Below are positions 1 to 64,000 of a DNA stretch of 64,000 bases, in pieces. Where the stretch lies: positions 310,001 through 374,000 of the forward strand of contig NZ_CP056048.1 in assembly GCF_021559775.1 (NCBI RefSeq). The letters run 5' to 3'. Position 1 is the stretch's first letter, and each line of letters opens with the position of its first letter. A model generated the notes under the pieces. The model ran no database searches. It was not told where the DNA came from and saw nothing but the letters and a program-made list of their open reading frames with translations. The translations under genes and the position numbers were made by a program. This DNA comes from Gillisella vitis (GTDB lineage: Bacteria; Pseudomonadota; Alphaproteobacteria; Rhizobiales; Rhizobiaceae).

Positions 1-564
1 GTTGAGTTCACTGTTGAACGCCATGGTCGGATCGATATCATCGTACAGAATGCTGGCATCTATCCCTGGCAATTGATCGAGCATACCAGTCCGGATGATT
101 GGGATCAGGTGATGGCGGTCAATCTGCGGGGCTGTTTCAATGCCGCGCGGGCGGCACTTGCGCCGATGAAGACGCAAGGATCGGGGCGCATTCTCTTTAC
201 GTCATCGATCACCGGTCCACATGTCACCAGTCCGGGCCATGGCCATTATGCGGCAAGCAAGGCTGGTATCAACGGGTTCATTCGCTCAGCCGCACTGGAA
301 TTTTCGTCCTATGGCATCAATGTCAATGGGGTCGAGCCGGGCAACATCATGACGGAGGCCATACAGTTGCATCGAAGCGCCGCCTTCATCAAGAATATGG
401 AGGACGCGATCCCGCTCGCGCGTCTTGGGTCCCCTCGGGATGTGGCCAATGCCTTCCTGTTCCTCGCCTCTGATGATGCGAGCTACGTGACCGGCACAAC
501 CATCGTTGTCGATGGGGGACAACTTCTGCCTGAGGGTGCCGACTTCAGGATCTTGCCATCCTGA
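1..564 (+). CDS. SDR-family oxidoreductase, 3' part (5' end outside window)
   Basis: The reading frame is open from base 1, so the gene starts before the window. The visible 187 residues carry the classical short-chain dehydrogenase core: an NAG motif near the start, the catalytic Ser in TSSITG, the YAASK active-site Tyr/Lys pair, the PGN segment after the sixth strand, and the C-terminal TGTTIVVDGGQ ending. The N-terminal TGxxxGxG nucleotide-binding loop lies outside. NAD(P)H-dependent oxidation or reduction of an alcohol or ketone is expected; the substrate cannot be read. It lies next to an aromatic-type catabolic cluster but is separated from it by the oppositely oriented MarR gene, so co-function is only an inference. 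Confidence 0.9.
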   Translation, partial: VEFTVERHGRIDIIVQNAGIYPWQLIEHTSPDDWDQVMAVNLRGCFNAARAALAPMKTQGSGRILFTSSITGPHVTSPGHGHYAASKAGINGFIRSAALEFSSYGINVNGVEPGNIMTEAIQLHRSAAFIKNMEDAIPLARLGSPRDVANAFLFLASDDASYVTGTTIVVDGGQLLPEGADFRILPS

Positions 565-660
565 TCGTATTTCCGGCTGCGCTGATGCCTACTATTCAAG
601 GCGTGAGGATGCGTTGATAGCTCCGAGCTTTGCTTTTCGCCCATTCTGACAGGATGGGCG

Positions 661-1158
661 TCACAGAACCTGGATCAATTTGGCAAGAAGCCGGTCCAAG
701 CGGGTGCGTTCAGGCGCGGAAAGGCTGCGAATGCCGTCCAGAAAATGCGAGGACCTGGCCACCTGAACCCGCGTCTCTCGCAACAGCTTTTCACCGCTTT
801 CGGTCATTTGTACATAGACCGTGCGTTTATCTGACAGAGACGGGACGCGCTCGACGAACCCTTTGTCTTCCAATCTGGTGATACGGCCTGTTATAGCCCC
901 AGTCGTGACCATGCAAAGCTCGGCAAGATCGCTTGGCCGCAAACGGTAGGGTGGGGATTGATGCCGAAGATGGGTGAGAACATCGACTTCGCCGATGCCG
1001 ATATCGAATGCCACCAGCACCTCCTCCAGGGAGGCCTGGTCCAGGAGGTAAAGATGCCGAAGCCTCATGGCAATCGCGATGGGACTGCTGTCTTCCCCCG
1101 GGAAATCCTCTTCCCACTGACTAATAAGGTCCGAAAATAATCCTTCGGCTTGTGGCAT
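661..1158 (-). CDS. MarR-family transcriptional regulator
   Basis: This 165-residue protein has a winged helix-turn-helix at about residues 70-130 (RPSDLAELCMVTTGAITGRI, then the wing with SDKRTVYVQMT) and flanking helices for dimerisation, the usual MarR layout and length. It is divergent from the flavin reductase/monooxygenase genes. A perfect 8-bp inverted repeat at 1290-1307 lies between the two and overlaps the promoter of the reductase. The simplest reading is a repressor of the catabolic operon released by an aromatic ligand; the ligand is unknown. The Shine-Dalgarno sequence is weak, so the start is by ATG position and family length. Confidence 0.9.
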   Translation of the reverse strand: MPQAEGLFSDLISQWEEDFPGEDSSPIAIAMRLRHLYLLDQASLEEVLVAFDIGIGEVDVLTHLRHQSPPYRLRPSDLAELCMVTTGAITGRITRLEDKGFVERVPSLSDKRTVYVQMTESGEKLLRETRVQVARSSHFLDGIRSLSAPERTRLDRLLAKLIQVL

Positions 1159-1278
1159 TGCGCTTCACTTTTATCTCATGGCTAAAACACGTCATTTTGT
1201 GACGTCCTAAACTTCTTAATGTTTTCGGGCGCTTCACGCAATGCGCCATAAGAACGCGACCCCTCCAAACATTTTCAA

Positions 1279-1307
1279 TTGACGAAAGTTATCTTAGTGC
1301 TAAGATA
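1279..1307 (+). promoter_or_regulatory. Promoter with overlapping MarR-type operator
   Basis: TTGACG at 1279-1284 and TAAGAT at 1301-1306 are separated by 16 bases and look like a sigma70-type promoter for the flavin reductase gene. TATCTTAG (1290-1297) and CTAAGATA (1300-1307) form a perfect inverted repeat with a 2-base centre, covering the spacer and the -10 box. This is the size and symmetry of MarR operators, and a marR gene is divergent from it. Confidence 0.7.
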
Positions 1308-1335
1308 CTTCTAAGGAATATGGAGGAGATATTCG

Positions 1336-1881
1336 ATGGTTTCGAGTTCGGCGAAGCTGCATGATCCGGAGGAGGGATCAGCAGCAAATTTTCCTGATAT
1401 TGATAATTTGAAGATCGCGTTTGGCCAGCTTCCATCTGGCGTTGTCATCGTGACGAGCCAGGGTTGTGGCGGTGAGATGGTTGGTGCAACTGTGAGCAGT
1501 TTCACCTCTTTGTCATTCACACCCCCTCTCGTCATGCTTGGTTTGGCGCAAAGTTCCACAACGCTTTCTGCCATCCTCGACCATGGGCATTTCGCGGTCC
1601 ATGTCGTTGCTGAGCCGCAGCAGGATATTGCTATGCGCTTTGCGTCCAGCCGTGCAGACAAGTTCAGCGATATCGATTTTAAATTGTCGCCATGTGGCGT
1701 GCCAATTCTGAGTGAATTCGACACGTGTTTTCACTGTGCCCTTGAGCGGGCCCAGTCGGCAGGGGACCATCAATTGCTGATCGGCCGTATTGTCGATGTA
1801 TCGACAGTTGAGCGGGACACAACACCCGTCGCATGGTTTAATCGGCGTTTTCACATCTGCGAACCGCGGCCAGCCGCCTAG
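1336..1881 (+). CDS. Flavin reductase component of a two-component monooxygenase
   Basis: The 181-residue protein matches the HpaC/flavin-reductase-like fold: LPSGVVIVTS near residue 35, then GATVSSFTSLSFTPPLV, the flavin-binding segment, and the later FxxxxRF and GRIVDV stretches. Such proteins reduce free FMN or FAD with NAD(P)H and hand it to a partner oxygenase. The next gene (2102) is exactly such a partner. A GGAGGAG ribosome site precedes the ATG. The gene is the first on the plus strand behind the MarR operator. Between it and 2102 lie about 220 non-coding bases in which I see only a short CGCCTAGATTT duplication at its start. Confidence 0.88.
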   Translation: MVSSSAKLHDPEEGSAANFPDIDNLKIAFGQLPSGVVIVTSQGCGGEMVGATVSSFTSLSFTPPLVMLGLAQSSTTLSAILDHGHFAVHVVAEPQQDIAMRFASSRADKFSDIDFKLSPCGVPILSEFDTCFHCALERAQSAGDHQLLIGRIVDVSTVERDTTPVAWFNRRFHICEPRPAA

Positions 1882-2101
1882 ATTTGTCGCCTAGATTTGC
1901 ATTGGGAAAAGTGCAGCTCAGTTTTCCTGAAAAGACAAACGAAAACAACAGACTTTAGTGCATCGATCCGAACCCGGCTGTCGCCGCGCTTGGAGACATT
2001 CGCTCAAAAACATCCGGTCCACGATGGTATGGATGGCGTGCTTGCGCCAGTGCCATGGTCGTGCGCACTCGAAAATTCCTGTTTTAAAGTGAGGAAATCC
2101 C

Positions 2102-3385
2102 ATGGAAATGAACGCGAAGCAGTTTGACTATGTACTGCCCAATCCACCCATCTCTCCTTATAGCACTGAGGTTGGCCGTGAGATCCGTGCCAAAGCTGCG
2201 GCATTGGTGCCGCTCTTGCGCAAACACGCCCAGGAAGGCGAGGAGTTGGGGGCCCTGGCGCCTGAAAGCTTGAAAGCCCTCAGCGATATTGGTGCGTTCA
2301 AACTTACATTGCCAACGGATTTTGGCGGGCATGCGCTTGGAGCGCGCGATGTGGTTGAGATCGTCACCGAATTTGGCCGAGGCGATGGCGCGGCGGGCTG
2401 GATGGCATTTGTCGCCGGTGGCCTTCGCAATATCCTGGCGTTTCCCGATCAGGCTGTGAATGAAATCTTTGCGGATGGGCGTGACTGGGTTGGCCCACTG
2501 GCCGCCGGAGCGTCGATTTTTGCCACCAAGGTTGGCTCGGCGCGGCGGGTCGAGGGCGGCTGGATGGTCAGTGGCTCCTGGCATTTCGGCAGCGGTTGCA
2601 AACATGCCAAATGGATTGCGGTGGGCGTCGATTATGAGGTTGCGCCGGGTCACATGGGCCGCGCCATGGCGGTTTTGAAGGCCGAGCAGGTTAAAATCAT
2701 CGACAACTGGCATGTCATGGGCATGAAGGCCACTTCTTCCAATAGCCTGACGGTGACCGAAGAGCAGTTTGTTCCCGATCACCGTTTTATGGACATGGCC
2801 GATTTCCCGGTTCGCATGGATGGGACACGCAAGCGTTTCCAGGGCTTTGCCAGCAAGTTCGATGGCCGTGGTCTGATGATCATGACCAATCTCACCCATA
2901 TGGCGATCGTGCTGGGGATGGCTCGTGGCGCGCTGGAATCCTACATCGACATGGCCAGAAAGCAGCAGCCCTTCAATCTGCCTTATCCCCGGGTAGCCGA
3001 AATGGCATCGACGCAGGTCTGTGCTGCAAAAGCCTATGCGATGATCAAGATGGCGGAAACCACCGCCCTTTGCGCCGCCGATCTTCTGGATCGCCACGCA
3101 ACGGAAGGGCGCGAGGTTTCGGAAGAGTTGGAACAGGCGACGATGATGGAAAATGTCTACGCCGCGCACACCTTGGACAATGCCGTCAGCATCCTGCAGC
3201 TCAATATCGGCTCCGCAACCGCGCATGAGAGCAATCCGTTCCAACGGTTCGTGCGCGATATCCGGGTGGCAATGCTGCACGGGGCTGTCAGGCTGGAGCC
3301 AACAGCCGAGATTTTCGGGCGCCGGATGATGGGGCTTGCGCCATTTTCGATGTTTGCAGGTGGATTGCCTGATCGCGCCGCTTAG
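2102..3385 (+). CDS. Group D flavin-dependent monooxygenase (HsaA/HPA C2-like, acyl-CoA dehydrogenase fold)
   Basis: A 427-residue protein with the acyl-CoA dehydrogenase fold: an N-terminal helical domain (EGEELGALAPESLKALSDIG), a middle beta domain (VSGSWHFGSGCKHAKW) and a C-terminal helical bundle. In this family that arrangement, without a CoA-thioester context and next to a flavin reductase gene, marks the oxygenase of two-component hydroxylases that use reduced flavin and O2 to hydroxylate phenols. GAGGAAATCCC precedes the ATG. Downstream ring-cleavage and hydrolase genes fit a phenolic or catecholic substrate. The exact substrate cannot be deduced; an alternative is a dibenzothiophene-type monooxygenase. 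Confidence 0.8.
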   Translation: MEMNAKQFDYVLPNPPISPYSTEVGREIRAKAAALVPLLRKHAQEGEELGALAPESLKALSDIGAFKLTLPTDFGGHALGARDVVEIVTEFGRGDGAAGWMAFVAGGLRNILAFPDQAVNEIFADGRDWVGPLAAGASIFATKVGSARRVEGGWMVSGSWHFGSGCKHAKWIAVGVDYEVAPGHMGRAMAVLKAEQVKIIDNWHVMGMKATSSNSLTVTEEQFVPDHRFMDMADFPVRMDGTRKRFQGFASKFDGRGLMIMTNLTHMAIVLGMARGALESYIDMARKQQPFNLPYPRVAEMASTQVCAAKAYAMIKMAETTALCAADLLDRHATEGREVSEELEQATMMENVYAAHTLDNAVSILQLNIGSATAHESNPFQRFVRDIRVAMLHGAVRLEPTAEIFGRRMMGLAPFSMFAGGLPDRAA

Positions 3386-3457
3386 CCCGCGACGGATTTG
3401 AGCTGTAGGCGGGCTGTGGAGGCGGCCCGTCGACGGTTAACAAGAGGAGGATTTTTT

Positions 3458-4780
3458 ATGCAGTCGAATAAGACGCATGCCCCTGCCAATTTTCGGGCAA
3501 ATAAAGGTTTCGAATACAGTTTTCAGGCTGCCAAGGTGTTGGGCGCGCTATGGGCAATCGTGCTGCTGGTCGTGGCGGTGCCAAGTATCGGTACCGCCGT
3601 TGTCAACGCCCGAATGATCACCGATCTCAATATGGATCGAGCGGTCTTCGGTATGGGCTTTGGCCTTTTCGTGATGATGATGGGCTTTCAGGCCCCTGTC
3701 GTCGCGGTGTTGATCCGCAAATTCGGTTATCGGTCAACAGTTGCTTTCGGATGCCTTGTGCTGTTCCTGGGATCGGTTGCCATGGCGACTGTCGTGCACA
3801 ATGGCTGGCAATATGCCGTGGCATTTGGTTTGTTGGCCGGTTCCGGCGTCTGCATTGCCGGCATGCTGCCAGCCCAGACAATCGTAACGAGATGGTTTCA
3901 CGCACGCCGGGCCTTGGCTGTCTCCATCGTATTTTCAGCAGTCGAAATTGGCGGTTTCTTTTCTCCACCTGCGCTTGAAAGACTGATGGCGATATCAGGC
4001 GATTGGCGCACAGCTTGGTGGCTTATTGCCGGATCGGCGCTCATCGCGATGATAACGGCCTATGTAGCGCTCGATGAGCGGCGGGTCGAAAATTACATTT
4101 CCCGAAATCCTGCTCCTTCCTTCGCACGCGAAAACAGCAAGGTATTCAAAAGCACGACCCACTGGACCCTTCGGGAAGCACTGGGAACCAAGGCTTACTG
4201 GCTTATTCTGATTTACATGAGCATTGCCGGGGTCGCCTGGATTTTCCTGATGGCTCATGGCGTGGTGCATCTGCGTGATATCGGCTATTCGCCTGCTGAA
4301 GCCGCTAACGCCGTCGCGGTCATTATCGTCGCCTCGTTCATTGGCAATATGACCGCTGGTTTCCTGGGTGATCGTATTTCACCATCGCTCATCTCAGCCG
4401 CCAGCATGGCATTGATTGTTTTCGGCTTTTGCATGGTCATCAAGCCCGTTGGCTTTACCGGCATCCTGCTCTACGCGCTTCCTGCCGGCATTGGCTACGG
4501 TGCCTCGCAGGTCTGCCTGATGGCTCTTCTGGGCAATTATTTTGGCAAGGCATCGTTTTCCGCCATTCTGGGTTCGATGATGCCGGTATCGACGCTCTGC
4601 GCGGCGATTGGCGCGGGGTCGGCAGGGGCGGTTTTCGATCAAACCGGCACATATGAATGGGTGTTTATCACGATCATCACCCTGTGCGTGGTCGCGTTCT
4701 TTGCCATTCTTGCAGCATCACCACCGCAAAACCGGGGCAACAAAGAGGAGGTCTCCGGCAGTCCAATCGCAGCGGAATAA
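3458..4780 (+). CDS. MFS transporter, probable uptake of the pathway substrate
   Basis: A polytopic protein of 440 residues with about 12 hydrophobic segments and the major-facilitator layout: two six-helix halves around a charged central loop (DERRVENYISRNPAPSF). The cytoplasmic loop between helices 2 and 3 is basic (VLIRKFGYRS). The ATG at 3458 follows AAGAGGAGG with ideal spacing, so an in-frame start 60 bases upstream is rejected. It sits between the monooxygenase and a porin gene, which suggests it imports the aromatic substrate through the inner membrane. The sequence resembles monocarboxylate/oxalate-type MFS members; the substrate is not known. Confidence 0.85.
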   Translation: MQSNKTHAPANFRANKGFEYSFQAAKVLGALWAIVLLVVAVPSIGTAVVNARMITDLNMDRAVFGMGFGLFVMMMGFQAPVVAVLIRKFGYRSTVAFGCLVLFLGSVAMATVVHNGWQYAVAFGLLAGSGVCIAGMLPAQTIVTRWFHARRALAVSIVFSAVEIGGFFSPPALERLMAISGDWRTAWWLIAGSALIAMITAYVALDERRVENYISRNPAPSFARENSKVFKSTTHWTLREALGTKAYWLILIYMSIAGVAWIFLMAHGVVHLRDIGYSPAEAANAVAVIIVASFIGNMTAGFLGDRISPSLISAASMALIVFGFCMVIKPVGFTGILLYALPAGIGYGASQVCLMALLGNYFGKASFSAILGSMMPVSTLCAAIGAGSAGAVFDQTGTYEWVFITIITLCVVAFFAILAASPPQNRGNKEEVSGSPIAAE

Positions 4781-4806
4781 CAAATGATAAAAATGGGAGG
4801 GTGACA

Positions 4807-6186
4807 ATGCGAACTTTAAATCTGCTGGCAGTGCCTTTGCTGCTTGCATCCTTGCTGCCGGCCGCAGCAGCCGATACGGCGCTGCCGTCAAGCGACACAC
4901 CACCTGGCGAGGGAGGCATGCCCGGTCCGGTCTATTCCGGCCCCTTGGCCAGCGTGGGGAGAACGCTGCATGACAACGGTATCGACCTTCAACTCGACTT
5001 TGTCGATTTCTATCAGAATGCGCCGTCTTTTGGGGCTGCGGGTGGCTCATCAGCCAATTATGGCATGTTCATTTTAGGTGTTACCGGTAATCTGACACCG
5101 GATCTTCGGATCAATTTGGTTGAGACAATCAACGCCCCGACTCAAAATGTCGACAATTATCTGTTTGATCTTTCGAATGCCTTTTTCCCCGTCCCGATCG
5201 TGAATTCGGACACCGATCTGACCCGTTTCACCATTGAAGGCGACCTTTTCAACGATCGGTTGACTGTTGAAGCGGGACGGATGGGCCTTAATCGCGACTT
5301 CATGAAAAAAGGCTTCTGCGGCGGCATTGGCTGCGTGCCCTCAACGCCGGCAATCACCCTCAATATGCCAGGCGAAGCACTGTCTGTCTGGGGTGGGAGA
5401 CTGGCCTATCGGCTCGATCAGACCACGACGCTGGGATTTGGAGCCATCGAGGACAATTCTGACAATTGGCAGAATGGCGATGGATGGGATTGGGGAACCG
5501 GCGATGCCAAAGGCTATATCGCCATTGCCAATATCAGCCATGACGAAACCTTCATGCAGAATGCCAATCCTTTGAAATACGAGGTCGGCGCTTACCACCG
5601 TTCCACCTCGTATGAAGACGCACTTTACAATAGCGGTTGGGGCAACCCGACCTTTGGAGCCAATACCAGGATTGTCAATCACGACGGCGGAACGAGCGGC
5701 GTTTACGGGCAGGTTCGCAAGGTCGTGTGGAGTGAGGCGTCCGGTAGCCCGATTCCCGAAAACCTCGCCGTCTATGGCGGCCTGTTCCATACGTTCGGCG
5801 ATGGCCAGGCTTATCCCTGGGAGGCTTATGCCGGTGTCGAGTATTCAGGCTTCTGGAAGGAAAACCCGCTCGCAACAGTCGGTGCCTCCGTTCACTACAT
5901 CCGCTTGAGTGAAGAGCGCGCGCAGTATGAACAGAATGCCCGGCGGTTCTTTTCGGGCGTCAACGAGAAACAGCCGCAGGACACGTTCATGGTCGACGTG
6001 CATGCAAGTACAGGCTTCTTTGGCAACGGGATTCTCGATTTCGGCGCTGCCTATATCATCAATCCAAACAATTCCATTCTGGCTGATTACTCAACCGGAA
6101 GAGAAAAGAACGGTGTCGTCATTTACGCGGCATTGGCTTTCGACCTGGGCGGCAGCCTCGGTCTTTCCCCCCGCAAGGGGCCTTGA
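4807..6186 (+). CDS. OprB-like outer-membrane porin
   Basis: The 459-residue product starts with a clear signal peptide (hydrophobic LLAVPLLLASLLPAAAA, cleavage near residue 22) followed by alternating beta-strand sequence rich in Gly, Asn and aromatic residues and ending in a strand (AALAFDLGGSLGL). The opening part resembles carbohydrate-selective porins of the OprB family (LHDNGIDLQLDFVDFYQNAPS). The chosen ATG follows GGGAGGGTGACA. A longer upstream reading runs into the MFS gene and lacks a signal peptide. Its place inside the operon suggests outer-membrane entry of the substrate handled by the neighbouring MFS protein. Confidence 0.82.
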   Translation: MRTLNLLAVPLLLASLLPAAAADTALPSSDTPPGEGGMPGPVYSGPLASVGRTLHDNGIDLQLDFVDFYQNAPSFGAAGGSSANYGMFILGVTGNLTPDLRINLVETINAPTQNVDNYLFDLSNAFFPVPIVNSDTDLTRFTIEGDLFNDRLTVEAGRMGLNRDFMKKGFCGGIGCVPSTPAITLNMPGEALSVWGGRLAYRLDQTTTLGFGAIEDNSDNWQNGDGWDWGTGDAKGYIAIANISHDETFMQNANPLKYEVGAYHRSTSYEDALYNSGWGNPTFGANTRIVNHDGGTSGVYGQVRKVVWSEASGSPIPENLAVYGGLFHTFGDGQAYPWEAYAGVEYSGFWKENPLATVGASVHYIRLSEERAQYEQNARRFFSGVNEKQPQDTFMVDVHASTGFFGNGILDFGAAYIINPNNSILADYSTGREKNGVVIYAALAFDLGGSLGLSPRKGP

Positions 6187-6248
6187 GCTTGGTTCGATCT
6201 GAACCGGCGGCACTTTCACAATCACTTTATCGACAGGAGATCGACGTC

Positions 6249-6668
6249 ATGCACGACACGAAGACCCATGACCATGCGAAACTTGAACGCCACAAACATC
6301 TGGTCCGGGAATTTTACCGCCGGGTGTTCGATGGCCAGAACCCGGCAGCCGTCAAGGATTTCGTCACAGAGGATTATAAGCAGCACAGCCGCCATATTCC
6401 GACCGGCCGCGAAGGCTTGGAACGGTTTGTGCAATCGGTATTTCCAAACGGACCAGTCCCCGAGCCGGCCGAGATGCGCATCCCTCCCGCCTTCATGGTG
6501 GCGGAAGGCGACATGGTCGTGGTCGCCGCCTATCTGCCGCAGCCAGACCCCGACAAGCCGGGCGAAACCTACGATTATTTCGTTTTCGATGCCTATCGGC
6601 TTCGAGACGAGCGTCTGGCGGAGCATTGGAGCGGCGTGAACAAGATCGCGCCCCCAAAACAGCCCTGA
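6249..6668 (+). CDS. SnoaL-like / NTF2-fold protein
   Basis: A small 139-residue protein with the NTF2-like alpha+beta cone: REFYRRVFDGQNPAAVKDFVTEDYKQHS, typical of the predicted SnoaL-like aldol-condensation group, and a closing ...RLAEHWSGVNKI strand. Members are dimeric binding pockets; a few catalyse isomerisation, hydration or cyclisation. CAGGAGATCGACGTC precedes the ATG. It is flanked by a porin and a GST gene in a ring-cleavage operon, so an isomerase or hydratase role on a pathway intermediate is possible but unproved. Confidence 0.8.
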   Translation: MHDTKTHDHAKLERHKHLVREFYRRVFDGQNPAAVKDFVTEDYKQHSRHIPTGREGLERFVQSVFPNGPVPEPAEMRIPPAFMVAEGDMVVVAAYLPQPDPDKPGETYDYFVFDAYRLRDERLAEHWSGVNKIAPPKQP

Positions 6669-6740
6669 CGGCACAGCGGTATGCTGTCATCGCAGGCAGC
6701 ATACCGGCAACCATCGACCACCATTCATCAGGATTACAGC

Positions 6741-7331
6741 ATGCAACTCTACCATACGCCCGGCACCTGCTCCACGGCATCCCGCATCGTTCTGCAGGAA
6801 ACCGGTATCGCCGCCTCTTCCATTCCAGTCAATCTGAGGGAAAAAACGCTTCCGGATGGAACGAGCTATCTTCAGGTGAACCCAAAGGGCCAGGTTCCCG
6901 CCCTTGTGCTCGACGATGGCGACGTGCTGACGGAAGGCGCGATCATCCTGCAATATCTGGCTGATCAGGCCCCGGAAAGCGGCCTTTTGCCACCGCCCGG
7001 CGATCTTGCCCGCTACCGCGTGCTGGAATGGACCAATTACGTGGCAACCGAATTGCACAAGACCTTCCCCCCCCTAATGCGGCCCAATACGCCACCGGAC
7101 TTTGCCGAAATCACCAAAACGGCGTTGTTGCCGCGCGTTTTCGGCACTCTCGATCGCCGTCTGGGGCTAAGTGATTATCTTGCCGGGGCAACATTTTCGA
7201 TCGCGGATGCCTATGCGTTCGTCATTCTCGGATGGGCAAAGCTACAGGCCATCGATCTGGCGGCCTGGCCGAATATCCAGGCCTATCTCAAGCGGATAGA
7301 GAGCCGTCCATCCGTCCAATCGCTACAGTAA
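6741..7331 (+). CDS. Glutathione S-transferase family protein
   Basis: The 196-residue protein has the two-domain GST layout. The N-terminal thioredoxin-like domain includes YHTPGTCSTASRIVLQE, a QVPALVL segment with the cis-Pro and LTEGAIILQYLAD, which binds the glutathione gamma-glutamyl group. The C-terminal part is all-helical, with FSIADAYAFVILGW matching the conserved N-capping/hydrophobic staple region. In ring-cleavage operons GSTs often act as glutathione-dependent isomerases or dehalogenases, and an extradiol dioxygenase follows directly. The start is the internal ATG at 6741; a longer in-frame extension adds 20 residues unlike any GST. Confidence 0.87.
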   Translation: MQLYHTPGTCSTASRIVLQETGIAASSIPVNLREKTLPDGTSYLQVNPKGQVPALVLDDGDVLTEGAIILQYLADQAPESGLLPPPGDLARYRVLEWTNYVATELHKTFPPLMRPNTPPDFAEITKTALLPRVFGTLDRRLGLSDYLAGATFSIADAYAFVILGWAKLQAIDLAAWPNIQAYLKRIESRPSVQSLQ

Positions 7332-7343
7332 GTGGAGAAAGCC

Positions 7344-8243
7344 ATGACCTATCTTATCAGACAAATGGGCCACGTGATCATCTCCTCGCCGGATCCTCTG
7401 GGCGCGGCACAGGATCTTTGCGATGTCGTTGGCTTGAGGATCACGGAAGTTGACGGCGAAACCGTCTATCTTTCCAGCAACGACCGCCACCACGAAGTCA
7501 CCTATATCAAGGGCGACGGAAAGGCTGTTGCCTGCGGGCTAGAGGCTGTCAATGCGGATGCCGTAGACGAGGTCTATCGGCGTGCAAAATCCGATGGGCT
7601 GGAGATATTGTCGGACAGGCCTCTGGGCAAACATTATGACCGCGCCGTTCGCCTTGTTGCACCCGGCGGGACGATTTTCGAAGTCCATACGCCAATCGCC
7701 CGTAACCAGCCCCGTCACTACAGTTATTCGACACCGGGCGCCCGTCCGCGCCGGATTGAACACATCAATTCCTTCGCACCGGATACCGCTGCCTATGGGG
7801 ATTTCTGCGTCAAAGTTCTGGGTCTGAAGCTGTCGGATATGACGGAAGACGGTGCCTTGCGCTGGTACCGCGCCGAAGATGGCTACCATCACACCATCGC
7901 CATGGGGCCGGGCGAAAGCGGATTGCATCACTATGCTTTCGATCTGCACTCACTTCAGGATCTTCAGACGATCGCCGACAATCTTGCCGGAAAAGAGCGC
8001 GCTCTGGTCTGGGGTCCGGGCCGTCACGGGGCGGGTGGCAATGTCTTCACCTATTATGCCGATCCGCATGGATGCCTGGTCGAGAACTCGATCGAGCTTG
8101 ATCGGATCGACAATGATGCAACCTATGAACCGCGCAGCTGGGATATTTCGGAGGGGTTGGCGGGTCGCTGGCTCAATCTCTGGGGCACGCCACCCACTCC
8201 CTCGTTCCTGCGTCCGGGGATCGCTTTCGATCCGACCATCTAG
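7344..8243 (+). CDS. Type I extradiol (catechol) dioxygenase, VOC superfamily
   Basis: A 299-residue protein made of two repeated VOC modules, as in 2,3-dihydroxybiphenyl and catechol 2,3-dioxygenases. The complete Fe(II) triad is visible in the second module: His140 (IEHINSF), His196 (LHHYAFD) and Glu247 (GCLVENS). The active-site Tyr lies near 237 in TYYADPHGCLVE. The spacings (56 and 51 residues) resemble BphC-type enzymes. It should open a catecholic ring next to a hydroxyl, giving a coloured semialdehyde or keto acid. GGAG at 7334-7337 is six bases before the ATG; a GTG four codons earlier is less likely. The GST gene ends only 12 bases upstream. Confidence 0.88.
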   Translation: MTYLIRQMGHVIISSPDPLGAAQDLCDVVGLRITEVDGETVYLSSNDRHHEVTYIKGDGKAVACGLEAVNADAVDEVYRRAKSDGLEILSDRPLGKHYDRAVRLVAPGGTIFEVHTPIARNQPRHYSYSTPGARPRRIEHINSFAPDTAAYGDFCVKVLGLKLSDMTEDGALRWYRAEDGYHHTIAMGPGESGLHHYAFDLHSLQDLQTIADNLAGKERALVWGPGRHGAGGNVFTYYADPHGCLVENSIELDRIDNDATYEPRSWDISEGLAGRWLNLWGTPPTPSFLRPGIAFDPTI

Positions 8244-8313
8244 ATTTTTTCAGGGAAGGCCGTTTCGGCGTTTTCTGGCTGAGATTTATGCGAAGTATCA
8301 CTGAAAATGGTAG

Positions 8314-8363
8314 TTCGTATTTCGCTCTTGAATATCTCAAGTCCTTGATAGATTTGAGATATT
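8314..8363. promoter_or_regulatory. Dyad element copy 1 before the decarboxylase-like gene
   Basis: In the 215-base gap before 8459, TTCGTATT (8314-8321) is followed after 9 bases by AATATCTCA (8331-8339), a 15-base spacer and its exact complement TGAGATATT (8355-8363). With flanking bases the stem reaches 11 pairs (8330-8340 with 8354-8364). The same block with identical internal distances recurs at 10282-10331. Identical spacing in two intergenic regions of one cluster suggests an operator or RNA element rather than chance. Confidence 0.65.
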
Positions 8364-8458
8364 CGAAGTTTTCTCAGGGTCTGGATGTGGTCAATATCGT
8401 CGAGACTTGGTATTTAACGGTCATGCTGGCGTCCTGGCTGGCTGGGAGAGGTTAAAAA

Positions 8459-9349
8459 ATGAGTTTTACATTAAATCCTGCATTCCGGTATCGAATGCCA
8501 CTGTCCTTCGGACCAGCTCCTGGACCGCGCCAAAAGCCCGGCGGCGGCATGTGGGCGGCCGAGGAGACAGGCCGAATGAACGCCGAGTGGATGGCCGTTA
8601 CCTACAGAACCTTGCCTGAAAAGCTCGAGGCATTGCTTCCGCCAGGCATGGAACTGCGCGGCGAGCCTCTGGTGACGGTTTCTTGCGCATGGTTCAAAAA
8701 TCTCTACTGGCTTGCGGGCCGCGGCTACGGGATTGTCGTTGTGGATTTTCCCGTCACCTATCGCGGCAAGACCGAGACGCTTGAAGGCACCTTCTGCCCC
8801 GTCCTGTGGGAAGGCGCGCCTGACGCCATCATGACCGGGCGCGATGAGCTTGGCTTTCCCAAAATGTTTGCCGACATTCCGGAAATCGAGCACGATAAGG
8901 CACAAGGCACCGCCACCTGCTCTGCGTCCTGGATGGGCTTTAAATTCTTCGATATCGCCCTGACGGATCTGGTTGAGGCTGGCAATGAGCCGGCACTTCC
9001 CGGTGCCGATAATGGTCCGTCGATGTATTATAAATATGTCCCACGCACCAGTCCCGGCGGACGGGAGGGTGCCGATATTGCTTATGTGACCACCGCAGCA
9101 GCACCGCCCGAGACTGGCGGCAGGGTCAGCAATATCAATTTCGATGGCTTCGATTTCAAACGCTGGACGGCAAAAGGCAGCGTGGCGTGGCACCGGGCGA
9201 CATTCGAACAATTGCCGCTCAGCGCCCATGTCGTCAATGGAATGGCCTATCTCGACATTCTTGAGGTTACGAAAGTGCAGATGGTGGCCTTTTCCGGCCC
9301 CGGTATTGCCGTTTCAGTCAATTCAATGCGCGCGGTTGAGCCGTCTTAG
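8459..9349 (+). CDS. Acetoacetate decarboxylase superfamily protein (possible non-classical activity)
   Basis: This 296-residue protein has the ADC fold: an N-terminal MSFTLNPAFRYRMP stretch, the core beta-cone, and the active-site block GRDELGFPKMFADI. Aligned by eye to clostridial acetoacetate decarboxylase (GRELSAYPKK), Lys135 takes the place of the Schiff-base lysine. The adjacent pKa-lowering lysine is Met136. Other ADC-superfamily branches catalyse aldol condensation/dehydration or hydrolysis instead of decarboxylation. Its place between an extradiol dioxygenase and a FAH-family gene suggests action on a keto-acid ring-cleavage product. The ATG follows GGGAGAGGTTAAAAA. Confidence 0.8.
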   Translation: MSFTLNPAFRYRMPLSFGPAPGPRQKPGGGMWAAEETGRMNAEWMAVTYRTLPEKLEALLPPGMELRGEPLVTVSCAWFKNLYWLAGRGYGIVVVDFPVTYRGKTETLEGTFCPVLWEGAPDAIMTGRDELGFPKMFADIPEIEHDKAQGTATCSASWMGFKFFDIALTDLVEAGNEPALPGADNGPSMYYKYVPRTSPGGREGADIAYVTTAAAPPETGGRVSNINFDGFDFKRWTAKGSVAWHRATFEQLPLSAHVVNGMAYLDILEVTKVQMVAFSGPGIAVSVNSMRAVEPS

Positions 9350-9364
9350 ACAGGGAATATTTTT

Positions 9365-10216
9365 ATGAAATTGGCAAGATTCACAATCGACGGCGTCACC
9401 CGTCTGGGCAAAGTCGATAATCAGCGGATCGTCGATCTGACTGCCGTTGTTCCAGAATATGGCCATTCAATGCGCCTGCTTTTGGAGGCCTATCCCACAC
9501 TGCGGCCAGCGTTGGAGGCGGCCACTGAGCCGTCTTATCTGCTTGCCGATGTGCGGCTGGAAGCGCCGGTCGCCGATCCACAAAAATTCCTGGCCATCGG
9601 CATGAATTATCAGGCCCATGCCGAAGAAGCGGCTGCGGCAGGTATCAAGACCCCTGAAAGCCAATTGTGGTTCAACAAACAGGTCAGTTGCATAAATGGA
9701 CCTTACGGTGATGTCGTCGTGCCCGGTGTTTCAAAGATGGTGGATTACGAGGCAGAACTTGGTTTCGTGATCGGTAAACGTTGCCGCCATGTGAGCCGTG
9801 AAGCTGCTCGCAGCGTGATCGCCGGCTATCTTGTCGCAAACGATGTGACTGCCCGCGACTGGCAATTCCGTTCGCCCACCTACACATTGGGCAAATCATT
9901 CGATACCCATGGCCCCATCGGCCCCTGGATCACCACGGATGACGAAATTGCCGATCCGCATGACCTGACGTTGACCTTGTCGTTGAATGGACAGGAGCGC
10001 CAGCGCTCATCGACAGGCGACATGATTTACGACATCTATGATCAGATCGTCTATTTATCGACGGTCATGACATTGGAGCCTGGTGACGTCATTATCACAG
10101 GGACACCATCAAACGTCGGAATTGCGACACAGACATTTCTGAAGCCCGGTGACGTCGTCCGCGTTGAAGTGCAGGGCTTAGGGGGCATTGAAAACCGTTG
10201 CGTTGCGGAAAACTAG
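9365..10216 (+). CDS. Fumarylacetoacetate hydrolase (FAH) family enzyme
   Basis: A 283-residue protein with the FAH C-terminal catalytic fold. A short N-terminal domain (LARFTIDGVTRLGKV) is followed by AIGMNYQAHAEE, the metal-binding acidic cluster DYEAELGFVIG, ANDVTARDWQ, and GDVIITGTPSNVG near the end. Such enzymes hydrolyse, hydrate or decarboxylate acylpyruvates such as fumarylpyruvate and 2-hydroxyhepta-dienedioate. It lies 15 bases after the ADC-like gene and is the last gene of the unit, consistent with the final C-C cleavage of a ring-opened intermediate. Which of the FAH reactions it performs cannot be seen from sequence. Confidence 0.87.
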   Translation: MKLARFTIDGVTRLGKVDNQRIVDLTAVVPEYGHSMRLLLEAYPTLRPALEAATEPSYLLADVRLEAPVADPQKFLAIGMNYQAHAEEAAAAGIKTPESQLWFNKQVSCINGPYGDVVVPGVSKMVDYEAELGFVIGKRCRHVSREAARSVIAGYLVANDVTARDWQFRSPTYTLGKSFDTHGPIGPWITTDDEIADPHDLTLTLSLNGQERQRSSTGDMIYDIYDQIVYLSTVMTLEPGDVIITGTPSNVGIATQTFLKPGDVVRVEVQGLGGIENRCVAEN

Positions 10217-10281
10217 GACCCTTCTGGTTTAATCCAAACCATAACGCACTACATCCTACGAAGAGTCATTAAAGATGGCAT

Positions 10282-10331
10282 TTCGTATTCCTTTTGCAAA
10301 TATCTCAAGCCTCTGCCGCATCTGAGATATT
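10282..10331. promoter_or_regulatory. Dyad element copy 2 before the PQQ dehydrogenase gene
   Basis: TTCGTATT (10282-10289), then 9 bases, AATATCTCA (10299-10307), a 15-base spacer and TGAGATATT (10323-10331). The stem extends to 12 perfect pairs (10296-10307 with 10323-10334). This has the same order and the same distances as the element at 8314-8363, while spacer sequences differ. It lies 59 bases upstream of the next ATG. Confidence 0.65.
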
Positions 10332-10392
10332 TGCAATGCCTTCTTCAAGGCGAGGATGCGGTGGCATCTTCGTTTTTGTATAGGGAGGAGAC

Positions 10393-11523
10393 ATGAAGTT
10401 TCTATCTGTGATGATCGTCTGGGCTGCATGGATCACCTCGGCTCACGCACAAAGCATCAATGCTGGCAATCATCCTGTCTCCTCGACCAAGCCCTTCAGC
10501 GCTAAAGAGGTCGCACGCTTCGACACCCCATGGGCGATTGCCTTTCTGCCTGACGGTCGAATGCTGGTGACAGAAAAGCCGGGCCTGATCTTTCTTGTGC
10601 TTCAAAACGGGCGGAAAACCCCGGTTGCCAATGTCCCAGCCGTGGCCGCCGAAGGCCAGAACGGTCTTCTCGACATCGCAATTTCACCGAGCTTTGAAAA
10701 GAACCGCGAGGTCTATTTTACCTATTCGGAGCCAGGAGCTTCCGGCAGCCGTCTCGTTCTGTCCCGCGCGCAATTGGCGGCATCCGGTACAAGCGCATCG
10801 CTGGAAGACATCAAGGTGATCTGGCGCCAGACGCCAGCCGGCGGTGGCGGGCAATCCGGTGGCATTATCGCTTTCGATCCTGATGGCACGCATCTTTACC
10901 TGACGGTTGGTGACCGGATGCGCCCGGATACGGCACAGGACCCCGACCAGGCGCGCGGCAAACTTCTGCGGCTCAATCTGGATGGCTCGACGCCTGCGGA
11001 TAACCCGCATGCGGATCAAGGCGGCGTGAAAGCCCAAACCTTTACGACCGGTCATCGCAATCCCTACGGTCTTGCTTTCGGGCTCGATGGAAAACTGTGG
11101 CTGCATGAAATGGGACCGCGCGGCGGCGACGAGCTCAATCTGATCAAAGCCAATGGCAATTATGGCTGGCCGCTGGTGTCAAATGGCGACAATTACAGCG
11201 GCACACGGATACCGCGCCATTCGACGAGGCCGGAGTTTATTGCCCCGGCTCTTTACTGGAACCCGGTGATCGCTCCCGCTGGCCTTGCGATCTATGACGG
11301 CCCAATGTTTCCGCAATGGCGCGGTTCGGCCCTGATTGGCGGCCTTGCATCCATGGCTTTGATTAGGGTGACATTCGACGCTTCTGGTGGAGCAGAAGAG
11401 GCGGATCGCTTCGATATGGAGGCGCGCATCCGCGATGTCGCGGTCGCCCCTGATGGGGCGGTGTGGGTTATCGAGGACGATAGTGAGGGGCGCCTATTGC
11501 GTTTGACGCCCGTCAAAGGGTGA
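10393..11523 (+). CDS. PQQ-dependent sugar dehydrogenase-like periplasmic protein
   Basis: The 376-residue product has a signal peptide ending at AHA-Q (residue 19) and the six-bladed propeller of the soluble glucose/aldose sugar dehydrogenase family: FDTPWAIAFLPDGRMLVTEKPG, LYLTVGDR, TGHRNPYGLAF (His221) and HEMGPRGGDELN. The family oxidises aldoses with PQQ and Ca2+. The usual HFGGR segment holding the general-base histidine reads GQSGG here, with Gln154 at the His position, so activity is uncertain. GGGAGGAGAC precedes the ATG. Its 3' end is 17 bases from the convergent GH130 gene, with no terminator visible between them. Confidence 0.8.
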   Translation: MKFLSVMIVWAAWITSAHAQSINAGNHPVSSTKPFSAKEVARFDTPWAIAFLPDGRMLVTEKPGLIFLVLQNGRKTPVANVPAVAAEGQNGLLDIAISPSFEKNREVYFTYSEPGASGSRLVLSRAQLAASGTSASLEDIKVIWRQTPAGGGGQSGGIIAFDPDGTHLYLTVGDRMRPDTAQDPDQARGKLLRLNLDGSTPADNPHADQGGVKAQTFTTGHRNPYGLAFGLDGKLWLHEMGPRGGDELNLIKANGNYGWPLVSNGDNYSGTRIPRHSTRPEFIAPALYWNPVIAPAGLAIYDGPMFPQWRGSALIGGLASMALIRVTFDASGGAEEADRFDMEARIRDVAVAPDGAVWVIEDDSEGRLLRLTPVKG

Positions 11524-11540
11524 AGAATTATTGGTGATCG

Positions 11541-12854
11541 TCACCCAGTTTGCCCGGCGGGGTGCATTGAGCTCAGGAGCGCGCTGATCTGCACAGTGCT
11601 GAAGTTTGAATAGGTGTCCGATACGGCATAGGGCAGGGCGATGAGATCGCCGTGGCGCATGGCGCCGCAGGAATAGACGACATTGGGCACATAGCCTTCA
11701 CGCTCGGTCGGTTCCGGTTGCAACAAAGGCTCGACCGTGCGCGCCAGGATGATGCTGGGGTCCTCCTTATCGAGAAGGGTGACCCCAATCGAATAGCGCC
11801 GCATCGGGCCGACCCCATGGGTGAAGAGCAGCCATCCCTCATCAATCTCGACGGGTGATCCGCAATTGCCGATCTGTACAAACTGCCAGGCGAATTCCGG
11901 TTTCATCAGAACAAGACCCTCGTCCCAGTGATGCAGGTCGTCTGAATACAGCAGGAAAAGGTTTTCGCTGTCCTGGCGCGCAATCATCGCAAAGCGCCCA
12001 TTGATGCGCCGAGGAAAAAGCGCCATGCCCTTGTTGCGGGCTGCCGGACCGCGCAGTGGCGTCAGCGTGAAACTCAGAAAATCCTGGGTTTCCAGAAGCT
12101 CCGAGCGGATCGATGAGCCGCTATACGCTGTATAGGTGGCAAAATAGACGGTCTTGCCATCGTCATCGAAAGCCACGAACCGGGCATCCTCTATCCCGTT
12201 CGATTGAGCTTCCGTGACCGGAAAGATCACCCGTTCGCTGAGATCGCTTTCACTGTCGAAGCTGATGCCGATGCAACCTGCCGGTGACAGGCCATCACTG
12301 GCATGGATGTGCGGCAGACCCGCGAGGCGAACCGGCGGATCGATGGTGACGGCTCCCTCGGCATCGATCATGCCGGTTCGGAAAGTCATGGAGGAAATGT
12401 GTCCTTCCCCAACCGCGCGCAGGCTGATGATCAACCGGCAGCACCCTTGCGCCATACCTGTCTGGTCGGGATGTGCTACGATGCTCGGATTGAAGAGGGC
12501 CGCGGATTCGAACGAATATTCGTTCATGAAATACGCCCCGACCAATTGTCTCTGCTGCTGACTGAAGCTTTGATGTTGGGAGAAGGCATCCTCCATCGCA
12601 TCGGCGCGTAGCTCGAACTTGCGCAGCAAGTTACGGTGCCGGCCTTCGAAATTATCGAGAATGTCTCGCAGCTGGTTAGTCGTACCGGTCGGATCGAGAG
12701 ACAGGACGCGGTCGACAATTTCATTGGCCCGGCTTTTGTCACGGGGGTTCAGGTGGCGTGGTTCCGTCGATGGCTTGAACGGTCGGACGATGACACGGGT
12801 GGGATCAGGCCGGAGATAGAGGGCCTGCCGATTGAGGAGGCTTGAATTGGGCAA
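11541..12854 (-). CDS. GH130 family glycosidase/phosphorylase
   Basis: A 437-residue protein with the five-bladed propeller of GH130 (mannosyl phosphorylases and beta-1,2-mannosidases). An N-terminal helical arm of about 110 residues precedes NPSIV (122), and GIEDARF (220-226) carries the presumed catalytic Asp223. Further blades include GNCGSPVEIDEGWLLFTHGVG and EREGYVPNVVYSCGA. No signal peptide is seen, so it should act in the cytoplasm, usually phosphorolysing or hydrolysing beta-mannosides. The start is a TTG preceded by AAAGGATCAGCC; no earlier ATG fits. It follows the glycosyltransferase gene by 35 bases in the same operon. Confidence 0.85.
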   Translation of the reverse strand: MPNSSLLNRQALYLRPDPTRVIVRPFKPSTEPRHLNPRDKSRANEIVDRVLSLDPTGTTNQLRDILDNFEGRHRNLLRKFELRADAMEDAFSQHQSFSQQQRQLVGAYFMNEYSFESAALFNPSIVAHPDQTGMAQGCCRLIISLRAVGEGHISSMTFRTGMIDAEGAVTIDPPVRLAGLPHIHASDGLSPAGCIGISFDSESDLSERVIFPVTEAQSNGIEDARFVAFDDDGKTVYFATYTAYSGSSIRSELLETQDFLSFTLTPLRGPAARNKGMALFPRRINGRFAMIARQDSENLFLLYSDDLHHWDEGLVLMKPEFAWQFVQIGNCGSPVEIDEGWLLFTHGVGPMRRYSIGVTLLDKEDPSIILARTVEPLLQPEPTEREGYVPNVVYSCGAMRHGDLIALPYAVSDTYSNFSTVQISALLSSMHPAGQTG

Positions 12855-12889
12855 GGCTGATCCTTTTTTGATTGGCGCTGGAAGAGTGC

Positions 12890-15169
12890 TTAAGAAAGCT
12901 GCTGAAGCTCCGCCAGCTTCGGTGCGGCATGCGTCAGGCGGGATGCCCGGCCAACTTCAAAGCAGGAGATCAAGTAGCAGAGCACGGATTCCGCTCCGCG
13001 GTTTTCGTTGGCTCGATCCGGATGCAGTCCGTCCCGGCAACTGCCGGTTTCCGGATCGACAAGGGAAACCCCGTGATCATTGCTGCCGGTAAACCAGGTA
13101 AAGGTACGTGTGGCGGCCTCTAGCCATGTCTTGTCGCGGGTAGCATCATAGGCGGCAAGGCAGGCGGAAATTGTCGCTGTCGCTTCCACCGGCTGCTGGT
13201 CGAAGAGCTTGGGCGCTTCGCCCACATCGAAAAAGCCATCGGTGCCGACCGGCCTGAACTGGCCACCGGAAGCCGTCTGCTGCTGCATGAGCCAGCCTAG
13301 CGTTCTGAGGCCGGTATCCATGAGTTCGTCCGAGCCGGTTGCCATGCCTGTGGCGATCAGGGCTTGCGGAATTCGGGCGTTTTCATAGGAAAGCCCCTCT
13401 TCAAACCAATGGCGGTCGGCTGTCGATACCTGGCGTTCGAGCCGCACCAGACGCTCAGCAAGTACTGTGCGCAGTTGTACTGCCGCGTCGTCCTCTGGCG
13501 TGACCCTGCAATAGGCATCGAGGCCGATCAGAGTGAAGGCCCAGGCCCGTGGCGAATGGAAATGTTCGACCACAGGGGCCGCTTTGGCAAACAGGGCCGC
13601 TGCCCAGCGACGGCGCGGCCGGTCGCTGTCGGAGGAGGCGCAGATGCCGAGCGACCAGAGCGTTCGGCCATGGCTGTCTTCGGAGCCTTTGTCTTCCAGC
13701 CACCGGCGGTCAAAGCTCATGAAGTTGCGAAACTGTTTCAGGTCGGGGTTCCAGGCATGCTGGATGAAGCTGGCGAAAGAGGCGGTTCTGCCGTCATGGA
13801 TGCCGGTTTCTCCGGCTCCCGCCAGATGGCAGGCAAGGATCAGCGCGCGCGCATTGTCATCGACGCAGTAGCCATGCGCACGGTCCGGCACGGAGAAGAC
13901 CGCATGCTGGAAGATGCCAGTGTCGTCGCACATGGTATTGAAATGACCGAGTTTCAGGGTCGTGCCTTGCTGCGGGCGGGTCATGCTTTGCGTTATGAGA
14001 TCGCGGATCAGGCGCGGCCGGTAGGCTGCGCGGGCCGTCTCGATGCTTTTCAGATAGAGCGATGCGATATGCGGCCAGATCATCGACCGGCCCGTCTCAT
14101 AGGCGGCCTTGCGCATCGCCTGACGCGCCTGATCGTCACCCAACAATCGTGCAATCGCCTCGCCTGTCGCCTGCGCATCGCTGAACGGGACAAGAATGCC
14201 GCGATGGTCGTCTAGAAGCTCACGGGCGTGCCAGTAAGGGGTCGATACCACAGCGCTGCCCATGCCGAAACTGTAGGCGAGCGTTCCAGACGTCATTTGC
14301 GCCTCATCACGATAGGGCGTCACATACACATCGCACATGGCGATGAAATCAAGGAGCGTCGGCACATCGACGAATTGGTTGAGAAAGACGACGGATCGTT
14401 CGACGCCGAGTTGTTCAGCGCGGATGCGCAGGCTGTCACGATACGCTTCCTTCTCCCGGCGCAGCAGCGTGGGATGTGTCGCTCCAAGCACAATATACAG
14501 CGCGTCGGGCTGCATTTTCAGAATGGCCGGCATGGCATCGATGACCACCTCGATACCCTTGTTGGGGGAGAGAAGTCCAAAGGTCAGAATGATCTGCCGT
14601 CCGCTATAGCCCATCTTGCCTTTGGCAAGCTCCGGGTCATGGAAGGGTTTGTCGGGAATGCCGTGGGCGATGACATCGATCTTGCCGGGGGCCACGCCAT
14701 AGACATTTTCGAGAAACTCCCGCCCCTTTTCTGCCATGACCACGACACGGCTCGATGCCCCAGCCACCTGTTGCAACACCCGTTTCTGGGATGGTGTCGG
14801 CTCGGCAAGGATGGTGTGAAATGTCGTGATGACGGGAATTCGCAGGTGTGACAGCAGGGTAAGAATGAACTCGCCGTCCGGGCCACCGAAGATGCCGAAC
14901 TCGTGCTGCAATGAGACGGCCCTGTAATCCCCATTATTCAGGATACGGGCAGCGGTCACATAGTCCTCAATCTCACCATCGCGGACGTCAAACACCACGT
15001 TGGCCGGATAGGCGTAGTTCAGTTTGTCATCGGTCATCGCGATGATGCTGGTCTCTATACCCTGTGACGGATTGGACATGGCGTGGCTGAGGTCGGTGGT
15101 GAACGTGGCGATCCCGCACTGCCTTGGAAGCGAATTACCGATAAATGCGATACGCTTGGTCTTGATCAT
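12890..15169 (-). CDS. Two-domain GT4-type glycosyltransferase with C-terminal helical-barrel domain
   Basis: A 759-residue protein. Residues 1 to about 385 form a GT-B glycosyltransferase: GNSLPRQCGIATFTTDL at the N terminus, QHEFGIFGG, HGIPD, then LTFGLLSPNKGIEVVIDAMP, and the PYRDEAQMTSGTLAYSFGMG nucleotide-sugar site. Residues from about 395 to the end are a helical domain (HFNTMCDDTGIFQHAVF, GYCVDDNARALI, YENARIPQALIATG) resembling six-hairpin glycosidases. GAAGGGAACCTCTG precedes the ATG. Linked to a GH130 gene, it may build an oligomannoside that the partner breaks down. The sugar donor is not visible from sequence. Confidence 0.83.
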   Translation of the reverse strand: MIKTKRIAFIGNSLPRQCGIATFTTDLSHAMSNPSQGIETSIIAMTDDKLNYAYPANVVFDVRDGEIEDYVTAARILNNGDYRAVSLQHEFGIFGGPDGEFILTLLSHLRIPVITTFHTILAEPTPSQKRVLQQVAGASSRVVVMAEKGREFLENVYGVAPGKIDVIAHGIPDKPFHDPELAKGKMGYSGRQIILTFGLLSPNKGIEVVIDAMPAILKMQPDALYIVLGATHPTLLRREKEAYRDSLRIRAEQLGVERSVVFLNQFVDVPTLLDFIAMCDVYVTPYRDEAQMTSGTLAYSFGMGSAVVSTPYWHARELLDDHRGILVPFSDAQATGEAIARLLGDDQARQAMRKAAYETGRSMIWPHIASLYLKSIETARAAYRPRLIRDLITQSMTRPQQGTTLKLGHFNTMCDDTGIFQHAVFSVPDRAHGYCVDDNARALILACHLAGAGETGIHDGRTASFASFIQHAWNPDLKQFRNFMSFDRRWLEDKGSEDSHGRTLWSLGICASSDSDRPRRRWAAALFAKAAPVVEHFHSPRAWAFTLIGLDAYCRVTPEDDAAVQLRTVLAERLVRLERQVSTADRHWFEEGLSYENARIPQALIATGMATGSDELMDTGLRTLGWLMQQQTASGGQFRPVGTDGFFDVGEAPKLFDQQPVEATATISACLAAYDATRDKTWLEAATRTFTWFTGSNDHGVSLVDPETGSCRDGLHPDRANENRGAESVLCYLISCFEVGRASRLTHAAPKLAELQQLS

Positions 15170-15288
15170 CAGAGGTTCCCTTCAGAACGCCGTCGCCGGT
15201 GGGTTGACTGCCGGCTCGTCCCTGGATTGGGAGCCTGCGATGGTGTGAACAGTGAGTGTCTTTCCGGTTCCTCTTGAACCTGGCGTGG

Positions 15289-15555
15289 CTATCCAGTTGC
15301 GGTGATGGATGTCATCCGATCCTTCTCGATGGCGGCGTCCAGATCCAAATTGTCGATGGCGACAAGGCTTGTTGTCGATCCCTTGGCAATTTCGATCAGC
15401 GTTGCCACCCGCCGATAGGCGAGCCAGGAAATGCCAGTAATCTGTTCTTCATCATCCTTGACCTGATAGTCACCGGCGGGCTGCGTACCCTCAAGGCCAG
15501 GAAGGGTGAAAGGGCATTCGAAATGCACGATGCGTGTCTTGGTTCTGGTAAACAT
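15289..15555 (-). CDS. Small conserved hypothetical protein (rhizobial type)
   Basis: An 88-residue protein starting MFTRTKTRIVHFECPFTLPG, with a later IDNLDLDAAIEKDRM acidic tail. I recognise this as a short conserved protein common in rhizobia without assigned function. The start at 15555 is chosen because AAGGAAG lies eight bases upstream. A 30-residue in-frame extension lacks a ribosome site and reads like non-coding sequence. It lies upstream of the glycosyltransferase gene in the same direction, 119 bases away. No membrane segment or signal peptide is seen. Confidence 0.65.
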   Translation of the reverse strand: MFTRTKTRIVHFECPFTLPGLEGTQPAGDYQVKDDEEQITGISWLAYRRVATLIEIAKGSTTSLVAIDNLDLDAAIEKDRMTSITATG

Positions 15556-15711
15556 CGATCTGGCTTCCTTGAACTGGCATGACAGGATAGCAAGCTGGCA
15601 CAGCGGGTTCGGCACGGCATGAACCGTGTTGCGCAATTCCAACAATGGAGGCGCCGCATCTATAGACTGTGAGCTGCAATCCGGCCGTTCCGTAGCGCGG
15701 CTGAAACTGTT

Positions 15712-15915
15712 TTATCGAAAGCCATCATGACCGACAAAGCGAATGTCTTGCGCAGATGGAGCCATCATAAAACGGGTGACGTTTCGGCGCAGACCCGGTT
15801 TGGTCGTGAGAGATTTTAGGCAAGCGCTTTGTGAAGCCGTTGGTGTCAGGCCGAGGCGCACGTTGCCAATTGGCTTGAAAGGGTCGATTGACTCGAAAAG
15901 ACTGTCGGAAGACAT
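15712..15915 (-). CDS. Possible small protein, 67 residues, unknown
   Basis: Starts MSSDSLFESIDPFKPIGNVR and ends in a mixed polar tail. I do not recognise it. The support is translational: AAAGGAGG sits five bases before the ATG (reading right to left from about 15928), one of the best ribosome sites in the window. The gap between katE and the 15289-15555 gene is otherwise empty. The central part is basic (KSLTTKPGLRRNVTRF). There is no membrane segment. It could also be a remnant or leader. Confidence 0.4.
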   Translation of the reverse strand: MSSDSLFESIDPFKPIGNVRLGLTPTASQSACLKSLTTKPGLRRNVTRFMMAPSAQDIRFVGHDGFR

Positions 15916-16096
15916 GTTGTCCTCCTTTATTGGGGCCAGGGTGCGTGCCGCCCAGAAAATGACAGTGCCCTTACAATGGCTGACATCAGGATAGAAGTGG
16001 GGTTCTGCGTCGAGATTGCAAGGCGCGATTGTGATTTATCTCGTGGCACATCCCTCAATCATGGGTTTCCAAGTTATTCTAACCTTTTCTCGCTTG

Positions 16097-16124
16097 GCGT
16101 AACCGCTGACATCAGCGGTTACGC
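16097..16124. terminator. Hairpin downstream of katE
   Basis: GCGTAACCGCTGA (16097-16109) and TCAGCGGTTACGC (16112-16124) form a perfect 13-pair inverted repeat with a 2-base centre, 34 bases past the katE stop codon. No strong T-run follows in the katE direction, so it may be an mRNA-stabilising hairpin rather than a classical Rho-independent terminator. Confidence 0.55.
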
Positions 16125-16157
16125 TCATTTTGGGAGCGGAGATGGGACTTTTTCCGA

Positions 16158-18314
16158 TCAATCGTCCAGAGGCACGGATGCTTTCCCGAGTTTTACAGAG
16201 GGCTCCCGCGCCCAGACGCGAAGCTTGCCCAGCTTTTCGATGAAATCGGCAATACCATCTTCACCTGGAAGACCAATGGTGCCTTCATCGAGATCTTCGG
16301 TTATGCCAGCCTTCTCGAAAAGGGGCATGGCGCTTTGGGTATAACCGATGAACTTGCAGTGCTGAAAGGCGTCGGCAACGAAATCCCGGGCCGTTGCTTC
16401 CTTCACAAGATCTGCCATGCCAGCATCTGAGGTCAGAACCGCCACGGCGTCAAACAGGACGGATGGTCCTCCATCGATCATATGATGCGCTTCGATCCAG
16501 GTGCCGTCGGAACCCGTCACGCCGCCAACCTTTGGGGCAATCAACTCGAATTCGGCTTTTGCCGTGGTGACAGCGTCCGTCAGCGCCTTGAGAAGCTTCA
16601 CGTCGACGCCATCGGTGATAAGGATGCCGAGTTTGCGGCCTTCGAAGCGCTTGGGGCCTCGCTTGATGATGCTGAGTACAGGGGACGGCTCAAGGTCGTC
16701 GCGTGTCGGCACAGCAGCATCAGCCGGCTTGGGCATGCTTTTAAAGCCCAGTTTTTCCGCGACGGTCGTGGCCAGCGTTTCATCGATATTCATCAGATGC
16801 GCCACCATCCGCTCCCGGATGACAGGCATTTCCACTTTGCTTAGCTCGAACGTGAGAGCGGCTGCAATGTGGCGCTGTTCCGGGGGCGTTTGGCTGATAT
16901 AGAATTGCCGGGCCTGGCTGTAGTGATCGGCGAAGCTTTCCGGGCGCAGGCGGACCTTGGTACCCTGTTCCTCCGCAGGAAAGTGACGATAGCCGCGCGT
17001 TGGCGATTCCCGGGGTCCCTCGCCAAATGAGTTCGGCTGATAATTCGCTCGACCCACCGGATTGCGCATCGCCATATGGCCATCCTGCTGGAAATTCGCG
17101 AAGGGACACTTTGGTGCATTGATCGGCAGATGGGTGAAATTCGGTCCGCCCAGGCGTTTCAGCTGGGTGTCGAGATAGGAAAAATTGCGGCCTTGCAGCA
17201 GGGGGTCATTGCTGAAATCAATCCCCGGCGGAACATTCTGCGTCATGAATGCGACTTGCTCGGTCTCTGCAAAAAAGTTGTCCGGCATCCGATCCAGCAC
17301 CAGACGACCGATTGCCTTCGGCGGCAATATTTCTTCCGGGATGATTTTGGTCGGGTCTAGCACGTCGAAATCAAAGCTGTCGGCAAATTCCTGATCGAAC
17401 AGCTGGACCTGCAATTCCCATTCGGGAAAGTTTCCAGACTTGATTGCATGCCACAGATCGCGTCGATGGAAATCCGGATCGGCGCCATTGATTTTGACCG
17501 CTTCGTTCCAGGCCACCGATTGAAGGCCGAGCTTCGGTTTCCAATGAAACTTGACGAAGGTGGATTCGTCATTGGCATTGACGAAGCGGAACGTATGGAC
17601 GCCGAAACCTTCCATAAAGCGCAATGATCTTGGAATTGTCCGATCCGACATGATCCACATGATCATGTTCATGCTCTCGGGCGTCAGAGAAATGAAATCC
17701 CAGAAATTGTCATGGGCGGTCTGTGCCTGGGGAAATGCACGGTCCGGCTCCTGTTTCGCGGCGTGGATAAGATCGGGAAACTTGATGGCATCCTGTATGA
17801 AAAAGACGGGAATGTTGTTGCCAACCAGATCCCAATTGCCTTCCTTGGTGTACATTTTCACCGCAAAGCCGCGTACGTCGCGGGCAAGGTCGGCTGAGCC
17901 CTTGTTTCCCGCCACCGTCGAAAACCGAACGAAAACAGGGGTTTTTTCACCGGGCCGCTGGAACACGTCGGCGCGCGTGTACTCCGCCAAGGATTCGTAG
18001 GTTTCAAAGAAGCCGTGGGCACCGTAGCCTCGGGCATGAACGACGCGCTCTGGAATGCGCTCATGGTCGAAGTGGAAAATCTTTTCTCTGAAATGGAAGT
18101 CGTCAACGACAAGCGGACCACGATCACCGATACGAAGGGAGTTCTGATCGTCTGCGACAGGCCCTCCCTGGGCTGTGGTCAAAACCTGATCATTTTCAGC
18201 GATCTGGTGAAGTTCGCCGCCCTTGCCGCGCACAAGTTTCTGATCGTGGATGGTGGCCTCATTCGAGATTGCAGCCGCATTCTTGCCTTGGTTTTGGGAC
18301 CGTTGCTTTGGCAT
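16158..18314 (-). CDS. katE: Large-subunit catalase HPII (KatE)
   Basis: A 718-residue heme catalase of the long clade 2 type. The distal histidine region is [13 protein letters not shown] (His93). The [28 protein letters not shown] and [14 protein letters not shown] segments are present, the last with the heme-ligating Tyr. From about residue 565 there is an added flavodoxin/DJ-1-like domain ([23 protein letters not shown]), as in E. coli KatE. It decomposes hydrogen peroxide in the cytoplasm, typically in stationary phase or general stress. The upstream region carries a candidate EcfG-type promoter (18349-18373), which fits that role. Confidence 0.96.
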
Positions 18315-18348
18315 ATTCTCTCCGCGATTTTGTTGATGTACAAAAGCG

Positions 18349-18373
18349 AACTGAATACGCAGCTGTTGGTTCC
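18349..18373 (-). promoter_or_regulatory. Candidate EcfG/RpoE2 general-stress promoter of katE
   Basis: On the minus strand GGAAC (18373-18369) is followed by exactly 18 bases and then TT (18350-18349). This fits the GGAAC-N18/19-TT pattern of alphaproteobacterial EcfG sigma factors. The start codon at 18314 lies about 35 bases downstream, leaving a short 5' leader. Confidence 0.5.
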
Positions 18374-18398
18374 ATTATTTTCACGCGCAACCGGTCAC

Positions 18399-18429
18399 AA
18401 TGCGACGCGGACATCTGCCGCGTCGCATT
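18399..18429. terminator. Hairpin between pit and katE
   Basis: AATGCGACGCGG (18399-18410), a 7-base loop and CCGCGTCGCATT (18418-18429) form a perfect 12-pair GC-rich stem, 47 bases after the pit stop codon. It is well placed to end pit transcription before the katE promoter. No T-run follows on the minus strand. Confidence 0.55.
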
Positions 18430-18476
18430 CCGTCACCATCAGAAATCATGCCAGGCTCTCTCTGTTTGGGGTGGCT

Positions 18477-20081
18477 TCAAAACACTTGGCGCAGGACCAC
18501 GTAAAGCACAAAGGCGATGGCAATCGAGGCAGGGAGTGTCAAGACCCAGGCCATCAGCATATTGCGGACGGTGGACCATTGCAGGCCGGACCCGTTGGCG
18601 GTCATCGTGCCGGCAACACCCGATGACAGGACATGGGTTGTCGATACCGGCAGGCCGAAATGGTCGGCGGCCCCGATCGTTACCATGGCGACGATTTCAG
18701 CGGCAGCACCCTGGCCATAGGTGAGATGGGTCTTGCCGATCTTTTCACCGACCGTGACAACGATGCGCCGCCAGCCGATCATCGTTCCCAGACCGAGCGC
18801 CAGCGCCACAGCAACCTTCACCCAGGTCGGAATGAACTTCGTCGCATTGTCGACCGCCTTGTGATAGGCGCTGACAGCAGCAAGATCGCTTGCCTCCATC
18901 GGCAGCAGCTTCTGCTTGTCGATCAGCTTCAAGGCCTCACCGATCAGGTAAATATCGTTTCTGATATTTTGCACCAGATGGTTTGGAACGGCTTCCAGCG
19001 TTGGGAAAGCGGCGACTTCCGCGCTTGTCGCGTGGATATATTGCTGGAGGGCGAGTGTCGTGGTGTCGCTCCAGGCCTTGGTCTTGACGGCATCCGCCAC
19101 GGTGGCTTTTGCATCTGCGACGGACACACCCGGCTTGACATATTTGCCGAGCGCGGTTTCGACCTGCGCCGAGGAAGATTTATAGGCTTCGAGATAATTC
19201 ACATCTGGCGTGCGATTGAGCGCGAAAGCCGTTGGCACCAGGCCGATCAGAATCAGCATGATCAAGCCCATGCCTTTCTGGCCGTCGTTCGATCCATGCG
19301 CAAAACTGACACCGGTACAGGTGAAGATCAACAGGCCTCTGATCCAGAGCGGCGGCGGCTGATTGGTTTTCGGCTCCTGGTAAAGCGCCTTGTTCTTCAC
19401 GAACAGCTTCATGGCCAACAACAGGATGGCAGAAAAGCCAAAGCCGATCAGAGGTGAGATCAGCAGGGACAGGCCGATATTGGTCGCCTGCGACCAGTCG
19501 ACGCCACTCGTTGCCGAACCGGCTGGTGCCAGAAACTGATTGGCGAGACCGACGCCGATAATCGAGCCGACCAGGGTGTGCGAGCTGGAGGAGGGCAGGC
19601 CCAGATACCAGGTGCCAAGGTTCCAGACGATGGCAGCGATCAACAGGGCAAACACCATGGCAAGGCCGGAGCCGGAGCCGACCTGAAGGATCAACTCTAC
19701 GGGCAAAAGGGAAAGGATGCCAAAGGCAACGGCGCCGCTGGATGTTAGAACACCGAGGAAATTGAAAAATCCCGACCACATGACCGCGAATTCAGCGGGC
19801 ATCGAGCGTGTGTAGATCACGGTGGCGACTGCATTGGCCGTATCGTGGAAGCCGTTGACGAACTCAAACCCGAGCGCGATCAGAAGCGCAAGCCCCAAAA
19901 ATATCCAGGGAACCGCGACGGTGCTGGTCAGATCCTGGCCAAGAGCGTAGCCGATATAGCCTAGTCCGACCAACAGTACCACGCCGAACACCGGCATGAA
20001 CCACTTGCCCGATCCATGCGCCCGGTCAAGGGGATGGCCCGCGCTATTGAGCGGCGAATTCGAAGGCGCTAATTCAGCCAT
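18477..20081 (-). CDS. pit: Inorganic phosphate transporter, PiT family
   Basis: A 534-residue polytopic membrane protein with the two PiT signature repeats: NGFHDTANAVATVIYTRSM near residue 75 and AHGSNDGQKGMGLIML near 260. A soluble central loop of about 130 residues (VNYLEAYKSSSAQVETALGK... to VPNHLVQNIRND) splits the helical halves, as in bacterial Pit proteins. It imports metal-phosphate complexes by proton symport. The gene is divergent from an Ugp-like ABC operon that ends in a phosphodiesterase, which would place two phosphate-supply systems back to back across a 370-base intergenic region. Confidence 0.93.
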   Translation of the reverse strand: MAELAPSNSPLNSAGHPLDRAHGSGKWFMPVFGVVLLVGLGYIGYALGQDLTSTVAVPWIFLGLALLIALGFEFVNGFHDTANAVATVIYTRSMPAEFAVMWSGFFNFLGVLTSSGAVAFGILSLLPVELILQVGSGSGLAMVFALLIAAIVWNLGTWYLGLPSSSSHTLVGSIIGVGLANQFLAPAGSATSGVDWSQATNIGLSLLISPLIGFGFSAILLLAMKLFVKNKALYQEPKTNQPPPLWIRGLLIFTCTGVSFAHGSNDGQKGMGLIMLILIGLVPTAFALNRTPDVNYLEAYKSSSAQVETALGKYVKPGVSVADAKATVADAVKTKAWSDTTTLALQQYIHATSAEVAAFPTLEAVPNHLVQNIRNDIYLIGEALKLIDKQKLLPMEASDLAAVSAYHKAVDNATKFIPTWVKVAVALALGLGTMIGWRRIVVTVGEKIGKTHLTYGQGAAAEIVAMVTIGAADHFGLPVSTTHVLSSGVAGTMTANGSGLQWSTVRNMLMAWVLTLPASIAIAFVLYVVLRQVF

Positions 20082-20451
20082 TCAAGGTCCTCACATTTGA
20101 TATTTGTTAAGGAGTTTTGGCGGCTTTGAGTGAACCTTTCATGACACCCACCTCGCCACAGCTTTCTCTTCAATGAAAGAGGTGAATGCAAAAGCGCATT
20201 TATTCTAGGCGTTGGGTAAGCAAAACCCTTTCCGGAAATTTGAGTGGTTGAGATGGATACAATTTAAGCGATTATTTAATTTGTGGTTGCCCAAAGTCAT
20301 ACAGGCGGCTTGTTTCTTCTGTTTCAAAGCGTGAGTGAGCAATAAGTATATTTATTGTCATTGTACCGTGACCTTTCACTAAACATTCGCAGATCCGTTG
20401 TTTGGCTGTCATAATGCCGCCCCATTACACGCTCCGTCGAAGGAGCGCATA
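20082..20451. promoter_or_regulatory. 370-base divergent intergenic region with candidate PHO boxes
   Basis: AT-rich region between pit and the ABC operon. TTGTCAT at 20355-20361 followed four bases later by CCGTGAC (20366-20372), and CCGTTGT (20395-20401) followed four bases later by CTGTCAT (20406-20412), each resemble a PHO box (two CTGTCAT-like repeats with 11-base periodicity). I count 10 and 11 matches of 14. The match is imperfect and the assignment tentative. Nothing else was recognised here. Confidence 0.35.
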
Positions 20452-21627
20452 ATGATGCAACATTCTCTAAAACTGGCTGGAATTGGAAAAAGCTTCGCGG
20501 CTGATGATATTCTGAAGAATATTGATCTCGAGGTGCATCCCGGCGAGTTCTTGTCGCTTGTTGGCATGTCCGGCTGTGGCAAGTCGACCCTGTTGCGGAT
20601 CATCGCTGGGTTGGAGCGGCCCGATCGCGGTCAGGTTCTGATCGATAATTCGGATGTGACCGACATGGATCCGAGCGACCGCAATCTGGCGATGGTGTTC
20701 CAGTCCTATGCGCTCTATCCCCATATGACCGTGCGGCAGAACATCGCCACACCGCTGCGGATGCGGCGTTTGTCGCTTGCGGGTCGATTGCCGCTGATCG
20801 GGCGTCTGGTAGCGCCTTCCGAGATTGTCAAGGACATCAAGCGCAGCGTTGAAGAGGCTGCGGAGACATTGCAGATTGCGCATCTTCTGGACCGGAGACC
20901 TGCTCAGCTTTCAGGTGGCCAGCGGCAGCGTGTGGCGCTGGCGCGGGCGCTGGTGCGTTCGCCTGCTGCCTTCTTGATGGATGAGCCACTTTCCAATCTC
21001 GATGCCAAGCTTCGCGCCCATATGCGCGATGAGCTTGTCGGCCTGCATCGCCGCCTTGGCGCTACCTTCATCTATGTCACCCATGATCAGATCGAGGCCA
21101 TGACCATGTCGGATCGTGTCGCGCTGATGCATGAGGGCCGCATCGAGCAATTGGGCACACCCGATGAACTGTACCACCGGCCAGCGACATTGACGGTGGC
21201 GCGCTTCATAGGCACCCCATCAATCAACCTTCTGCCTGTCATGATCGGCATGCAGGGACAGGTTACCGCTTTCGGAAAAGACCTCGACCTGCGGGCATTA
21301 GACCAGGATGGCGGACCGGCAACGCTTGGGCTTCGGGCAGAAGACCTGCGCGTCCAAGATCTTAGGGCCCAAGATCTGCGTGCAAGCGGCAACGGCTTTG
21401 CCGTGCGCGTCCAGCGCAGCGAGACCCATGGCGCCGACCGGTTCGTAACCTGCCGCCTTATCGATGATGAAACGGTCGTGGTGACCATGCGGCAAGGCGC
21501 GCGCGACGTCCTCGGTGCTGATGCACATGGTCTGATGACCATTGGCTTTGCACCTGAGCGTGCTCATCTGTTTGGCGCAGATGGCACGCGCTGCGCCGTT
21601 TCTGTTCGTGAACGGGTGGCGGCATGA
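20452..21627 (+). CDS. ABC transporter ATPase, UgpC/MalK type
   Basis: The 391-residue ATPase has Walker A GMSGCGKST (38-46), the signature LSGGQRQRVALARAL, Walker B FLMDEPLSNLDAK and a C-terminal TOBE region used by CUT1 carbohydrate and glycerol-phosphate importers. A short duplicated stretch LRVQDLRAQDLRA lies in the TOBE part. AGGAG is six bases before an ATG-ATG pair; the first ATG is chosen. It is the first gene of a five-gene operon: the permease gene overlaps it by 4 bases (ATGA). It energises import by the two permeases and the binding protein that follow. Confidence 0.92.
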   Translation: MMQHSLKLAGIGKSFAADDILKNIDLEVHPGEFLSLVGMSGCGKSTLLRIIAGLERPDRGQVLIDNSDVTDMDPSDRNLAMVFQSYALYPHMTVRQNIATPLRMRRLSLAGRLPLIGRLVAPSEIVKDIKRSVEEAAETLQIAHLLDRRPAQLSGGQRQRVALARALVRSPAAFLMDEPLSNLDAKLRAHMRDELVGLHRRLGATFIYVTHDQIEAMTMSDRVALMHEGRIEQLGTPDELYHRPATLTVARFIGTPSINLLPVMIGMQGQVTAFGKDLDLRALDQDGGPATLGLRAEDLRVQDLRAQDLRASGNGFAVRVQRSETHGADRFVTCRLIDDETVVVTMRQGARDVLGADAHGLMTIGFAPERAHLFGADGTRCAVSVRERVAA

Positions 21628-22550
21628 CTGCTGGCTCGTCCTCAATGGCGCTTACGGCTAAGCCTCGTGCAAGCTGGCAAACAGCCGAGCGCCGGATGGT
21701 TCGCCGTGGTCTGTTGTTTGCGGCCCCGGCCGTTTTGCTGTTGCTGGCGATTTATATCGTTCCAATGCTTGTGCTGGCCGCCTTTTCTGTCACGGATTAC
21801 CAACTCGGTGCTCTCACCATTCACTTTGTCGGGCTCGGCAATTTCATCAAGGCGTTTCACGATCCCGTCTTCATTCGGGCAGTGATCAATACGGCGATCT
21901 ATGCCGTGATCGTCATTCCTCTCGGCGTTTTCCTGGCGCTTGGCGTGGCGCTTCTGGTGCATAATCGCAAGCGCAGCCGGGCCTTCTGGGAAGTCGCCTA
22001 TTTTCTTCCGGTCACCGCTACGCTTGTGGCGATGGCAACCGTCTGGCAATTCCTGCTGCACCCCTCACTCGGGCCGGTGAATGCGGCAATCAAATGGCTG
22101 GGATTCGAGCCCGTCGCCTTCCTGTCCAATCCGATGCTGCTCATTCCAACCATGGCATGGATTGGTGTCTGGCAGGTTCTCGGTTTCAACATGGTGCTGT
22201 TTCTTGCCGGGCTGACGGCCATTCCTAAAGATCTACATGAGGCGGTGCGGTTGGATGGCGCCAAAAATTCCATCGACCGGTTTTTCACCGTCACCTGGCC
22301 AATGCTGGGACCAACGACCCTGTTCGTGGTTGTCACAACATCGATCTCGGCTTTCAAGGTTTTCGAGACGGTGGCGGTACTGACCAAGGGCCGGTCCGGC
22401 TCGGAAACCTTGTTGTTCGATCTCTATCTCGAAGGGTTCGAGTATTCGAATACTGGCTACGCCGCAGCTTTGACACTGCTCTTTCTGGCCATCGTCCTGA
22501 TCCTGTCGATTGGCCAGACTCTGCATATGGACCGGAAGGTACATTATTGA
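21624..22550 (+). CDS. ABC permease, UgpA/MalF type
   Basis: A 308-residue inner-membrane protein with six hydrophobic segments after a short basic N terminus (RRMVRRGLLFAAPAVLLLLAIYIVP). The EAA loop with its conserved Gly reads LTAIPKDLHEAVRLDGAKNSIDRFF and is where the ATPase docks. It overlaps the ATPase gene by four bases and the next permease by one, so the three are translationally coupled. Length and motif match the first permease of CUT1 sugar or glycerol-3-phosphate importers. Confidence 0.92.
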   Translation: MTAGSSSMALTAKPRASWQTAERRMVRRGLLFAAPAVLLLLAIYIVPMLVLAAFSVTDYQLGALTIHFVGLGNFIKAFHDPVFIRAVINTAIYAVIVIPLGVFLALGVALLVHNRKRSRAFWEVAYFLPVTATLVAMATVWQFLLHPSLGPVNAAIKWLGFEPVAFLSNPMLLIPTMAWIGVWQVLGFNMVLFLAGLTAIPKDLHEAVRLDGAKNSIDRFFTVTWPMLGPTTLFVVVTTSISAFKVFETVAVLTKGRSGSETLLFDLYLEGFEYSNTGYAAALTLLFLAIVLILSIGQTLHMDRKVHY

Positions 22551-23371
22551 TGACCCGGTTTCGTACCTATCTTCCGCATGTTGTCCTGGCCGCTGGCGCT
22601 TTCGTCATGCTCTTGCCGTTCTACTGGATGGTTTTGACCTCGATCCGTTCGCCATCGGAAATATTCAATGTTTCCCTCTGGCCGATCCCGGAAAAATTCG
22701 AGGGCGTGGAAAACTACGCAAGAGCCGCCAGTCAGGTGCCGATGGCCCGCTTCATGCTAAATGGCGTCATCGTCTGTTTTGGCATCCTGTTCGTCCAGGT
22801 TCTGACTGCGGTTCCCGCAGCCTATGCTTTGGCTAAACTTCGCTTTCCGGGGCGAAAACTGTTGTTGACGCTGGTGATTGCCGCACTCTGCGTGCCGATC
22901 CAGGCGCTGGCTCTGCCGCTGTTTGTCGGACTGGCGAAGGCACAGCTCCTCAACACCTATTTCGCCATGATGGCGCCCTTCTTCCTGTCAGTTTTCGCAA
23001 TCTTCCTGTTCCACCAATCCTTCCGCAGCTATCCCGATGAAATCATCGAGGCGGCGCGGATGGATGGTTTTTCCGAGATGGAAATCTGCTGGGGCCTGGT
23101 CTTGCGCGGCTCGTTGCCGTCGCTCGCGGCTTTTGCGGTCTTTTCGCTGGTTGCCCATTGGAACGATCTCTATTGGCCGATGATCGTGATTTCCGACACC
23201 AATCTGGCTCCGCCGCCTCTGGGTATGCTGTTGTTCGCGGATGTTGAATCCGGCGCGAATTACGGTGCGCTGATGGCTGGCGCTACACTGATTACCGCGC
23301 CGATGGTGCTGTGCTTCCTCCTGGCACGGCGGCACTTCATCGCGGGTATCACCATGACCGGCGTTAAGTGA
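22550..23371 (+). CDS. ABC permease, UgpE/MalG type
   Basis: A 273-residue partner permease with six predicted helices and the EAA motif EIIEAARMDGFSEMEICWGLVL. The ATG at 22550 shares a base with the upstream TGA stop (TGATG), showing coupling; a TTG one codon earlier is also possible. It pairs with the 21624 product to form the transmembrane channel. The C terminus (FIAGITMTGVK) is the usual ending of MalG/UgpE-type subunits. Confidence 0.92.
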   Translation: MTRFRTYLPHVVLAAGAFVMLLPFYWMVLTSIRSPSEIFNVSLWPIPEKFEGVENYARAASQVPMARFMLNGVIVCFGILFVQVLTAVPAAYALAKLRFPGRKLLLTLVIAALCVPIQALALPLFVGLAKAQLLNTYFAMMAPFFLSVFAIFLFHQSFRSYPDEIIEAARMDGFSEMEICWGLVLRGSLPSLAAFAVFSLVAHWNDLYWPMIVISDTNLAPPPLGMLLFADVESGANYGALMAGATLITAPMVLCFLLARRHFIAGITMTGVK

Positions 23372-23414
23372 CGTCGTTCACATGCTCCTCCTCCCAACCT
23401 TTTCGGAGACGACA

Positions 23415-24710
23415 ATGAAAATCAACCGACGCACTGTGGTGAGCGGTCTGGCTTTGGGCCTGGCTGCTGCCGGGCTTTCCACGCCCGTGCTGGCTGCCGA
23501 CGAAGTCACGCTCAACGTGCTTTACAATCTGCCGGGCTTCACGAAATTCCATCAGCCGCTGGCCGATGCGTTCATGAAGAACAATCCGAATGTAAAGATC
23601 AATTTTCTGGCGCCCGCTCCAGGCTATAACGAGGGTCAGCAGCAGGTCCTGCGCGCTGCCGTGACCGGCAATCTGCCGGATGTTTATTTCTCAGGCTTCA
23701 ACCTGACCGCGGAGCTGGTTCACACACTGGCACCCCGCAACCAGATCACTGATCTGGCGCCCTTCATCGCGGCGGAAGGCGGCCAGGCCTTCCTCGACAA
23801 AAATTACAACCCGAAAATGGCGGCCCTCGGCCAGATCGATGGCAAGCAATACGGCTTGCCCGTCAATGCCTCCTCGCCAATCATCTATATCAATGCTGAT
23901 CTGGTAAAGAAGGCTGGCGGCGATCCAGACAATATGCCCAAAACCTTTCCCGAACTGATCTCGCTGGCCAAGAAGATCCACGCGCTCGATCCGAAAATCT
24001 CCGGCATGGGCTACGACATCAATGGTTGGCCGGATGACTGGCTTTGGCAGGCATTGGTTCTCGAGCAGGGCGGCACATTGGTCAACGAAAAGACCAAGAC
24101 TGTGGCTTTTGACAACGAGATTGGCCTCAATGCTCTGAAAATGGTTCGCCAGTTCGTGACCGAGGGTGGTCAGACCCTGCTCGACTGGGACCAGTCCCGT
24201 CAGCAATTTGGTGCTGGTCTCACTGGTTTCATCTTCTCGACACCGGCCCATGTTCAGACGATCGAGGGACTGGTGGGCGACCGTTTCAAGCTGAAGACGG
24301 CAACCTTCCCGCTGGACAACCCGGAAAAGGGTGGCGTACCGACGGGCGGCAACTCGGCCGTGATCCTGACGCAGGACAAGGCCAAGCAGGACGCCGCCTG
24401 GAAATATCTGAAATGGATCACCGGTCCTGAGGCGCAGAACACCATCGTGCGGATCACCGGCTATCTGCCAACCAACAAGCTTGCCACCGGTGCCGACTAT
24501 CTGGCGCCTTATTATGCCGAGCATCCGAATGTAAAGACCGCCTCGCTCCAGGCAGACCGGTCCTTGCCTTGGGCCGGTTACCCAGGCGGCGATTCCGTTC
24601 GCGTCTGGCGCACTCAGCGCGACATTATCGGCACGGTCATGCGCGGTGAAGTGACGCCGGAGGCTGGCCTGAAGCAGATGGTCGATCAGACCAATGCCTT
24701 GTTGAAATAA
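23415..24710 (+). CDS. ABC substrate-binding protein, family 1 (UgpB-like)
   Basis: This 431-residue protein opens with NRRTVVSGLALGLAAAG, a twin-arginine-like signal peptide, cleaved near VLA-A. The mature protein has the SBP type 1 pattern: LNVLYNLPGFTKFHQPLADAFMK, RAAVTGNLPDVYFSG, NASSPIIYINADLVKKAG and the WKYLKWITGPEAQ hinge region. GGAGACGACA precedes the ATG. Because a GpdQ-like phosphodiesterase gene follows 101 bases downstream in the same direction, glycerol-3-phosphate or a glycerophosphodiester is a reasonable ligand guess; a plain sugar is also possible. Confidence 0.88.
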   Translation: MKINRRTVVSGLALGLAAAGLSTPVLAADEVTLNVLYNLPGFTKFHQPLADAFMKNNPNVKINFLAPAPGYNEGQQQVLRAAVTGNLPDVYFSGFNLTAELVHTLAPRNQITDLAPFIAAEGGQAFLDKNYNPKMAALGQIDGKQYGLPVNASSPIIYINADLVKKAGGDPDNMPKTFPELISLAKKIHALDPKISGMGYDINGWPDDWLWQALVLEQGGTLVNEKTKTVAFDNEIGLNALKMVRQFVTEGGQTLLDWDQSRQQFGAGLTGFIFSTPAHVQTIEGLVGDRFKLKTATFPLDNPEKGGVPTGGNSAVILTQDKAKQDAAWKYLKWITGPEAQNTIVRITGYLPTNKLATGADYLAPYYAEHPNVKTASLQADRSLPWAGYPGGDSVRVWRTQRDIIGTVMRGEVTPEAGLKQMVDQTNALLK

Positions 24711-24811
24711 CCAATCGGTCAGGGCATCGACGATGCTTGTGCATCGTCCTTTTCAAGAACGGCAAGGCTGCGGGGAATGTTCTCCGCAGCTCTTTTCCAG
24801 AAAGACGGATA

Positions 24812-25612
24812 ATGAAGATCATCCAGATCACCGATACCCATCTTATGCCGCCGGGCATGGTGGTGAACGGAGTCGATCCCGAAAAACAGCTGCGTGCGGC
24901 GGTGGGCGACATTGTTAAAAAACATGCCGATGCAGATCTTCTGGTGATGACCGGTGATCTGTGTAACTACGGCGACCCCGAAGCCTACGCGCTTCTACGC
25001 GATATTCTGGCGCCAATACCGTTCGACATCCGCCTGATGCTGGGCAACCATGATCGCAGGCCGGAATTCCAGGCTGCCTTTCCGGGGCAACCATCCGATA
25101 GAAATGGTTATGTCCAGTCCTTTTTGGATACAGAATTCGGACGGCTGCTGTTCCTGGACAGTCACGAAGCGGACGTCATCGGCGGCATGTACGGTGCCGA
25201 CCGCCTTGCATGGCTCGATGCTACCTTGGAAAGCGCTGGCGATTTGCCCGTCACGGTTTTCATCCATCATCCCCCGATGGACTGCGGTATCCGGCATTTC
25301 GAAAGGATCGGCCTGCATGACGATGGCGCGCTGATGCGCCACCTCAGCGCCCACAGCGCAGGGATCCGTCATATTGTGTTCGGCCATATTCACGTGCCGC
25401 TTGCCGGCACGAGCGCCGAAGGCATCAGCTACAGTTCAGGCCAGGCCTGCGCGCACCGCTTCATCACCGATCTCGATGCGCCCGACCCGCTCTGGACCGG
25501 CGGCAATCCCTGCTATCGGATCATCTGCCTCGATAATCACGGGCTGCGTGCCTATAGCGCCGAAGTGGGTGAGGCTATCCTCGGACAAGCATCCATTTGC
25601 GAAGGACCGTGA
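24812..25612 (+). CDS. GpdQ/CpdA-like metallophosphoesterase
   Basis: A 266-residue calcineurin-type phosphoesterase with all five metal motifs: DTH (8-10), GDLCN, GNHDRR, HHPP and GHIHVP. Residue order resembles the glycerophosphodiesterase GpdQ and the Icc/CpdA cyclic-nucleotide esterases. No signal peptide is present, so it should act on imported substrate in the cytoplasm. The start is the ATG at 24812; an upstream in-frame stretch reads through the intergenic hairpin-prone region without a ribosome site. Placed last in the ABC operon, it likely hydrolyses a phosphodiester brought in by the transporter. Confidence 0.85.
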   Translation: MKIIQITDTHLMPPGMVVNGVDPEKQLRAAVGDIVKKHADADLLVMTGDLCNYGDPEAYALLRDILAPIPFDIRLMLGNHDRRPEFQAAFPGQPSDRNGYVQSFLDTEFGRLLFLDSHEADVIGGMYGADRLAWLDATLESAGDLPVTVFIHHPPMDCGIRHFERIGLHDDGALMRHLSAHSAGIRHIVFGHIHVPLAGTSAEGISYSSGQACAHRFITDLDAPDPLWTGGNPCYRIICLDNHGLRAYSAEVGEAILGQASICEGP

Positions 25613-25683
25613 TCGAATTCCTGCCAATCATTTCAGGATAAATCGCGGGCAGTCGTTTTTCTCTGCTCGCATTTTTTTAAATC

Positions 25684-25721
25684 CGAAAACCGCACCGCTG
25701 TCTCCAGCGGTGCGGTTTTCG
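25684..25721. terminator. Bidirectional Rho-independent terminator
   Basis: A perfect 17-pair stem (25684-25700 with 25705-25721) with a 4-base TCTC loop; the arm is CGAAAACCGCACCGCTG. The AAAA/TTTT ends supply a T-tract on both strands. It lies between the convergent phosphodiesterase (ends 25612) and aldehyde dehydrogenase (ends 25730) genes. Confidence 0.88.
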
Positions 25722-25729
25722 TTATCGTC

Positions 25730-27205
25730 TTATCGCTGTACCGAGATGAAATGATCCGTTGTGAACTCTTCAACGGCCCATTTGCCGTTAAAGCGTCCGA
25801 GACCGGAGTTTTTCTCTCCACCAAACATCACATGCGGATAGTCATGGATGGTGATGTCGTTGATATGGGACATTCCAGCTTCGATCTGCTGAGCAAAGGC
25901 CAATCCACGGGCCTCGTCACGGGTGAAGACGGCGCTGGAAAGGCCAAATTCGGTGTCATTGGCGAAGGCCAAAGCCTGTGCTTCGTCTTGAGCGCGGATG
26001 ATCGGTGCGACCGGGCCGAAGATCTCATTGCGGGCGAAGTCGGAATCGTTGGTCACATCGGCAAAGACATGCGGTGCCACCACCCGTCCCTCAATGGGGC
26101 CGGATACGCATTCGCGGAAGCCGCTGTCGCGCGCCCGCGCAATGCTTGCGGTCACGCTGCGCAGCTGGCTGTCGTTGCAAAGCGGGCCGATCAAGGTATC
26201 CGGCTCGTTCGGGTTTCCGAATTTGATTGTCTTTACCGCAGCAGTAAAAGCCTCGACGAAGTTGTCATAAATCGAGGCGTCGACGATGATGCGGTTCGTG
26301 CTCATGCAGATTTGGCCTTGATGCATGAAACGACCGATCAGTGCCGCTCCAACAGCCTTTTCCAGATCGGCATCATCGAGAACCACCAGCGGCGCATTGC
26401 CGCCAAGCTCAAGGCCTACACGCTTGAGCAGGGAGGATTCACCCGCCACCTGGGCGATATGGCGTCCAACGGGTGTGGAGCCGGTAAAGGTGAGGACGCG
26501 AGGAACCGGATGACGCGAGAAAGCGTCGCCGATGACGCTCGAGCTACCGACCACGACATTGAGCAAGCCTGCTGGCAGGCCAGCTTCCTCATAGATCTTG
26601 GCCAACAGAAGGCCGCCTGTGACCGGCGTGTCGTTCGACGGTTTCAAAACGACGGCGTTTCCAAGCGCAAGCGCCGGTGCGACAGAACGGTTCGACAGAT
26701 GCAGCGGAAAATTCCACGGGCTGATAACACCGACGACGCCGACGGGCTTTTTGTAAACCCGCGCTTCCTTGCCTGGCTTGTCGACCGGAATGATATGTCC
26801 CTGGGCGGCAGCGGGCAAGGTGACGGCTTCCAGCATGCCAGCGCGCACCGCGCCCCATTCTATGCCAGCCTTGATGCGTGTACTGCCGGATTCACGAATA
26901 ATCCAGCTAATGATTTCTTCCTTGCGGGCGTCAAGAATCGAGACCGCTCTCAGAAACACCGCTGCGCGCTCGCTCGGCAATACCCGCGCCCATTCGGTTT
27001 GGGCAGCCTTGGCTGCACCGAAGGCACGATTAAGGTCGTCAAGGCTTGCCTGGGATATTTCCGCCACAACCGTATCATCGTAAGGATTGCGATCAAGGGC
27101 CGTCTTTCCCTCGGTGCCTTCCACCCAGCGACCGGCAATATACTGCCCGGAAAATCCTTCATAGGCCTGTGGTTGGAATGCGGACTGACCAATATTCTGT
27201 TGCAA
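25730..27205 (-). CDS. Aldehyde dehydrogenase (benzaldehyde/XylC-like)
   Basis: A 491-residue NAD(P)-dependent aldehyde dehydrogenase: SPWNFPLHLSNRSVAPALALGNAVVLKPS for cofactor binding, TFTGSTPVGRHIAQ, LELGGNAPLVVLDDAD with the catalytic Glu, and QGQICMSTNR with the catalytic Cys. The proposed start is a TTG at 27205 with AGGAGG seven bases upstream. An in-frame ATG 57 bases further up would add a basic tail (ALAWRRRVKPARGG) unlike the family. It is alone, flanked by terminators and AT-rich promoter DNA. Aromatic aldehydes are plausible substrates by resemblance to XylC-type enzymes, but this is not certain. Confidence 0.87.
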   Translation of the reverse strand: MQQNIGQSAFQPQAYEGFSGQYIAGRWVEGTEGKTALDRNPYDDTVVAEISQASLDDLNRAFGAAKAAQTEWARVLPSERAAVFLRAVSILDARKEEIISWIIRESGSTRIKAGIEWGAVRAGMLEAVTLPAAAQGHIIPVDKPGKEARVYKKPVGVVGVISPWNFPLHLSNRSVAPALALGNAVVLKPSNDTPVTGGLLLAKIYEEAGLPAGLLNVVVGSSSVIGDAFSRHPVPRVLTFTGSTPVGRHIAQVAGESSLLKRVGLELGGNAPLVVLDDADLEKAVGAALIGRFMHQGQICMSTNRIIVDASIYDNFVEAFTAAVKTIKFGNPNEPDTLIGPLCNDSQLRSVTASIARARDSGFRECVSGPIEGRVVAPHVFADVTNDSDFARNEIFGPVAPIIRAQDEAQALAFANDTEFGLSSAVFTRDEARGLAFAQQIEAGMSHINDITIHDYPHVMFGGEKNSGLGRFNGKWAVEEFTTDHFISVQR

Positions 27206-27334
27206 GACGTCTCCTCCTCTTGCCGGTTTTACGCGCCTTCGCCACGCCAATGCCGCCAGCATAGGATGGCGGTAAACGAAGGCGGTCTATCTCTTTGCGG
27301 CGGGAAGAATACGGCGAAAGCCTCAGTCAATCAA

Positions 27335-27372
27335 TATGAATTATTGATTTATGATAAAAATGGTAATTCATA
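27335..27372. promoter_or_regulatory. AT-rich inverted repeat upstream of the aldehyde dehydrogenase
   Basis: TATGAATTA (27335-27343) and TAATTCATA (27364-27372) are exact complements separated by 20 AT-rich bases, in the 227-base gap between the dehydrogenase start and the kinase 3' end. The position suits an operator for the dehydrogenase gene; no adjacent regulator gene is obvious. Confidence 0.4.
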
Positions 27373-27432
27373 ATTTTTATTGTATCAATAAATGAGTTTA
27401 TAAGGCGCTTAAGCCAGAGGCTTTTGACGTCC

Positions 27433-28869
27433 TTAGTTTTCAAAGGCCTTCACCATCCAATCCAGGATGGCTTTGGCGTCCTTTGGTTGTGTCGTGTCGA
27501 TATCCAGAACCGGAGCAAGCCCGATGGGTTCCGCACGCTGCGCGAGTTCGATAAGTTCCGGGATATAGGATGCGCCGGGATGTCCGGGAAGGCGGTTTTC
27601 AAGCCTTGATCTATAGCGCTCGCCTATCGTTTCTGTGGGGGCGTGGCACCAGAGTTCAACGATCTGCGTGATGCCAGCCATCGCGATATGCTCTTTCAGA
27701 ACATCTGCTGGCTGAAATCCAAACCAGGCATCGACGATGAAGGTGGTTCCCGGTGCGGCATCGCGGATGATGGAGAAAATCGACTTGTAGCTCGCGCGTC
27801 CCAGGAGGCGATTGAAGGGGCGGTCGACATCGTCAATCAATTCCAGAAAAGGGTTTTTGATCTCATCCAGGCTCAACACCTGCCAGCCGGTTTCACGGGC
27901 GATTTTATGGGAGATCGCGCTTTTGCCGGAGGCGGGTACGCCGTTTACCATGACCAGTCTCTTGCCATGGGCAGGTTTGCCAGGATGATCGGCGTTGAGG
28001 AGGTCAAAGGCGGCCAGCCCGCACCCGATGACACCGGCATCGTCATCGAGGCGCGCTCCCCTGATATCCGCTTCATACCAGGTCTCGCTGCGAGGCAGAA
28101 AATTGAGGGCGGCTAACGCTGCCTTGCCCATGCCTCCACCCAGCAGAACCACGTCCGGGTCGAAGGCGGCGGAGAGCGTGTTGATGGCTGACTTCAGGGG
28201 CGCGGCCCATGCTGTCATCACCTGCAATGCAACCTTATCTCCTGATTCCGCAAAAGCCAGGATGGCTTCAAATCGTGTTTCAGGTGCGTAGCCTGCCTCG
28301 CGGAGATGACGTTGCAAGGCGGTTCCCGAGGATTCCGTTTCAATACAGCCGCGTTGACCGCAGGGACATGGCTGGCCATGGAGATTGACGACAAGATGGC
28401 CCAATTGGCCAGCGCATCGTCTGCCATTGACGATCCGGCCATTTTCCATGACGGCGCCGCCAATCCCGGTTCCGATGGTCAGCATGACAGAACTGTTCAT
28501 GCCCCGCGCAGCACCCACGCGGGCCTCGCCGATCAGGGCCATGCTGCAATCATTTGCAACGGTCACGGGACGACCTGATGTTGCTGACATCTCAGACTGG
28601 AGATCACAGCCGGATAGATTCAGAAATCCACCCGATATGATCTCTCCTGTCCATCCATCGACACGGCCGGGTATTCCTATTCCAATCGCCGTGGCGCGCT
28701 CCCCATCCATCTCGTGGATCAGGCTCTTTATAAGAGTGACAGCCTTGGAGGGGTCGCGGCTGCCTGTAACCGACGTCTTACGGATGATTTCGCCTTTCGG
28801 CGAAATCTGTGCCGCACGCATGTTGGTTCCGCCGACGTCGATGCCGATAGAAAACAATGGAAGAGACAT
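27433..28869 (-). CDS. ROK sugar kinase fused to a P-loop kinase domain
   Basis: A 478-residue fusion. Residues 1 to about 295 are a complete ROK kinase: DVGGTNMR (11-18), catalytic Asp107 in VANDCSM, TIGTGIGGAV, His158 in GQLGHLVV and the zinc site CPCGQRGC (168-175). Residues 303-478 are a second kinase-like domain with Walker A NGVPASGKS (309-317), FIVDAWFG and an ERYRSRLENR arginine-rich lid, resembling gluconokinase/AAA_33-type small-molecule kinases. The aldolase gene ends 14 bases upstream in the same direction. A reasonable inference is two successive phosphorylations of one sugar. Confidence 0.85.
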   Translation of the reverse strand: MSLPLFSIGIDVGGTNMRAAQISPKGEIIRKTSVTGSRDPSKAVTLIKSLIHEMDGERATAIGIGIPGRVDGWTGEIISGGFLNLSGCDLQSEMSATSGRPVTVANDCSMALIGEARVGAARGMNSSVMLTIGTGIGGAVMENGRIVNGRRCAGQLGHLVVNLHGQPCPCGQRGCIETESSGTALQRHLREAGYAPETRFEAILAFAESGDKVALQVMTAWAAPLKSAINTLSAAFDPDVVLLGGGMGKAALAALNFLPRSETWYEADIRGARLDDDAGVIGCGLAAFDLLNADHPGKPAHGKRLVMVNGVPASGKSAISHKIARETGWQVLSLDEIKNPFLELIDDVDRPFNRLLGRASYKSIFSIIRDAAPGTTFIVDAWFGFQPADVLKEHIAMAGITQIVELWCHAPTETIGERYRSRLENRLPGHPGASYIPELIELAQRAEPIGLAPVLDIDTTQPKDAKAILDWMVKAFEN

Positions 28870-28883
28870 GACATCCGCCGATC

Positions 28884-29798
28884 TTACGCCGCAACTCTCT
28901 GCTTGTTGCGATAGCGCCCGATAATGTCTTGAATATCATGCAATCGGGACACGGCAATTGTCGAAAGCTTCTCTTTCGAGATATTTCGGTCGAGGTCGAT
29001 GCAGTCTTTCCAAAGGGAGCGGCCAGCGATGACGCCGGAGGCCCCGTTCTTCATGGCCGCCTCGACCTGGAGAAGGAATGTTTCATGGTCGACACCCGCC
29101 GAAAGAACGGCCCAAGGGACGTCTCCGGCAACCTTCGTGACTTCGGCGCAGGCTTTTTCAGAGCCAGGATAAGGAATTTTCAGAACTTTGGACCCCAGTT
29201 CCAGGCAGGCGCGTGAGCCTTCGACGATAAGCTGCGGAATCTTGGCCTGATAGTCTTCACGGCTTTCACCTTCAAGCTGGTAGGTCAGGAACTCGACGAC
29301 CAGAAGAAAGTCCTCGCGGGCGAAATCCTCAATGGTCCTCTTCAGGGTTTCAAGGTTTGCAACATTGGCCGCCGGGGTATCCATTCGCAGATAGACCATG
29401 ATTTTGCCACCGGTGGCGCCAAGAGCGCGAACGCGCCGCGCATCGACACCTTCCACCATCTTGGAAATGCGATAGCCTTCTGGTGACGTGTCCCATCCGG
29501 AGGCATCGATACCGATCAGAAGTGCCGTATCCCTGGGAAGGATATCGTTATCGATCAACCCGGGCACCGCACAGACCGGGTCTACGAGCACGCAGCCGGC
29601 ATGAGAGGCCAGATAGCGTGCAATGTCAGCCTTGGTTTCTCCAAGAATATCATTGCCGATTTTCGCTTGTTCTTCCGGGGTCGCGGCAAGAATGGATCGC
29701 ATACCGCCGCGCTGATCACATGCAATAACCATCATAGATCCGCTACCGTTGCAAATTTGATGGTATCCGCGTCTTTCTGCCGTTGTCATTGCCGTCAT
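28884..29798 (-). CDS. Class I aldolase of the LacD/YihT family
   Basis: A 304-residue protein related to tagatose-1,6-bisphosphate aldolase (LacD) and sulfofructose-1-phosphate aldolase (YihT): VIACDQRGGMRS near residue 24, LVDPVCAVP, and LKIPYPG with Lys207 at the expected Schiff-base position (KVEMP in YihT). Also present are VLSAGVDHETF and GVIAGRSLWKD, the phosphate-binding end. CGGAG precedes the ATG by seven bases. It splits a phosphorylated ketohexose into two three-carbon units. Paired with a two-kinase fusion and a sugar importer, it completes a self-contained sugar catabolic route. Confidence 0.85.
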   Translation of the reverse strand: MTAMTTAERRGYHQICNGSGSMMVIACDQRGGMRSILAATPEEQAKIGNDILGETKADIARYLASHAGCVLVDPVCAVPGLIDNDILPRDTALLIGIDASGWDTSPEGYRISKMVEGVDARRVRALGATGGKIMVYLRMDTPAANVANLETLKRTIEDFAREDFLLVVEFLTYQLEGESREDYQAKIPQLIVEGSRACLELGSKVLKIPYPGSEKACAEVTKVAGDVPWAVLSAGVDHETFLLQVEAAMKNGASGVIAGRSLWKDCIDLDRNISKEKLSTIAVSRLHDIQDIIGRYRNKQRVAA

Positions 29799-30067
29799 GT
29801 GTCCACTCCGAAAGAAATTGCAGGCAAAAGCGGACAGCGCAAAGCTTTAGCCATGCGCGAGCCCTCCTGCGTCAGGTGATTTGATGATGCCTTGAAAGTC
29901 GCAGGGCCATGGACGTCATAGGGCCTGGGAAGTCACAGGGAAGGGCGCCGTATTGCATTGAGTCCGGAGCCGTTTCAGTGTAGCCTTCCCGTTTCGTGTA
30001 ACACATTTCAGAAAGGAATTGCAAGCTGCTTCCGCAAACTTCACAGGATACGGCGTCCCGGGCGACA

Positions 30068-31015
30068 TTGCATATGGTCGCAAAGCTGCATTACGAAGCG
30101 GAAATGTCTCAGGTTGAGATCGCGCGCAAGCTTGGAATCTCGACCGCGACCGTCTCCCGTTTGCTTCAACGGGCCAGGGTGCTTGGGATCGTCAAGATCG
30201 AGGTGCTTGACCTTGTCTCGCCCGCCGGTCTAACCCAGGAATTGATTGAGGCGCTGTCCCTGAAGAGGGCGGCGGTGATCGATACGCCATCGACAGGTGT
30301 TCTGGGTGCGCTGGCAAAGCCATTGGGCGATCTGCTCAAGGAAGAAGGTCTGGCCGCAGGGTCGGTCATCGGCATCGGTTGGGGTCGTGCCATACGTGAG
30401 GTTATTGCCGCTGGCTTGCCGCGTATTCCTGGCATTATCGCCGTTGCGTTGAACGGTGGTCTCCAGCAATCAGCGCCGCATTTCCAGATTAGCGAATTTG
30501 TCCGCCAGGCCGCCGATCAGTTGGGTGGCAGCGCCCATTTTCTACATGCGCCTTATCTTTCTTCAGCCGAATTGAAGGATGCCTTTCTTGCTGATGCATT
30601 CGTGCAGGAAACGACGAAGCTTTGGGATCGCCTGGATTGCGCGATTGTCGGCATAGGGCTGCCGCATGCTATCAATCCGCCTGAGGCGAGTGCTGCGACA
30701 GTGAATGAGCGCGCCATTGGAGGCGCGGTTGGTGACGTCATCAGGCACTATGTCGATATCAACGGCAAGCTTTTGTCCTGGGATGGGGAAGAGCGAATGA
30801 TTGCGGCATCCAGCCAGCAGCTTTGCAAAGCCAAACTGTCTATCGGTGTGGCCGCGACCGTTGAAAAAGCGGCTGGAATCATCGGTGCTGTTCGCTCCGG
30901 AATGATCAATTCCCTGGTCACCGATGCCAATACCTGCATCGCAATTCTCAATCTTCTCCAGCAAGATGCGCCCTCCCAGGCGGCGGAAAAACAAATAAAA
31001 GCGAAAAAGAAATAA
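30068..31015 (+). CDS. SorC/DeoR-type sugar-responsive regulator
   Basis: A protein of about 315 residues. It begins with a helix-turn-helix (MVAKLHYEAEMSQVEIARKLGISTATVSRLLQR split over residues 3 to 35) and continues with the SorC sugar-binding domain: GSVIGIGWGRAIREVIA, VALNGGLQQ, CAIVGIGLP and RGEERMIAASSQ-like DGEERMIAASSQQL. The start is uncertain: TTG 30068, ATG 30074, or a non-ATG codon slightly upstream, because the family usually has 8-12 residues before VAKLYY. It is divergent from the aldolase and kinase genes and precedes the importer, and likely controls both units in response to a phosphosugar. Confidence 0.82.
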   Translation: MHMVAKLHYEAEMSQVEIARKLGISTATVSRLLQRARVLGIVKIEVLDLVSPAGLTQELIEALSLKRAAVIDTPSTGVLGALAKPLGDLLKEEGLAAGSVIGIGWGRAIREVIAAGLPRIPGIIAVALNGGLQQSAPHFQISEFVRQAADQLGGSAHFLHAPYLSSAELKDAFLADAFVQETTKLWDRLDCAIVGIGLPHAINPPEASAATVNERAIGGAVGDVIRHYVDINGKLLSWDGEERMIAASSQQLCKAKLSIGVAATVEKAAGIIGAVRSGMINSLVTDANTCIAILNLLQQDAPSQAAEKQIKAKKK

Positions 31016-31033
31016 GTTTCTGAAAAAAATTTC

Positions 31034-31091
31034 TTGACGGCAGACTGAAAACGGCGTGATGATGCTGTCGTGAATTGAATGCTTAATTCAC
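31034..31091 (+). promoter_or_regulatory. Promoter and operator of the sugar ABC operon
   Basis: TTGACG (31034-31039) and GATGAT (31058-31063, 18-base spacing) form a moderate promoter. Just downstream GTGAATT (31070-31076) and AATTCAC (31085-31091) make an inverted repeat with an 8-base centre, a size and place suited to SorC-type control of the binding-protein gene. Confidence 0.5.
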
Positions 31092-31126
31092 GGGAGATGA
31101 CTGTTTCGATTTGGGAGGAGAGAAAC

Positions 31127-32116
31127 ATGGAACGTCGGCGTTTTCTTCAATCTGCGACCGCGCTTGCCTTGTCCGCACCGGCTGTTCTGGCGGTTACGCG
31201 TGCTCAGGCCGAAAATAAAAAATTCAGAATTGCGCTGATTCCGGGTCTGACGACCGACGCGTTTTATATCACGATGCATAAGGGCGCAGAAGCAGCAGCA
31301 GCTGCCATTGGCGCACAGATTATTTTTCAAGGCGCTCCAGATTTCAACCCTGTGACACAGGTTCCGGTTCTTGATGCGGTCATTGCGAAAAAGCCGGATG
31401 CCATTCTCATCGCACCAACCGATACCACACAGCTGGTGCAGCCGTTGAAAAAGGCAGCGGATGCGGGCATTCCGCTGATCACGGTCGATACATTCATCGG
31501 GACAGGTGACTATCAAACGGGTGCAGGGGACGGGGACTTTCCGTTGTCCTATATCGCATCGGACAATGTTCTGGGCGGCGAAATTGCAGCGCGCTCTCTG
31601 GCGTCGGCCATTGGGGACAAGGGAAAGGTCTACGTCTCCAACGTCAAGCCAGGAGTCTCGACAACGGACCAGCGAGAGCAAGGGTTCAAATCCGAGATGG
31701 CCAAACATCCCGGCATCACGGTTCTCGAAACGCAGTTCAATGACAATGACGCTAACAAGGCCGCATCTCAGCTCCAGGCGGTCTATGCCCGCAATCCAGA
31801 TTTGGCCGGTGTATTTGGTGCCAATCTCTTTTCCGGGCTTGGATCGGCGAACGGTGTCCAGCAGGCTGGCCAATCCGGCGCAATCAAGGTTGTGGCTTTC
31901 GATGCGCCAGGGTCAGTGGTGGATAATCTGAAATCCGGCCTTATCGATTTTGCAATCGCCCAGCATCCTGCGGAAATCGGCTATTACGGGGTGATCTCCG
32001 CCTATGCGCACCTGACCGGGCAGTCCATCCCAACCAAGATTGGGACTGGCTTTACTGTCATCAACAGAAGCAACGTGACTGATCCAGCCGTCGCTCGGTT
32101 CATCTACGCTGAATAG
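31127..32116 (+). CDS. Sugar ABC substrate-binding protein (RbsB/FrcB type)
   Basis: A 329-residue periplasmic binding protein with a twin-arginine-like signal (MERRRFLQSATALALSAPAV then LAVTRAQA). The core is ribose-binding-protein-like: RIALIPGLTTDAFYITMHKGAEAAA, ILIAPTDTTQL, PLITVDTFIG, ASDNVLGGEIAARSLA and QHPAEIGYYGV. The ATG at 31127 follows GGGAGGAG; an in-frame ATG 48 bases up would disrupt the signal peptide. It delivers a sugar to the permease and ATPase encoded next. Neighbouring kinase, aldolase and reductase genes suggest a ketose or polyol rather than ribose. Confidence 0.9.
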   Translation: MERRRFLQSATALALSAPAVLAVTRAQAENKKFRIALIPGLTTDAFYITMHKGAEAAAAAIGAQIIFQGAPDFNPVTQVPVLDAVIAKKPDAILIAPTDTTQLVQPLKKAADAGIPLITVDTFIGTGDYQTGAGDGDFPLSYIASDNVLGGEIAARSLASAIGDKGKVYVSNVKPGVSTTDQREQGFKSEMAKHPGITVLETQFNDNDANKAASQLQAVYARNPDLAGVFGANLFSGLGSANGVQQAGQSGAIKVVAFDAPGSVVDNLKSGLIDFAIAQHPAEIGYYGVISAYAHLTGQSIPTKIGTGFTVINRSNVTDPAVARFIYAE

Positions 32117-32219
32117 ACCTCCACGGCCTCGTTAAAACGTCAGCCAAGGCTGACCGGACGCCAGGATAAGGCTTCCGAGTCCCTTCATTGACAGCTGACC
32201 AGAACTCAGGATGGAATTC

Positions 32220-33284
32220 ATGCTGGAAAACCAGACCATGGCGCCCGAGAACACCCACGCCGTCGCACCTCAGGCAGACCACGCCGACGTTACCAAGACG
32301 ATCGTGCAGCGTATCGCTCAGTTGCGGGCGTGGGTCTTTCTGGCTGCCCTTATTGTGATCTTCGAGATTTGGGCGCAGACAGATTTTGGAGGGACGTTCG
32401 TTGGTTCACCTTTCAATTGGCAATCCGTTGCGGTCTTTGCCGTTGCGCCCCTTCTGTTGGCAATCGGCCAGACCTTCGTCATCATCTCTGGCGGCATCGA
32501 TCTTTCCGCAGGTTTCATCATGGGGCTTGCGGCGGTTGTCGCTGCCCATGCCACCAATTATTTCGGGGTTTTCATGCCTTTGCCGGCTGCCATGGTATGC
32601 GGCATCCTCGTCGCCATCCTCGCCGCGACTATTCCAGGCATTATCAACGGGCTGCTGATCTCCAGGCTCAACGTACCCCCCTTTATCGGCACGCTCGGCA
32701 TGTTCGGCGTTGCCAGAGGAGCGGCTTTCCTTCTTGCCGGAGGAACAACGGTACCCGTCAAAAACTCCTATTTCGCAGCGCTTGGGAATGGACGGATAGA
32801 AGGTATCCCTTATCTCGTTCTGGTGACCGCCGTTTTCGTGCTGTTGATGCATTACATTCTCAGCCAGACACGGTTTGGGCAGCATAATTATGCGATTGGC
32901 GCCAATGCCCAGGCCTCACGCCGGGCAGGCATCGATATCAAAGGCCATATCTTGCGGCTTTATATCCTGTCCTCGGTCTGCGCGGGTCTTGGCGGCGCAT
33001 TATACGCCGCGCGTTTCACGGCAGGCGCTGCCCAGGCCGGGGAACCCTTGCTTCTCGACAGCGTAGCGGCCGTGGTGATTGGCGGTGCCAGCCTGTTTGG
33101 CGGCTCGGGAACAATCATCGGAACGGTGGCGGGAGCCCTGGTCATCGCGGTCATCCAGTATGGCCTGGTCTTCATGAATGTTGAGCCATTCTGGCAATTC
33201 ATTGCCGTTGGCGTCGTCATCATCATTTCCGTTCTTATCGACCAGGCGCAACGCCGCTTCAGTGGAGTCAAACATGCTGAGTAA
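32220..33284 (+). CDS. Sugar ABC permease (RbsC/FrcC type)
   Basis: A 354-residue membrane protein with 8-10 hydrophobic segments and RbsC-family marks: LLLAIGQTFVIISGGIDLS, IPGIINGLLISRLNVPPFIGTLGMFGVARG, and AIGANAQASRRAGIDIKGHILRLY for ATPase contact. AGGA lies eight bases before the ATG at 32220; another ATG at 32211 in frame is possible. It works as a homodimer with the 31127 binding protein. Its 3' end overlaps the ATPase gene by 11 bases. Confidence 0.9.
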   Translation: MLENQTMAPENTHAVAPQADHADVTKTIVQRIAQLRAWVFLAALIVIFEIWAQTDFGGTFVGSPFNWQSVAVFAVAPLLLAIGQTFVIISGGIDLSAGFIMGLAAVVAAHATNYFGVFMPLPAAMVCGILVAILAATIPGIINGLLISRLNVPPFIGTLGMFGVARGAAFLLAGGTTVPVKNSYFAALGNGRIEGIPYLVLVTAVFVLLMHYILSQTRFGQHNYAIGANAQASRRAGIDIKGHILRLYILSSVCAGLGGALYAARFTAGAAQAGEPLLLDSVAAVVIGGASLFGGSGTIIGTVAGALVIAVIQYGLVFMNVEPFWQFIAVGVVIIISVLIDQAQRRFSGVKHAE

Positions 33285-34023
33285 TGTCGCACCCCTTCTG
33301 GAAGTCCGTAATTTTTCCCGGTATTTCGGCGCTGTGAAAGCTCTTGATAATTGCTCGCTAACCGTCGGTGCCGGTGAAGTCGTGGCCTTGGCCGGAGACA
33401 ATGGCGCCGGAAAGACCACCATGATCAAGGCGATCTCGGGTGTCTATTCGCCCACGTCGGGCGAAATTCTGATCGATGGCTCCCCGGTTGCTTTTTCCTC
33501 GCCGCAGGATGCGCGGGAAAAAGGGATTGAGACGATCTATCAGGACTTGGCGCTTGCCGATAATCTTTCCATCGGTGCCAATATTTTCCTCGGACGCGAA
33601 CCCATGAAACGCGCTTTTGGCTTTATTCCGGTCCTTGACCGGAAGGCGATGGCCAAAGCCGCAGCTGATACGATGGCTCTCCTCGACTTCCATGTGAAGC
33701 GACTGGATGCCCCGGTCAGCAATTTTTCGGGCGGGCAGCGCCAGGCGGTGGCAATCGGTCGGGCCGTTTACTGGAATGCCAAGATCCTGATCATGGACGA
33801 ACCGACAGCAGCGTTGGGCGTGCCGGAGCAGCGTAAGGTTGTTGCGCTGATCAAATCCCTGAAAGCCCAAGGTAGGGGCGTTATTTTCATCTCCCATAAT
33901 TTGCAGGACATATTCGCGGTATCGGACCGTATCGTTGTCCTGAGACGGGGTGTTGTCGCGGGAACGCGCAATATTGCCGATACCAACCACGACGAAGTCG
34001 TCAAGCTGATGATTGGTGGCTAA
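33274..34023 (+). CDS. Sugar ABC ATPase, single-domain (FrcA type)
   Basis: This 249-residue ATPase carries Walker A GDNGAGKTTM, signature NFSGGQRQAVAIGRAVY and Walker B ILIMDEPTAALGVPE. RbsA proteins normally hold two such domains; this one is a single domain like FrcA of the rhizobial fructose importer, so two copies should pair with the permease dimer. The ATG at 33274 is inside the permease gene and preceded by AGTGGAG. A longer upstream in-frame reading is antisense-like and rejected. Confidence 0.9.
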   Translation: MLSNVAPLLEVRNFSRYFGAVKALDNCSLTVGAGEVVALAGDNGAGKTTMIKAISGVYSPTSGEILIDGSPVAFSSPQDAREKGIETIYQDLALADNLSIGANIFLGREPMKRAFGFIPVLDRKAMAKAAADTMALLDFHVKRLDAPVSNFSGGQRQAVAIGRAVYWNAKILIMDEPTAALGVPEQRKVVALIKSLKAQGRGVIFISHNLQDIFAVSDRIVVLRRGVVAGTRNIADTNHDEVVKLMIGG

Positions 34024-34063
34024 TCCTAGAAGTCAGCAAGCAAATCAACGCGGGATTATACTC

Positions 34064-34792
34064 ATGTGGGAACTTGATGGGAAAGCAATCCTCGTCACTG
34101 GTGCCAGCGGTGGAATCGGTGGCGCGACAGTGACGAAGCTGAAAGACGCCGGGGCCAAGGTCTATGCGGCCGGAAGGTCACGAGACGAGCTTGAAAAGCT
34201 GGCCGCGCAAACCGGTTGTGAAACGTTGATTTTCGATCTCACCTCGGAGGACGAAATTCGCAGGGCAATAGAGGGTTTACCATTGTGGGGGGTGGTGAAC
34301 TGTGGTGGCTTTGGCGGCGAAATCGCCACCCCGCAGGAAACCGACATTTCTATCTTCGACAAAGCCATTGCCATCAATGTGAGAGGCGCGCTTCTCGTCA
34401 CCAAATACGCATCGCGCTCAATGATCAAAGAAGGCAAGGGCGGGTCGATCGTCAATGTCTCGAGCCAGGCAGCACTGGCAGCATTGCCGGGCCATGTCTC
34501 CTATGCGTCTTCCAAAGCGGCACTGGACAGCATTACCCGTGTCAGCGCGCTTGAGCTTGGCAAATACAAAATTCGGGTCAATAGCGTCAATCCCACGGTG
34601 GTTATGACGGAGATGTCCGCATTTTATTGGGGTCGCGCGGAGATAGGCGAACCCTTCCTGCAAAAAATGCCGTTGGGACGATGGGCGACCGTCGATGACA
34701 TCGCAAAGCCGATCCGCTTCTTGTTGAGTGAGGAGGCGTCAATGATCACCGGTGTCTCTCTCCCAATTGACGGTGGCTTTACAGCCTGTTGA
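34064..34792 (+). CDS. SDR reductase resembling L-xylulose/dicarbonyl reductase (DCXR)
   Basis: A 242-residue short-chain reductase with TGASGGIGG (12-20), VNCGGFGG, catalytic Ser in NVSSQAA and YASSK. The late segment NSVNPTVVMTEM and the terminal PIDGGFTAC closely resemble L-xylulose reductase, which ends in the same GGFxAC form. Such enzymes interconvert ketoses and polyols with NADP(H). Placed last in the importer operon, it probably feeds the ketose to the two-kinase fusion and aldolase encoded upstream. It overlaps the convergent M20 gene by 14 bases. Confidence 0.85.
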   Translation: MWELDGKAILVTGASGGIGGATVTKLKDAGAKVYAAGRSRDELEKLAAQTGCETLIFDLTSEDEIRRAIEGLPLWGVVNCGGFGGEIATPQETDISIFDKAIAINVRGALLVTKYASRSMIKEGKGGSIVNVSSQAALAALPGHVSYASSKAALDSITRVSALELGKYKIRVNSVNPTVVMTEMSAFYWGRAEIGEPFLQKMPLGRWATVDDIAKPIRFLLSEEASMITGVSLPIDGGFTAC

Positions 34793-36185
34793 TCGCCTCA
34801 TCGCTCAGGCCGTGCAAGATCCGCACCCAGGATCTGGTGCCTTTGTGAAAAGAGGTGAGGTTGTATTTTTCATTGGGCGAGTGAACGCAGTCATCGTCCA
34901 GCGAAAAGCCTACCAACAAGGAGTCCATGCCGAGCATGGACTGAAAGCTGCCGACAATCGGGATCGATCCGCCGCCGCCGACAACAATGGCGGGCTTTGG
35001 CCATTCCTGTGAAAGAGCCGCCTTGGCCGTAGCGAGGATCGGCGAGTCATAGGGCAATTGAATGGCAGGCGAGGCTCCTTCGGCGTGAAATTCAACCCGG
35101 CAATCCCTAGGTAACTTTGAGGTTACATAGGCGCGAAAACTGTCGCGGATTTTTTGCGGGTCCTGTTTTCCCACCAGACGGAAGGATACCTTGGCCATGG
35201 CCTCGGCAGCAATCACGGTCTTGAAGCCCTTGCCAGTATAGCCGCCGGACATGCCGTTGATCTCGGCGGTCGGGCGGGCCCAGAGCAATTCCAGAACGCT
35301 ACGGCCTTTTTCGCCGGAGGGTACGGAAAGGCCGATATCCGTTAGGAATGATGGTTGGGTCTTCTCCAGATCCGCCCAGACGGCCTTGATATCGGGCGGT
35401 GTTTCTTCAACGCCATCGTAAAAGCCGGGCAGGGTCACGGCACCGGTTTCATCATGCAGGCCAGCCATGATGTCGCTCAGGACATGCAACGGATTGGCTG
35501 CGACGCCACCATATCCGCCCGAATGGAGGTCGCGGCTGGCGGCCTTGATGGTGATTTCCTCACCGACCAGACCACGAAGGCTGGCGCAGATCGCCGGTGT
35601 TTGCGTGTCCCACATGCCGGTGTCGCAGACCATGGCAAAATCGGCCCTTAACTCCTGGGCATTGGCCTCGAGAAAAGGCTGAAGCGACGGCGATCCTGAT
35701 TCTTCCTCGCCTTCGAAGAGAATGGTCACACGCACCGGCAGCCCACCCTTGATGTCCTTGAAGGCGCGCAAAGCTTCGATGAAGGTCAGGAGCTGTCCCT
35801 TGTCATCCGAGGTACCGCGTCCGGTGATGATCTTTTCTCCGGTTGAACCGTCAAGAATGGCTGGGTCGAACGGGTCGTTTTGCCATAAGTTCAGCGGGTC
35901 CACCGGCTGAACATCGTAATGGCCGTAGAACAGTACATGCGGGCAGTCCGCGCGCTGCCCCTCATGATGAGCAACCACCATCGGATGGCCTGACGTGTCG
36001 CGCACGGATGCGGCAAAGCCCAATCCGCTCAGATAGGTCGCCAGGAAATCCGCAGCCTTGCGGCAATGCCGGCTATAGGCCGGATCGGTGGAAATCGAGG
36101 GGATACGCACCAGATCGAACAGTGTTTCCAGACTGGAGGGCAGATTGTCATCGACACGGGCGAGCACGGTATCAATTTCGGTCAT
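34779..36185 (-). CDS. M20-family dipeptidase
   Basis: A 468-residue zinc peptidase with the M20 motifs in order: HPMVVAHHEG, LFYGHYDVQPVDP (metal His/Asp), GRGTSDDKGQ (bridging Asp), LFEGEEESGSPS (catalytic and metal Glu) and DLHSGGYGG in the dimerisation domain, then GGGGSIPIVG near the end. It resembles carnosinase-type dipeptidases and has no signal peptide, so it cleaves imported dipeptides in the cytoplasm. It is the last gene of a three-gene operon with the PLP lyase and a FadR-type regulator, 42 bases after the lyase. Confidence 0.9.
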   Translation of the reverse strand: MTEIDTVLARVDDNLPSSLETLFDLVRIPSISTDPAYSRHCRKAADFLATYLSGLGFAASVRDTSGHPMVVAHHEGQRADCPHVLFYGHYDVQPVDPLNLWQNDPFDPAILDGSTGEKIITGRGTSDDKGQLLTFIEALRAFKDIKGGLPVRVTILFEGEEESGSPSLQPFLEANAQELRADFAMVCDTGMWDTQTPAICASLRGLVGEEITIKAASRDLHSGGYGGVAANPLHVLSDIMAGLHDETGAVTLPGFYDGVEETPPDIKAVWADLEKTQPSFLTDIGLSVPSGEKGRSVLELLWARPTAEINGMSGGYTGKGFKTVIAAEAMAKVSFRLVGKQDPQKIRDSFRAYVTSKLPRDCRVEFHAEGASPAIQLPYDSPILATAKAALSQEWPKPAIVVGGGGSIPIVGSFQSMLGMDSLLVGFSLDDDCVHSPNEKYNLTSFHKGTRSWVRILHGLSDEAINRL

Positions 36186-36227
36186 GGGCAGATTTCCAGT
36201 CGGTCATGGGATGGATGTTTGCAAAGA

Positions 36228-37400
36228 TCAGTCTGTTCGGGCCGCCGCCATCGCCGCCTGCAAATCGCTCCACAGCGCCTCGGTCCCCTCAAGCCCGACA
36301 TGGAGACGCACAGACAGCGGATCGACGCCGAAGGCATCCGCGAAACTCGGCGGCGCTTTCTGGTTGGCCACCACATCGCCGGGGACGACAAGGCTTTCAT
36401 GACCACCCCAGCTGACGCCCAGTTTGAACAGCTGCAAATGGTCACAGAAGGTTTGAATATGGATGACATCCTTGAAGATGAAGGAAAACAGCCCGGACGT
36501 GCCATGCAGGCCCGGCGGCAAGACATTGTTCAGCGCCGGATGGCAGACTTTTTCGACGATATCGAGCGCCTGCAAGCGATGGGCAATCTCCAGCGCTGAG
36601 GCCTCATGCGCCTTCATGCGGATTGGCAATGTGCGCATACCCCGGATCAGCAGCCAGGCATCGAAGGGAGATAGTTTTCCACCGAGATAAGGCAGCGTTT
36701 CATTGCGGATACGATTGATCAGCTCCTTGGGACCCGCCACCACACCGGCGACAACATCGCTGTGACCGCCGAGATATTTCGAGGCCGAATGCAGGACGAG
36801 ATCGACGCCGAGCGATAATGGCTTCTGGAACACCGGGCTTGCCCAGCTGTTGTCAATCACCGACAACACGCCGTGCTGTTTGGCAAGAGCGGCCAGCGCG
36901 CCGACATCATGGGCGTCCATCACCCAACTGGTGGGGCTTTCCAGATAGAGAAGCTTTGCGCCCGGAAGCGCCTTGGCCACGGCATCCTCATCGCGGCCAT
37001 CGACATAAGTCACCTCGATGCGCATGCGCTTCAGCATGGTCTCAAAGAACCTGTAGGCATCGGGATAGAGGTGGCGAACGGCAACGATCCGATCTCCCGG
37101 CTCGATAAAGCTCAGGACGGTCGAGGATATCGTCGCCATGCCACTGGCAAAGGCCAGCGCATCCTCGGCACCTTCCAGCCGTGCCAGCATCTCCTCGAAA
37201 ATCCGCACCGTGGGGTTTAGCCCGCGTGAATAAACCGGTCGAAGTTTTTCACCGCGATAGGTCGCGACCATCTCGTCATAGTCGCTGAAGGTGAACAGCG
37301 ACGTCTGCACAATCGGTGGCACCACCGCATCATAAGCATTGGCCTCATCATGCGCCGTGATCAGCGATGCCTGTTGCAGATAATCGAGAGCGTCGCTCAT
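36228..37400 (-). CDS. Cys/Met-metabolism PLP enzyme (cystathionine beta-lyase type)
   Basis: A 390-residue fold-type I PLP enzyme: YSRGLNPTVRIFEEMLARLEGAEDALAFASGMAT, YLESPTSWVMDAHDV, SVIDNSWASP and HSASKYLGGHSD with the PLP lysine. This order marks the trans-sulfuration family (cystathionine beta/gamma-lyase, methionine gamma-lyase). Cleavage of a C-S bond giving pyruvate, ammonia and a thiol is the usual outcome. Its gene overlaps the regulator by four bases (ATGA) and sits with a dipeptidase, which suggests use of Cys-containing dipeptides. The precise substrate is not readable. Confidence 0.88.
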   Translation of the reverse strand: MSDALDYLQQASLITAHDEANAYDAVVPPIVQTSLFTFSDYDEMVATYRGEKLRPVYSRGLNPTVRIFEEMLARLEGAEDALAFASGMATISSTVLSFIEPGDRIVAVRHLYPDAYRFFETMLKRMRIEVTYVDGRDEDAVAKALPGAKLLYLESPTSWVMDAHDVGALAALAKQHGVLSVIDNSWASPVFQKPLSLGVDLVLHSASKYLGGHSDVVAGVVAGPKELINRIRNETLPYLGGKLSPFDAWLLIRGMRTLPIRMKAHEASALEIAHRLQALDIVEKVCHPALNNVLPPGLHGTSGLFSFIFKDVIHIQTFCDHLQLFKLGVSWGGHESLVVPGDVVANQKAPPSFADAFGVDPLSVRLHVGLEGTEALWSDLQAAMAAARTD

Positions 37401-38131
37401 TTGGACATTTCCTTGATGTCTTCTTCCACCACGGCAAGAATTTTGAGGGTTTCACGGCGCGCACCTTCACTGTCCTGGTCAGCAATGGCGCTGAACAAGG
37501 TGCGATGAAAGGGGAAGGAGCGGCGGGCAAAATCGGGCCTATCGAACGGCTTATGCCAGAATCGCTCGAAGGCTTCGCGCATCTGTTCCAGAAGCTGTTT
37601 GAACAGCGGGTTATGCGTGGCATCGTAGATCGCCACATGGAAGGCTAGATCTTCCTTGCCGGATGTGCCCTTGGCCAGATGTACCCGCTCCATTTCATCA
37701 AGCTTTTCCTCGATGATCCGCAGATCGTCTTCCGTTCGGCGCATCGCGGCCAAGGCTCCGGCCTCAACCTCAATGCCGCGTCGGACTTCCAAGGTTTGCA
37801 AAAGAGCGTCGCGTAAATTCACCGTCTCCAGCATCAGCGGCATGTGGACCGTCGCAGCACTTACGGGCTGCAAAAGATAGGTACCGCTGCCTTTTCGGGT
37901 CTCCACCACGCCCAAGGCCTGAAACCGCCCGATCACTTCACGCACTGTTGAACGGCCAACACCGAGCGCGTTCATCAATTCGCGTTCCGTCGGCAGGCGA
38001 TCTCCACGCTTGAGACCGGCCTTGTTGATATAGCCGACCATGGCCCCACTTACCTGCTGGACACGGTCCAGCGGTGGCAGTGCGGCGATATGCTGGGTGT
38101 CGTTCAGCGCGTTTCCGGTGCGCATCGTCAT
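37397..38131 (-). CDS. FadR-subfamily GntR regulator
   Basis: A 244-residue regulator: an N-terminal winged helix (GDRLPTERELMNALGVGRSTVREVIGRFQALGVVETRKGSGTYL split over about 35 to 80) and a helical FCD ligand domain with DLAFHVAIYDATHNPLF and the FHRTLFSAI histidine. The start at 38131 is backed by AGGAGGAAG eight bases upstream; an in-frame ATG 45 bases earlier lacks this. It is divergent from the peptide ABC operon and co-transcribed with lyase and dipeptidase genes. A near-match to the GntR operator TNGTNNNACNA lies at 38166-38176 between them. Confidence 0.88.
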   Translation of the reverse strand: MTMRTGNALNDTQHIAALPPLDRVQQVSGAMVGYINKAGLKRGDRLPTERELMNALGVGRSTVREVIGRFQALGVVETRKGSGTYLLQPVSAATVHMPLMLETVNLRDALLQTLEVRRGIEVEAGALAAMRRTEDDLRIIEEKLDEMERVHLAKGTSGKEDLAFHVAIYDATHNPLFKQLLEQMREAFERFWHKPFDRPDFARRSFPFHRTLFSAIADQDSEGARRETLKILAVVEEDIKEMSK

Positions 38132-38165
38132 TGATATTTCTTCCTCCTGCCGACCGCTTGACAAT

Positions 38166-38240
38166 TGGTCTGACATCTTAGCAGTATGCCGCCCACGAAC
38201 AATGTCAAGGCGACCGAAGGGGCATTTGGTCTACTCCAAA
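38166..38240. promoter_or_regulatory. Candidate GntR operator sites between regulator and peptide operon
   Basis: TGGTCTGACAT (38166-38176) matches the FadR-type consensus TNGTNNNACNA at all but the last base. A second inverted repeat, TTTGG (38225-38229) and CCAAA (38236-38240) with a 6-base centre, lies closer to the binding-protein gene. Both share the TTGGTCT core and fit dual control by the 37397-38131 regulator. Confidence 0.45.
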
Positions 38241-38355
38241 AACTGAATTTCATCGTCGCGGATACGGCGGAAGAAATGAAAACAATAATTTATCCGCACA
38301 CATAAAAAATGAGGGTGCCGCAAAGGCGCGAACAAACAAACTGGGGATTAAAGGC

Positions 38356-39975
38356 ATGAAATTTCGTTTATTCGGCGGAGCTGTGGCCGTGTCGGTTGCT
38401 GCTTTGCTCACCAGCCCGGCTGTTGCTTTTGAAGGCAGAAGCGTTGTGGCGCCCGATTGCAATTATGGTGGCAAGATCAAGTCCATCGTGGCGACCGATG
38501 AGCACACGGTGACCTTCTCCATGTGCTCGCCCGATCCGGCCTTCAAAGCCAAGGCGGCCTTCGTACCCTTCGGTATCCAGCCCGCCAAGCATATCGAAGA
38601 AGCTGGACCGAAGAAGAAGCTGCTCGACAATCCGATCGGCACTGGACCCTTCAAACTGGAAAGCTGGAATCGCGGCGATTCCATCACCATGACCCGCAAC
38701 GAGAATTACTGGGGTGCCAAACCGGCTTTCGACAAGCTGGTGTTTCGCTGGAACCAGTCCGGCGCGGGCCGCCTGAATGAGTTGCGCTCCGGCACGGTCG
38801 ATGAAATCACCAATATCAGCCCTGATGATTTCGACAGCGTCAAGAACGATCCGGACCTGCAATTCCTGCCGCAGGAAAGCCCGAACATTCTCTATCTCGG
38901 CATGGTCAACACCGCCAAGCCCTTCGACAATGAGAAGGTGCGTCAGGCGATTGCCATGGGCATCGATCGCCAGCGCATCGTCGATAATTTCTATCCAAAA
39001 GGTTCGGTCGTCGCCAGCCATTTCACGCCCTGTTCGCTGCCCAATGGCTGCGCTGGCAAGGATTGGTACGGGTTTGATGCGAGCGCGGCTAAAAAACTGC
39101 TGGCCGATGCCGGATACCCGAATGGGTTCAAGACCAAGATCTACTACCGCGATGTGTTCCGCGCTTACCTGCCGGAACCAAGCGTCGTGGCTGTCGAATT
39201 CCAGACACAGCTGAAGAAAAATCTCGGCATCGATGCGGAAGTGGTTCCGATTGAATCGGGTAAATTCATTGATGATACCTCCGCTGGCCGGATCGATGGG
39301 CTCTATCTGCTGGGTTGGGGGGCTGACTATCCGCATGTCACCAACTTCCTCGATTATCACTTCGGCAAGACATCGAAAATGTTCGGCACCACCTTCCCGG
39401 AAATTACCGAGGGGTTGACCAAAGGCGGAACGATTGCCGAGACAAAGACCGCCGAACCGATCTATGCGGCCGTCAACGATGCCATCCGCCAGCATGTGCC
39501 GATGGTGCCGATTGTCCATGGCGCCGCCGCCTATGCTGCACGGGCGACCTTGAAGAATGCCATCGTCCGCCCCTTTGGCTCGCCGTTGTTGCAGGATTCC
39601 AATCCGGGCAAGGATACGCTGGTCTTCATGCAGAATGCCGAGCCGATCAGCCTCTATTGCGGCGATGAAACGGATGGCGAAACGCTGAATGCCTGCACGC
39701 CGATTACGGAAGCGCTGCTGGATTACGCAAAGGACAGCGGCGATATTGTTCCCGCTCTGGCCACCAGCTGTGATGCCAATGGGGATTCGACCGTTTGGAC
39801 CTGCAAGCTGCGGACCGGCGTGAAATTCACCGACGGCTCTGATTTTACCGCCAATGACGTGGTGGTATCCTGGGCGGCGGGCATTGATGCATCCAATCCG
39901 GCCCATGTCGGCAATACCGGCTCCTTCGACTATTTCTCCTCCCTCTGGGGCGGGTTGATGAACGCCAAGAAGTAA
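38356..39975 (+). CDS. Peptide ABC substrate-binding protein, apparently circularly permuted
   Basis: A 539-residue SBP type 5 protein with a signal peptide ending at AVA-F. The segment order is odd. The mature protein begins with GGKIKSIVATDEHTVTFSM...PDPAF, which in DppA/OppA follows the first 150 residues. The segment normally at the N terminus (TPITEALLDY, IVPALATSCDANG, LRTGVKFTDGSDFTANDVV) is at the C terminus, from about residue 440 to 535, ending SLWGGLMNAKK. The middle (NPIGTGPFKLESW, VRQAIAMGIDRQRIV, LLGWGADYPHVTNFL) is in normal order. The complete set of segments suggests a functional, permuted binder of peptides or related cations. Confidence 0.85.
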   Translation: MKFRLFGGAVAVSVAALLTSPAVAFEGRSVVAPDCNYGGKIKSIVATDEHTVTFSMCSPDPAFKAKAAFVPFGIQPAKHIEEAGPKKKLLDNPIGTGPFKLESWNRGDSITMTRNENYWGAKPAFDKLVFRWNQSGAGRLNELRSGTVDEITNISPDDFDSVKNDPDLQFLPQESPNILYLGMVNTAKPFDNEKVRQAIAMGIDRQRIVDNFYPKGSVVASHFTPCSLPNGCAGKDWYGFDASAAKKLLADAGYPNGFKTKIYYRDVFRAYLPEPSVVAVEFQTQLKKNLGIDAEVVPIESGKFIDDTSAGRIDGLYLLGWGADYPHVTNFLDYHFGKTSKMFGTTFPEITEGLTKGGTIAETKTAEPIYAAVNDAIRQHVPMVPIVHGAAAYAARATLKNAIVRPFGSPLLQDSNPGKDTLVFMQNAEPISLYCGDETDGETLNACTPITEALLDYAKDSGDIVPALATSCDANGDSTVWTCKLRTGVKFTDGSDFTANDVVVSWAAGIDASNPAHVGNTGSFDYFSSLWGGLMNAKK

Positions 39976-40053
39976 ACGTGAGGATTTCGGCGCTTCGGGC
40001 TAGGCGTAAATGTCTGGCCCGGCGTGTCTGACGGGGTCGTTTTTATACGTGGC

Positions 40054-40230
40054 TACCCCCTCTGGCTTGCCAGCCATCTCCCCCTCACGGGGGGAGATCA
40101 GGGTGAGTTAGATCATCCATTTCCTCGAACACGCAGAAAATTTTGATGCGTGAGATTTCGAGCAAAGGGTAAACTCCAAAGCGACCTCCCCCCTTGAGGG
40201 GGAGATGCCCGGCAGGGCAGAGGGGGGTAT
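40054..40230. repeat. Rhizobial-type intergenic inverted repeat element
   Basis: Two GC-rich arms, 40054-40100 and about 40183-40230, are imperfect inverted copies: TACCCCCTCTGGCTTGCCAG and CATCTCCCCCTCA on the left match the reverse complement of the right arm. Each arm also has an internal CTCCCCCTC/GAGGGGGAG palindrome. The form resembles the intergenic mosaic repeats (RIME-like) scattered in Rhizobium and Agrobacterium genomes. It fills most of the 329-base gap between the binding-protein and permease genes. Confidence 0.75.
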
Positions 40231-40304
40231 CCTGGCGCAGCCGCCTGTTGATGACACCTGACCAAACCAAACGGCGCTGTAAAATCTGGTAATGAGGACC
40301 TGCG

Positions 40305-41384
40305 ATGCTTGGATATGCAGCCAAACGCCTGCTGATTTCCATCCCGGTGATTTTCGGCATTCTGATCGTGACCTTCGCGCTTGCCCGGTTAATTCCTGGC
40401 GATCCCTGCAAGGCCATGCTGGGAGAAAAAGCCACCGCCGAGACTTGCGCTGGTTTCATCACGCGCTACGGCTTCGATAAGCCGCTGCCAACGCAGTTTT
40501 TCATTTATATGGGCGATATGCTGCGGGGTGATTTCGGCACATCGGTACGCTTCTCGCGGCCTGTGACGCAGATCATTATCGAGCGCCTGCCGATGACCGC
40601 CGAGCTTGCCGTGCTGGCGCTGATCACCGCGACCATTATCGGTGTCGGGCTCGGGGTTATTGCCGCCCGTCGTCATAATTCAGCAGCCGATGTCGGCACC
40701 ATGATCGTTGCCAATGCCGGCATTTCCATGCCGGTGTTCTGGCTGGGGTTGATGCTGGCCTATCTGTTCGGGGTGATGCTGCGCGGCACGCCCTTCTGGC
40801 TGCCGCCATCCGGGCGGCTTTCCGCCGGTGTCAATTCCATTCCCTTTTACGAGGTCTGGCACTGGCAATTGGCGGCGGAGAGCGGCTGGAGCAAGGTGCT
40901 CGAATTCTTCTCCAACTTTTATATTCTGAACGCCTTGATCACCGGCAATTGGACGGTGTTCTGGGATGCCATACGCCACATGATCTTGCCGGTCATGGCG
41001 CTCTCCACCATCCCGATGGCGGTGATTGCCCGCATGACCCGCTCCTCGCTGCTGGATGTGCTGGGGCGTGATTATGTCCGCACCGCCCGCGCCAAGGGCG
41101 TGCCAGAAAAACGTGTGGTCAGCGAACATGCGCTGGGCAATGCGCTGTTGCCGGTTGTCACCATTCTGGGCTTGCAAATGGGCGCCCTGCTCAGTGGCGC
41201 CGTGTTGACCGAAACTGTTTTTGGCCTGTCCGGCGTGGGGCGTATGCTGGTTGAGGCGATTTTTGCGCGGGACTATCCAGTCGTGCAGGCCTTCACGGTG
41301 ATGATTGCCGTGTCCTACGTGGCTATCAACCTGCTGGTGGACCTTTCCTACACCTATCTCGATCCTCGCATTCGCCCACAATAG
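40305..41384 (+). CDS. Peptide ABC permease, DppB type
   Basis: A 359-residue membrane protein opening with MLGYAAKRLLISIPVIFGIL and GDPCKAMLGE, typical of DppB. It has an enlarged periplasmic insert (FEV-like SIPFYEVWHWQLAAESGWSK) before the EAA loop DYVRTARAKGVPEKRVV. Six helices are apparent. GAGGACCTGCG precedes the ATG. It is downstream of the permuted binding protein, across a repeat element, and upstream of DppC/D/F-like genes, so the five form one importer. The unusually long insert may match the altered binding protein. Confidence 0.92.
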   Translation: MLGYAAKRLLISIPVIFGILIVTFALARLIPGDPCKAMLGEKATAETCAGFITRYGFDKPLPTQFFIYMGDMLRGDFGTSVRFSRPVTQIIIERLPMTAELAVLALITATIIGVGLGVIAARRHNSAADVGTMIVANAGISMPVFWLGLMLAYLFGVMLRGTPFWLPPSGRLSAGVNSIPFYEVWHWQLAAESGWSKVLEFFSNFYILNALITGNWTVFWDAIRHMILPVMALSTIPMAVIARMTRSSLLDVLGRDYVRTARAKGVPEKRVVSEHALGNALLPVVTILGLQMGALLSGAVLTETVFGLSGVGRMLVEAIFARDYPVVQAFTVMIAVSYVAINLLVDLSYTYLDPRIRPQ

Positions 41385-41392
41385 GACAGTTC

Positions 41393-42346
41393 ATGACGCG
41401 CTTGAATAGTGTATCGGCCAGTGCAGCAGAGGCCATTCTCGAAGATGGCCTGATTGGTGAACCGGTCGCCCAATGGCGGAGAACCTGGGGACGGCTGCTC
41501 AGACTGCGCTCCGGGCAGGTCGGCTTGTTCATCATTGGCATGCTGATCCTGATTGCCATTTTCGCACCGGTTCTTGCTCCTTATGATCCCGATCAGGTGT
41601 TGATCGGTGTCGAGCAGGTCAAGCGCCGCGAGCCGCCCTGTGTGCATCTGCTTGGATGTGACGCCAGCCGTCCGCAGCATATCATGGGTATCGATGGCAA
41701 TGCCCGTGATTCCTTCTCGCGTATTCTCTATGGTACGCGCGTCAGTCTGGTCATTGGGCTGACCACCGTTACCTGCGCGCTGTTCTTTGGCGTTCTACTG
41801 GGGGCGATTGCCGGGTATTTCCGGGGTTGGGTGGACAATATCATCATGCGGATCATGGATGTGATCCTCGGCTTTCCGTCTTTGCTGCTGGCGATTGCCA
41901 TCGTTGCGGTTCTGGGACCGGGCATTCGCAATGCATTGCTGGCTATCTCCATCGTCTCGGTTCCCGCCTATGCCCGCGTCACCCGTGCCAGTGTTCTGTC
42001 GGTGAAAACCTTCGATTTTGTCGCGGCTACGCGGGTGCTGGGTGGCAGCAAGTGGCGCATCCTGTTTCAAAGAGTGCTGCCCAATGCCATCACGCCGATT
42101 GTGGTGCTGGCAACGCTTGGAGTGGCCACCGCCATTCTCGATGCCGCCGGTCTCAGCTTCCTTGGCCTTGGCGCACAGCCGCCAACGCCGGAATGGGGGA
42201 CGATGCTGGGGGCTGCCCGCAACGAGATCTTTTCCGCGCCGCATCTGGTGTTCTTTCCTGGCCTTGCCATCATGCTGACCGTGCTTGGCTTCAACCTTCT
42301 CGGAGACGGGCTGCGTGATGCCCTTGATCCGCGGCTCCATACGTGA
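41393..42346 (+). CDS. Peptide ABC permease, DppC type
   Basis: A 317-residue partner permease: a long cytoplasmic N terminus, the first helix ([23 protein letters not shown]), a periplasmic insert with [20 protein letters not shown] before the usual [15 protein letters not shown], and the EAA loop [15 protein letters not shown]. The insert replaces the shorter HLLGTDxxGRD of ordinary Dpp[17 protein letters not shown]-like [12 protein letters not shown] near the end confirms the family. Start 8 bases after the DppB stop. Confidence 0.92.
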
Positions 42347-42353
42347 GGACAGC

Positions 42354-43370
42354 ATGACCCGGCCTATTCTGGAGATCCGCGATCTCACCACCCATTTCCA
42401 AACCCGATCCGGCACCGCCCGCGCCGTCGATAAGGTTTCGCTGTCGCTGGAGGCGGGACAAACGCTCTGCGTTGTCGGCGAGAGCGGCTGCGGCAAATCG
42501 ATCACCGCGCTGAGCATCATGGGGCTGGTGCCTTATCCCGGCAAAATCATCGGCGGCGAAGTGCTGCTGGATGGAGCCGATCTGCGCAGCATGTCGCCGA
42601 TGGACCTCAGCAAGGTGCGCGGCAACCGGATTTCGATGATCTTTCAAGATCCGTCGTCCTCGCTCAATCCGGTCCATACCGTCGGGCGGCAGATTGCCGA
42701 GGCTTACCGCCTGCATAAAAACATGGGCAAGCAGGAGGCGGAAGTGGCAGCAATCGCCATGCTGAAAGCCGTCGGCATTCCCGATCCCCAACGACGTATG
42801 AAGGCCTATCCGCATGAAATGTCCGGTGGCATGGCGCAGCGGGTGATGATTGCCATGGCGCTGGCCTGCCAGCCGGAAGTGTTGATTGCCGATGAGCCGA
42901 CCACCGCGCTGGATGTGACCATTCAGGCGCAAATTCTGGATTTGATGCGCGATTTGCAGCGTGATTTCGGCACCGCTATCATTCTGATCACCCATGATCT
43001 CGGTGTGGTTGCCGAAATGGCCGATCATGTCGCCGTGATGTATGCGGGGCAGGTGGTTGAGCTTGCCGATGTCCGAACACTGTTCAAGTCGCCCAAGCAT
43101 CCCTACACGCAAGCGCTTTTGCGCTCAGTGCCGGTGCTGGGCGAATCTCCTGATATGCTGGAAGTCATCGATGGTCGTGTGCCGCAATTGACCCATCTGC
43201 CGCAGGGCTGTCTGTTCGCGCCGCGTTGCACAGCCCGGCGCGAGGCCAATGAACCGCGCTGTCTGACCGATGTTCCTGCACTGACCGAAATCCACAAGGC
43301 CCATCACTGTCGATGCTGGCTGACCGAACCGGCGACGCTTGCCGGTGAACAAGAGGTACAGCCCGCATGA
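42354..43370 (+). CDS. Peptide ABC ATPase, DppD type
   Basis: A 338-residue ATPase: Walker [11 protein letters not shown], signature [16 protein letters not shown], Walker [15 protein letters not shown], and a C-terminal oligopeptide-transporter tail with the Cys-rich [18 protein letters not shown] that in this family binds an iron-sulfur cluster. The ATG at 42354 follows GTGAGGACAGC; an in-frame start 69 bases upstream lies within the permease gene. It pairs with the next ATPase, whose gene it overlaps by four bases. Confidence 0.93.
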
Positions 43371-44341
43371 GCGCCCTGATCGAAATGAACGGCATCAAAA
43401 TGGCTTTCGCCGTGACCGGTGGGGCTTTCCAGCGGGTGAAAGGCTATGTCAACGCCGTCAATGATGTCAGCCTGACGATTGAGCGTGGCCGCACTCTGGG
43501 CGTGGTGGGCGAAAGCGGCTGCGGAAAATCCACACTGGCCCGTATCGTGGTGGGTCTGTTTGCGCCGACCGCAGGCGAAATCATCTTTGATGAAAAGCAG
43601 ATTGCCGGACCCGGCATGGGCGTTGATTTTGCCTCCAGCCGCCGCATCCAGATTGTCTTTCAAGACCCCTATTCCTCGCTGGATCCACGGCTGCCGATTG
43701 GTGACTCCATTGCCGAAGGCCTGGTCATCCATGGCATTGGTGACAAGGCCAGTCGTCGCAAGGCGGTTGCCGATATGCTGGAACTGGTCGGCCTGCCGCC
43801 GCAGGCTGCGGACCGCTATCCGCATGAGTTTTCAGGCGGTCAGCGCCAGCGTATCGGCATCGCCCGCGCCCTCATTCTCCAGCCGGAATTTCTGGTGTGT
43901 GATGAGCCAACCTCTGCACTGGATGTGTCGGTACAGGCGCAAATCCTCAATCTTTTGAAGCGGCTGAAAACCCAGCTCAACCTGACCATGATGTTCATTT
44001 CCCACAATCTGGCCGTGGTGCGCCACATCGCCGATGACGTGGTGGTGATGTATCTCGGCCATGCGGTGGAACTTGGTCCGGTGGAAGCGCTGTTTACCAA
44101 TCCGCGCCATCCCTACACCAAGGCGCTTCTCTCCGCGACGCTGATTGCCGATCCAGACCGACGCGGCGAGCGGATCAAGCTGGTTGGCGAAATGCCATCC
44201 CCGCTCAATCCACCCACGGGCTGTCCCTTCCATCCTCGTTGCACACTGGCCAACGACCGCTGCAAGGCGGAGATGCCGCTGATGACCATGACGGACACGG
44301 TCAGGGTTGCCTGTCATGCCGTTGAAGAAGGTCGGGCTTAA
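43367..44341 (+). CDS. Peptide ABC ATPase, DppF type
   Basis: A 324-residue ATPase with Walker [11 protein letters not shown], signature [16 protein letters not shown], Walker [15 protein letters not shown] and the C-terminal [14 protein letters not shown] cysteine pattern. A short insert ([18 protein letters not shown]) before the Walker A loop is usual for DppF/OppF. The start overlaps the upstream stop as ATGA, so translation is coupled. With DppD it forms the ATPase heterodimer of the importer. Confidence 0.93.
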
Positions 44342-44361
44342 ATTCACCAAGGAAGCAGACT

Positions 44362-45507
44362 ATGTCCCCACCTCTATCAGCCCCGAAAATCTCTATGGAA
44401 GAGCGCGTTCTGCGATTAGAGACCCTGCGCAAGACCATGGCGGAGCAGAATATTGGCGCAGTGCTGATCGGCTCCACCGAGAGCCTGCGCTATTTCACCG
44501 GGCTGGTCTGGCATGGCAGCGAGCGGCTTGTGGGTGCGGTGATTACGGCATCGGATCTCGTTTATGTGGTGCCGGGCTTTGAGCGCAGCCGGGTGGAGAC
44601 ATTGCCGCATCTTCCCGGCGACATCAGGGTGTGGGAAGAAGATGAAAGCAGCGCCGCCCTTGTCGCGTCCGTCCTGCCTCTCGCGAGCATCCTTGCCGTG
44701 GACGATTCCGTACCGCTTTTCGTCTACAATGCGCTCAAGCGCGAAATCACGGCAGATCGGCTGATCGATGGCGGACCGTTGTTGCGCGGTCAACGCCTGC
44801 GAAAATCCGCTACAGAAATCGCCATCATCCAATATGCGATGAACCTGACACTGGATGTGCAGCGCAAAGCCCACGCCATGATCCGCCCCGGCATTGCGGC
44901 ATCCGAAGTGGTGCGTTTTATTGATGACGAACACCGACGCCTAGGCGCCAGCAACGGCTCCACCTTCTGCATCGTCTCCTTTGGCGAGACCACGTCCCTG
45001 CCGCATGGGGCCGATGGCGAGCAATATTACCAGCCGGGCGATGTGGTGCTGGTCGATACCGGTTGCCGCATTGATGGCTATAACTCCGACATCACCCGCA
45101 CCTATATGCTGGAGGAGCCAACAGCCGAGTTTGCCCGCATCTGGGATATCGAGCGGGCAGCGCAGCAAGCTGTTTTTGATGCGGCCCGGATTGGCGCGAC
45201 CTGTGGTAGCCTGGATGATGCCGCCCGCGACGTGCTGACCCGCCACGGCCTCGGCCCGGATTACCAGCTTCCCGGACTGCCCCATCGCGCCGGTCATGGT
45301 CTTGGCCTTGAGGGACATGAGGAGCCCTATATCGTGCGCGGCAATACTGTCCGTCTTGAAGAGGGAATGTGCTTTTCCTGCGAACCGATGATTGTCCTGC
45401 CCGGACAATTTGGCCTGCGTCTGGAAGACATCATTTACATGACCTCCGATGGGCCGAAATGGTTTACCCAGCCCGCCAAGGGGCCGACGGAGCCTTGGTC
45501 AGGATAA
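44362..45507 (+). CDS. M24-family metallopeptidase (Xaa-Pro dipeptidase type)
   Basis: A 381-residue pita-bread enzyme. The N-terminal creatinase-like domain (AVLIGSTESLRYFTGLVWHG) is followed by the catalytic domain with five metal ligands in sequence: DTGCRIDGYNSDITRTY (two Asp), HRAGHGLGLEGHEEP (His), MCFSCEPMI (Glu) and GLRLEDIIYM (Glu). It cleaves Xaa-Pro or related bonds. No signal peptide is seen. Placed 20 bases after the DppF-like gene, it likely processes peptides imported by that transporter. Confidence 0.9.
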   Translation: MSPPLSAPKISMEERVLRLETLRKTMAEQNIGAVLIGSTESLRYFTGLVWHGSERLVGAVITASDLVYVVPGFERSRVETLPHLPGDIRVWEEDESSAALVASVLPLASILAVDDSVPLFVYNALKREITADRLIDGGPLLRGQRLRKSATEIAIIQYAMNLTLDVQRKAHAMIRPGIAASEVVRFIDDEHRRLGASNGSTFCIVSFGETTSLPHGADGEQYYQPGDVVLVDTGCRIDGYNSDITRTYMLEEPTAEFARIWDIERAAQQAVFDAARIGATCGSLDDAARDVLTRHGLGPDYQLPGLPHRAGHGLGLEGHEEPYIVRGNTVRLEEGMCFSCEPMIVLPGQFGLRLEDIIYMTSDGPKWFTQPAKGPTEPWSG

Positions 45508-45592
45508 GGACAGTATCTGTCTGCCTAAAATAAAAGCAGCATGAAAAAATATGCAGAGTCGGATTGACTCATCTCTTCGTTCGTCTGAGTAT

Positions 45593-45621
45593 GAACCAAT
45601 TATCAATTGGTTCGAACCAAT
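45593..45621. promoter_or_regulatory. Three-half-site GntR-type operator at the regulator start
   Basis: GAACCAATT (45593-45601) and AATTGGTTC (45605-45613) form one inverted repeat. ATTGGTTC plus GAACCAAT (45606-45621) form a second, perfect 16-base palindrome sharing the middle half-site. The ATTGGT/ACCAAT core is typical of FadR/PdhR-like GntR operators. It ends 2 bases before the preferred start codon of the GntR gene, which points to autorepression. Confidence 0.75.
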
Positions 45622-45623
45622 GC

Positions 45624-46340
45624 ATGATTGACGATCACGACAATTCCAATCTCGCCCTCAACAAATTGCGTGAACTGCTGAGCTCTGGCCGGTTCAGTGC
45701 AGGCGAGAAACTGCCGACAGAGCGGTCATTGTGCGAGGAACTTTGTCTTGGCCGCCGTTCCGTTCGCCGGGCCCTTGAGGTTCTGGAAGCAGAAGGGCTA
45801 ATCTGGCGGCGGCAGGGTTCCGGCACGTTTGCCGGTGCGCGCCCTGACGCATTTGATGACTATGTCGGTGCCTTGGTTGCTGGAACCGATCCGTTGGAAG
45901 TCATGGAAGTGCGTCTCCGGCTTGAGCCGCAACTGGCGCAGTTGGCGGCTCTGCGTGCCAATGCGACAGATGTGCAGGCCATGTATGATCTTGTCGCAAA
46001 GATCGGCGCCAGCAAGGATGCCGATGGGCGGGAGCTTTGGGATGGGGCGCTGCATCGAAAGATTGCCCAATGCGCTGGTAACAGCCTTTTCCTGGCGCTG
46101 TTCGATGTGATGAACCGGACGCGGCAGGACCCGGCCTGGCAGAATATTCGTGAACAGGCGCGGGCGTTTGCGCAAACACGCCCTGTCACCCATGGCCAGC
46201 ATCTCGCCATTATCGACCGTATTGCCTCGCGCGACCCGATCGGAGCCGGCGAAGCCATGCGGGTCCACCTTCTCACCCTGCAAGAGAGCCTGATCCGCAT
46301 CACGTCGATTGATACCGCCGTCCAACTCGCAGAGGCATGA
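45624..46340 (+). CDS. GntR-family (FadR subfamily) regulator
   Basis: A regulator of about 238 residues from the ATG at 45624: winged helix with FSAGEKLPTERSLCEELCLG and RRALEVLEAEGLIWRRQGSG, then an FCD domain (DGALHRKIAQCAGNSLFLALFDVM, HGQHLAIIDRI). ATG 45591 or TTG 45564 would place the 45593-45621 operator inside the coding sequence, so the later start is preferred although its ribosome site is weak. It precedes a GsiBCD-like importer operon by 51 bases and probably controls it together with itself. Confidence 0.87.
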   Translation: MIDDHDNSNLALNKLRELLSSGRFSAGEKLPTERSLCEELCLGRRSVRRALEVLEAEGLIWRRQGSGTFAGARPDAFDDYVGALVAGTDPLEVMEVRLRLEPQLAQLAALRANATDVQAMYDLVAKIGASKDADGRELWDGALHRKIAQCAGNSLFLALFDVMNRTRQDPAWQNIREQARAFAQTRPVTHGQHLAIIDRIASRDPIGAGEAMRVHLLTLQESLIRITSIDTAVQLAEA

Positions 46341-46391
46341 CGGCTGAGAACCGCCTATCATCAGCATAAAAACAACAATGAGGGGAATGGC

Positions 46392-47900
46392 ATGAAACTG
46401 AACAGAATATTGACCGCGCTGCTCGTCATCGCCGCTTTTGCCGCACCTGTTGTGGCCGCAGACCTCAAAATCGGGTTGTCGGAAGACCCCGATGTTCTCG
46501 ATCCCGCGCAGTCGCGCACGTTCGTGGGACGTATCGTTTATACGGCCATGTGCGACAAACTGGTCGATGTCTCGCCCGACCTGAAGATCATCCCGCAGCT
46601 TGCCACCGGCTGGGCCTGGAGCGAAGGCGGCAAGGTTTTGACCATGACGCTGCGCCAGGGCGTGAAGTTTCACGACGAAACACCCTTCAACGCGGAAGCG
46701 GTTGTCGCCACCATCCAGCGCAACATGACCATGCCGGAATCGCGGCGCAAGAGCGAGCTTGCCTCGGTTGAAAAGGTCGAGGCTATCGGCAGCGATACGG
46801 TGAAATTCACCCTCAAGGCCCCGGATTCGACCCTGCTAGCACAATTGTCAGATCGGGCCGGGATGATCGTCTCGCCCAAGGCCGCCAAGGAATTGGGCGC
46901 TAATTTCGGCAGCCATCCCGTCTGCGCCGGGCCGTTCAAATTCGTCGAGCGGGTGCAGCAGGACCGGATCGTGCTGGAGAAATTTGCCGATTACTGGAAC
47001 AAGGATCAGGTCTTCATCAACAAGCTCACCTATCTGCCGATTGTCGATAGCACGGTGCGCCTCGCCAATTTGCGCTCCGGCGATCTCGACATGATCGAGC
47101 GGGTGGCGCCGACCGATGCCGCCTCCATCAAGTCCGATGGTAAGCTGGACTTTGAACAGGCGGTCGGTGTCGGTTACATGGCGATGTATGTTAATATCGG
47201 CAATGGTCCTCGCGCCAATAACCCGCTTGGCAAGGACAAGCGCCTGCGTCAGGCCTTCTCGCTGGCCATCGATCGCGAAGCACTGAATCAGATCGTCTTT
47301 GAGGGGACGGCTCTGGCGGGCAATCAGCCATTTCCGCCGGTGAGCCCCTGGTATGACAAGCGGATTCCCGTGCCTGCCCGCGATGTCGAAAAGGCGAAAG
47401 CCCTGATCAAAGCCGCTGGCTTTGACCGGGTGCCGATTGAACTCCAGGTGTCCAACAGCGCGACTGTGTTGCAGATGATGCAGGTCGTGCAATCGATGGT
47501 CTCTGGGGCAGGTTTTGACGTGACGCTGAAGACGATGGAATTTGCCACTATGCTCAACGAGCAAACGGCTGGAAATTACCAGATCAGCCGCTCGGATTGG
47601 TCCGGGCGCGTGGACCCGGATGGCAATCTGCATCAGTTCGTCACCTGCAAGGGTGGCATCAACGATACCAAATATTGCAATCCCGCCGTCGATACGCTGT
47701 TGAACGAAGCGCGGCAATCCACCGACGACGCCGTGCGCAAGCAGAAATATGATGCGGCTGATGAAATCCTGAACGATGATTTGCCGATCATCTATCTCGG
47801 TCATCAGTCCTGGCTCTGGGCGTCCAGCAAGAAGATCACCGGTTTTGTGCCGTCACCGGATGGAATGATCCGCCTGACGGGCATGCAAAAGGCCAATTGA
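46392..47900 (+). CDS. Peptide/glutathione ABC substrate-binding protein (GsiB-like)
   Basis: A 502-residue SBP type 5 protein with a signal peptide ending at VVA-A and the normal segment order: DPDVLDPAQSRT, LRQGVKFHDETPFNAEAVV near residue 80, PVCAGPFKFVERV, LRQAFSLAIDREALNQIV and DWSGRVDPDGNLHQFV. AGGGGAATGGC precedes the ATG. The operon (binding protein, two permeases, gamma-glutamyltransferase, fused double ATPase) matches the composition of the glutathione importer GsiABCD plus a glutathione-cleaving enzyme. Glutathione or another gamma-glutamyl peptide is the inferred ligand. Confidence 0.88.
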   Translation: MKLNRILTALLVIAAFAAPVVAADLKIGLSEDPDVLDPAQSRTFVGRIVYTAMCDKLVDVSPDLKIIPQLATGWAWSEGGKVLTMTLRQGVKFHDETPFNAEAVVATIQRNMTMPESRRKSELASVEKVEAIGSDTVKFTLKAPDSTLLAQLSDRAGMIVSPKAAKELGANFGSHPVCAGPFKFVERVQQDRIVLEKFADYWNKDQVFINKLTYLPIVDSTVRLANLRSGDLDMIERVAPTDAASIKSDGKLDFEQAVGVGYMAMYVNIGNGPRANNPLGKDKRLRQAFSLAIDREALNQIVFEGTALAGNQPFPPVSPWYDKRIPVPARDVEKAKALIKAAGFDRVPIELQVSNSATVLQMMQVVQSMVSGAGFDVTLKTMEFATMLNEQTAGNYQISRSDWSGRVDPDGNLHQFVTCKGGINDTKYCNPAVDTLLNEARQSTDDAVRKQKYDAADEILNDDLPIIYLGHQSWLWASSKKITGFVPSPDGMIRLTGMQKAN

Positions 47901-47944
47901 ACTGACCTTTTCGCCCTGATGAACCTGTCACGGAAGCGATCTGT

Positions 47945-47972
47945 TGTCAGGCGGCAGGTCCGCCGCCTGACA
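47945..47972 (+). other. Intercistronic hairpin between binding protein and permease
   Basis: TGTCAGGCGGC (47945-47955), loop AGGTCC, GCCGCCTGACA (47962-47972) is an 11-pair perfect stem without a T-run. Such hairpins often protect upstream binding-protein mRNA and lower expression of downstream permease genes. Confidence 0.6.
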
Positions 47973-48000
47973 CGAATGTCTCATTCATTCGGAGACCGTC

Positions 48001-48948
48001 ATGCCCACTTTCCTTGCCCGGCGCCTGTTGCTGGCCATACCGACGCTGCTGATCATTTCTGTCTTCGTTTTTTCGCTGCAAAAGCTTTTGCCGGGTGATC
48101 CGGTGCTGATCATGGCGGGAGAAGACCGCGATCCCGCTGTGATGGAAAGCCTGCGCGAGAAATACCACCTGAATGATCCGATGCCCGTTCAATATGTAAT
48201 GTGGCTTGGCGCCGCGCTGAAGGGTGATCTCGGCATGTCATTGCGGACCAACCAGCCCGTGCTGGAACTGATCGGCGAGAAACTGCCCGTCACCTGCCAA
48301 CTGGCCATCATGTCGATGATCTTTGCTCTCACCCTCGGCATTCCCCTCGGCATTCTGGCCGCGGTCAAGAAGAATACGCTGATCGATTACCTGGCTAGCG
48401 TGGTGGCGCTATCTGGCCTGTCGATCCCGAATTTCTGGCTCGGCATAATGCTCATTCTTCTGGTTTCGGTCCGGCTCGGCTGGCTGCCGGCCTCCGGTTA
48501 TCAACCGTTCTTCTCCGACCCATGGATGTCGATGAAAACCATGCTGATGCCGTCTTTCGTGCTCGGCAATGCCTTGGCAGCATCGATCATGCGCCACACG
48601 CGCTCGGCCATGCTAGGGGTTCTCAGTTCGGATTATGTGCGTACCGCTCGCGCCAAGGGCATGCCCGAACGTTCGGTCATCTTGTCTCACAGTTTTCGCA
48701 ATGCTGTTTTGCCCATCGTCACCCTGACCGCCTTGCTGTTTGGCGAATTGCTGGCCGGTGCGGTGCTGACGGAGCAGATTTTCACCATTCCCGGCTTTGG
48801 CAAGCTGATCGTCGATGCGGTGTTCAATCGCGACTATGCCGTCGTACAGGGCGTCGTGCTCTGCACCGCCATCGGCTTCATCCTGATGAACCTGATGGCC
48901 GATTGTCTCTATCTTCTTCTCAATCCTCGGATGAGGGCCAGCCTATGA
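48001..48948 (+). CDS. Peptide/glutathione ABC permease (GsiC/DppB-like)
   Basis: A 315-residue permease: MPTFLARRLLLAIPTLLIIS, LPGDPVLIMAGEDRDP, six hydrophobic stretches and the EAA loop DYVRTARAKGMPERSVILSH. CGGAGACCGTC precedes the ATG. It has normal DppB length, without the insert seen in the 40305 homologue. The downstream permease overlaps it by four bases (ATGA). Confidence 0.92.
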   Translation: MPTFLARRLLLAIPTLLIISVFVFSLQKLLPGDPVLIMAGEDRDPAVMESLREKYHLNDPMPVQYVMWLGAALKGDLGMSLRTNQPVLELIGEKLPVTCQLAIMSMIFALTLGIPLGILAAVKKNTLIDYLASVVALSGLSIPNFWLGIMLILLVSVRLGWLPASGYQPFFSDPWMSMKTMLMPSFVLGNALAASIMRHTRSAMLGVLSSDYVRTARAKGMPERSVILSHSFRNAVLPIVTLTALLFGELLAGAVLTEQIFTIPGFGKLIVDAVFNRDYAVVQGVVLCTAIGFILMNLMADCLYLLLNPRMRASL

Positions 48949-49814
48949 CCGCCATGAGTGGGGCCGCAACCGCCCCGTCCCACCAATCCGGCAGAGGCTG
49001 GCGAAAATTGAAAGCCAACAAGGCGGCGTTGGTTGGCCTTGGCATCATCCTGTTCTTTCTGGTGGTGGCGCTGCTGGCGCCGCTGCTGCCCATCGCCGAT
49101 CCCTTGGCATCGAGCTGGTCAGCCATTCGCAAGGCACCGTCGATTGCCCACCCGTTCGGCACGGATGATCTTGGCCGCGATATCATGTCCAGGATGATCT
49201 GGGGGGCGCGGGCTTCGCTGGCCGCAGGGATTTTTTCCGTGGCGATTGCCACCATCCTCGGTGTTCCCCTTGGCATCCTCTCCGGTTATTTCGGCGGCTG
49301 GATCGATATGGTCATTTCCCGCGTCACCGAGGCCTTCCTGGCAATGCCTTTTCTGATCATGGCCATCGCTCTTGCCGCCTTTCTTGGGCCAAGCCTGACC
49401 AATGCGATGATCGCCATCGGCCTTTCGGCACTGCCAACTTTCATCCGGTTGAGCCGAGGTCAGGTTTTGGCCGTCAAGACGGAGGATTATGTGGAGGGCG
49501 CCCGCTCCATTGGCCTTGGACATGTTGCAATCATGAGCCGTTACATCTTTCCCAATATCCTGGCGCCGGTTCTGGTGCAGGCAACGCTGACGGTCGCCAC
49601 TGCGATCATCGCTGAAGCCAGCCTGTCTTTTCTGGGGCTTGGACAGCAGCCGCCAGCGCCCAGCTGGGGCTCGATGCTGAATGTCGCCAAGAATTTCCTC
49701 AGTCAGGCGCCGTGGATGGCCATTTGGCCGGGCGGTGCGATTTTTCTCGTCGTCATTGGGTTCAATCTCCTGGGGGACGGGCTGCGTGACGTTCTCGATC
49801 CGCGCTCGTCCTGA
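48945..49814 (+). CDS. Peptide/glutathione ABC permease (GsiD/DppC-like)
   Basis: A 289-residue DppC-type permease: a cytoplasmic start (GRGWRKLKANKAALVGLGII), APSIAHPFGTDDLGRDIMSRMIWGAR as the standard periplasmic motif, EAA loop DYVEGARSIGLGHVA and GLGQQPPAPSWGSML. The ATG at 48945 overlaps the stop of the previous gene; a much longer in-frame upstream reading is a shadow inside that permease. Forms the channel with the 48001 product. Confidence 0.92.
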   Translation: MTAMSGAATAPSHQSGRGWRKLKANKAALVGLGIILFFLVVALLAPLLPIADPLASSWSAIRKAPSIAHPFGTDDLGRDIMSRMIWGARASLAAGIFSVAIATILGVPLGILSGYFGGWIDMVISRVTEAFLAMPFLIMAIALAAFLGPSLTNAMIAIGLSALPTFIRLSRGQVLAVKTEDYVEGARSIGLGHVAIMSRYIFPNILAPVLVQATLTVATAIIAEASLSFLGLGQQPPAPSWGSMLNVAKNFLSQAPWMAIWPGGAIFLVVIGFNLLGDGLRDVLDPRSS

Positions 49815-49861
49815 CGCAAACAGCTAAGATACATCATCATTTCAATTCTGGGATATATGCT

Positions 49862-51646
49862 ATGACTGACTTTACCACCCGGCCTGAAATTCTCGGCACC
49901 TTTGGCGTTGTTACCTCCACCCACTGGATTGCCTCTGCCGTCGGCATGGCCGTACTGGAAAAGGGCGGCAACGCCTTCGATGCTGCCGTCGCCACCGGCT
50001 TCGTGCTGCAAGTTGTCGAGCCGCATCTGTGTGGTCCGGGCGGCGATATGCCAGCCGTGATCTACTCAAAAAAGAAGGACAAGGTTGAGGTCATCTGCGC
50101 CCAGGGACCTGCACCGGCGGGTGCCACCATCGAGCACTACACGGCGGAAGGGCTGGATCTCATTCCCGGCGATGGCCTGCTGGCAACCGTTATTCCCGGC
50201 GCCTTCGACGGCTGGATGCTGATGCTGCGCGATTACGGCACGATGAGCGTGCGTGACGTGCTGGAACCAGCCATTTATTATGCCGAAAAAGGCCATCCGG
50301 TTCTGGCCAGAGTTTCGGCCACCATCAAAGGACTTGGCAGTTTCTTCGAACAGCATTGGCCAACCTCGCACCAGACCTGGTTGCCGGGCGGCTTCGCCCC
50401 GGAGCCGAATAGCCTGTTTACCAATCCGGTTCTGGCCGAGACCTGGAAGCGGATCATTGCTGAAGCCGAGGCCAAATCCGGTCGCGAGGCGCAGATTGAA
50501 GCAGCGCGCGACGCCTTCTACCGTGGTTTTGTCGCTGAACAGATCGATCGCTATGTCCAGTCCACGGCAGTGATGGATGCAAGTGGCGCGTGCCACAAAG
50601 GCGTGCTGACGGCGGACGACATGGCCAATTGGTCTGCGACGATAGAAGAGCCGCAAACCTTTGATTATCATGGCTGGACCGTGGCCAAGACCGGACCATG
50701 GGGGCAGGGACCGGTGCTGTTGCAGGCCCTGTCCCTCCTGAAAGGCTTCGATATTGCGGCCATGGCCTCGGACGGCCCCGATTTTGTTCACACCGTCACC
50801 GAGGCCATGAAGCTGGCCTATGCCGACCGCGAGATTTATTATGGCGATCCGGCCTTCGCCACCGTGCCGATGCAGCATTTGCTGAGCGAGGCCTATGCCG
50901 CTGAGCGACGCACATTGATCGGCGAGACGGCGTCTTTCGATCTGGTGCCGGGCCGGGTTGCCGGCTTTGAAGATCAATATACCCGCACCATGGAGATGTT
51001 GGGTGCCACGTCGAAAACCGGGGCGGTGTTTGAGCCGACCATGGCGCATTTGAGCGAAAAACGCGGCGACACCGTGCATATCGATGTGATCGACCGCGAC
51101 GGCAATATGGTCTCCGTCACGCCATCCGGTGGCTGGCTGCAATCCTCGCCGATTGTGCCGGGACTGGGCTTCTGCCTTAACTCACGGGCGCAGATGTTCT
51201 GGCTCAAACCCGGACTGCCCACCTCACTGCAACCGGGCAAGCGCCCGCGCACCACCCTGACGCCATCGATCGCGCTGTATGAAGGCCGTCCCACCCTGTC
51301 GTTTGGCACGCCGGGCGGCGACCAGCAGGATCAATGGCAGCTGTCGTTCTTCCTGCGCTATGTTCATCATGGCTTCAATCTTCAGGCGGCTATCGATCAG
51401 CCGCTGTTCCACACCTCGCATTTCCCCGGCTCGTTTTATCCGCGCACCCGTGAGCCGGGCAGCCTGATGGTGGAGAAGAATTTTCCGGAAGCGACGATTG
51501 CCGAACTGGCCAGACGCGGCCATGCCCTGACCGTTGCCGAACCATGGTCTATCGGCCGGTTGACCGCAGCGCGGCGCGATGCCGATGGACTGTTGCGGGC
51601 GGCGGCCACGCCAAGGCTGATGCAGGCCTATGCGGTTGGACGATAA
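49862..51646 (+). CDS. ggt: Gamma-glutamyltransferase family protein, no signal peptide
   Basis: A 594-residue Ntn-type enzyme: GMAVLEKGGNAFDAAVATGFVLQVVEPHLCGPGGDMPAVIYS matches the GGT N-terminal half in pieces, FMK-like AMKLAYADREIYYGDP follows, and KRGDTVHIDVIDRDGNMVSVT holds the expected autocleavage/nucleophile Thr. GTPGGDQQDQWQ corresponds to the small-subunit glycine-rich loop. Unlike most bacterial GGTs it lacks a signal peptide, so it should act in the cytoplasm on imported glutathione or gamma-glutamyl compounds. It is embedded between permease and ATPase genes of the importer. Closely related acylases share this fold. Confidence 0.85.
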   Translation: MTDFTTRPEILGTFGVVTSTHWIASAVGMAVLEKGGNAFDAAVATGFVLQVVEPHLCGPGGDMPAVIYSKKKDKVEVICAQGPAPAGATIEHYTAEGLDLIPGDGLLATVIPGAFDGWMLMLRDYGTMSVRDVLEPAIYYAEKGHPVLARVSATIKGLGSFFEQHWPTSHQTWLPGGFAPEPNSLFTNPVLAETWKRIIAEAEAKSGREAQIEAARDAFYRGFVAEQIDRYVQSTAVMDASGACHKGVLTADDMANWSATIEEPQTFDYHGWTVAKTGPWGQGPVLLQALSLLKGFDIAAMASDGPDFVHTVTEAMKLAYADREIYYGDPAFATVPMQHLLSEAYAAERRTLIGETASFDLVPGRVAGFEDQYTRTMEMLGATSKTGAVFEPTMAHLSEKRGDTVHIDVIDRDGNMVSVTPSGGWLQSSPIVPGLGFCLNSRAQMFWLKPGLPTSLQPGKRPRTTLTPSIALYEGRPTLSFGTPGGDQQDQWQLSFFLRYVHHGFNLQAAIDQPLFHTSHFPGSFYPRTREPGSLMVEKNFPEATIAELARRGHALTVAEPWSIGRLTAARRDADGLLRAAATPRLMQAYAVGR

Positions 51647-51689
51647 GTCACGCCTGGGGCTAAGACCCGATCACCAACGAGGACCTGTC

Positions 51690-53525
51690 ATGAGCGCGCA
51701 AACACCTGCACCGATCTTGTCCGTAGAGGGGCTGAACACCGCTTTTCTGGTGGATGGACGCTGGAAAACCGTGGTCCGCGATGTGTCATTTGATGTGATG
51801 GCGGGTGAAACGCTCGCCATTGTCGGGGAGAGTGGATCGGGCAAGAGTGTGACATCGCTATCGATCATGCGGCTGCTGGCTGAACAGAGCAGCCGGACGA
51901 CCGGGAGGATCATGCTGGAGGGCCGGGATCTGATGGCTTTATCCCGAAAGGCCATGCGCAACGTACGCGGCAGGGACATGGCGATGATCTTTCAGGAGCC
52001 GATGACCAGCCTCAATCCGATTTTCACCATCGGCCGGCAGATTTCCGAGGCCTTGATTGCCCATGGTGGTCTTTCCAAAGGCGAAGCGCGGGCGCAGACC
52101 ATCCACCTGCTGGACAAGGTTCGCATTCCCAATGCCGGGGCGCGGTTTGATGATTATCCGCATCAATTCTCGGGCGGAATGCGCCAGCGGGTGATGATCG
52201 CCATGGCGCTGGCGCTGAAACCGAAAATCCTGATCGCTGACGAGCCGACCACGGCCCTTGACGTGACGATCCAGGGCCAAATCCTTGATCTCATCAAGCA
52301 ATTGCAGGCGGAAGAGGGCATGTCGGTGCTGTTCATCACCCATGACATGGGCGTGGTGGCCGAAATTGCCGACCGCACCATGGTGATGTTTCGCGGTGAT
52401 GTGGTGGAAACCGGCACGACGGGCGATGTTTTTCACAAGGGCCGGCATCCCTATACCCGCGCTTTGCTCTCTGCTGTTCCACGCCTGGGGGAAATGGGCG
52501 ATGCCGCCTGGCCACGGCGCTTTCCGGTCGTCGATATGGCGACCGGCGAACGGGTGGAGCCCACAGTCGTCGCTGATACTGTCGAGCGGGGTCTGACACC
52601 GGTTCTCCAGGTAAGGGATTTGGTGACGCGTTTCGACATCAAGGGTGGGTTGTTCGGCAGAAAAACCGGCGTGATCCATGCCGTGGAGGATGTCTCCTTC
52701 GATCTTTTCCAGGGTGAAACATTATCGCTTGTAGGAGAATCGGGCTGCGGAAAATCGACCACCGGACGTTCCGTCATGCGGTTGATCGATCCACTCAGCG
52801 GCTCGGTCCAATTGGATGGCTATGATGTTCTGTCGCTGCGAGGCCCCGATATCAACCGGATGCGCCGCTCCATTCAGATGATTTTTCAAGACCCTTTCGC
52901 CAGCCTCAATCCGCGCATGACGGTGGGTGCTTCGGTTGCGGAGCCGATCACCACCCATCGGCTTGCCACGCACCGGCAGGCGCGCGACAAAGCCGCCGAC
53001 CTGATGGAGCGGGTGGGCCTCAGCGCCGATATGGCCAACCGCTATCCGCACGAGTTTTCCGGCGGGCAGCGCCAACGCATTGCCATTGCCCGGGCGCTGG
53101 CGCTGGACCCGAAAGTCATCGTCGCCGATGAAAGCGTCTCGGCGCTTGATGTCTCCATCAAGGCGCAGGTCTGCAATCTGCTGATGGATCTGCAAGCCAG
53201 CCTGAAAATCGCTTTTCTGTTCATTTCCCACGACATGGCGGTGGTGGAGCGGGTCAGCCATAGGGTCGCTGTGATGTATCTCGGCGAAATCGTCGAGATC
53301 GGCCCGAGAGCTGCGGTGTTCTCCAACCCGCAACATCCCTATACCCGAAAACTGATGAAAGCCGTGCCGGTGCCCGATCCTTCCCGCCGAAATATCCGGC
53401 GCGATCTGGACAGCGAAGAGCTGAAAAGCCCGGTGCGCCCGCTCGGATACCAACCGCCCAAAAGACGCTATGAACTGGTCTCCCCGGGCCACATGGTCAT
53501 GCGGGATGAAGCGAGGGTAGGATAG
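51690..53525 (+). CDS. Fused double ABC ATPase (GsiA-like)
   Basis: A 611-residue protein with two full ATPases. The first has Walker [11 protein letters not shown], signature [16 protein letters not shown] and Walker [15 protein letters not shown]. The second starts near residue 310 and has Walker [11 protein letters not shown], signature [16 protein letters not shown] and Walker [15 protein letters not shown] (DES in place of DEP). This DppD-DppF fusion and its length match GsiA of the glutathione importer. GAGGACCTGTC precedes the ATG at 51690; an in-frame ATG 60 bases up overlaps the GGT gene. The Cys-rich tails of separate DppD/F proteins are absent. Confidence 0.92.
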
Positions 53526-53552
53526 GATTTCGGACAAATCCGCTGCAAAATT

Positions 53553-54707
53553 TCAGATGATCACATGCGGCACAAAGCGCGAGAGATTGGCGGTGATGCG
53601 GGATCGGTCTTCCCGGATGCCAAGGGCGCAGGCTCTGTCACCGACAATCCAGCTGCCGAGGACTGCAAAGCCCGCCTCGCTCTTAAACAGCGGCGCATAG
53701 GCTTGAACAATAAATCCTTCCTCGCCGTAACCACCTGGAGAGACAAGAGATTCCGTGCCATCTTGGAAAAGCGTGACGTTTTCACCTTCGCGCGACAAGA
53801 GCGGCTTTCGCACGTAGTCTCCAAGACCTGAGGCGGCTGGATCGTCGGCAAAAAAGCTCGGCAATAGATTGGGGTGATTAGGGTGACGCTGCCACAGCAA
53901 GGGTAGCAGCCCCTTGTTAGACAAGATTGATTTCCAGGCGGGTTCGACAAACACATCGCCGGACCGTGCCAATTGCCGGGAAAACGGTTCACGCAGCATG
54001 AATTCCCAGGGGTAGAGCTTGAAACACTGGTCGATCACCCGGTCTTGCAGATCCGTAAAGCGCCCTTCTGCATCGATGCCGATATCGCCGATATCGAGAA
54101 GCTCGACGCGGTGCCCGGCCTGGAGGGCGCAATCCATCAGATAGACCGTGGTGCCGCGATCTTCCTCATTCTCGGTCATCGCCGCGAAATGGAAAATCGG
54201 CTGTTTCGGAAACTGCTCGAATGCCTCCACAAGGCTTTCCTGCAACAGGTTATACTGGTCGGCATCGGCTGGAAGCGCGCCAAGCGCCTGCTGATCGGTG
54301 AGCCAATTGAACTGGAAATAGGCGGTCTCAAAGACGGATGTCGGCGTATCGGCGTTATATTCCAGCAGCTTGGCGGGGCCTTCGCCATCATAGGCAAGAT
54401 CGAAACGCCCATAGAGATGCCGGTCCTGGCGTTGCCAGGATCTGCGGACCACGTCGCGGAGATCGTCTGGAATGGCCAGCCGGTCGAGGACCTCCTCGTT
54501 TTCAACGATGTCGCCGATCAGGTCCATGCACATATCGTGCAGTTCCTGGCTTGGTGCCTCTATGCGAGTCTCGATTTCTTCCAGGGAAAACACATAGGCG
54601 GCATCGTCCACCCAATAGGGCTCGCCATACATTTCATGAAAACCAAAGCCGACGGCGCGCGCCTTGTCGCGCCAATCGGAACGTTCCGCAATGGTAATGC
54701 GCTTCAT
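53553..54707 (-). CDS. Glutathionylspermidine synthase-like ATP-grasp protein (YjfC/YgiC)
   Basis: A 384-residue ligase-like protein: GFGFHEMYGEPYWVDDAAYVF, YGRFDLAYDGEGPAKLLEYNADTPTS with the substrate/Mg motif, LMDCALQAGH, LYPWEFMLREPF and the late GRE/LPLLWQRHPNHPNLLPSFF, all features of the synthetase half of glutathionylspermidine synthase without the amidase domain. It uses ATP to form an amide-type bond; the natural substrate of the YjfC/YgiC group is not known. One base separates it from the upstream YgiB-like gene, and it ends 27 bases from the convergent GsiA-like gene. Confidence 0.9.
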   Translation of the reverse strand: MKRITIAERSDWRDKARAVGFGFHEMYGEPYWVDDAAYVFSLEEIETRIEAPSQELHDMCMDLIGDIVENEEVLDRLAIPDDLRDVVRRSWQRQDRHLYGRFDLAYDGEGPAKLLEYNADTPTSVFETAYFQFNWLTDQQALGALPADADQYNLLQESLVEAFEQFPKQPIFHFAAMTENEEDRGTTVYLMDCALQAGHRVELLDIGDIGIDAEGRFTDLQDRVIDQCFKLYPWEFMLREPFSRQLARSGDVFVEPAWKSILSNKGLLPLLWQRHPNHPNLLPSFFADDPAASGLGDYVRKPLLSREGENVTLFQDGTESLVSPGGYGEEGFIVQAYAPLFKSEAGFAVLGSWIVGDRACALGIREDRSRITANLSRFVPHVII

Positions 54708-54708
54708 A

Positions 54709-55311
54709 TCAACCGCCGAAACTGAAGGAGGACCGTCCCCCGAAGCCCTGGCGGCTCACCGTGCGGGTATTGACATTGGCGGGCTTGGAGCCTTGGCTTG
54801 ACGGAGCAAGGATCGTGTCGCGGCCTTTGTTGATGGTCACGGTCTGGCCGCTGCGGTTGCGATAAATCGGCGTGCCGCCTCCGCCAAAGCTGCCTCCGCC
54901 ATAGCTGCTGCCTTGCGTCGATTCCCGCCGGTATCGATTATAGTCGCCAATATTGTTAATGGTCGAAGACAGCAGGTAGCCAGCCATGAAGGGCATGAAA
55001 AAGCTGCCACTCCCATTGGTCCCATCGGTATTGGATGCTGTCTGCTGCACGCATTGTTTTGCGCCATATTCGGCCTCGCAGGCGGCCATGCCGTCAAAGC
55101 GCGGTGCGTTGGCCATATGGGCTTTGACGGCATCCTGGTAGGCCGTCTGACACACTTCCCGATCCATCCCTTGAGAGATGCATTGATCGACGGAGGTGAA
55201 TGTGCGCTCAGTGGGCGCATCCTCGCCGCAGCCGGAGAGCAACAGGCTGGAGGCGGCGATGGTGCCAAGGGCGAGGATCGGGGGCCTTCGCCCGCTTAAA
55301 CGTCTGCGCAT
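54709..55311 (-). CDS. DUF1190 (YgiB/YjfM) lipoprotein
   Basis: A 200-residue protein with a lipoprotein signal: basic start, hydrophobic stretch and the lipobox LLSGC (Cys27 or so). The mature part has two Cys-containing repeats (DQCISQGMDREVCQTAYQDA and AACEAEYGAKQCVQQ) and a Gly/Ser-rich tail ending FGGRSSFSFGG, as in the YgiB family. It should sit in the periplasm, anchored to a membrane. GAGGAGG precedes the ATG. It lies between the DUF350 and ATP-grasp genes, matching the E. coli yjfL-yjfM-yjfC order. Confidence 0.9.
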   Translation of the reverse strand: MRRRLSGRRPPILALGTIAASSLLLSGCGEDAPTERTFTSVDQCISQGMDREVCQTAYQDAVKAHMANAPRFDGMAACEAEYGAKQCVQQTASNTDGTNGSGSFFMPFMAGYLLSSTINNIGDYNRYRRESTQGSSYGGGSFGGGGTPIYRNRSGQTVTINKGRDTILAPSSQGSKPANVNTRTVSRQGFGGRSSFSFGG

Positions 55312-55321
55312 TCTGGCCTCC

Positions 55322-55723
55322 TCAATAGGTCATGCAGGCAGCATTGAGAATGCCGATGATCAGCGCTATGCCACCGCCCCAAAGACCTGCGGCAATATCA
55401 CCGGCGGTGATTTTCTCATGCAGATCCTTCATGGTGAAATTGGCGATAAAAAACGCGAAAATCTGCACGAGAATGCCGACAAATGCCCAGAGAATATAGT
55501 CGATCATGCTGACGGAATTGGCCGCCGCCGAGGCAAGCGGCAGGCTGAACCCCATGAGAGCGCCCAGAAATGCCGTGACGGCAGCCAGATTGCCAGCCCG
55601 GATCAATTCAACTTCCTTATGGGGCGTCAGCCATGTGTAAATCGCTGCAAAAACGCCATAGGCCGCTATGCCAATGAAGAAATAACCCAGAAAGGCCGGA
55701 AGCCCCGCCATATAATGCAGCAT
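55322..55723 (-). CDS. DUF350 membrane protein (YjfL)
   Basis: A 133-residue protein with four hydrophobic helices (LPAFLGYFFIGIAAYGVFAAIY; LAAVTAFLGALMGFSLPLAS; MIDYILWAFVGILVQIFAFF; ITAGDIAAGLWGGGIALIIG), the usual DUF350 layout of paired helix units. Function is unknown; a channel or membrane scaffold has been suggested by topology. AGGGGATATTTC precedes the ATG. The order with YgiB-like and ATP-grasp genes is conserved in other bacteria. Confidence 0.88.
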   Translation of the reverse strand: MLHYMAGLPAFLGYFFIGIAAYGVFAAIYTWLTPHKEVELIRAGNLAAVTAFLGALMGFSLPLASAAANSVSMIDYILWAFVGILVQIFAFFIANFTMKDLHEKITAGDIAAGLWGGGIALIIGILNAACMTY

Positions 55724-55750
55724 GAAATATCCCCTCAGGAAAGGTTTTGG

Positions 55751-56410
55751 TCAGACGCGACGGACATCGGCGGCACCGATACCATAGCCAATCAGAAATT
55801 CGACAGAGCGGCCCGCCTGGGCCTGGGAGGGATCGAGATCACGTTCCACATTGATCAGCAGCATTTCCTGCGTGGACCCAAGGGGCCGGTAATACAGCAT
55901 GCAGGATTGATGGATCGAGCGTCTGGTCTCGCCATCCTCTACCTCTTCAACGAATTGAACGGTCTCGGCCCGCTCCGGACCTTCGCCCCAGAACCGGTTG
56001 AACAGAATGCCATCGGCATCGTAAGTTGAAGCACCAATCATGCCTGATGGTCCTGTCCAGCGGTTCCATTCGCTCTGGCTGACCGGCACGACGCTATCCC
56101 AGGGCCGGTAGAAGCTGATATCCTCTATGCCATCGCCCGGCTTGCCGGATGGGGACATCACCTGGATCATCTGGTGATTTTCATCGTAATAGCGCGACAG
56201 GACCGATGCTGCATCGAGCCGGACTTCCCCATAAGCGGCAATAATGAAAGCGCCGCTTTGAGGCAGCGGCATGGCCGGTTGAGCCCCCAGCGCATCGGCT
56301 TCCAGTGAGAGGAAATCAAGATCGAGCGCACCACCGATCACGGCACCCAGGGGGCCGAGTTCTTTTTGCATCGGCTTTTCGGTCTTGCGTCCGCTGAACC
56401 AACCCAACAT
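55751..56410 (-). CDS. DUF2491 protein (YjfK)
   Basis: A 219-residue soluble protein starting MLGWFSGRKTEKPMQ. Conserved parts include GAVIGGALDLDFLSLE, FIIAAYGEVRLD, DDISF-like EDISFYRPWDSVVPVSQSEWNRWTGP and the late IHQSCMLYYRPLG. This matches the YjfK family (DUF2491). The ATG at 56410 has AGGAG seven bases upstream, while a 22-residue in-frame extension has none. It is the first gene of the minus-strand yjfKLMC-type unit. The family co-occurs with PspA-like proteins. Confidence 0.87.
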   Translation of the reverse strand: MLGWFSGRKTEKPMQKELGPLGAVIGGALDLDFLSLEADALGAQPAMPLPQSGAFIIAAYGEVRLDAASVLSRYYDENHQMIQVMSPSGKPGDGIEDISFYRPWDSVVPVSQSEWNRWTGPSGMIGASTYDADGILFNRFWGEGPERAETVQFVEEVEDGETRRSIHQSCMLYYRPLGSTQEMLLINVERDLDPSQAQAGRSVEFLIGYGIGAADVRRV

Positions 56411-56701
56411 CAAGCATCTCCTATAAGGCGCAATCGATAGCTGCGGTGAATATGGCATCAAGATTGAAAAGAGCAACCTTGACCATCATTCTATCGTCGT
56501 GGAAAACCGGCAGGATTGAGCGGCAAGATGGAGATCGGCCCTTGAAAACAAGGAGAGGGAAAGACCAGCAAGGGCACAGACGTCATCACTTAGCCCCTGT
56601 CTTTACGGCGTTTTCCACGCAAACTATTTAGCATAACAGGCTTTTAACTGCCTGCCGGAATACCCAGATAATGCTCAGAATTTCAACCGATGGAGGAATG
56701 T
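56411..56701. other. Divergent intergenic region of the yjf-type units
   Basis: About 290 bases between DUF2491 and DUF2170 genes. It should hold both promoters. I could not identify confident -35/-10 pairs, an EcfG site, or an operator; a short CAGGC/GCCTG inverted repeat near 56636-56653 is the only symmetry noted. Confidence 0.5.
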
Positions 56702-57136
56702 TTGGAACCCTGGACTTTGACGAGCTTGACCCGTCTGTTTGCAGCCGATCCCGAGGCGCTGGGCGATGTCGATGTGACCGTTCCCCAGAGCGGCGACGTG
56801 ATCTGCGTAACGCTAAAGGAAAAGGGAGACATGGATGTCTTCGTCGCCGTGAGCGGCGAACGTGATATTCTCGCCAGCATCGTTTTGGTGCCATGCAATG
56901 ACGTGCCGAACCGCGCGGATTTCGAGCGCATGGTTCTGAAGACCCATAAATTCGTGCCGCTATCCAGTTTCGGCATTACCATTATTGATGGTGAAGAATG
57001 GTATGAGCTGTTCGGTTCACTTTCCACGCGCTCGCGGGCCGAAACGGTGGTCGAGGAAGTGGCCATTCTGGCGGCCAATGCGGTGGATGCGGCGGTGATG
57101 ATCGACGAATGGAAGAACGGGGAGATGGCGGCATGA
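56702..57136 (+). CDS. DUF2170 protein (YjfI)
   Basis: A protein of about 144 residues: WTLTSLTRLFAADPEALGDVDV, then DMDVFVAVSGERDILASIVLVP, KTHKFVPLSSFGITIIDGEEWYELFGSLS and ETVVEEVAILAANAVDAAVMI, matching the YjfI family. The likely start is the TTG at 56702 with GGAGG five bases upstream; an ATG at 56690 in frame would place that ribosome site inside the gene. It overlaps the PspA-like gene by four bases. It resembles a secretion-chaperone-like fold by size only; function unknown. Confidence 0.83.
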   Translation: MEPWTLTSLTRLFAADPEALGDVDVTVPQSGDVICVTLKEKGDMDVFVAVSGERDILASIVLVPCNDVPNRADFERMVLKTHKFVPLSSFGITIIDGEEWYELFGSLSTRSRAETVVEEVAILAANAVDAAVMIDEWKNGEMAA

Positions 57137-57870
57137 GCACCTGGGCAAAGATTTTCACCGCCATTCGCGGCGGCGTCAACGAGGTGGCAGAGGCTGCTGC
57201 CGATAGTCAGTCCATGCGTATTCTGGATCAGGAACTTCGGGACGCCGAGCAGTCCTTGCGCCGGGCGCGCTCGGATTTGGCCGGGATCATGGCATCCAAC
57301 AAAAGCGTCATGCGCCGGCTGGAAGAAGCCCGCGCCAAGGAGCTGAAGGATAGCGACAGCGCGCGCGCCGCCTTCAATGCTGGCCGTATGGACCTTGCCC
57401 AAGGCTTGGCGCAGCGCATCGCCACTATCCGTGGCGAAATTCAGCGCGATGAAGAGGAACTGAACCGCCTGCTGCCGCGCCAGCAACAGATGCTGCGCAC
57501 CATCCAGGACACCGAGGCGCGCATTACCCAGATGAAGCGCGAAGTGGAAAATGTGAAGGCAAATGAATCGCTGCTGCGGGCGCAATCGGCCATTTCACAT
57601 AGCCAGTCTGGCATTAACACCCGTCTTGGCAGTGCAGTGGAAAGCCTTGAACGGATCAAGAAACGCCAGGAAATCACCGCTGGCCGTATCGAGGCCGGTG
57701 CGGAACTGGCGGCGCTGGAAAATGGCAGTGATCTTGATCGCCAACTGCGGGAAGCAGGCATTGGTGGCTCCAGCCAATCGGCGGACGATGTGCTGAAGCA
57801 GTTGATGGCCCCCAGCGGGTCCAGTGCCCAGGTTCTTCTGCCTGCGCCCGCTGAGAAGCTTGAGCGCTAG
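57133..57870 (+). CDS. PspA/IM30-family protein (YjfJ)
   Basis: A 245-residue, almost wholly helical protein: MSTWAKIFTAIRGGVNEVAEAAADSQSMRILDQELRDAEQSLRRARSDL in pieces, followed by long heptad stretches (EELNRLLPRQQQMLRTIQDTEARITQMKREVENV broken by turns) and an Ala/Ser-rich tail. This is the PspA/Vipp1 coiled-coil organisation that forms membrane-protecting oligomers. The start overlaps the DUF2170 stop as ATGA. With the neighbouring DUF350, DUF1190 and ATP-grasp proteins it likely forms an envelope-maintenance module. Confidence 0.88.
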   Translation: MSTWAKIFTAIRGGVNEVAEAAADSQSMRILDQELRDAEQSLRRARSDLAGIMASNKSVMRRLEEARAKELKDSDSARAAFNAGRMDLAQGLAQRIATIRGEIQRDEEELNRLLPRQQQMLRTIQDTEARITQMKREVENVKANESLLRAQSAISHSQSGINTRLGSAVESLERIKKRQEITAGRIEAGAELAALENGSDLDRQLREAGIGGSSQSADDVLKQLMAPSGSSAQVLLPAPAEKLER

Positions 57871-57923
57871 GCAGGACTCCTGCCTTCTGGCAAAGAAACC
57901 AAGTCGAGAGAACCCAAAACAAT

Positions 57924-57958
57924 CCGGGTGGAACGCTGATACGTTCCACCCGGTTTTT
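57924..57958 (+). terminator. Rho-independent terminator after the PspA-like gene
   Basis: CCGGGTGGAACG (57924-57935), loop CTGATA, CGTTCCACCCGG (57942-57953) followed by TTTTT. A perfect 12-pair stem 53 bases after the stop codon and just before the convergent matC end. Confidence 0.9.
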
Positions 57959-57961
57959 GCA

Positions 57962-59308
57962 TTAAATAATACCCGGCACGACGAAGACAAGCCAGGCGAT
58001 GACCGGTCCGATCAGCGCGATCAGTGCGCTGTAGATCAGCATCTGGCGCATGACCTTGTCGCGTTGGTCATCTGGCGCATTGGCAACGACCAGGGCTCCA
58101 TTGGTTGAGAACGGGCTGGTATCGACAATCGTTGTCGAGATCGCAATGGCCGCCACCACGCCGACAGCGCTGATATGCCCTTGCAGCAGGAAGGGAACGG
58201 CGAGCGGGATAATAGCCCCAAGCAAAGCAGTCGATGAAGCGAAGGCCGAGACGATGGCGCCGGTGAAGCACAGCAGCAACGCCACCAGCAGCGGCATGCC
58301 AAGGCTGGAGATGCCATGGGCGACGTAATCGATTGTGCCAGCTTTCTCCATCACGCCGACATAGGTGATAATGCCGGAGATCAGCAGCACGGTTGACCAA
58401 CTGACCTTGTCGATGGCGGCCTTTTGCGTTGTGGGCGAAAGCAGAGCCAGCAGCACCGCAACGGTGATTGCCACCAGACCAACATTGAACTTGAAGACCA
58501 GGGCTCCGACGCCAAGCGCGGTAAGGCCAATAAGCGTCGTCACCTTCTCGGTCGTCAGCCGGACCTTTGACTGCGTGTCTGCGGCGGTACCATAGGCATG
58601 TTCGCGGAACGGCTTTGCAGGCGTGCCGCCGTGGCCTTTTATAGAGGCCGAGATGCCTTCAGGATGAAGCTCGGGCAGGGGGCCTTTGACAGCAGATCTC
58701 TGTTTCAGGATGGAAAGGCCGCCGAAAACGAAGAAGATGAGAACGGCAATTGCCAGATTGAAGAAGAAGCTGGAGAGAAATAGCGAGGTCGGCGCAAAAG
58801 GAAGACCTGCCTTGGCGACGATCTGGTTGGTAATGCCGCCATAGATGCTGATCGGCGAGAAGCCGCCAGCCTGTGCGCCGTGAATGACCATCAGCCCCAT
58901 CAAAACCGGATGGATCCTGTATTGAACGGCAAAGCTGAGTGCCACGGGAGCGAGGATAGCAACGGCTGCTGGCCCAAGGGCGCCAAAGCCGGTGATGATT
59001 GCTGCAACGAGGAACATCACCCAGGGTATCCACCCGACACGCCCGCGAACCATCCGGACAGACTTCTCCACAAGCCAGTCGATGGTTCCGTTAATCTGAG
59101 CGATAGCAAAGAGATAGGTGACGGCCACCAGTGTGAGGAACAGGTCGGCGGGAAAACCCGCAAAAATGTCGGCGGGCTTCATGCCGATAATCAGCGAGCC
59201 CAGGACGAAGGTGCAGCCAAAGGCCAGAACACCCATATTGATTGGCTGGATCGTCGCGATAATGAAGATCGCAACCAACAGCCCTATAGATAGGATTTCA
59301 ATGTTCAT
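57962..59308 (-). CDS. matC: Malonate carrier MatC
   Basis: A 448-residue polytopic protein with about 12 hydrophobic segments, N-terminal MNIEILSIGLLVAIFIIATI and the dicarboxylate-carrier MatC pattern (INGTIDWLVEKSVRM, HGAQAGGFSPISIYGGITN, SAFASSTALLGAIIPLAVP). MatC carries malonate across the inner membrane in Rhizobium. It follows matB by 128 bases that contain a hairpin. The cluster order on the minus strand is matA, matB, matC, as in Rhizobium leguminosarum. Confidence 0.9.
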   Translation of the reverse strand: MNIEILSIGLLVAIFIIATIQPINMGVLAFGCTFVLGSLIIGMKPADIFAGFPADLFLTLVAVTYLFAIAQINGTIDWLVEKSVRMVRGRVGWIPWVMFLVAAIITGFGALGPAAVAILAPVALSFAVQYRIHPVLMGLMVIHGAQAGGFSPISIYGGITNQIVAKAGLPFAPTSLFLSSFFFNLAIAVLIFFVFGGLSILKQRSAVKGPLPELHPEGISASIKGHGGTPAKPFREHAYGTAADTQSKVRLTTEKVTTLIGLTALGVGALVFKFNVGLVAITVAVLLALLSPTTQKAAIDKVSWSTVLLISGIITYVGVMEKAGTIDYVAHGISSLGMPLLVALLLCFTGAIVSAFASSTALLGAIIPLAVPFLLQGHISAVGVVAAIAISTTIVDTSPFSTNGALVVANAPDDQRDKVMRQMLIYSALIALIGPVIAWLVFVVPGII

Positions 59309-59402
59309 AAGTCCCCTCCCTGCGGCGTGATGAGTGCCGGCAGCGTGTGTATATTCAGATTGGATATCTCTGCACGCGCCCCTCCCAAATGACGCGGCTT
59401 AA

Positions 59403-59431
59403 CCTGGGAGCAATTGGAGCGCGCTCCCAGG
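59403..59431 (-). other. Hairpin between matB and matC
   Basis: CCTGGGAGC (59403-59411) and GCTCCCAGG (59423-59431) form a 9-pair stem with an 11-base loop, five bases past the matB stop codon. No T-run follows, so it is likely an mRNA processing or attenuation element that tunes matC expression. Confidence 0.55.
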
Positions 59432-59436
59432 CTTAA

Positions 59437-60951
59437 TCAGGCTGCCGCGTAAAGATCGGCATATTGCTGGCGCAGAACATTCTTTTGGACCTTGCCCATC
59501 GTATTGCGCGGCAGGTCTTCCAGGAAAATAATGCGCTTGGGCTGCTTGTAGCGGGCAAGCCGATCCTGAAGCGCATTGAGAATTGCCTTCTCATCGAGCG
59601 AGAAGCCCGGCTTGCAGATGACAATGGCGGTTACGCCCTCGCCAAAATCCGGGTGGGGTACGCCGATAACAGCACTTTCGACGACGCCCTCAAGCTGGTC
59701 GATTTCGCTTTCGACTTCCTTGGGGTAGATATTGTATCCGCCTGAGATCACCAGATCCTTGCCGCGCCCAACGATATGGACATAGCCGTTCTCATCGATC
59801 TTGCCGAGATCGCCGCTGATGAAGAAGCCGTCCGCGGTGAATTCCGCGGCTGTCTTTTCAGGCATCCGCCAATAGCCCTTGAAGACATTCGGCCCCTTGA
59901 TTTCGATGGACCCTGTTTCACCCGCTGGCAAAATTGTGCCATTTGCGGGATCGGTGATGCGCACCGTTACGCCCGGCAGCGGCAGGCCGACGGTTCCCGG
60001 AACCCGGTCTCCGTCATAGGGATTGGATGTATTCATATTGGTTTCGGTCATGCCATAGCGCTCAAGGATCGCTTTGCCTGTGCGCTTGCCGAATTCGACA
60101 TGGGTCTCGGCCAGCAGTGGCGCAGAACCGGAGATGAAAAGGCGTATATTGGCCGTAATCTCCCGGTCCAGTTTCTGGCTTTGCAGGAGGCGTACATAAA
60201 AGGTCGGAACGCCCATGAGAAGCGTGGCATTCGGCATCAACGACAGCACTTCGTCAGGATCGAATTTTGGCAACAGGATCATTGACGCGCCAGACAGCAG
60301 GGTCACATTGGTGGCGACGAACAGCCCGTGCGTATGGAAAATCGGCAGGGCGTGGATCAGCCGGTCATCGCTTGTGACGCGCCAGAACTCGCGCAGGGTC
60401 AAGGCATTCGACAGGAGATTGTCATGGGTCAGCATCGCGCCTTTGGAGCGACCGGTCGTTCCCGACGTATAAAGGATGGCGGCGAGATCGTCGGGCGCGC
60501 GGGCGACATTGGCGAAATCGGTCGGTTCTATGCGGGCAAGATCGATCAGCGAGCCTGAGCCGTCCGCATTCAGCGTTTCGACATGCGCTCCATAGGGGGC
60601 AGCCACTTTTCTGATGGGTTCCAGCGCGGAGGAGGAGACAACCACCAGCTTCGGCTCGGCATCGCCAATGAAATAGTCCAGTTCGGCAAGCGTATAGGCC
60701 GTGTTCAGAGGCAGGTAGACCGCGCCGGCGCGAAGGCAGGCCAGGTAGAGGATCAGCGCTTCCGGGCTCTTCTCGATCTGCACGGCAATCCGGTCGCCGG
60801 GCTGAATGCCGAGCTTGGCAATAGCGCCAGCAATCTGTCCGGAAAGCGCAATCGCATCGTCATACGTCCAGATCCGTCCGCCATTGATCAGAATGAATGG
60901 TGAACTGGGCCGTGCTGCGGCTTTGATGGCATCAAAAAGATGGTTGCTCAT
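59437..60951 (-). CDS. matB: Malonyl-CoA synthetase MatB
   Basis: A 504-residue acyl-adenylate enzyme: P-loop LYTSGTTGRSKGAMLTH near residue 160, YGMTETNMNTSNPYDGDR with the malonate-specific MTETNM context, GDLGKIDENGYVHIVGR, and the catalytic Lys in PRNTMGKVQKN near 488. It activates malonate to malonyl-CoA with ATP and CoA. GGAGGAG precedes the ATG. Upstream matA and downstream matC are in the same direction, so MatB supplies malonyl-CoA for decarboxylation by MatA. Confidence 0.93.
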   Translation of the reverse strand: MSNHLFDAIKAAARPSSPFILINGGRIWTYDDAIALSGQIAGAIAKLGIQPGDRIAVQIEKSPEALILYLACLRAGAVYLPLNTAYTLAELDYFIGDAEPKLVVVSSSALEPIRKVAAPYGAHVETLNADGSGSLIDLARIEPTDFANVARAPDDLAAILYTSGTTGRSKGAMLTHDNLLSNALTLREFWRVTSDDRLIHALPIFHTHGLFVATNVTLLSGASMILLPKFDPDEVLSLMPNATLLMGVPTFYVRLLQSQKLDREITANIRLFISGSAPLLAETHVEFGKRTGKAILERYGMTETNMNTSNPYDGDRVPGTVGLPLPGVTVRITDPANGTILPAGETGSIEIKGPNVFKGYWRMPEKTAAEFTADGFFISGDLGKIDENGYVHIVGRGKDLVISGGYNIYPKEVESEIDQLEGVVESAVIGVPHPDFGEGVTAIVICKPGFSLDEKAILNALQDRLARYKQPKRIIFLEDLPRNTMGKVQKNVLRQQYADLYAAA

Positions 60952-61048
60952 ATGACTCTACTCCTCCGATCATGGTGATCGCCGTCTGTGCCGTGGACCT
61001 TAAATCCGTCCTGGCTCCAAGCAGCGTGCGGGTCTTTCTCCAGTTTGT

Positions 61049-62446
61049 TTAAGAACCGGACAGGCTCTCCGCTTTTTTGATATCCTTGGTTTTTTCAGGA
61101 AGGCCCAGCTCGATTTTTCCCTGCAAGGCTTTAACGGCTGGCGATGCTGCCACTTCTCCGCGCTGTGCCAAGGCCTCATGATTGGTCTCGATGTCCTCCA
61201 GCTTGTAGAGGTAGTTGACCATCAGCCCATGCGCCTGCCGCATCGCCTTCACTGACCGGTCGCCCAGAAAGTTGAGCCGCTCCAGCCTGGCGCCATTGCC
61301 AAGATGGAAGCGGGCAACGGGATCGACCGGGCGGTTGTCCGGCGTTCTTTCGGTGATGAAATATCGTGCCGCGAGCGGCAGCAGCACGCGCTCCACGACA
61401 TCCGCTCTGGCCTTATCCTCAGGCCATGTCGGATCATCCAGCAAGGCCAGCGTGTTGCGGTCGTCTTGCGACAGCGGGAAACCGGATTTCGGATCCCTGA
61501 TCTTCGAAATCCAGCGGGCAAACCCCGGAACTGGCGAGAGCGTGACGAATTCCTTGAGGCCGGGCAGATCCCGCCGCAGGTCTTCCACCACCTGCTTGAT
61601 GAGAAAGTTTCCGAAGGAAATGCCGCGAAGGCCGTCCTGGCAGTTGGAAATCGAATAGAAGACCGCAGTCGTTGCGGTATCGGCGCCGATATGATCCCGG
61701 CTTTCATCAAGCACATCAGCGATGGCGCTTGGTATCGAACGGGTCAGCGCGACTTCGACAAAGACAAGCGGGTCATCGCGCAGGCGCGGATGGAAAAAGG
61801 CGAAGCAGCGCCGGTCTGCCGGCGCGAGCCGCCGCCGCAATTCTTCCCACCCTGCAATCTCGTGTACGGCCTCGTATTTGATGATTTTTTCCAGGATATG
61901 CGCCGGTGTCGTCCAGTCGATGGGTTGCAGCGTCAGGAAGCCACGGTTGAACCAGGAACTGAAAAGATGGGCGAAATCGGTATCCACAGCGCCAAGATCG
62001 GCGCGATCCTCCTTGGTCTCCAGCAGGCGTTCGCGCATGCGGACAAGCTTTTGCGTGCCGTTGGGCGCAAGGTTGAGGCGGCGCAAAAGTTCCTGCCGGC
62101 GCGGTTCGGCTGCATTGTGCAGCGCGATGACGGCCATGGGGCTTTTGTCGGTCCGATAGGCGTCTATCGCCTTGTCGAGCGCTGCGGCTTCCGCGCCGAA
62201 ACGGTCAGACAGCATGTGCAGAAACTGGACGGCCTCTGCGGCATTGAAACGGCTCCAGCGATCCAGGATTTCCGCCGCGATTGCCATGCCCGAGGCTTCG
62301 CCGCGACTTGAAAGCAGCATTTCGCACAGGGTTTCGATGTCGGTATCGACGACCCTGTCGCGCGCCTTCGATCCCGAAAACAGCAGCGCGCGACCGCGTT
62401 CCGTGACGCCCGAAAGCAGGTCACTGAGAAAAGAGGTTCCGGCCAT
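61049..62446 (-). CDS. matA: Malonyl-CoA decarboxylase MatA
   Basis: A 465-residue malonyl-CoA decarboxylase: an N-terminal helical domain (to about residue 170) and a GNAT-like catalytic domain with RRCFAFFHPRLRDDPLVFVEVALT, FYSISNCQDGLRGISFGNFLIKQV in pieces, TLSPVPGFARWI, ARFHLGNGARLERLNFLGD and MVNYLYKLEDIE. It converts malonyl-CoA to acetyl-CoA and CO2. GGAGGAATTTTGG precedes the ATG. First gene of the mat operon, controlled from the region with the MatR operator. Confidence 0.95.
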   Translation of the reverse strand: MAGTSFLSDLLSGVTERGRALLFSGSKARDRVVDTDIETLCEMLLSSRGEASGMAIAAEILDRWSRFNAAEAVQFLHMLSDRFGAEAAALDKAIDAYRTDKSPMAVIALHNAAEPRRQELLRRLNLAPNGTQKLVRMRERLLETKEDRADLGAVDTDFAHLFSSWFNRGFLTLQPIDWTTPAHILEKIIKYEAVHEIAGWEELRRRLAPADRRCFAFFHPRLRDDPLVFVEVALTRSIPSAIADVLDESRDHIGADTATTAVFYSISNCQDGLRGISFGNFLIKQVVEDLRRDLPGLKEFVTLSPVPGFARWISKIRDPKSGFPLSQDDRNTLALLDDPTWPEDKARADVVERVLLPLAARYFITERTPDNRPVDPVARFHLGNGARLERLNFLGDRSVKAMRQAHGLMVNYLYKLEDIETNHEALAQRGEVAASPAVKALQGKIELGLPEKTKDIKKAESLSGS

Positions 62447-62560
62447 CCAAAATTCCTCCGATCATCAGGACGGCGCCCCCCCGCGCTGCCCCTTTTATTA
62501 TCATTGTCTATTCAATATCCACCGCAATATGGTATGTAAGCTGGCCCACAATGTGCACGG

Positions 62561-62583
62561 TGTCAACAGTCTTGTATACAAGA
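62561..62583 (-). promoter_or_regulatory. MatR operator next to the matA -35 box
   Basis: TCTTGTATACAAGA at 62570-62583 is a perfect palindrome close to the TCTTGTA/TACACGA inverted repeat I recall for R. leguminosarum MatR. On the minus strand a perfect TTGACA (62566-62561) begins three bases further on, so the operator centre lies about 13 bases upstream of the -35 centre, an activator position near -46. No convincing -10 was found. Confidence 0.75.
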
Positions 62584-62614
62584 ATGGAAAAATTGCATTA
62601 TGGAGGCCAGATGC

Positions 62615-63265
62615 ATGTCTGAAAACGCGGGGCGTTGGCTGCGGGACGAAATTGAAAATGCGATTTTGTCTCATGAATTTGCGCCCGGTCTCCGCTTGGA
62701 TGAGACCTTGCTGGCCAATCGGTTCGGTGTGTCGCGCACACCGGTGCGCGAGGCGCTGATGCAGCTGAACGCCATTGGCCTCATCGAGATCCGTCCGCGC
62801 CGTGGGGCCGTCGTTATAGATCCGGGGCCGCACCGTATCTATCAAATGTTCGAGGTCATGGCCGAGCTGGAAGGTCTGGCTGGTTCGCTTGCTGCCCGTC
62901 GGCTGGATGAGCAATCCAAAGAGGCCATTCTTGAGGCTCATAAGCGGTGTGAAATCTCCGCGGGCGCTGGCGACAGTGATAGCTATTATTATGACAACGA
63001 AGCCTTTCACAAGGCGATCTATGCGGCAAGCCGGAGCGAATTTCTGGAGGAGCAATGTAACCAACTGCATCGCCGTCTGCGACCCTACAGGCGGCTGCAA
63101 TTGCGGGTGCGCAACCGCCTGCCGACGTCATTTTCCGAACATGGGGCGATTGTCGAGGCGCTTTTTCGAGGCGATATAGAGGAGACAAGACGGTTGCTCG
63201 GAATGCATGTGGCCGTTCAGGGTGAAAGGTTCAGCGACCTCGTTGCCAACATGGCTGCCCGGTGA
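62615..63265 (+). CDS. matR: GntR-family malonate regulator MatR
   Basis: A 216-residue FadR-subfamily regulator: wHTH with HEFAPGLRLDETLLANRFGV and SRTPVREALMQLNAIGLIEI, then an FCD domain (YYYDNEAFHKAIYAASRSEFL, SFSEHGAIVEALFRGD). The ATG at 62615 has GGAGG eight bases upstream; an in-frame ATG 15 bases earlier overlaps that site. It is divergent from matA, and the shared 168-base region contains a palindrome matching the known MatR site. Malonate or methylmalonate is the expected ligand. Confidence 0.92.
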   Translation: MSENAGRWLRDEIENAILSHEFAPGLRLDETLLANRFGVSRTPVREALMQLNAIGLIEIRPRRGAVVIDPGPHRIYQMFEVMAELEGLAGSLAARRLDEQSKEAILEAHKRCEISAGAGDSDSYYYDNEAFHKAIYAASRSEFLEEQCNQLHRRLRPYRRLQLRVRNRLPTSFSEHGAIVEALFRGDIEETRRLLGMHVAVQGERFSDLVANMAAR

Positions 63266-63315
63266 TGAGTATGTCATAATGGCGCTTTGGTCTCTTGGGC
63301 TGACTGTAAGCGCTG

Positions 63316-64000
63316 ATGTCGAAGCATAATGCGAAATCCATGACCGCACCACTCGATGCGCCGATTGGGCGAAGCGATCTGATCGCGCGCATTGGTGATG
63401 ACATCCGCCCTGTCATCGTCGTGACTGCGCCCGCAGGCTTCGGCAAAACCTGGCTTCTTCAGGCCTTGATCGCGGCGCTTGGGGCTGATGCCGCCTTATG
63501 GACAGTATATGATCGCCCAACCATCTCTCCTGACCTTTCGCGGCTTGAGCAAGGACACCGCTATGCCATTGCCCTGCGCCCCGGCGAGAGCTTGCCTGGG
63601 CTGGACCGGCTGCGCCTCTATGGTCAGGTGCTGGATCTTGATGGTGAGGATCTTGTTCTGTCGCAGGGTGGATTGAGCCATCGTGATTGGGACAGATGTG
63701 CCGGCTGGCCGGTCCTGTTGTCGCCGGGGATAAAGTGTCAGGATGCGCTAGCTGGACAGAGCCGGCTTTCGACGTTTCTGGCCGAAGACTGTCTGGTGGG
63801 CCTGGATGATGCTGATATGTCGGCGCTTCTGGTTTGTGGAGAGAATTGGCCGTCCTGGCTTGCCATGCGGCTGCCACCGCTTGCCCACTCCGCCACCGCA
63901 GCCTGCCAAAGGATCAAGAGCGCCTTGCCCGGCGCGCTGGAGCAAGAAATGCTCCGACGTCTTGTCGATCCGTCAAGGGCTGCCGACCCATCCGGGGTTC
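63316..64000 (+). CDS. MalT-like (LAL-type) LuxR-family regulator, 5' part
   Basis: The frame is open to the window end, showing 228 residues. After a short N terminus (MTAPLDAPIGRSDLIARI) comes a Walker A loop, VVTAPAGFGKTWLLQAL, in the position and form typical of MalT-type large STAND regulators. The remainder (WTVYDRPTISPDLSRLEQ, YAIALRPGE) fits the start of the NTPase domain, and the expected C-terminal LuxR DNA-binding domain would be outside. Start is ATG 63316 or ATG 63340; neither has a strong ribosome site. No target is visible. Confidence 0.7.
   Translation, partial: MSKHNAKSMTAPLDAPIGRSDLIARIGDDIRPVIVVTAPAGFGKTWLLQALIAALGADAALWTVYDRPTISPDLSRLEQGHRYAIALRPGESLPGLDRLRLYGQVLDLDGEDLVLSQGGLSHRDWDRCAGWPVLLSPGIKCQDALAGQSRLSTFLAEDCLVGLDDADMSALLVCGENWPSWLAMRLPPLAHSATAACQRIKSALPGALEQEMLRRLVDPSRAADPSGV

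Follow-up and report, generated by a model that had tools for sequence, protein, structure and literature searches.

A putatively dipeptide-binding cluster C solute-binding protein of Gillisella vitis with a circularly permuted chain order

Circular permutation is widely used in engineered binding-protein sensors. Naturally permuted receptors of ABC transporters seem to be rare in print, and the one that we found, TpMglB-2 (Tp0684) of Treponema pallidum, belongs to cluster B: it is a circularly permuted glucose-binding protein classed as ‘Type Ic / Cluster Bc’, for which ligand binding and a ligand-induced conformational change have been demonstrated (PMC4990184). The available portion of that report describes the permuted part as poorly conserved, with 13% identity to EcMglB, and as adding a fourth hinge crossover (PMC4990184). 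The first-pass annotation of the DNA studied here proposed a permuted solute-binding protein (SBP) of type 5 and considered such a permutation undescribed. This holds for cluster C, for which we found no description of a permuted SBP in the open-access literature; as a general statement it does not, as natural permutation of an SBP was already known from cluster B (PMC4990184, available portion). What appears to be new here is natural permutation in cluster C.

The protein, hereafter P0001, counts among its best relatives by sequence and fold DppA of E. coli (1dpe, 1dpp, 8z1z) and HbpA/GbpA of Haemophilus parasuis (3m8u, 3tpa). As in DppA, the residues that salt-bridge the dipeptide are retained and the operon encodes DppBCDF-type partners; unlike P0001, DppA and HbpA have the conventional chain order, and the DppB loop of 40 residues compares with 58 in the permease partner of P0001. 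From what can be seen of the TpMglB-2 report, P0001 is analogous to that protein in carrying N-terminal strands of the N lobe at its C-terminus. TpMglB-2 differs in fold class, lineage and sugar binding, P0001 lying outside cluster B by Pfam, and the permuted part of P0001, in contrast, can still be recognised from its sequence and ends in only a short closing stretch. The genes concerned lie in a window of 64,000 nucleotides, the whole stretch of DNA that was analysed:

34779 to 36185, minus strand: M20 dipeptidase-like peptidase
36228 to 37400, minus strand: Cys/Met-metabolism PLP-dependent enzyme
37397 to 38176, minus strand: GntR/FCD regulator, divergent
38356 to 39975, plus strand: P0001, circularly permuted SBP type 5 protein, putatively Dpp-type dipeptide-binding (profile, alignment, AF2 model)
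40305 to 41384, plus strand: DppB-type permease with enlarged TM3-TM4 periplasmic loop (58 residues against 40 in DppB)
41393 to 42346, plus strand: DppC-type permease with enlarged TM1-TM2 periplasmic loop (43 residues against 35 in DppC)
42285 to 43370, plus strand: DppD/OppD-type ATPase, open reading frame as listed; the true start is probably downstream
43367 to 44341, plus strand: DppF/OppF-type ATPase
44362 to 45507, plus strand: M24 peptidase (creatinase N-terminal domain and peptidase M24), downstream in the same direction
46392 to 47900, plus strand: P0002, normal-order SBP type 5 paralogue of the second operon, used as a control

A check of the reading frame upheld the coordinates first assigned to P0001, with an ATG at 38356, a stop ending at 39975 and 539 residues between. 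Its sole Pfam match (E up to 0.1) is PF00496 (SBP_bac_5), with an E-value of 1.7e-82 and 277.9 bits against a cut-off of 32.4. The match is split into two stretches, the better of which begins only at profile position 55, while P0002 matches the same profile in a single stretch from position 1. P0001 thus departs from the usual SBP_bac_5 chain order, which we did not take as a rule of membership. A profile search that is blind to order labels it an ordinary SBP_bac_5 protein, which is a trap for annotation. Against the DppA equivalog NF043070 it scored 170.1 bits, below the curated cut-off of 1005.

Alignment to individual proteins placed the two parts of the chain in swapped positions. In a phmmer search of PDB chains, residues 38-409 matched residues 149-526 of Yersinia pestis DppA (5f1q) and residues 420-531 matched residues 29-147, the latter stretch with an i-Evalue of 1.3e-7. 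Smith-Waterman alignment to E. coli DppA paired residues 41-408 with 152-525 (query 25-410, score 330; maximum of 200 shuffles, 62) and residues 421-530 with 30-146 (query 411-539, score 136; 500 shuffles, mean 31.5 and maximum 50). Both pieces also aligned in swapped places to P0002, which was rightly singled out as an internal comparison of normal order: residues 41-254 with 126-344 (score 165, best of 200 shuffles 56) and residues 448-505 with 51-107 (score 76, best of 500 shuffles 59). At the level of sequence, these alignments confirm that the N-terminal ~115 residues of a cluster C, DppA-like protein have been relocated to the C-terminus of P0001, and they bear out the proposal that the segment opening ordinary SBP type 5 proteins closes this one. 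The accompanying statement that the permuted core starts directly after the signal peptide was right about the swap only, as about 15 residues (FEGRSVVAPDCNYGG) separate the apparent cleavage site from the core. The chain can be divided as follows:

38356 to 38427, plus strand: signal peptide, residues 1-24, ending in AVA and followed by FEG; read from the sequence, no lipobox by a simple rule
38428 to 38472, plus strand: new N-terminal tail, residues 25-39, with Cys35 (homologue alignment, AF2)
38473 to 39585, plus strand: core, residues 40-410, corresponding to DppA ~152-526, with R269 and D324
39586 to 39627, plus strand: junction joining the ancestral C- and N-termini, residues ~411-424
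39616 to 39972, plus strand: displaced N-terminal segment, residues ~421-539, corresponding to DppA 30-147

The full-length AF2 model of P0001 has a pLDDT of 90.1 and a pTM of 0.84, and ten-residue blocks from residue 411 onward range from 84 to 98. Predicted alone (52 sequences), the C-terminal segment reached a pLDDT of 61.1 and a pTM of 0.47, with 54 of 129 residues below 50. Since it is confident within the full chain and poor alone, it needs the remainder of the chain for a confident fold, as would be expected of a displaced part of lobe I. In the VIA fold comparison, model residues 26-418 aligned with residues 114-535 of E. coli DppA (8z1z_F; Z 26.5, 388 residues, rmsd 2.7), and the listed rows range from Z 24.0 to 28.6, mostly over ~350-390 aligned residues. 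The other ~120 residues of the model lack a sequential alignment, none of the 50 VIA rows listed passing model residue 420. As predicted, the model has the two-lobe cluster C fold. When the segment was compared by itself, every listed row, 50 from Foldseek and 50 from VIA, was a solute-binding protein by title. The top Foldseek match is DppA 1dpe at E 5.6e-3, with none at or below 1e-3 among the matches listed; the VIA rows listed are weak (Z up to 4.0) and fall within the first ~195 residues of the chain, for example 1dpe 10-113.

The model therefore suggests, from its confidence and from sequential fold matches rather than a permutation-aware superposition, that the C-terminal segment fills its slot in lobe I. 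The C-terminal ~115 residues could instead be an extra domain, a partial duplication attached to a lobe I that is complete without them. SBPs can have added domains, and a second SBP is fused to the permuted SBP in two genomes. Such a domain beside a complete N-terminal lobe is not seen in the prediction, where the DppA match of the full model begins only at about residue 114; the segment alone has no confident fold (pLDDT 61.1), and no ORF scanned carries a second copy of the segment ahead of the core. We consider this alternative very unlikely.

A permutation seen in one genome might be an error of assembly or cloning, so the order of the two parts was examined in relatives. A scan of genome contigs yielded 88 relatives, the best 80 of which were taken as loci, and two profiles (residues 36-410 and 418-534) were built from an alignment of 48 permuted homologues. 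With these, the first 100 loci gave 67 permuted and 40 normal-order ORFs, and the loci up to L165 gave 104 permuted, 63 normal and 3 core-only distinct ORFs, counts that are not a prevalence because the loci were picked by similarity to P0001. Permuted ORFs occur in Chloroflexota, Pseudomonadota and Acidimicrobiia. The same order in independent assemblies of several phyla excludes a rearrangement of the assembly, and an artefact is as good as ruled out by these homologues. Sequence order, the predicted structure with its fold comparison and the 104 distinct like-ordered ORFs together support a natural circular permutation.

The distribution of the permuted form is uneven. At 1e-100, a match was found in 1 of 398 Pseudomonadota genomes, namely the source genome, and in 2 of 199 genomes of the same family, the source genome included. 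At 1e-60, 56 of 400 Chloroflexota genomes had a match in a sample centred on a genome (G586) picked for having the gene. By query range, 57 of 59 Chloroflexota match rows span core and C-segment in permuted order; the exceptions are a normal-order protein (G738) and a match to the core only (G815). In the phylum of an Acidimicrobiia genome, 4 of 296 genomes had a match, the centre of this sample likewise having been picked for the gene. Plasmids gave no match at E 1e-60, and among viral contigs the one stretch that fitted a pattern encodes no relative. Within the source genome, 20 of 33 match rows were examined, of which one is permuted (P0001) and 19 loci (18 distinct ORFs) are normal; the two forms also co-occur in loci L058 and L136.

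Several permuted SBPs have unusual arrangements. In L063 (4921-7530, plus strand), a lipoprotein-type signal and an SBP_bac_3 domain of amino-acid type, covering nearly the whole profile, are fused ahead of the permuted SBP, and an 818-residue ORF (L171/L107) has the same fusion in a second genome, with two receptors in one chain. In L104 (1489-3822, minus strand) and L170, a single open frame encodes a Peripla_BP_6 domain followed by the permuted SBP, and its start is cut off by the end of the contig. Two tandem pairs of permuted SBP genes occur in one genome, G939 (L138:5041-8482 and L139:4429-7847, both minus strand), so head-to-tail copies of such genes exist.

The junction between the two parts is uniform. 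In all 101 ORFs measured (of the 104 permuted), the core and C-segment models are separated by 6-9 residues, namely 7 or 8 in 97 ORFs and 6 or 9 in the remainder. The break itself becomes visible when the normal-order protein L155, which reads ...EYYEYMWGGFDDDSVITAVTAIDEYTV..., is compared with the permuted proteins, which end in ...EYYSYLWDGLMN and start with ...CDYGGKIKSI.A.DE.TV...; among the seven normal-order proteins compared, this stretch varies in length.

Phylogenetic analysis was restricted to rows with at least 80 bits and at least 280 profile columns, which kept 156 of 167 two-part ORFs; 74 of the 156 usable rows (47 permuted, 27 normal) were sampled for IQ-TREE. The core tree has a single change of order with support 100/100, present in 100% of 200 bootstrap trees, and no normal-order row within the permuted group, with the warning that the long branches of L135 and L136 meet. 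The C-segment tree (120 columns) likewise has a single change (100/99), with weak inner forks. A normal-order ORF (L029_278-1852) had appeared inside the permuted group in a first FastTree; it was a weak row, with a core score of 25 bits, and was gone after row filtering. The filtered FastTree has no normal row inside, and local support at the permuted base is low (0.186 after re-rooting). By both trees the permutation looks like one old event, the sampled permuted proteins lying on one side of one branch.

The nearest unpermuted relatives found are DppA-like proteins of Chloroflexota (L134 and the L144-L161 set), close to which the permuted clade attaches; they differ in their normal order and in DppB-type loops of at most 39 residues where measured. 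In the C-segment tree, L155 is the nearest normal-order protein and L158 lies two steps further out; in the core tree, both branch off around the attachment point of the permuted clade, a part of the tree that is poorly resolved. These relatives bear on a chimeric origin, in which an SBP gene, having lost the part for its N-terminal segment, acquired the corresponding part of another SBP gene at its 3' end, a possibility that the TpMglB-2 authors raised for their own protein (PMC4990184, available portion). By raw score, the top normal-order relatives do differ between the core (L134/L153) and the C-segment (L155/L158). However, core and C-segment both attach near the same DppA-like Chloroflexota proteins, as far as the coarse 120-column C-segment tree can tell, and the normal-order L155 resembles the permuted proteins on either side of the break. 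A chimera is therefore unlikely.

We favour, with a probability of roughly 0.86 for the full explanation, that P0001 is a natural permutant of a DppA-like cluster C SBP and the receptor of a DppBCDF-type importer. Observed chain order, its conservation, the single tree branch, predicted fold, conserved residues and gene context carry this reading, which further proposes a duplication route, a transfer and its direction, disulfides, a ligand and a transport function. A short turn would have linked the ancestral termini, and the chain would have been opened anew at DppA ~147/152, in the loop that leads from the ‘EYY.Y.W.GF’ helix to the next strand. The chain would fold to the ordinary two-lobe form, with the C-terminal ~115 residues replacing the N-terminal strands of lobe I.

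The change would have arisen once, among the DppA-like proteins of Chloroflexota or of a lineage close to them; the simplest route would be a tandem duplication, after which the outer parts were lost. An intermediate of this route, with two C-segments or two cores in one ORF, was found in none of 1697 ORFs of at least 200 residues in loci up to L165, and neither of the gaps flanking the gene (38170-38360 and 39970-40310) shows remains of a duplicated copy, profile scores there not exceeding -1.1 bits. Ten of the sampled Pseudomonadota rows, P0001 included, group on a single branch (100/95) of the core tree, surrounded by proteins of Chloroflexota and Acidimicrobiia, which we read as a probable horizontal transfer of the operon; the permuted SBP and its operon may thus have passed to Alphaproteobacteria. 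One further row, from a Gammaproteobacteria metagenome bin (L061), forms a deep branch with a Chloroflexota protein.

The permuted family is also marked by cysteines. Counts of these and of R269/D324 cover 102 of the 104 permuted and 54 of the 63 normal ORFs, the others being too short or below 80 bits. Each of the eight positions tested has Cys in 88-101 of 102 permuted proteins and in at most one of 54 normal-order proteins: Cys35 (92 against 1), Cys57 (99 against 0), Cys226 and Cys232 (each 95 against 0), Cys435 (101 against 1), Cys447 (100 against 1), and Cys472 and Cys483 (each 88 against 1). In the AF2 model of P0001, the first hairpin (strands 41-48 and 51-56) lies between C35 and C57, and a C35-C57 disulfide, if the two pair, would staple the new N-terminus. 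The family that inherited the permutation may thus have gained up to four Cys pairs, one of them at the new N-terminus.

A lipobox was recognised by a simple rule in 71 of 101 permuted ORFs. Among the other 30 are the proteobacterial proteins, with soluble-type-looking signals, along with truncated ORFs and one or more clear lipoboxes that the rule overlooked (L123). The TpMglB-2 authors' idea of tethering was considered as the sole distinction of the permuted form and set aside: normal-order Chloroflexota relatives carry lipoboxes too (15 of 20), so tethering alone fails to separate permuted from normal proteins.

The first-pass annotation had also noted enlarged periplasmic inserts in both partner permeases and suggested co-adaptation. 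Both inserts are real, but that of the DppB-type permease enlarges one already present in E. coli DppB (40 residues). A permease of the 40305 type is the nearest permease for 97 of the 104 permuted ORFs; the seven others are two at contig ends (L013, L066) and five (L057, L135, L136 and both L139 ORFs) for which no such permease was found in the locus DNA. Measured between fixed anchors, the TM3-TM4 loop has 56-59 residues in 96 of 97 distinct permuted-side permeases and 8-40 in 45 distinct normal-side permeases (E. coli DppB 40, OppB 11, second operon of the window 17). The lone short loop on the permuted side (9 residues) belongs to L060_1542-2468, which was rejected as a permuted partner: it groups with OppB-type permeases, belongs to another operon of its locus and was mislabelled by the nearest-neighbour rule.

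The DppC-type loop has at least 42 residues in 62 of 63 distinct permuted-side permeases, the lone short one (35 residues) being L060_2472-3428, which adjoins L060_1542-2468. As it also has at least 46 residues in 3 of 19 distinct normal-side permeases, two of which come from normal-order proteins closely related to the permuted ones (L134, L169), this insert does not fully separate the groups. The loop picture was unchanged before copies were removed (51 and 20 normal-side rows). The expectation that inserted-loop permeases always accompany the permutation is thus strongly upheld for the DppB type, apart from the five ORFs that have none, and partly for the DppC type. The permease tree holds 52 sequences, 36 of them from the permuted side; it places 35 of these on a single branch (100/99), the exception being L060_1542-2468. 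The long TM3-TM4 loop and the permutation travel together, but as one lineage; because both traits follow that lineage and so amount to one independent event, co-adaptation is at most suggested.

Two permuted SBPs stand apart in their surroundings. The fast-evolving one in L136 (3119-6903) adjoins an oppositely directed normal-order SBP, and the nearby permeases are of other types; the long-branch one in L135 (5236-6996, minus strand) has no recognised permease in the 12 kb of DNA examined.

In E. coli DppA, R383 and D436 bind the carboxyl and amino ends of the dipeptide, and within the DppABCDF complex the scoop loop of DppB (E41/R42) is salt-bridged to the same residues (PMC12136057, available portion). 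Alignment places R269 and D324 of P0001 at these positions, so that P0001 appears to have the DppA-type charged pair. R269 is found in 100 of 102 permuted and 21 of 54 normal-order ORFs, and D324 in 101 of 102 and 29 of 54, the normal-order ORFs being of mixed type. In the scoop, the 40305-type permease of the window has GEK, compared with GER in DppB. Judging from these residues, P0001 would bind a free dipeptide or a dipeptide-like amino compound via R269 and D324 and hand it over to the long-loop DppB/DppC permease.

The operon encodes two permeases and two ATPases, and we examined the ~6 kb upstream of 16 proteobacterial loci (L001-L012, L015, L018, L044 and L056). An M20 peptidase, the commonest non-transporter neighbour tested, is present in 13 of the 16, and the PLP enzyme and GntR regulator occur together in 9; L014, with a shorter flank, has neither the peptidase nor this pair. 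An M24 peptidase follows in the Allorhizobium/Agrobacterium/Rhizobium loci L001-L006. By the same test, none of these M20, PLP enzyme, GntR and M24 neighbours was found in the Chloroflexota loci up to L066. The peptidase neighbours fit import and hydrolysis of dipeptides in part of the permuted SBPs, and the adjacent M20 and M24 peptidases would hydrolyse the imported product.

Instead of a plain dipeptide, the ligand may be a different compound, such as a sulfur-containing dipeptide, some other amino-acid conjugate or a metal chelate. Judging by match titles, many different ligands are bound within cluster C, and of the 16 proteobacterial loci with ~6 kb upstream, 9 have a Cys/Met-metabolism enzyme beside the cluster. 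Against this, both charged residues that hold the dipeptide ends in DppA are kept and a dipeptidase-like gene is present in 13 of the same 16 loci; we regard a different ligand as possible, though not the probable outcome. Within the window, the M20 peptidase and the Cys/Met-type PLP enzyme (34779-37400, minus strand) may hint at sulfur-containing dipeptides.

A wider proposal, which we hold tentatively and on balance doubt, is that the permutation is itself functional: it would change docking and opening, with the permease loop as the matching half, and the new N-terminus would have let a second SBP fuse. If so, the N-terminus, mostly lipid-anchored in permuted SBPs, would have moved to the ~147/152 loop and been stapled there by C35-C57, the 18-residue extension of the DppB TM3-TM4 loop would belong to a distinct docking mode, and an amino-acid SBP fused in front would make a two-receptor lipoprotein serving one importer. 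With recognisable sequence flanking the break, relatives of normal order, a partner permease that has changed in parallel and genomes carrying both forms, the case is a suitable system for studying the effect of chain order on folding, export, tethering and docking.

Finally, scans for promoters and terminators gave matches no more numerous than in shuffles. The ~330 bases between the SBP and permease genes (39976-40304), free of any coding relict, contain G/C-rich, repeat-like stretches recognised by eye.
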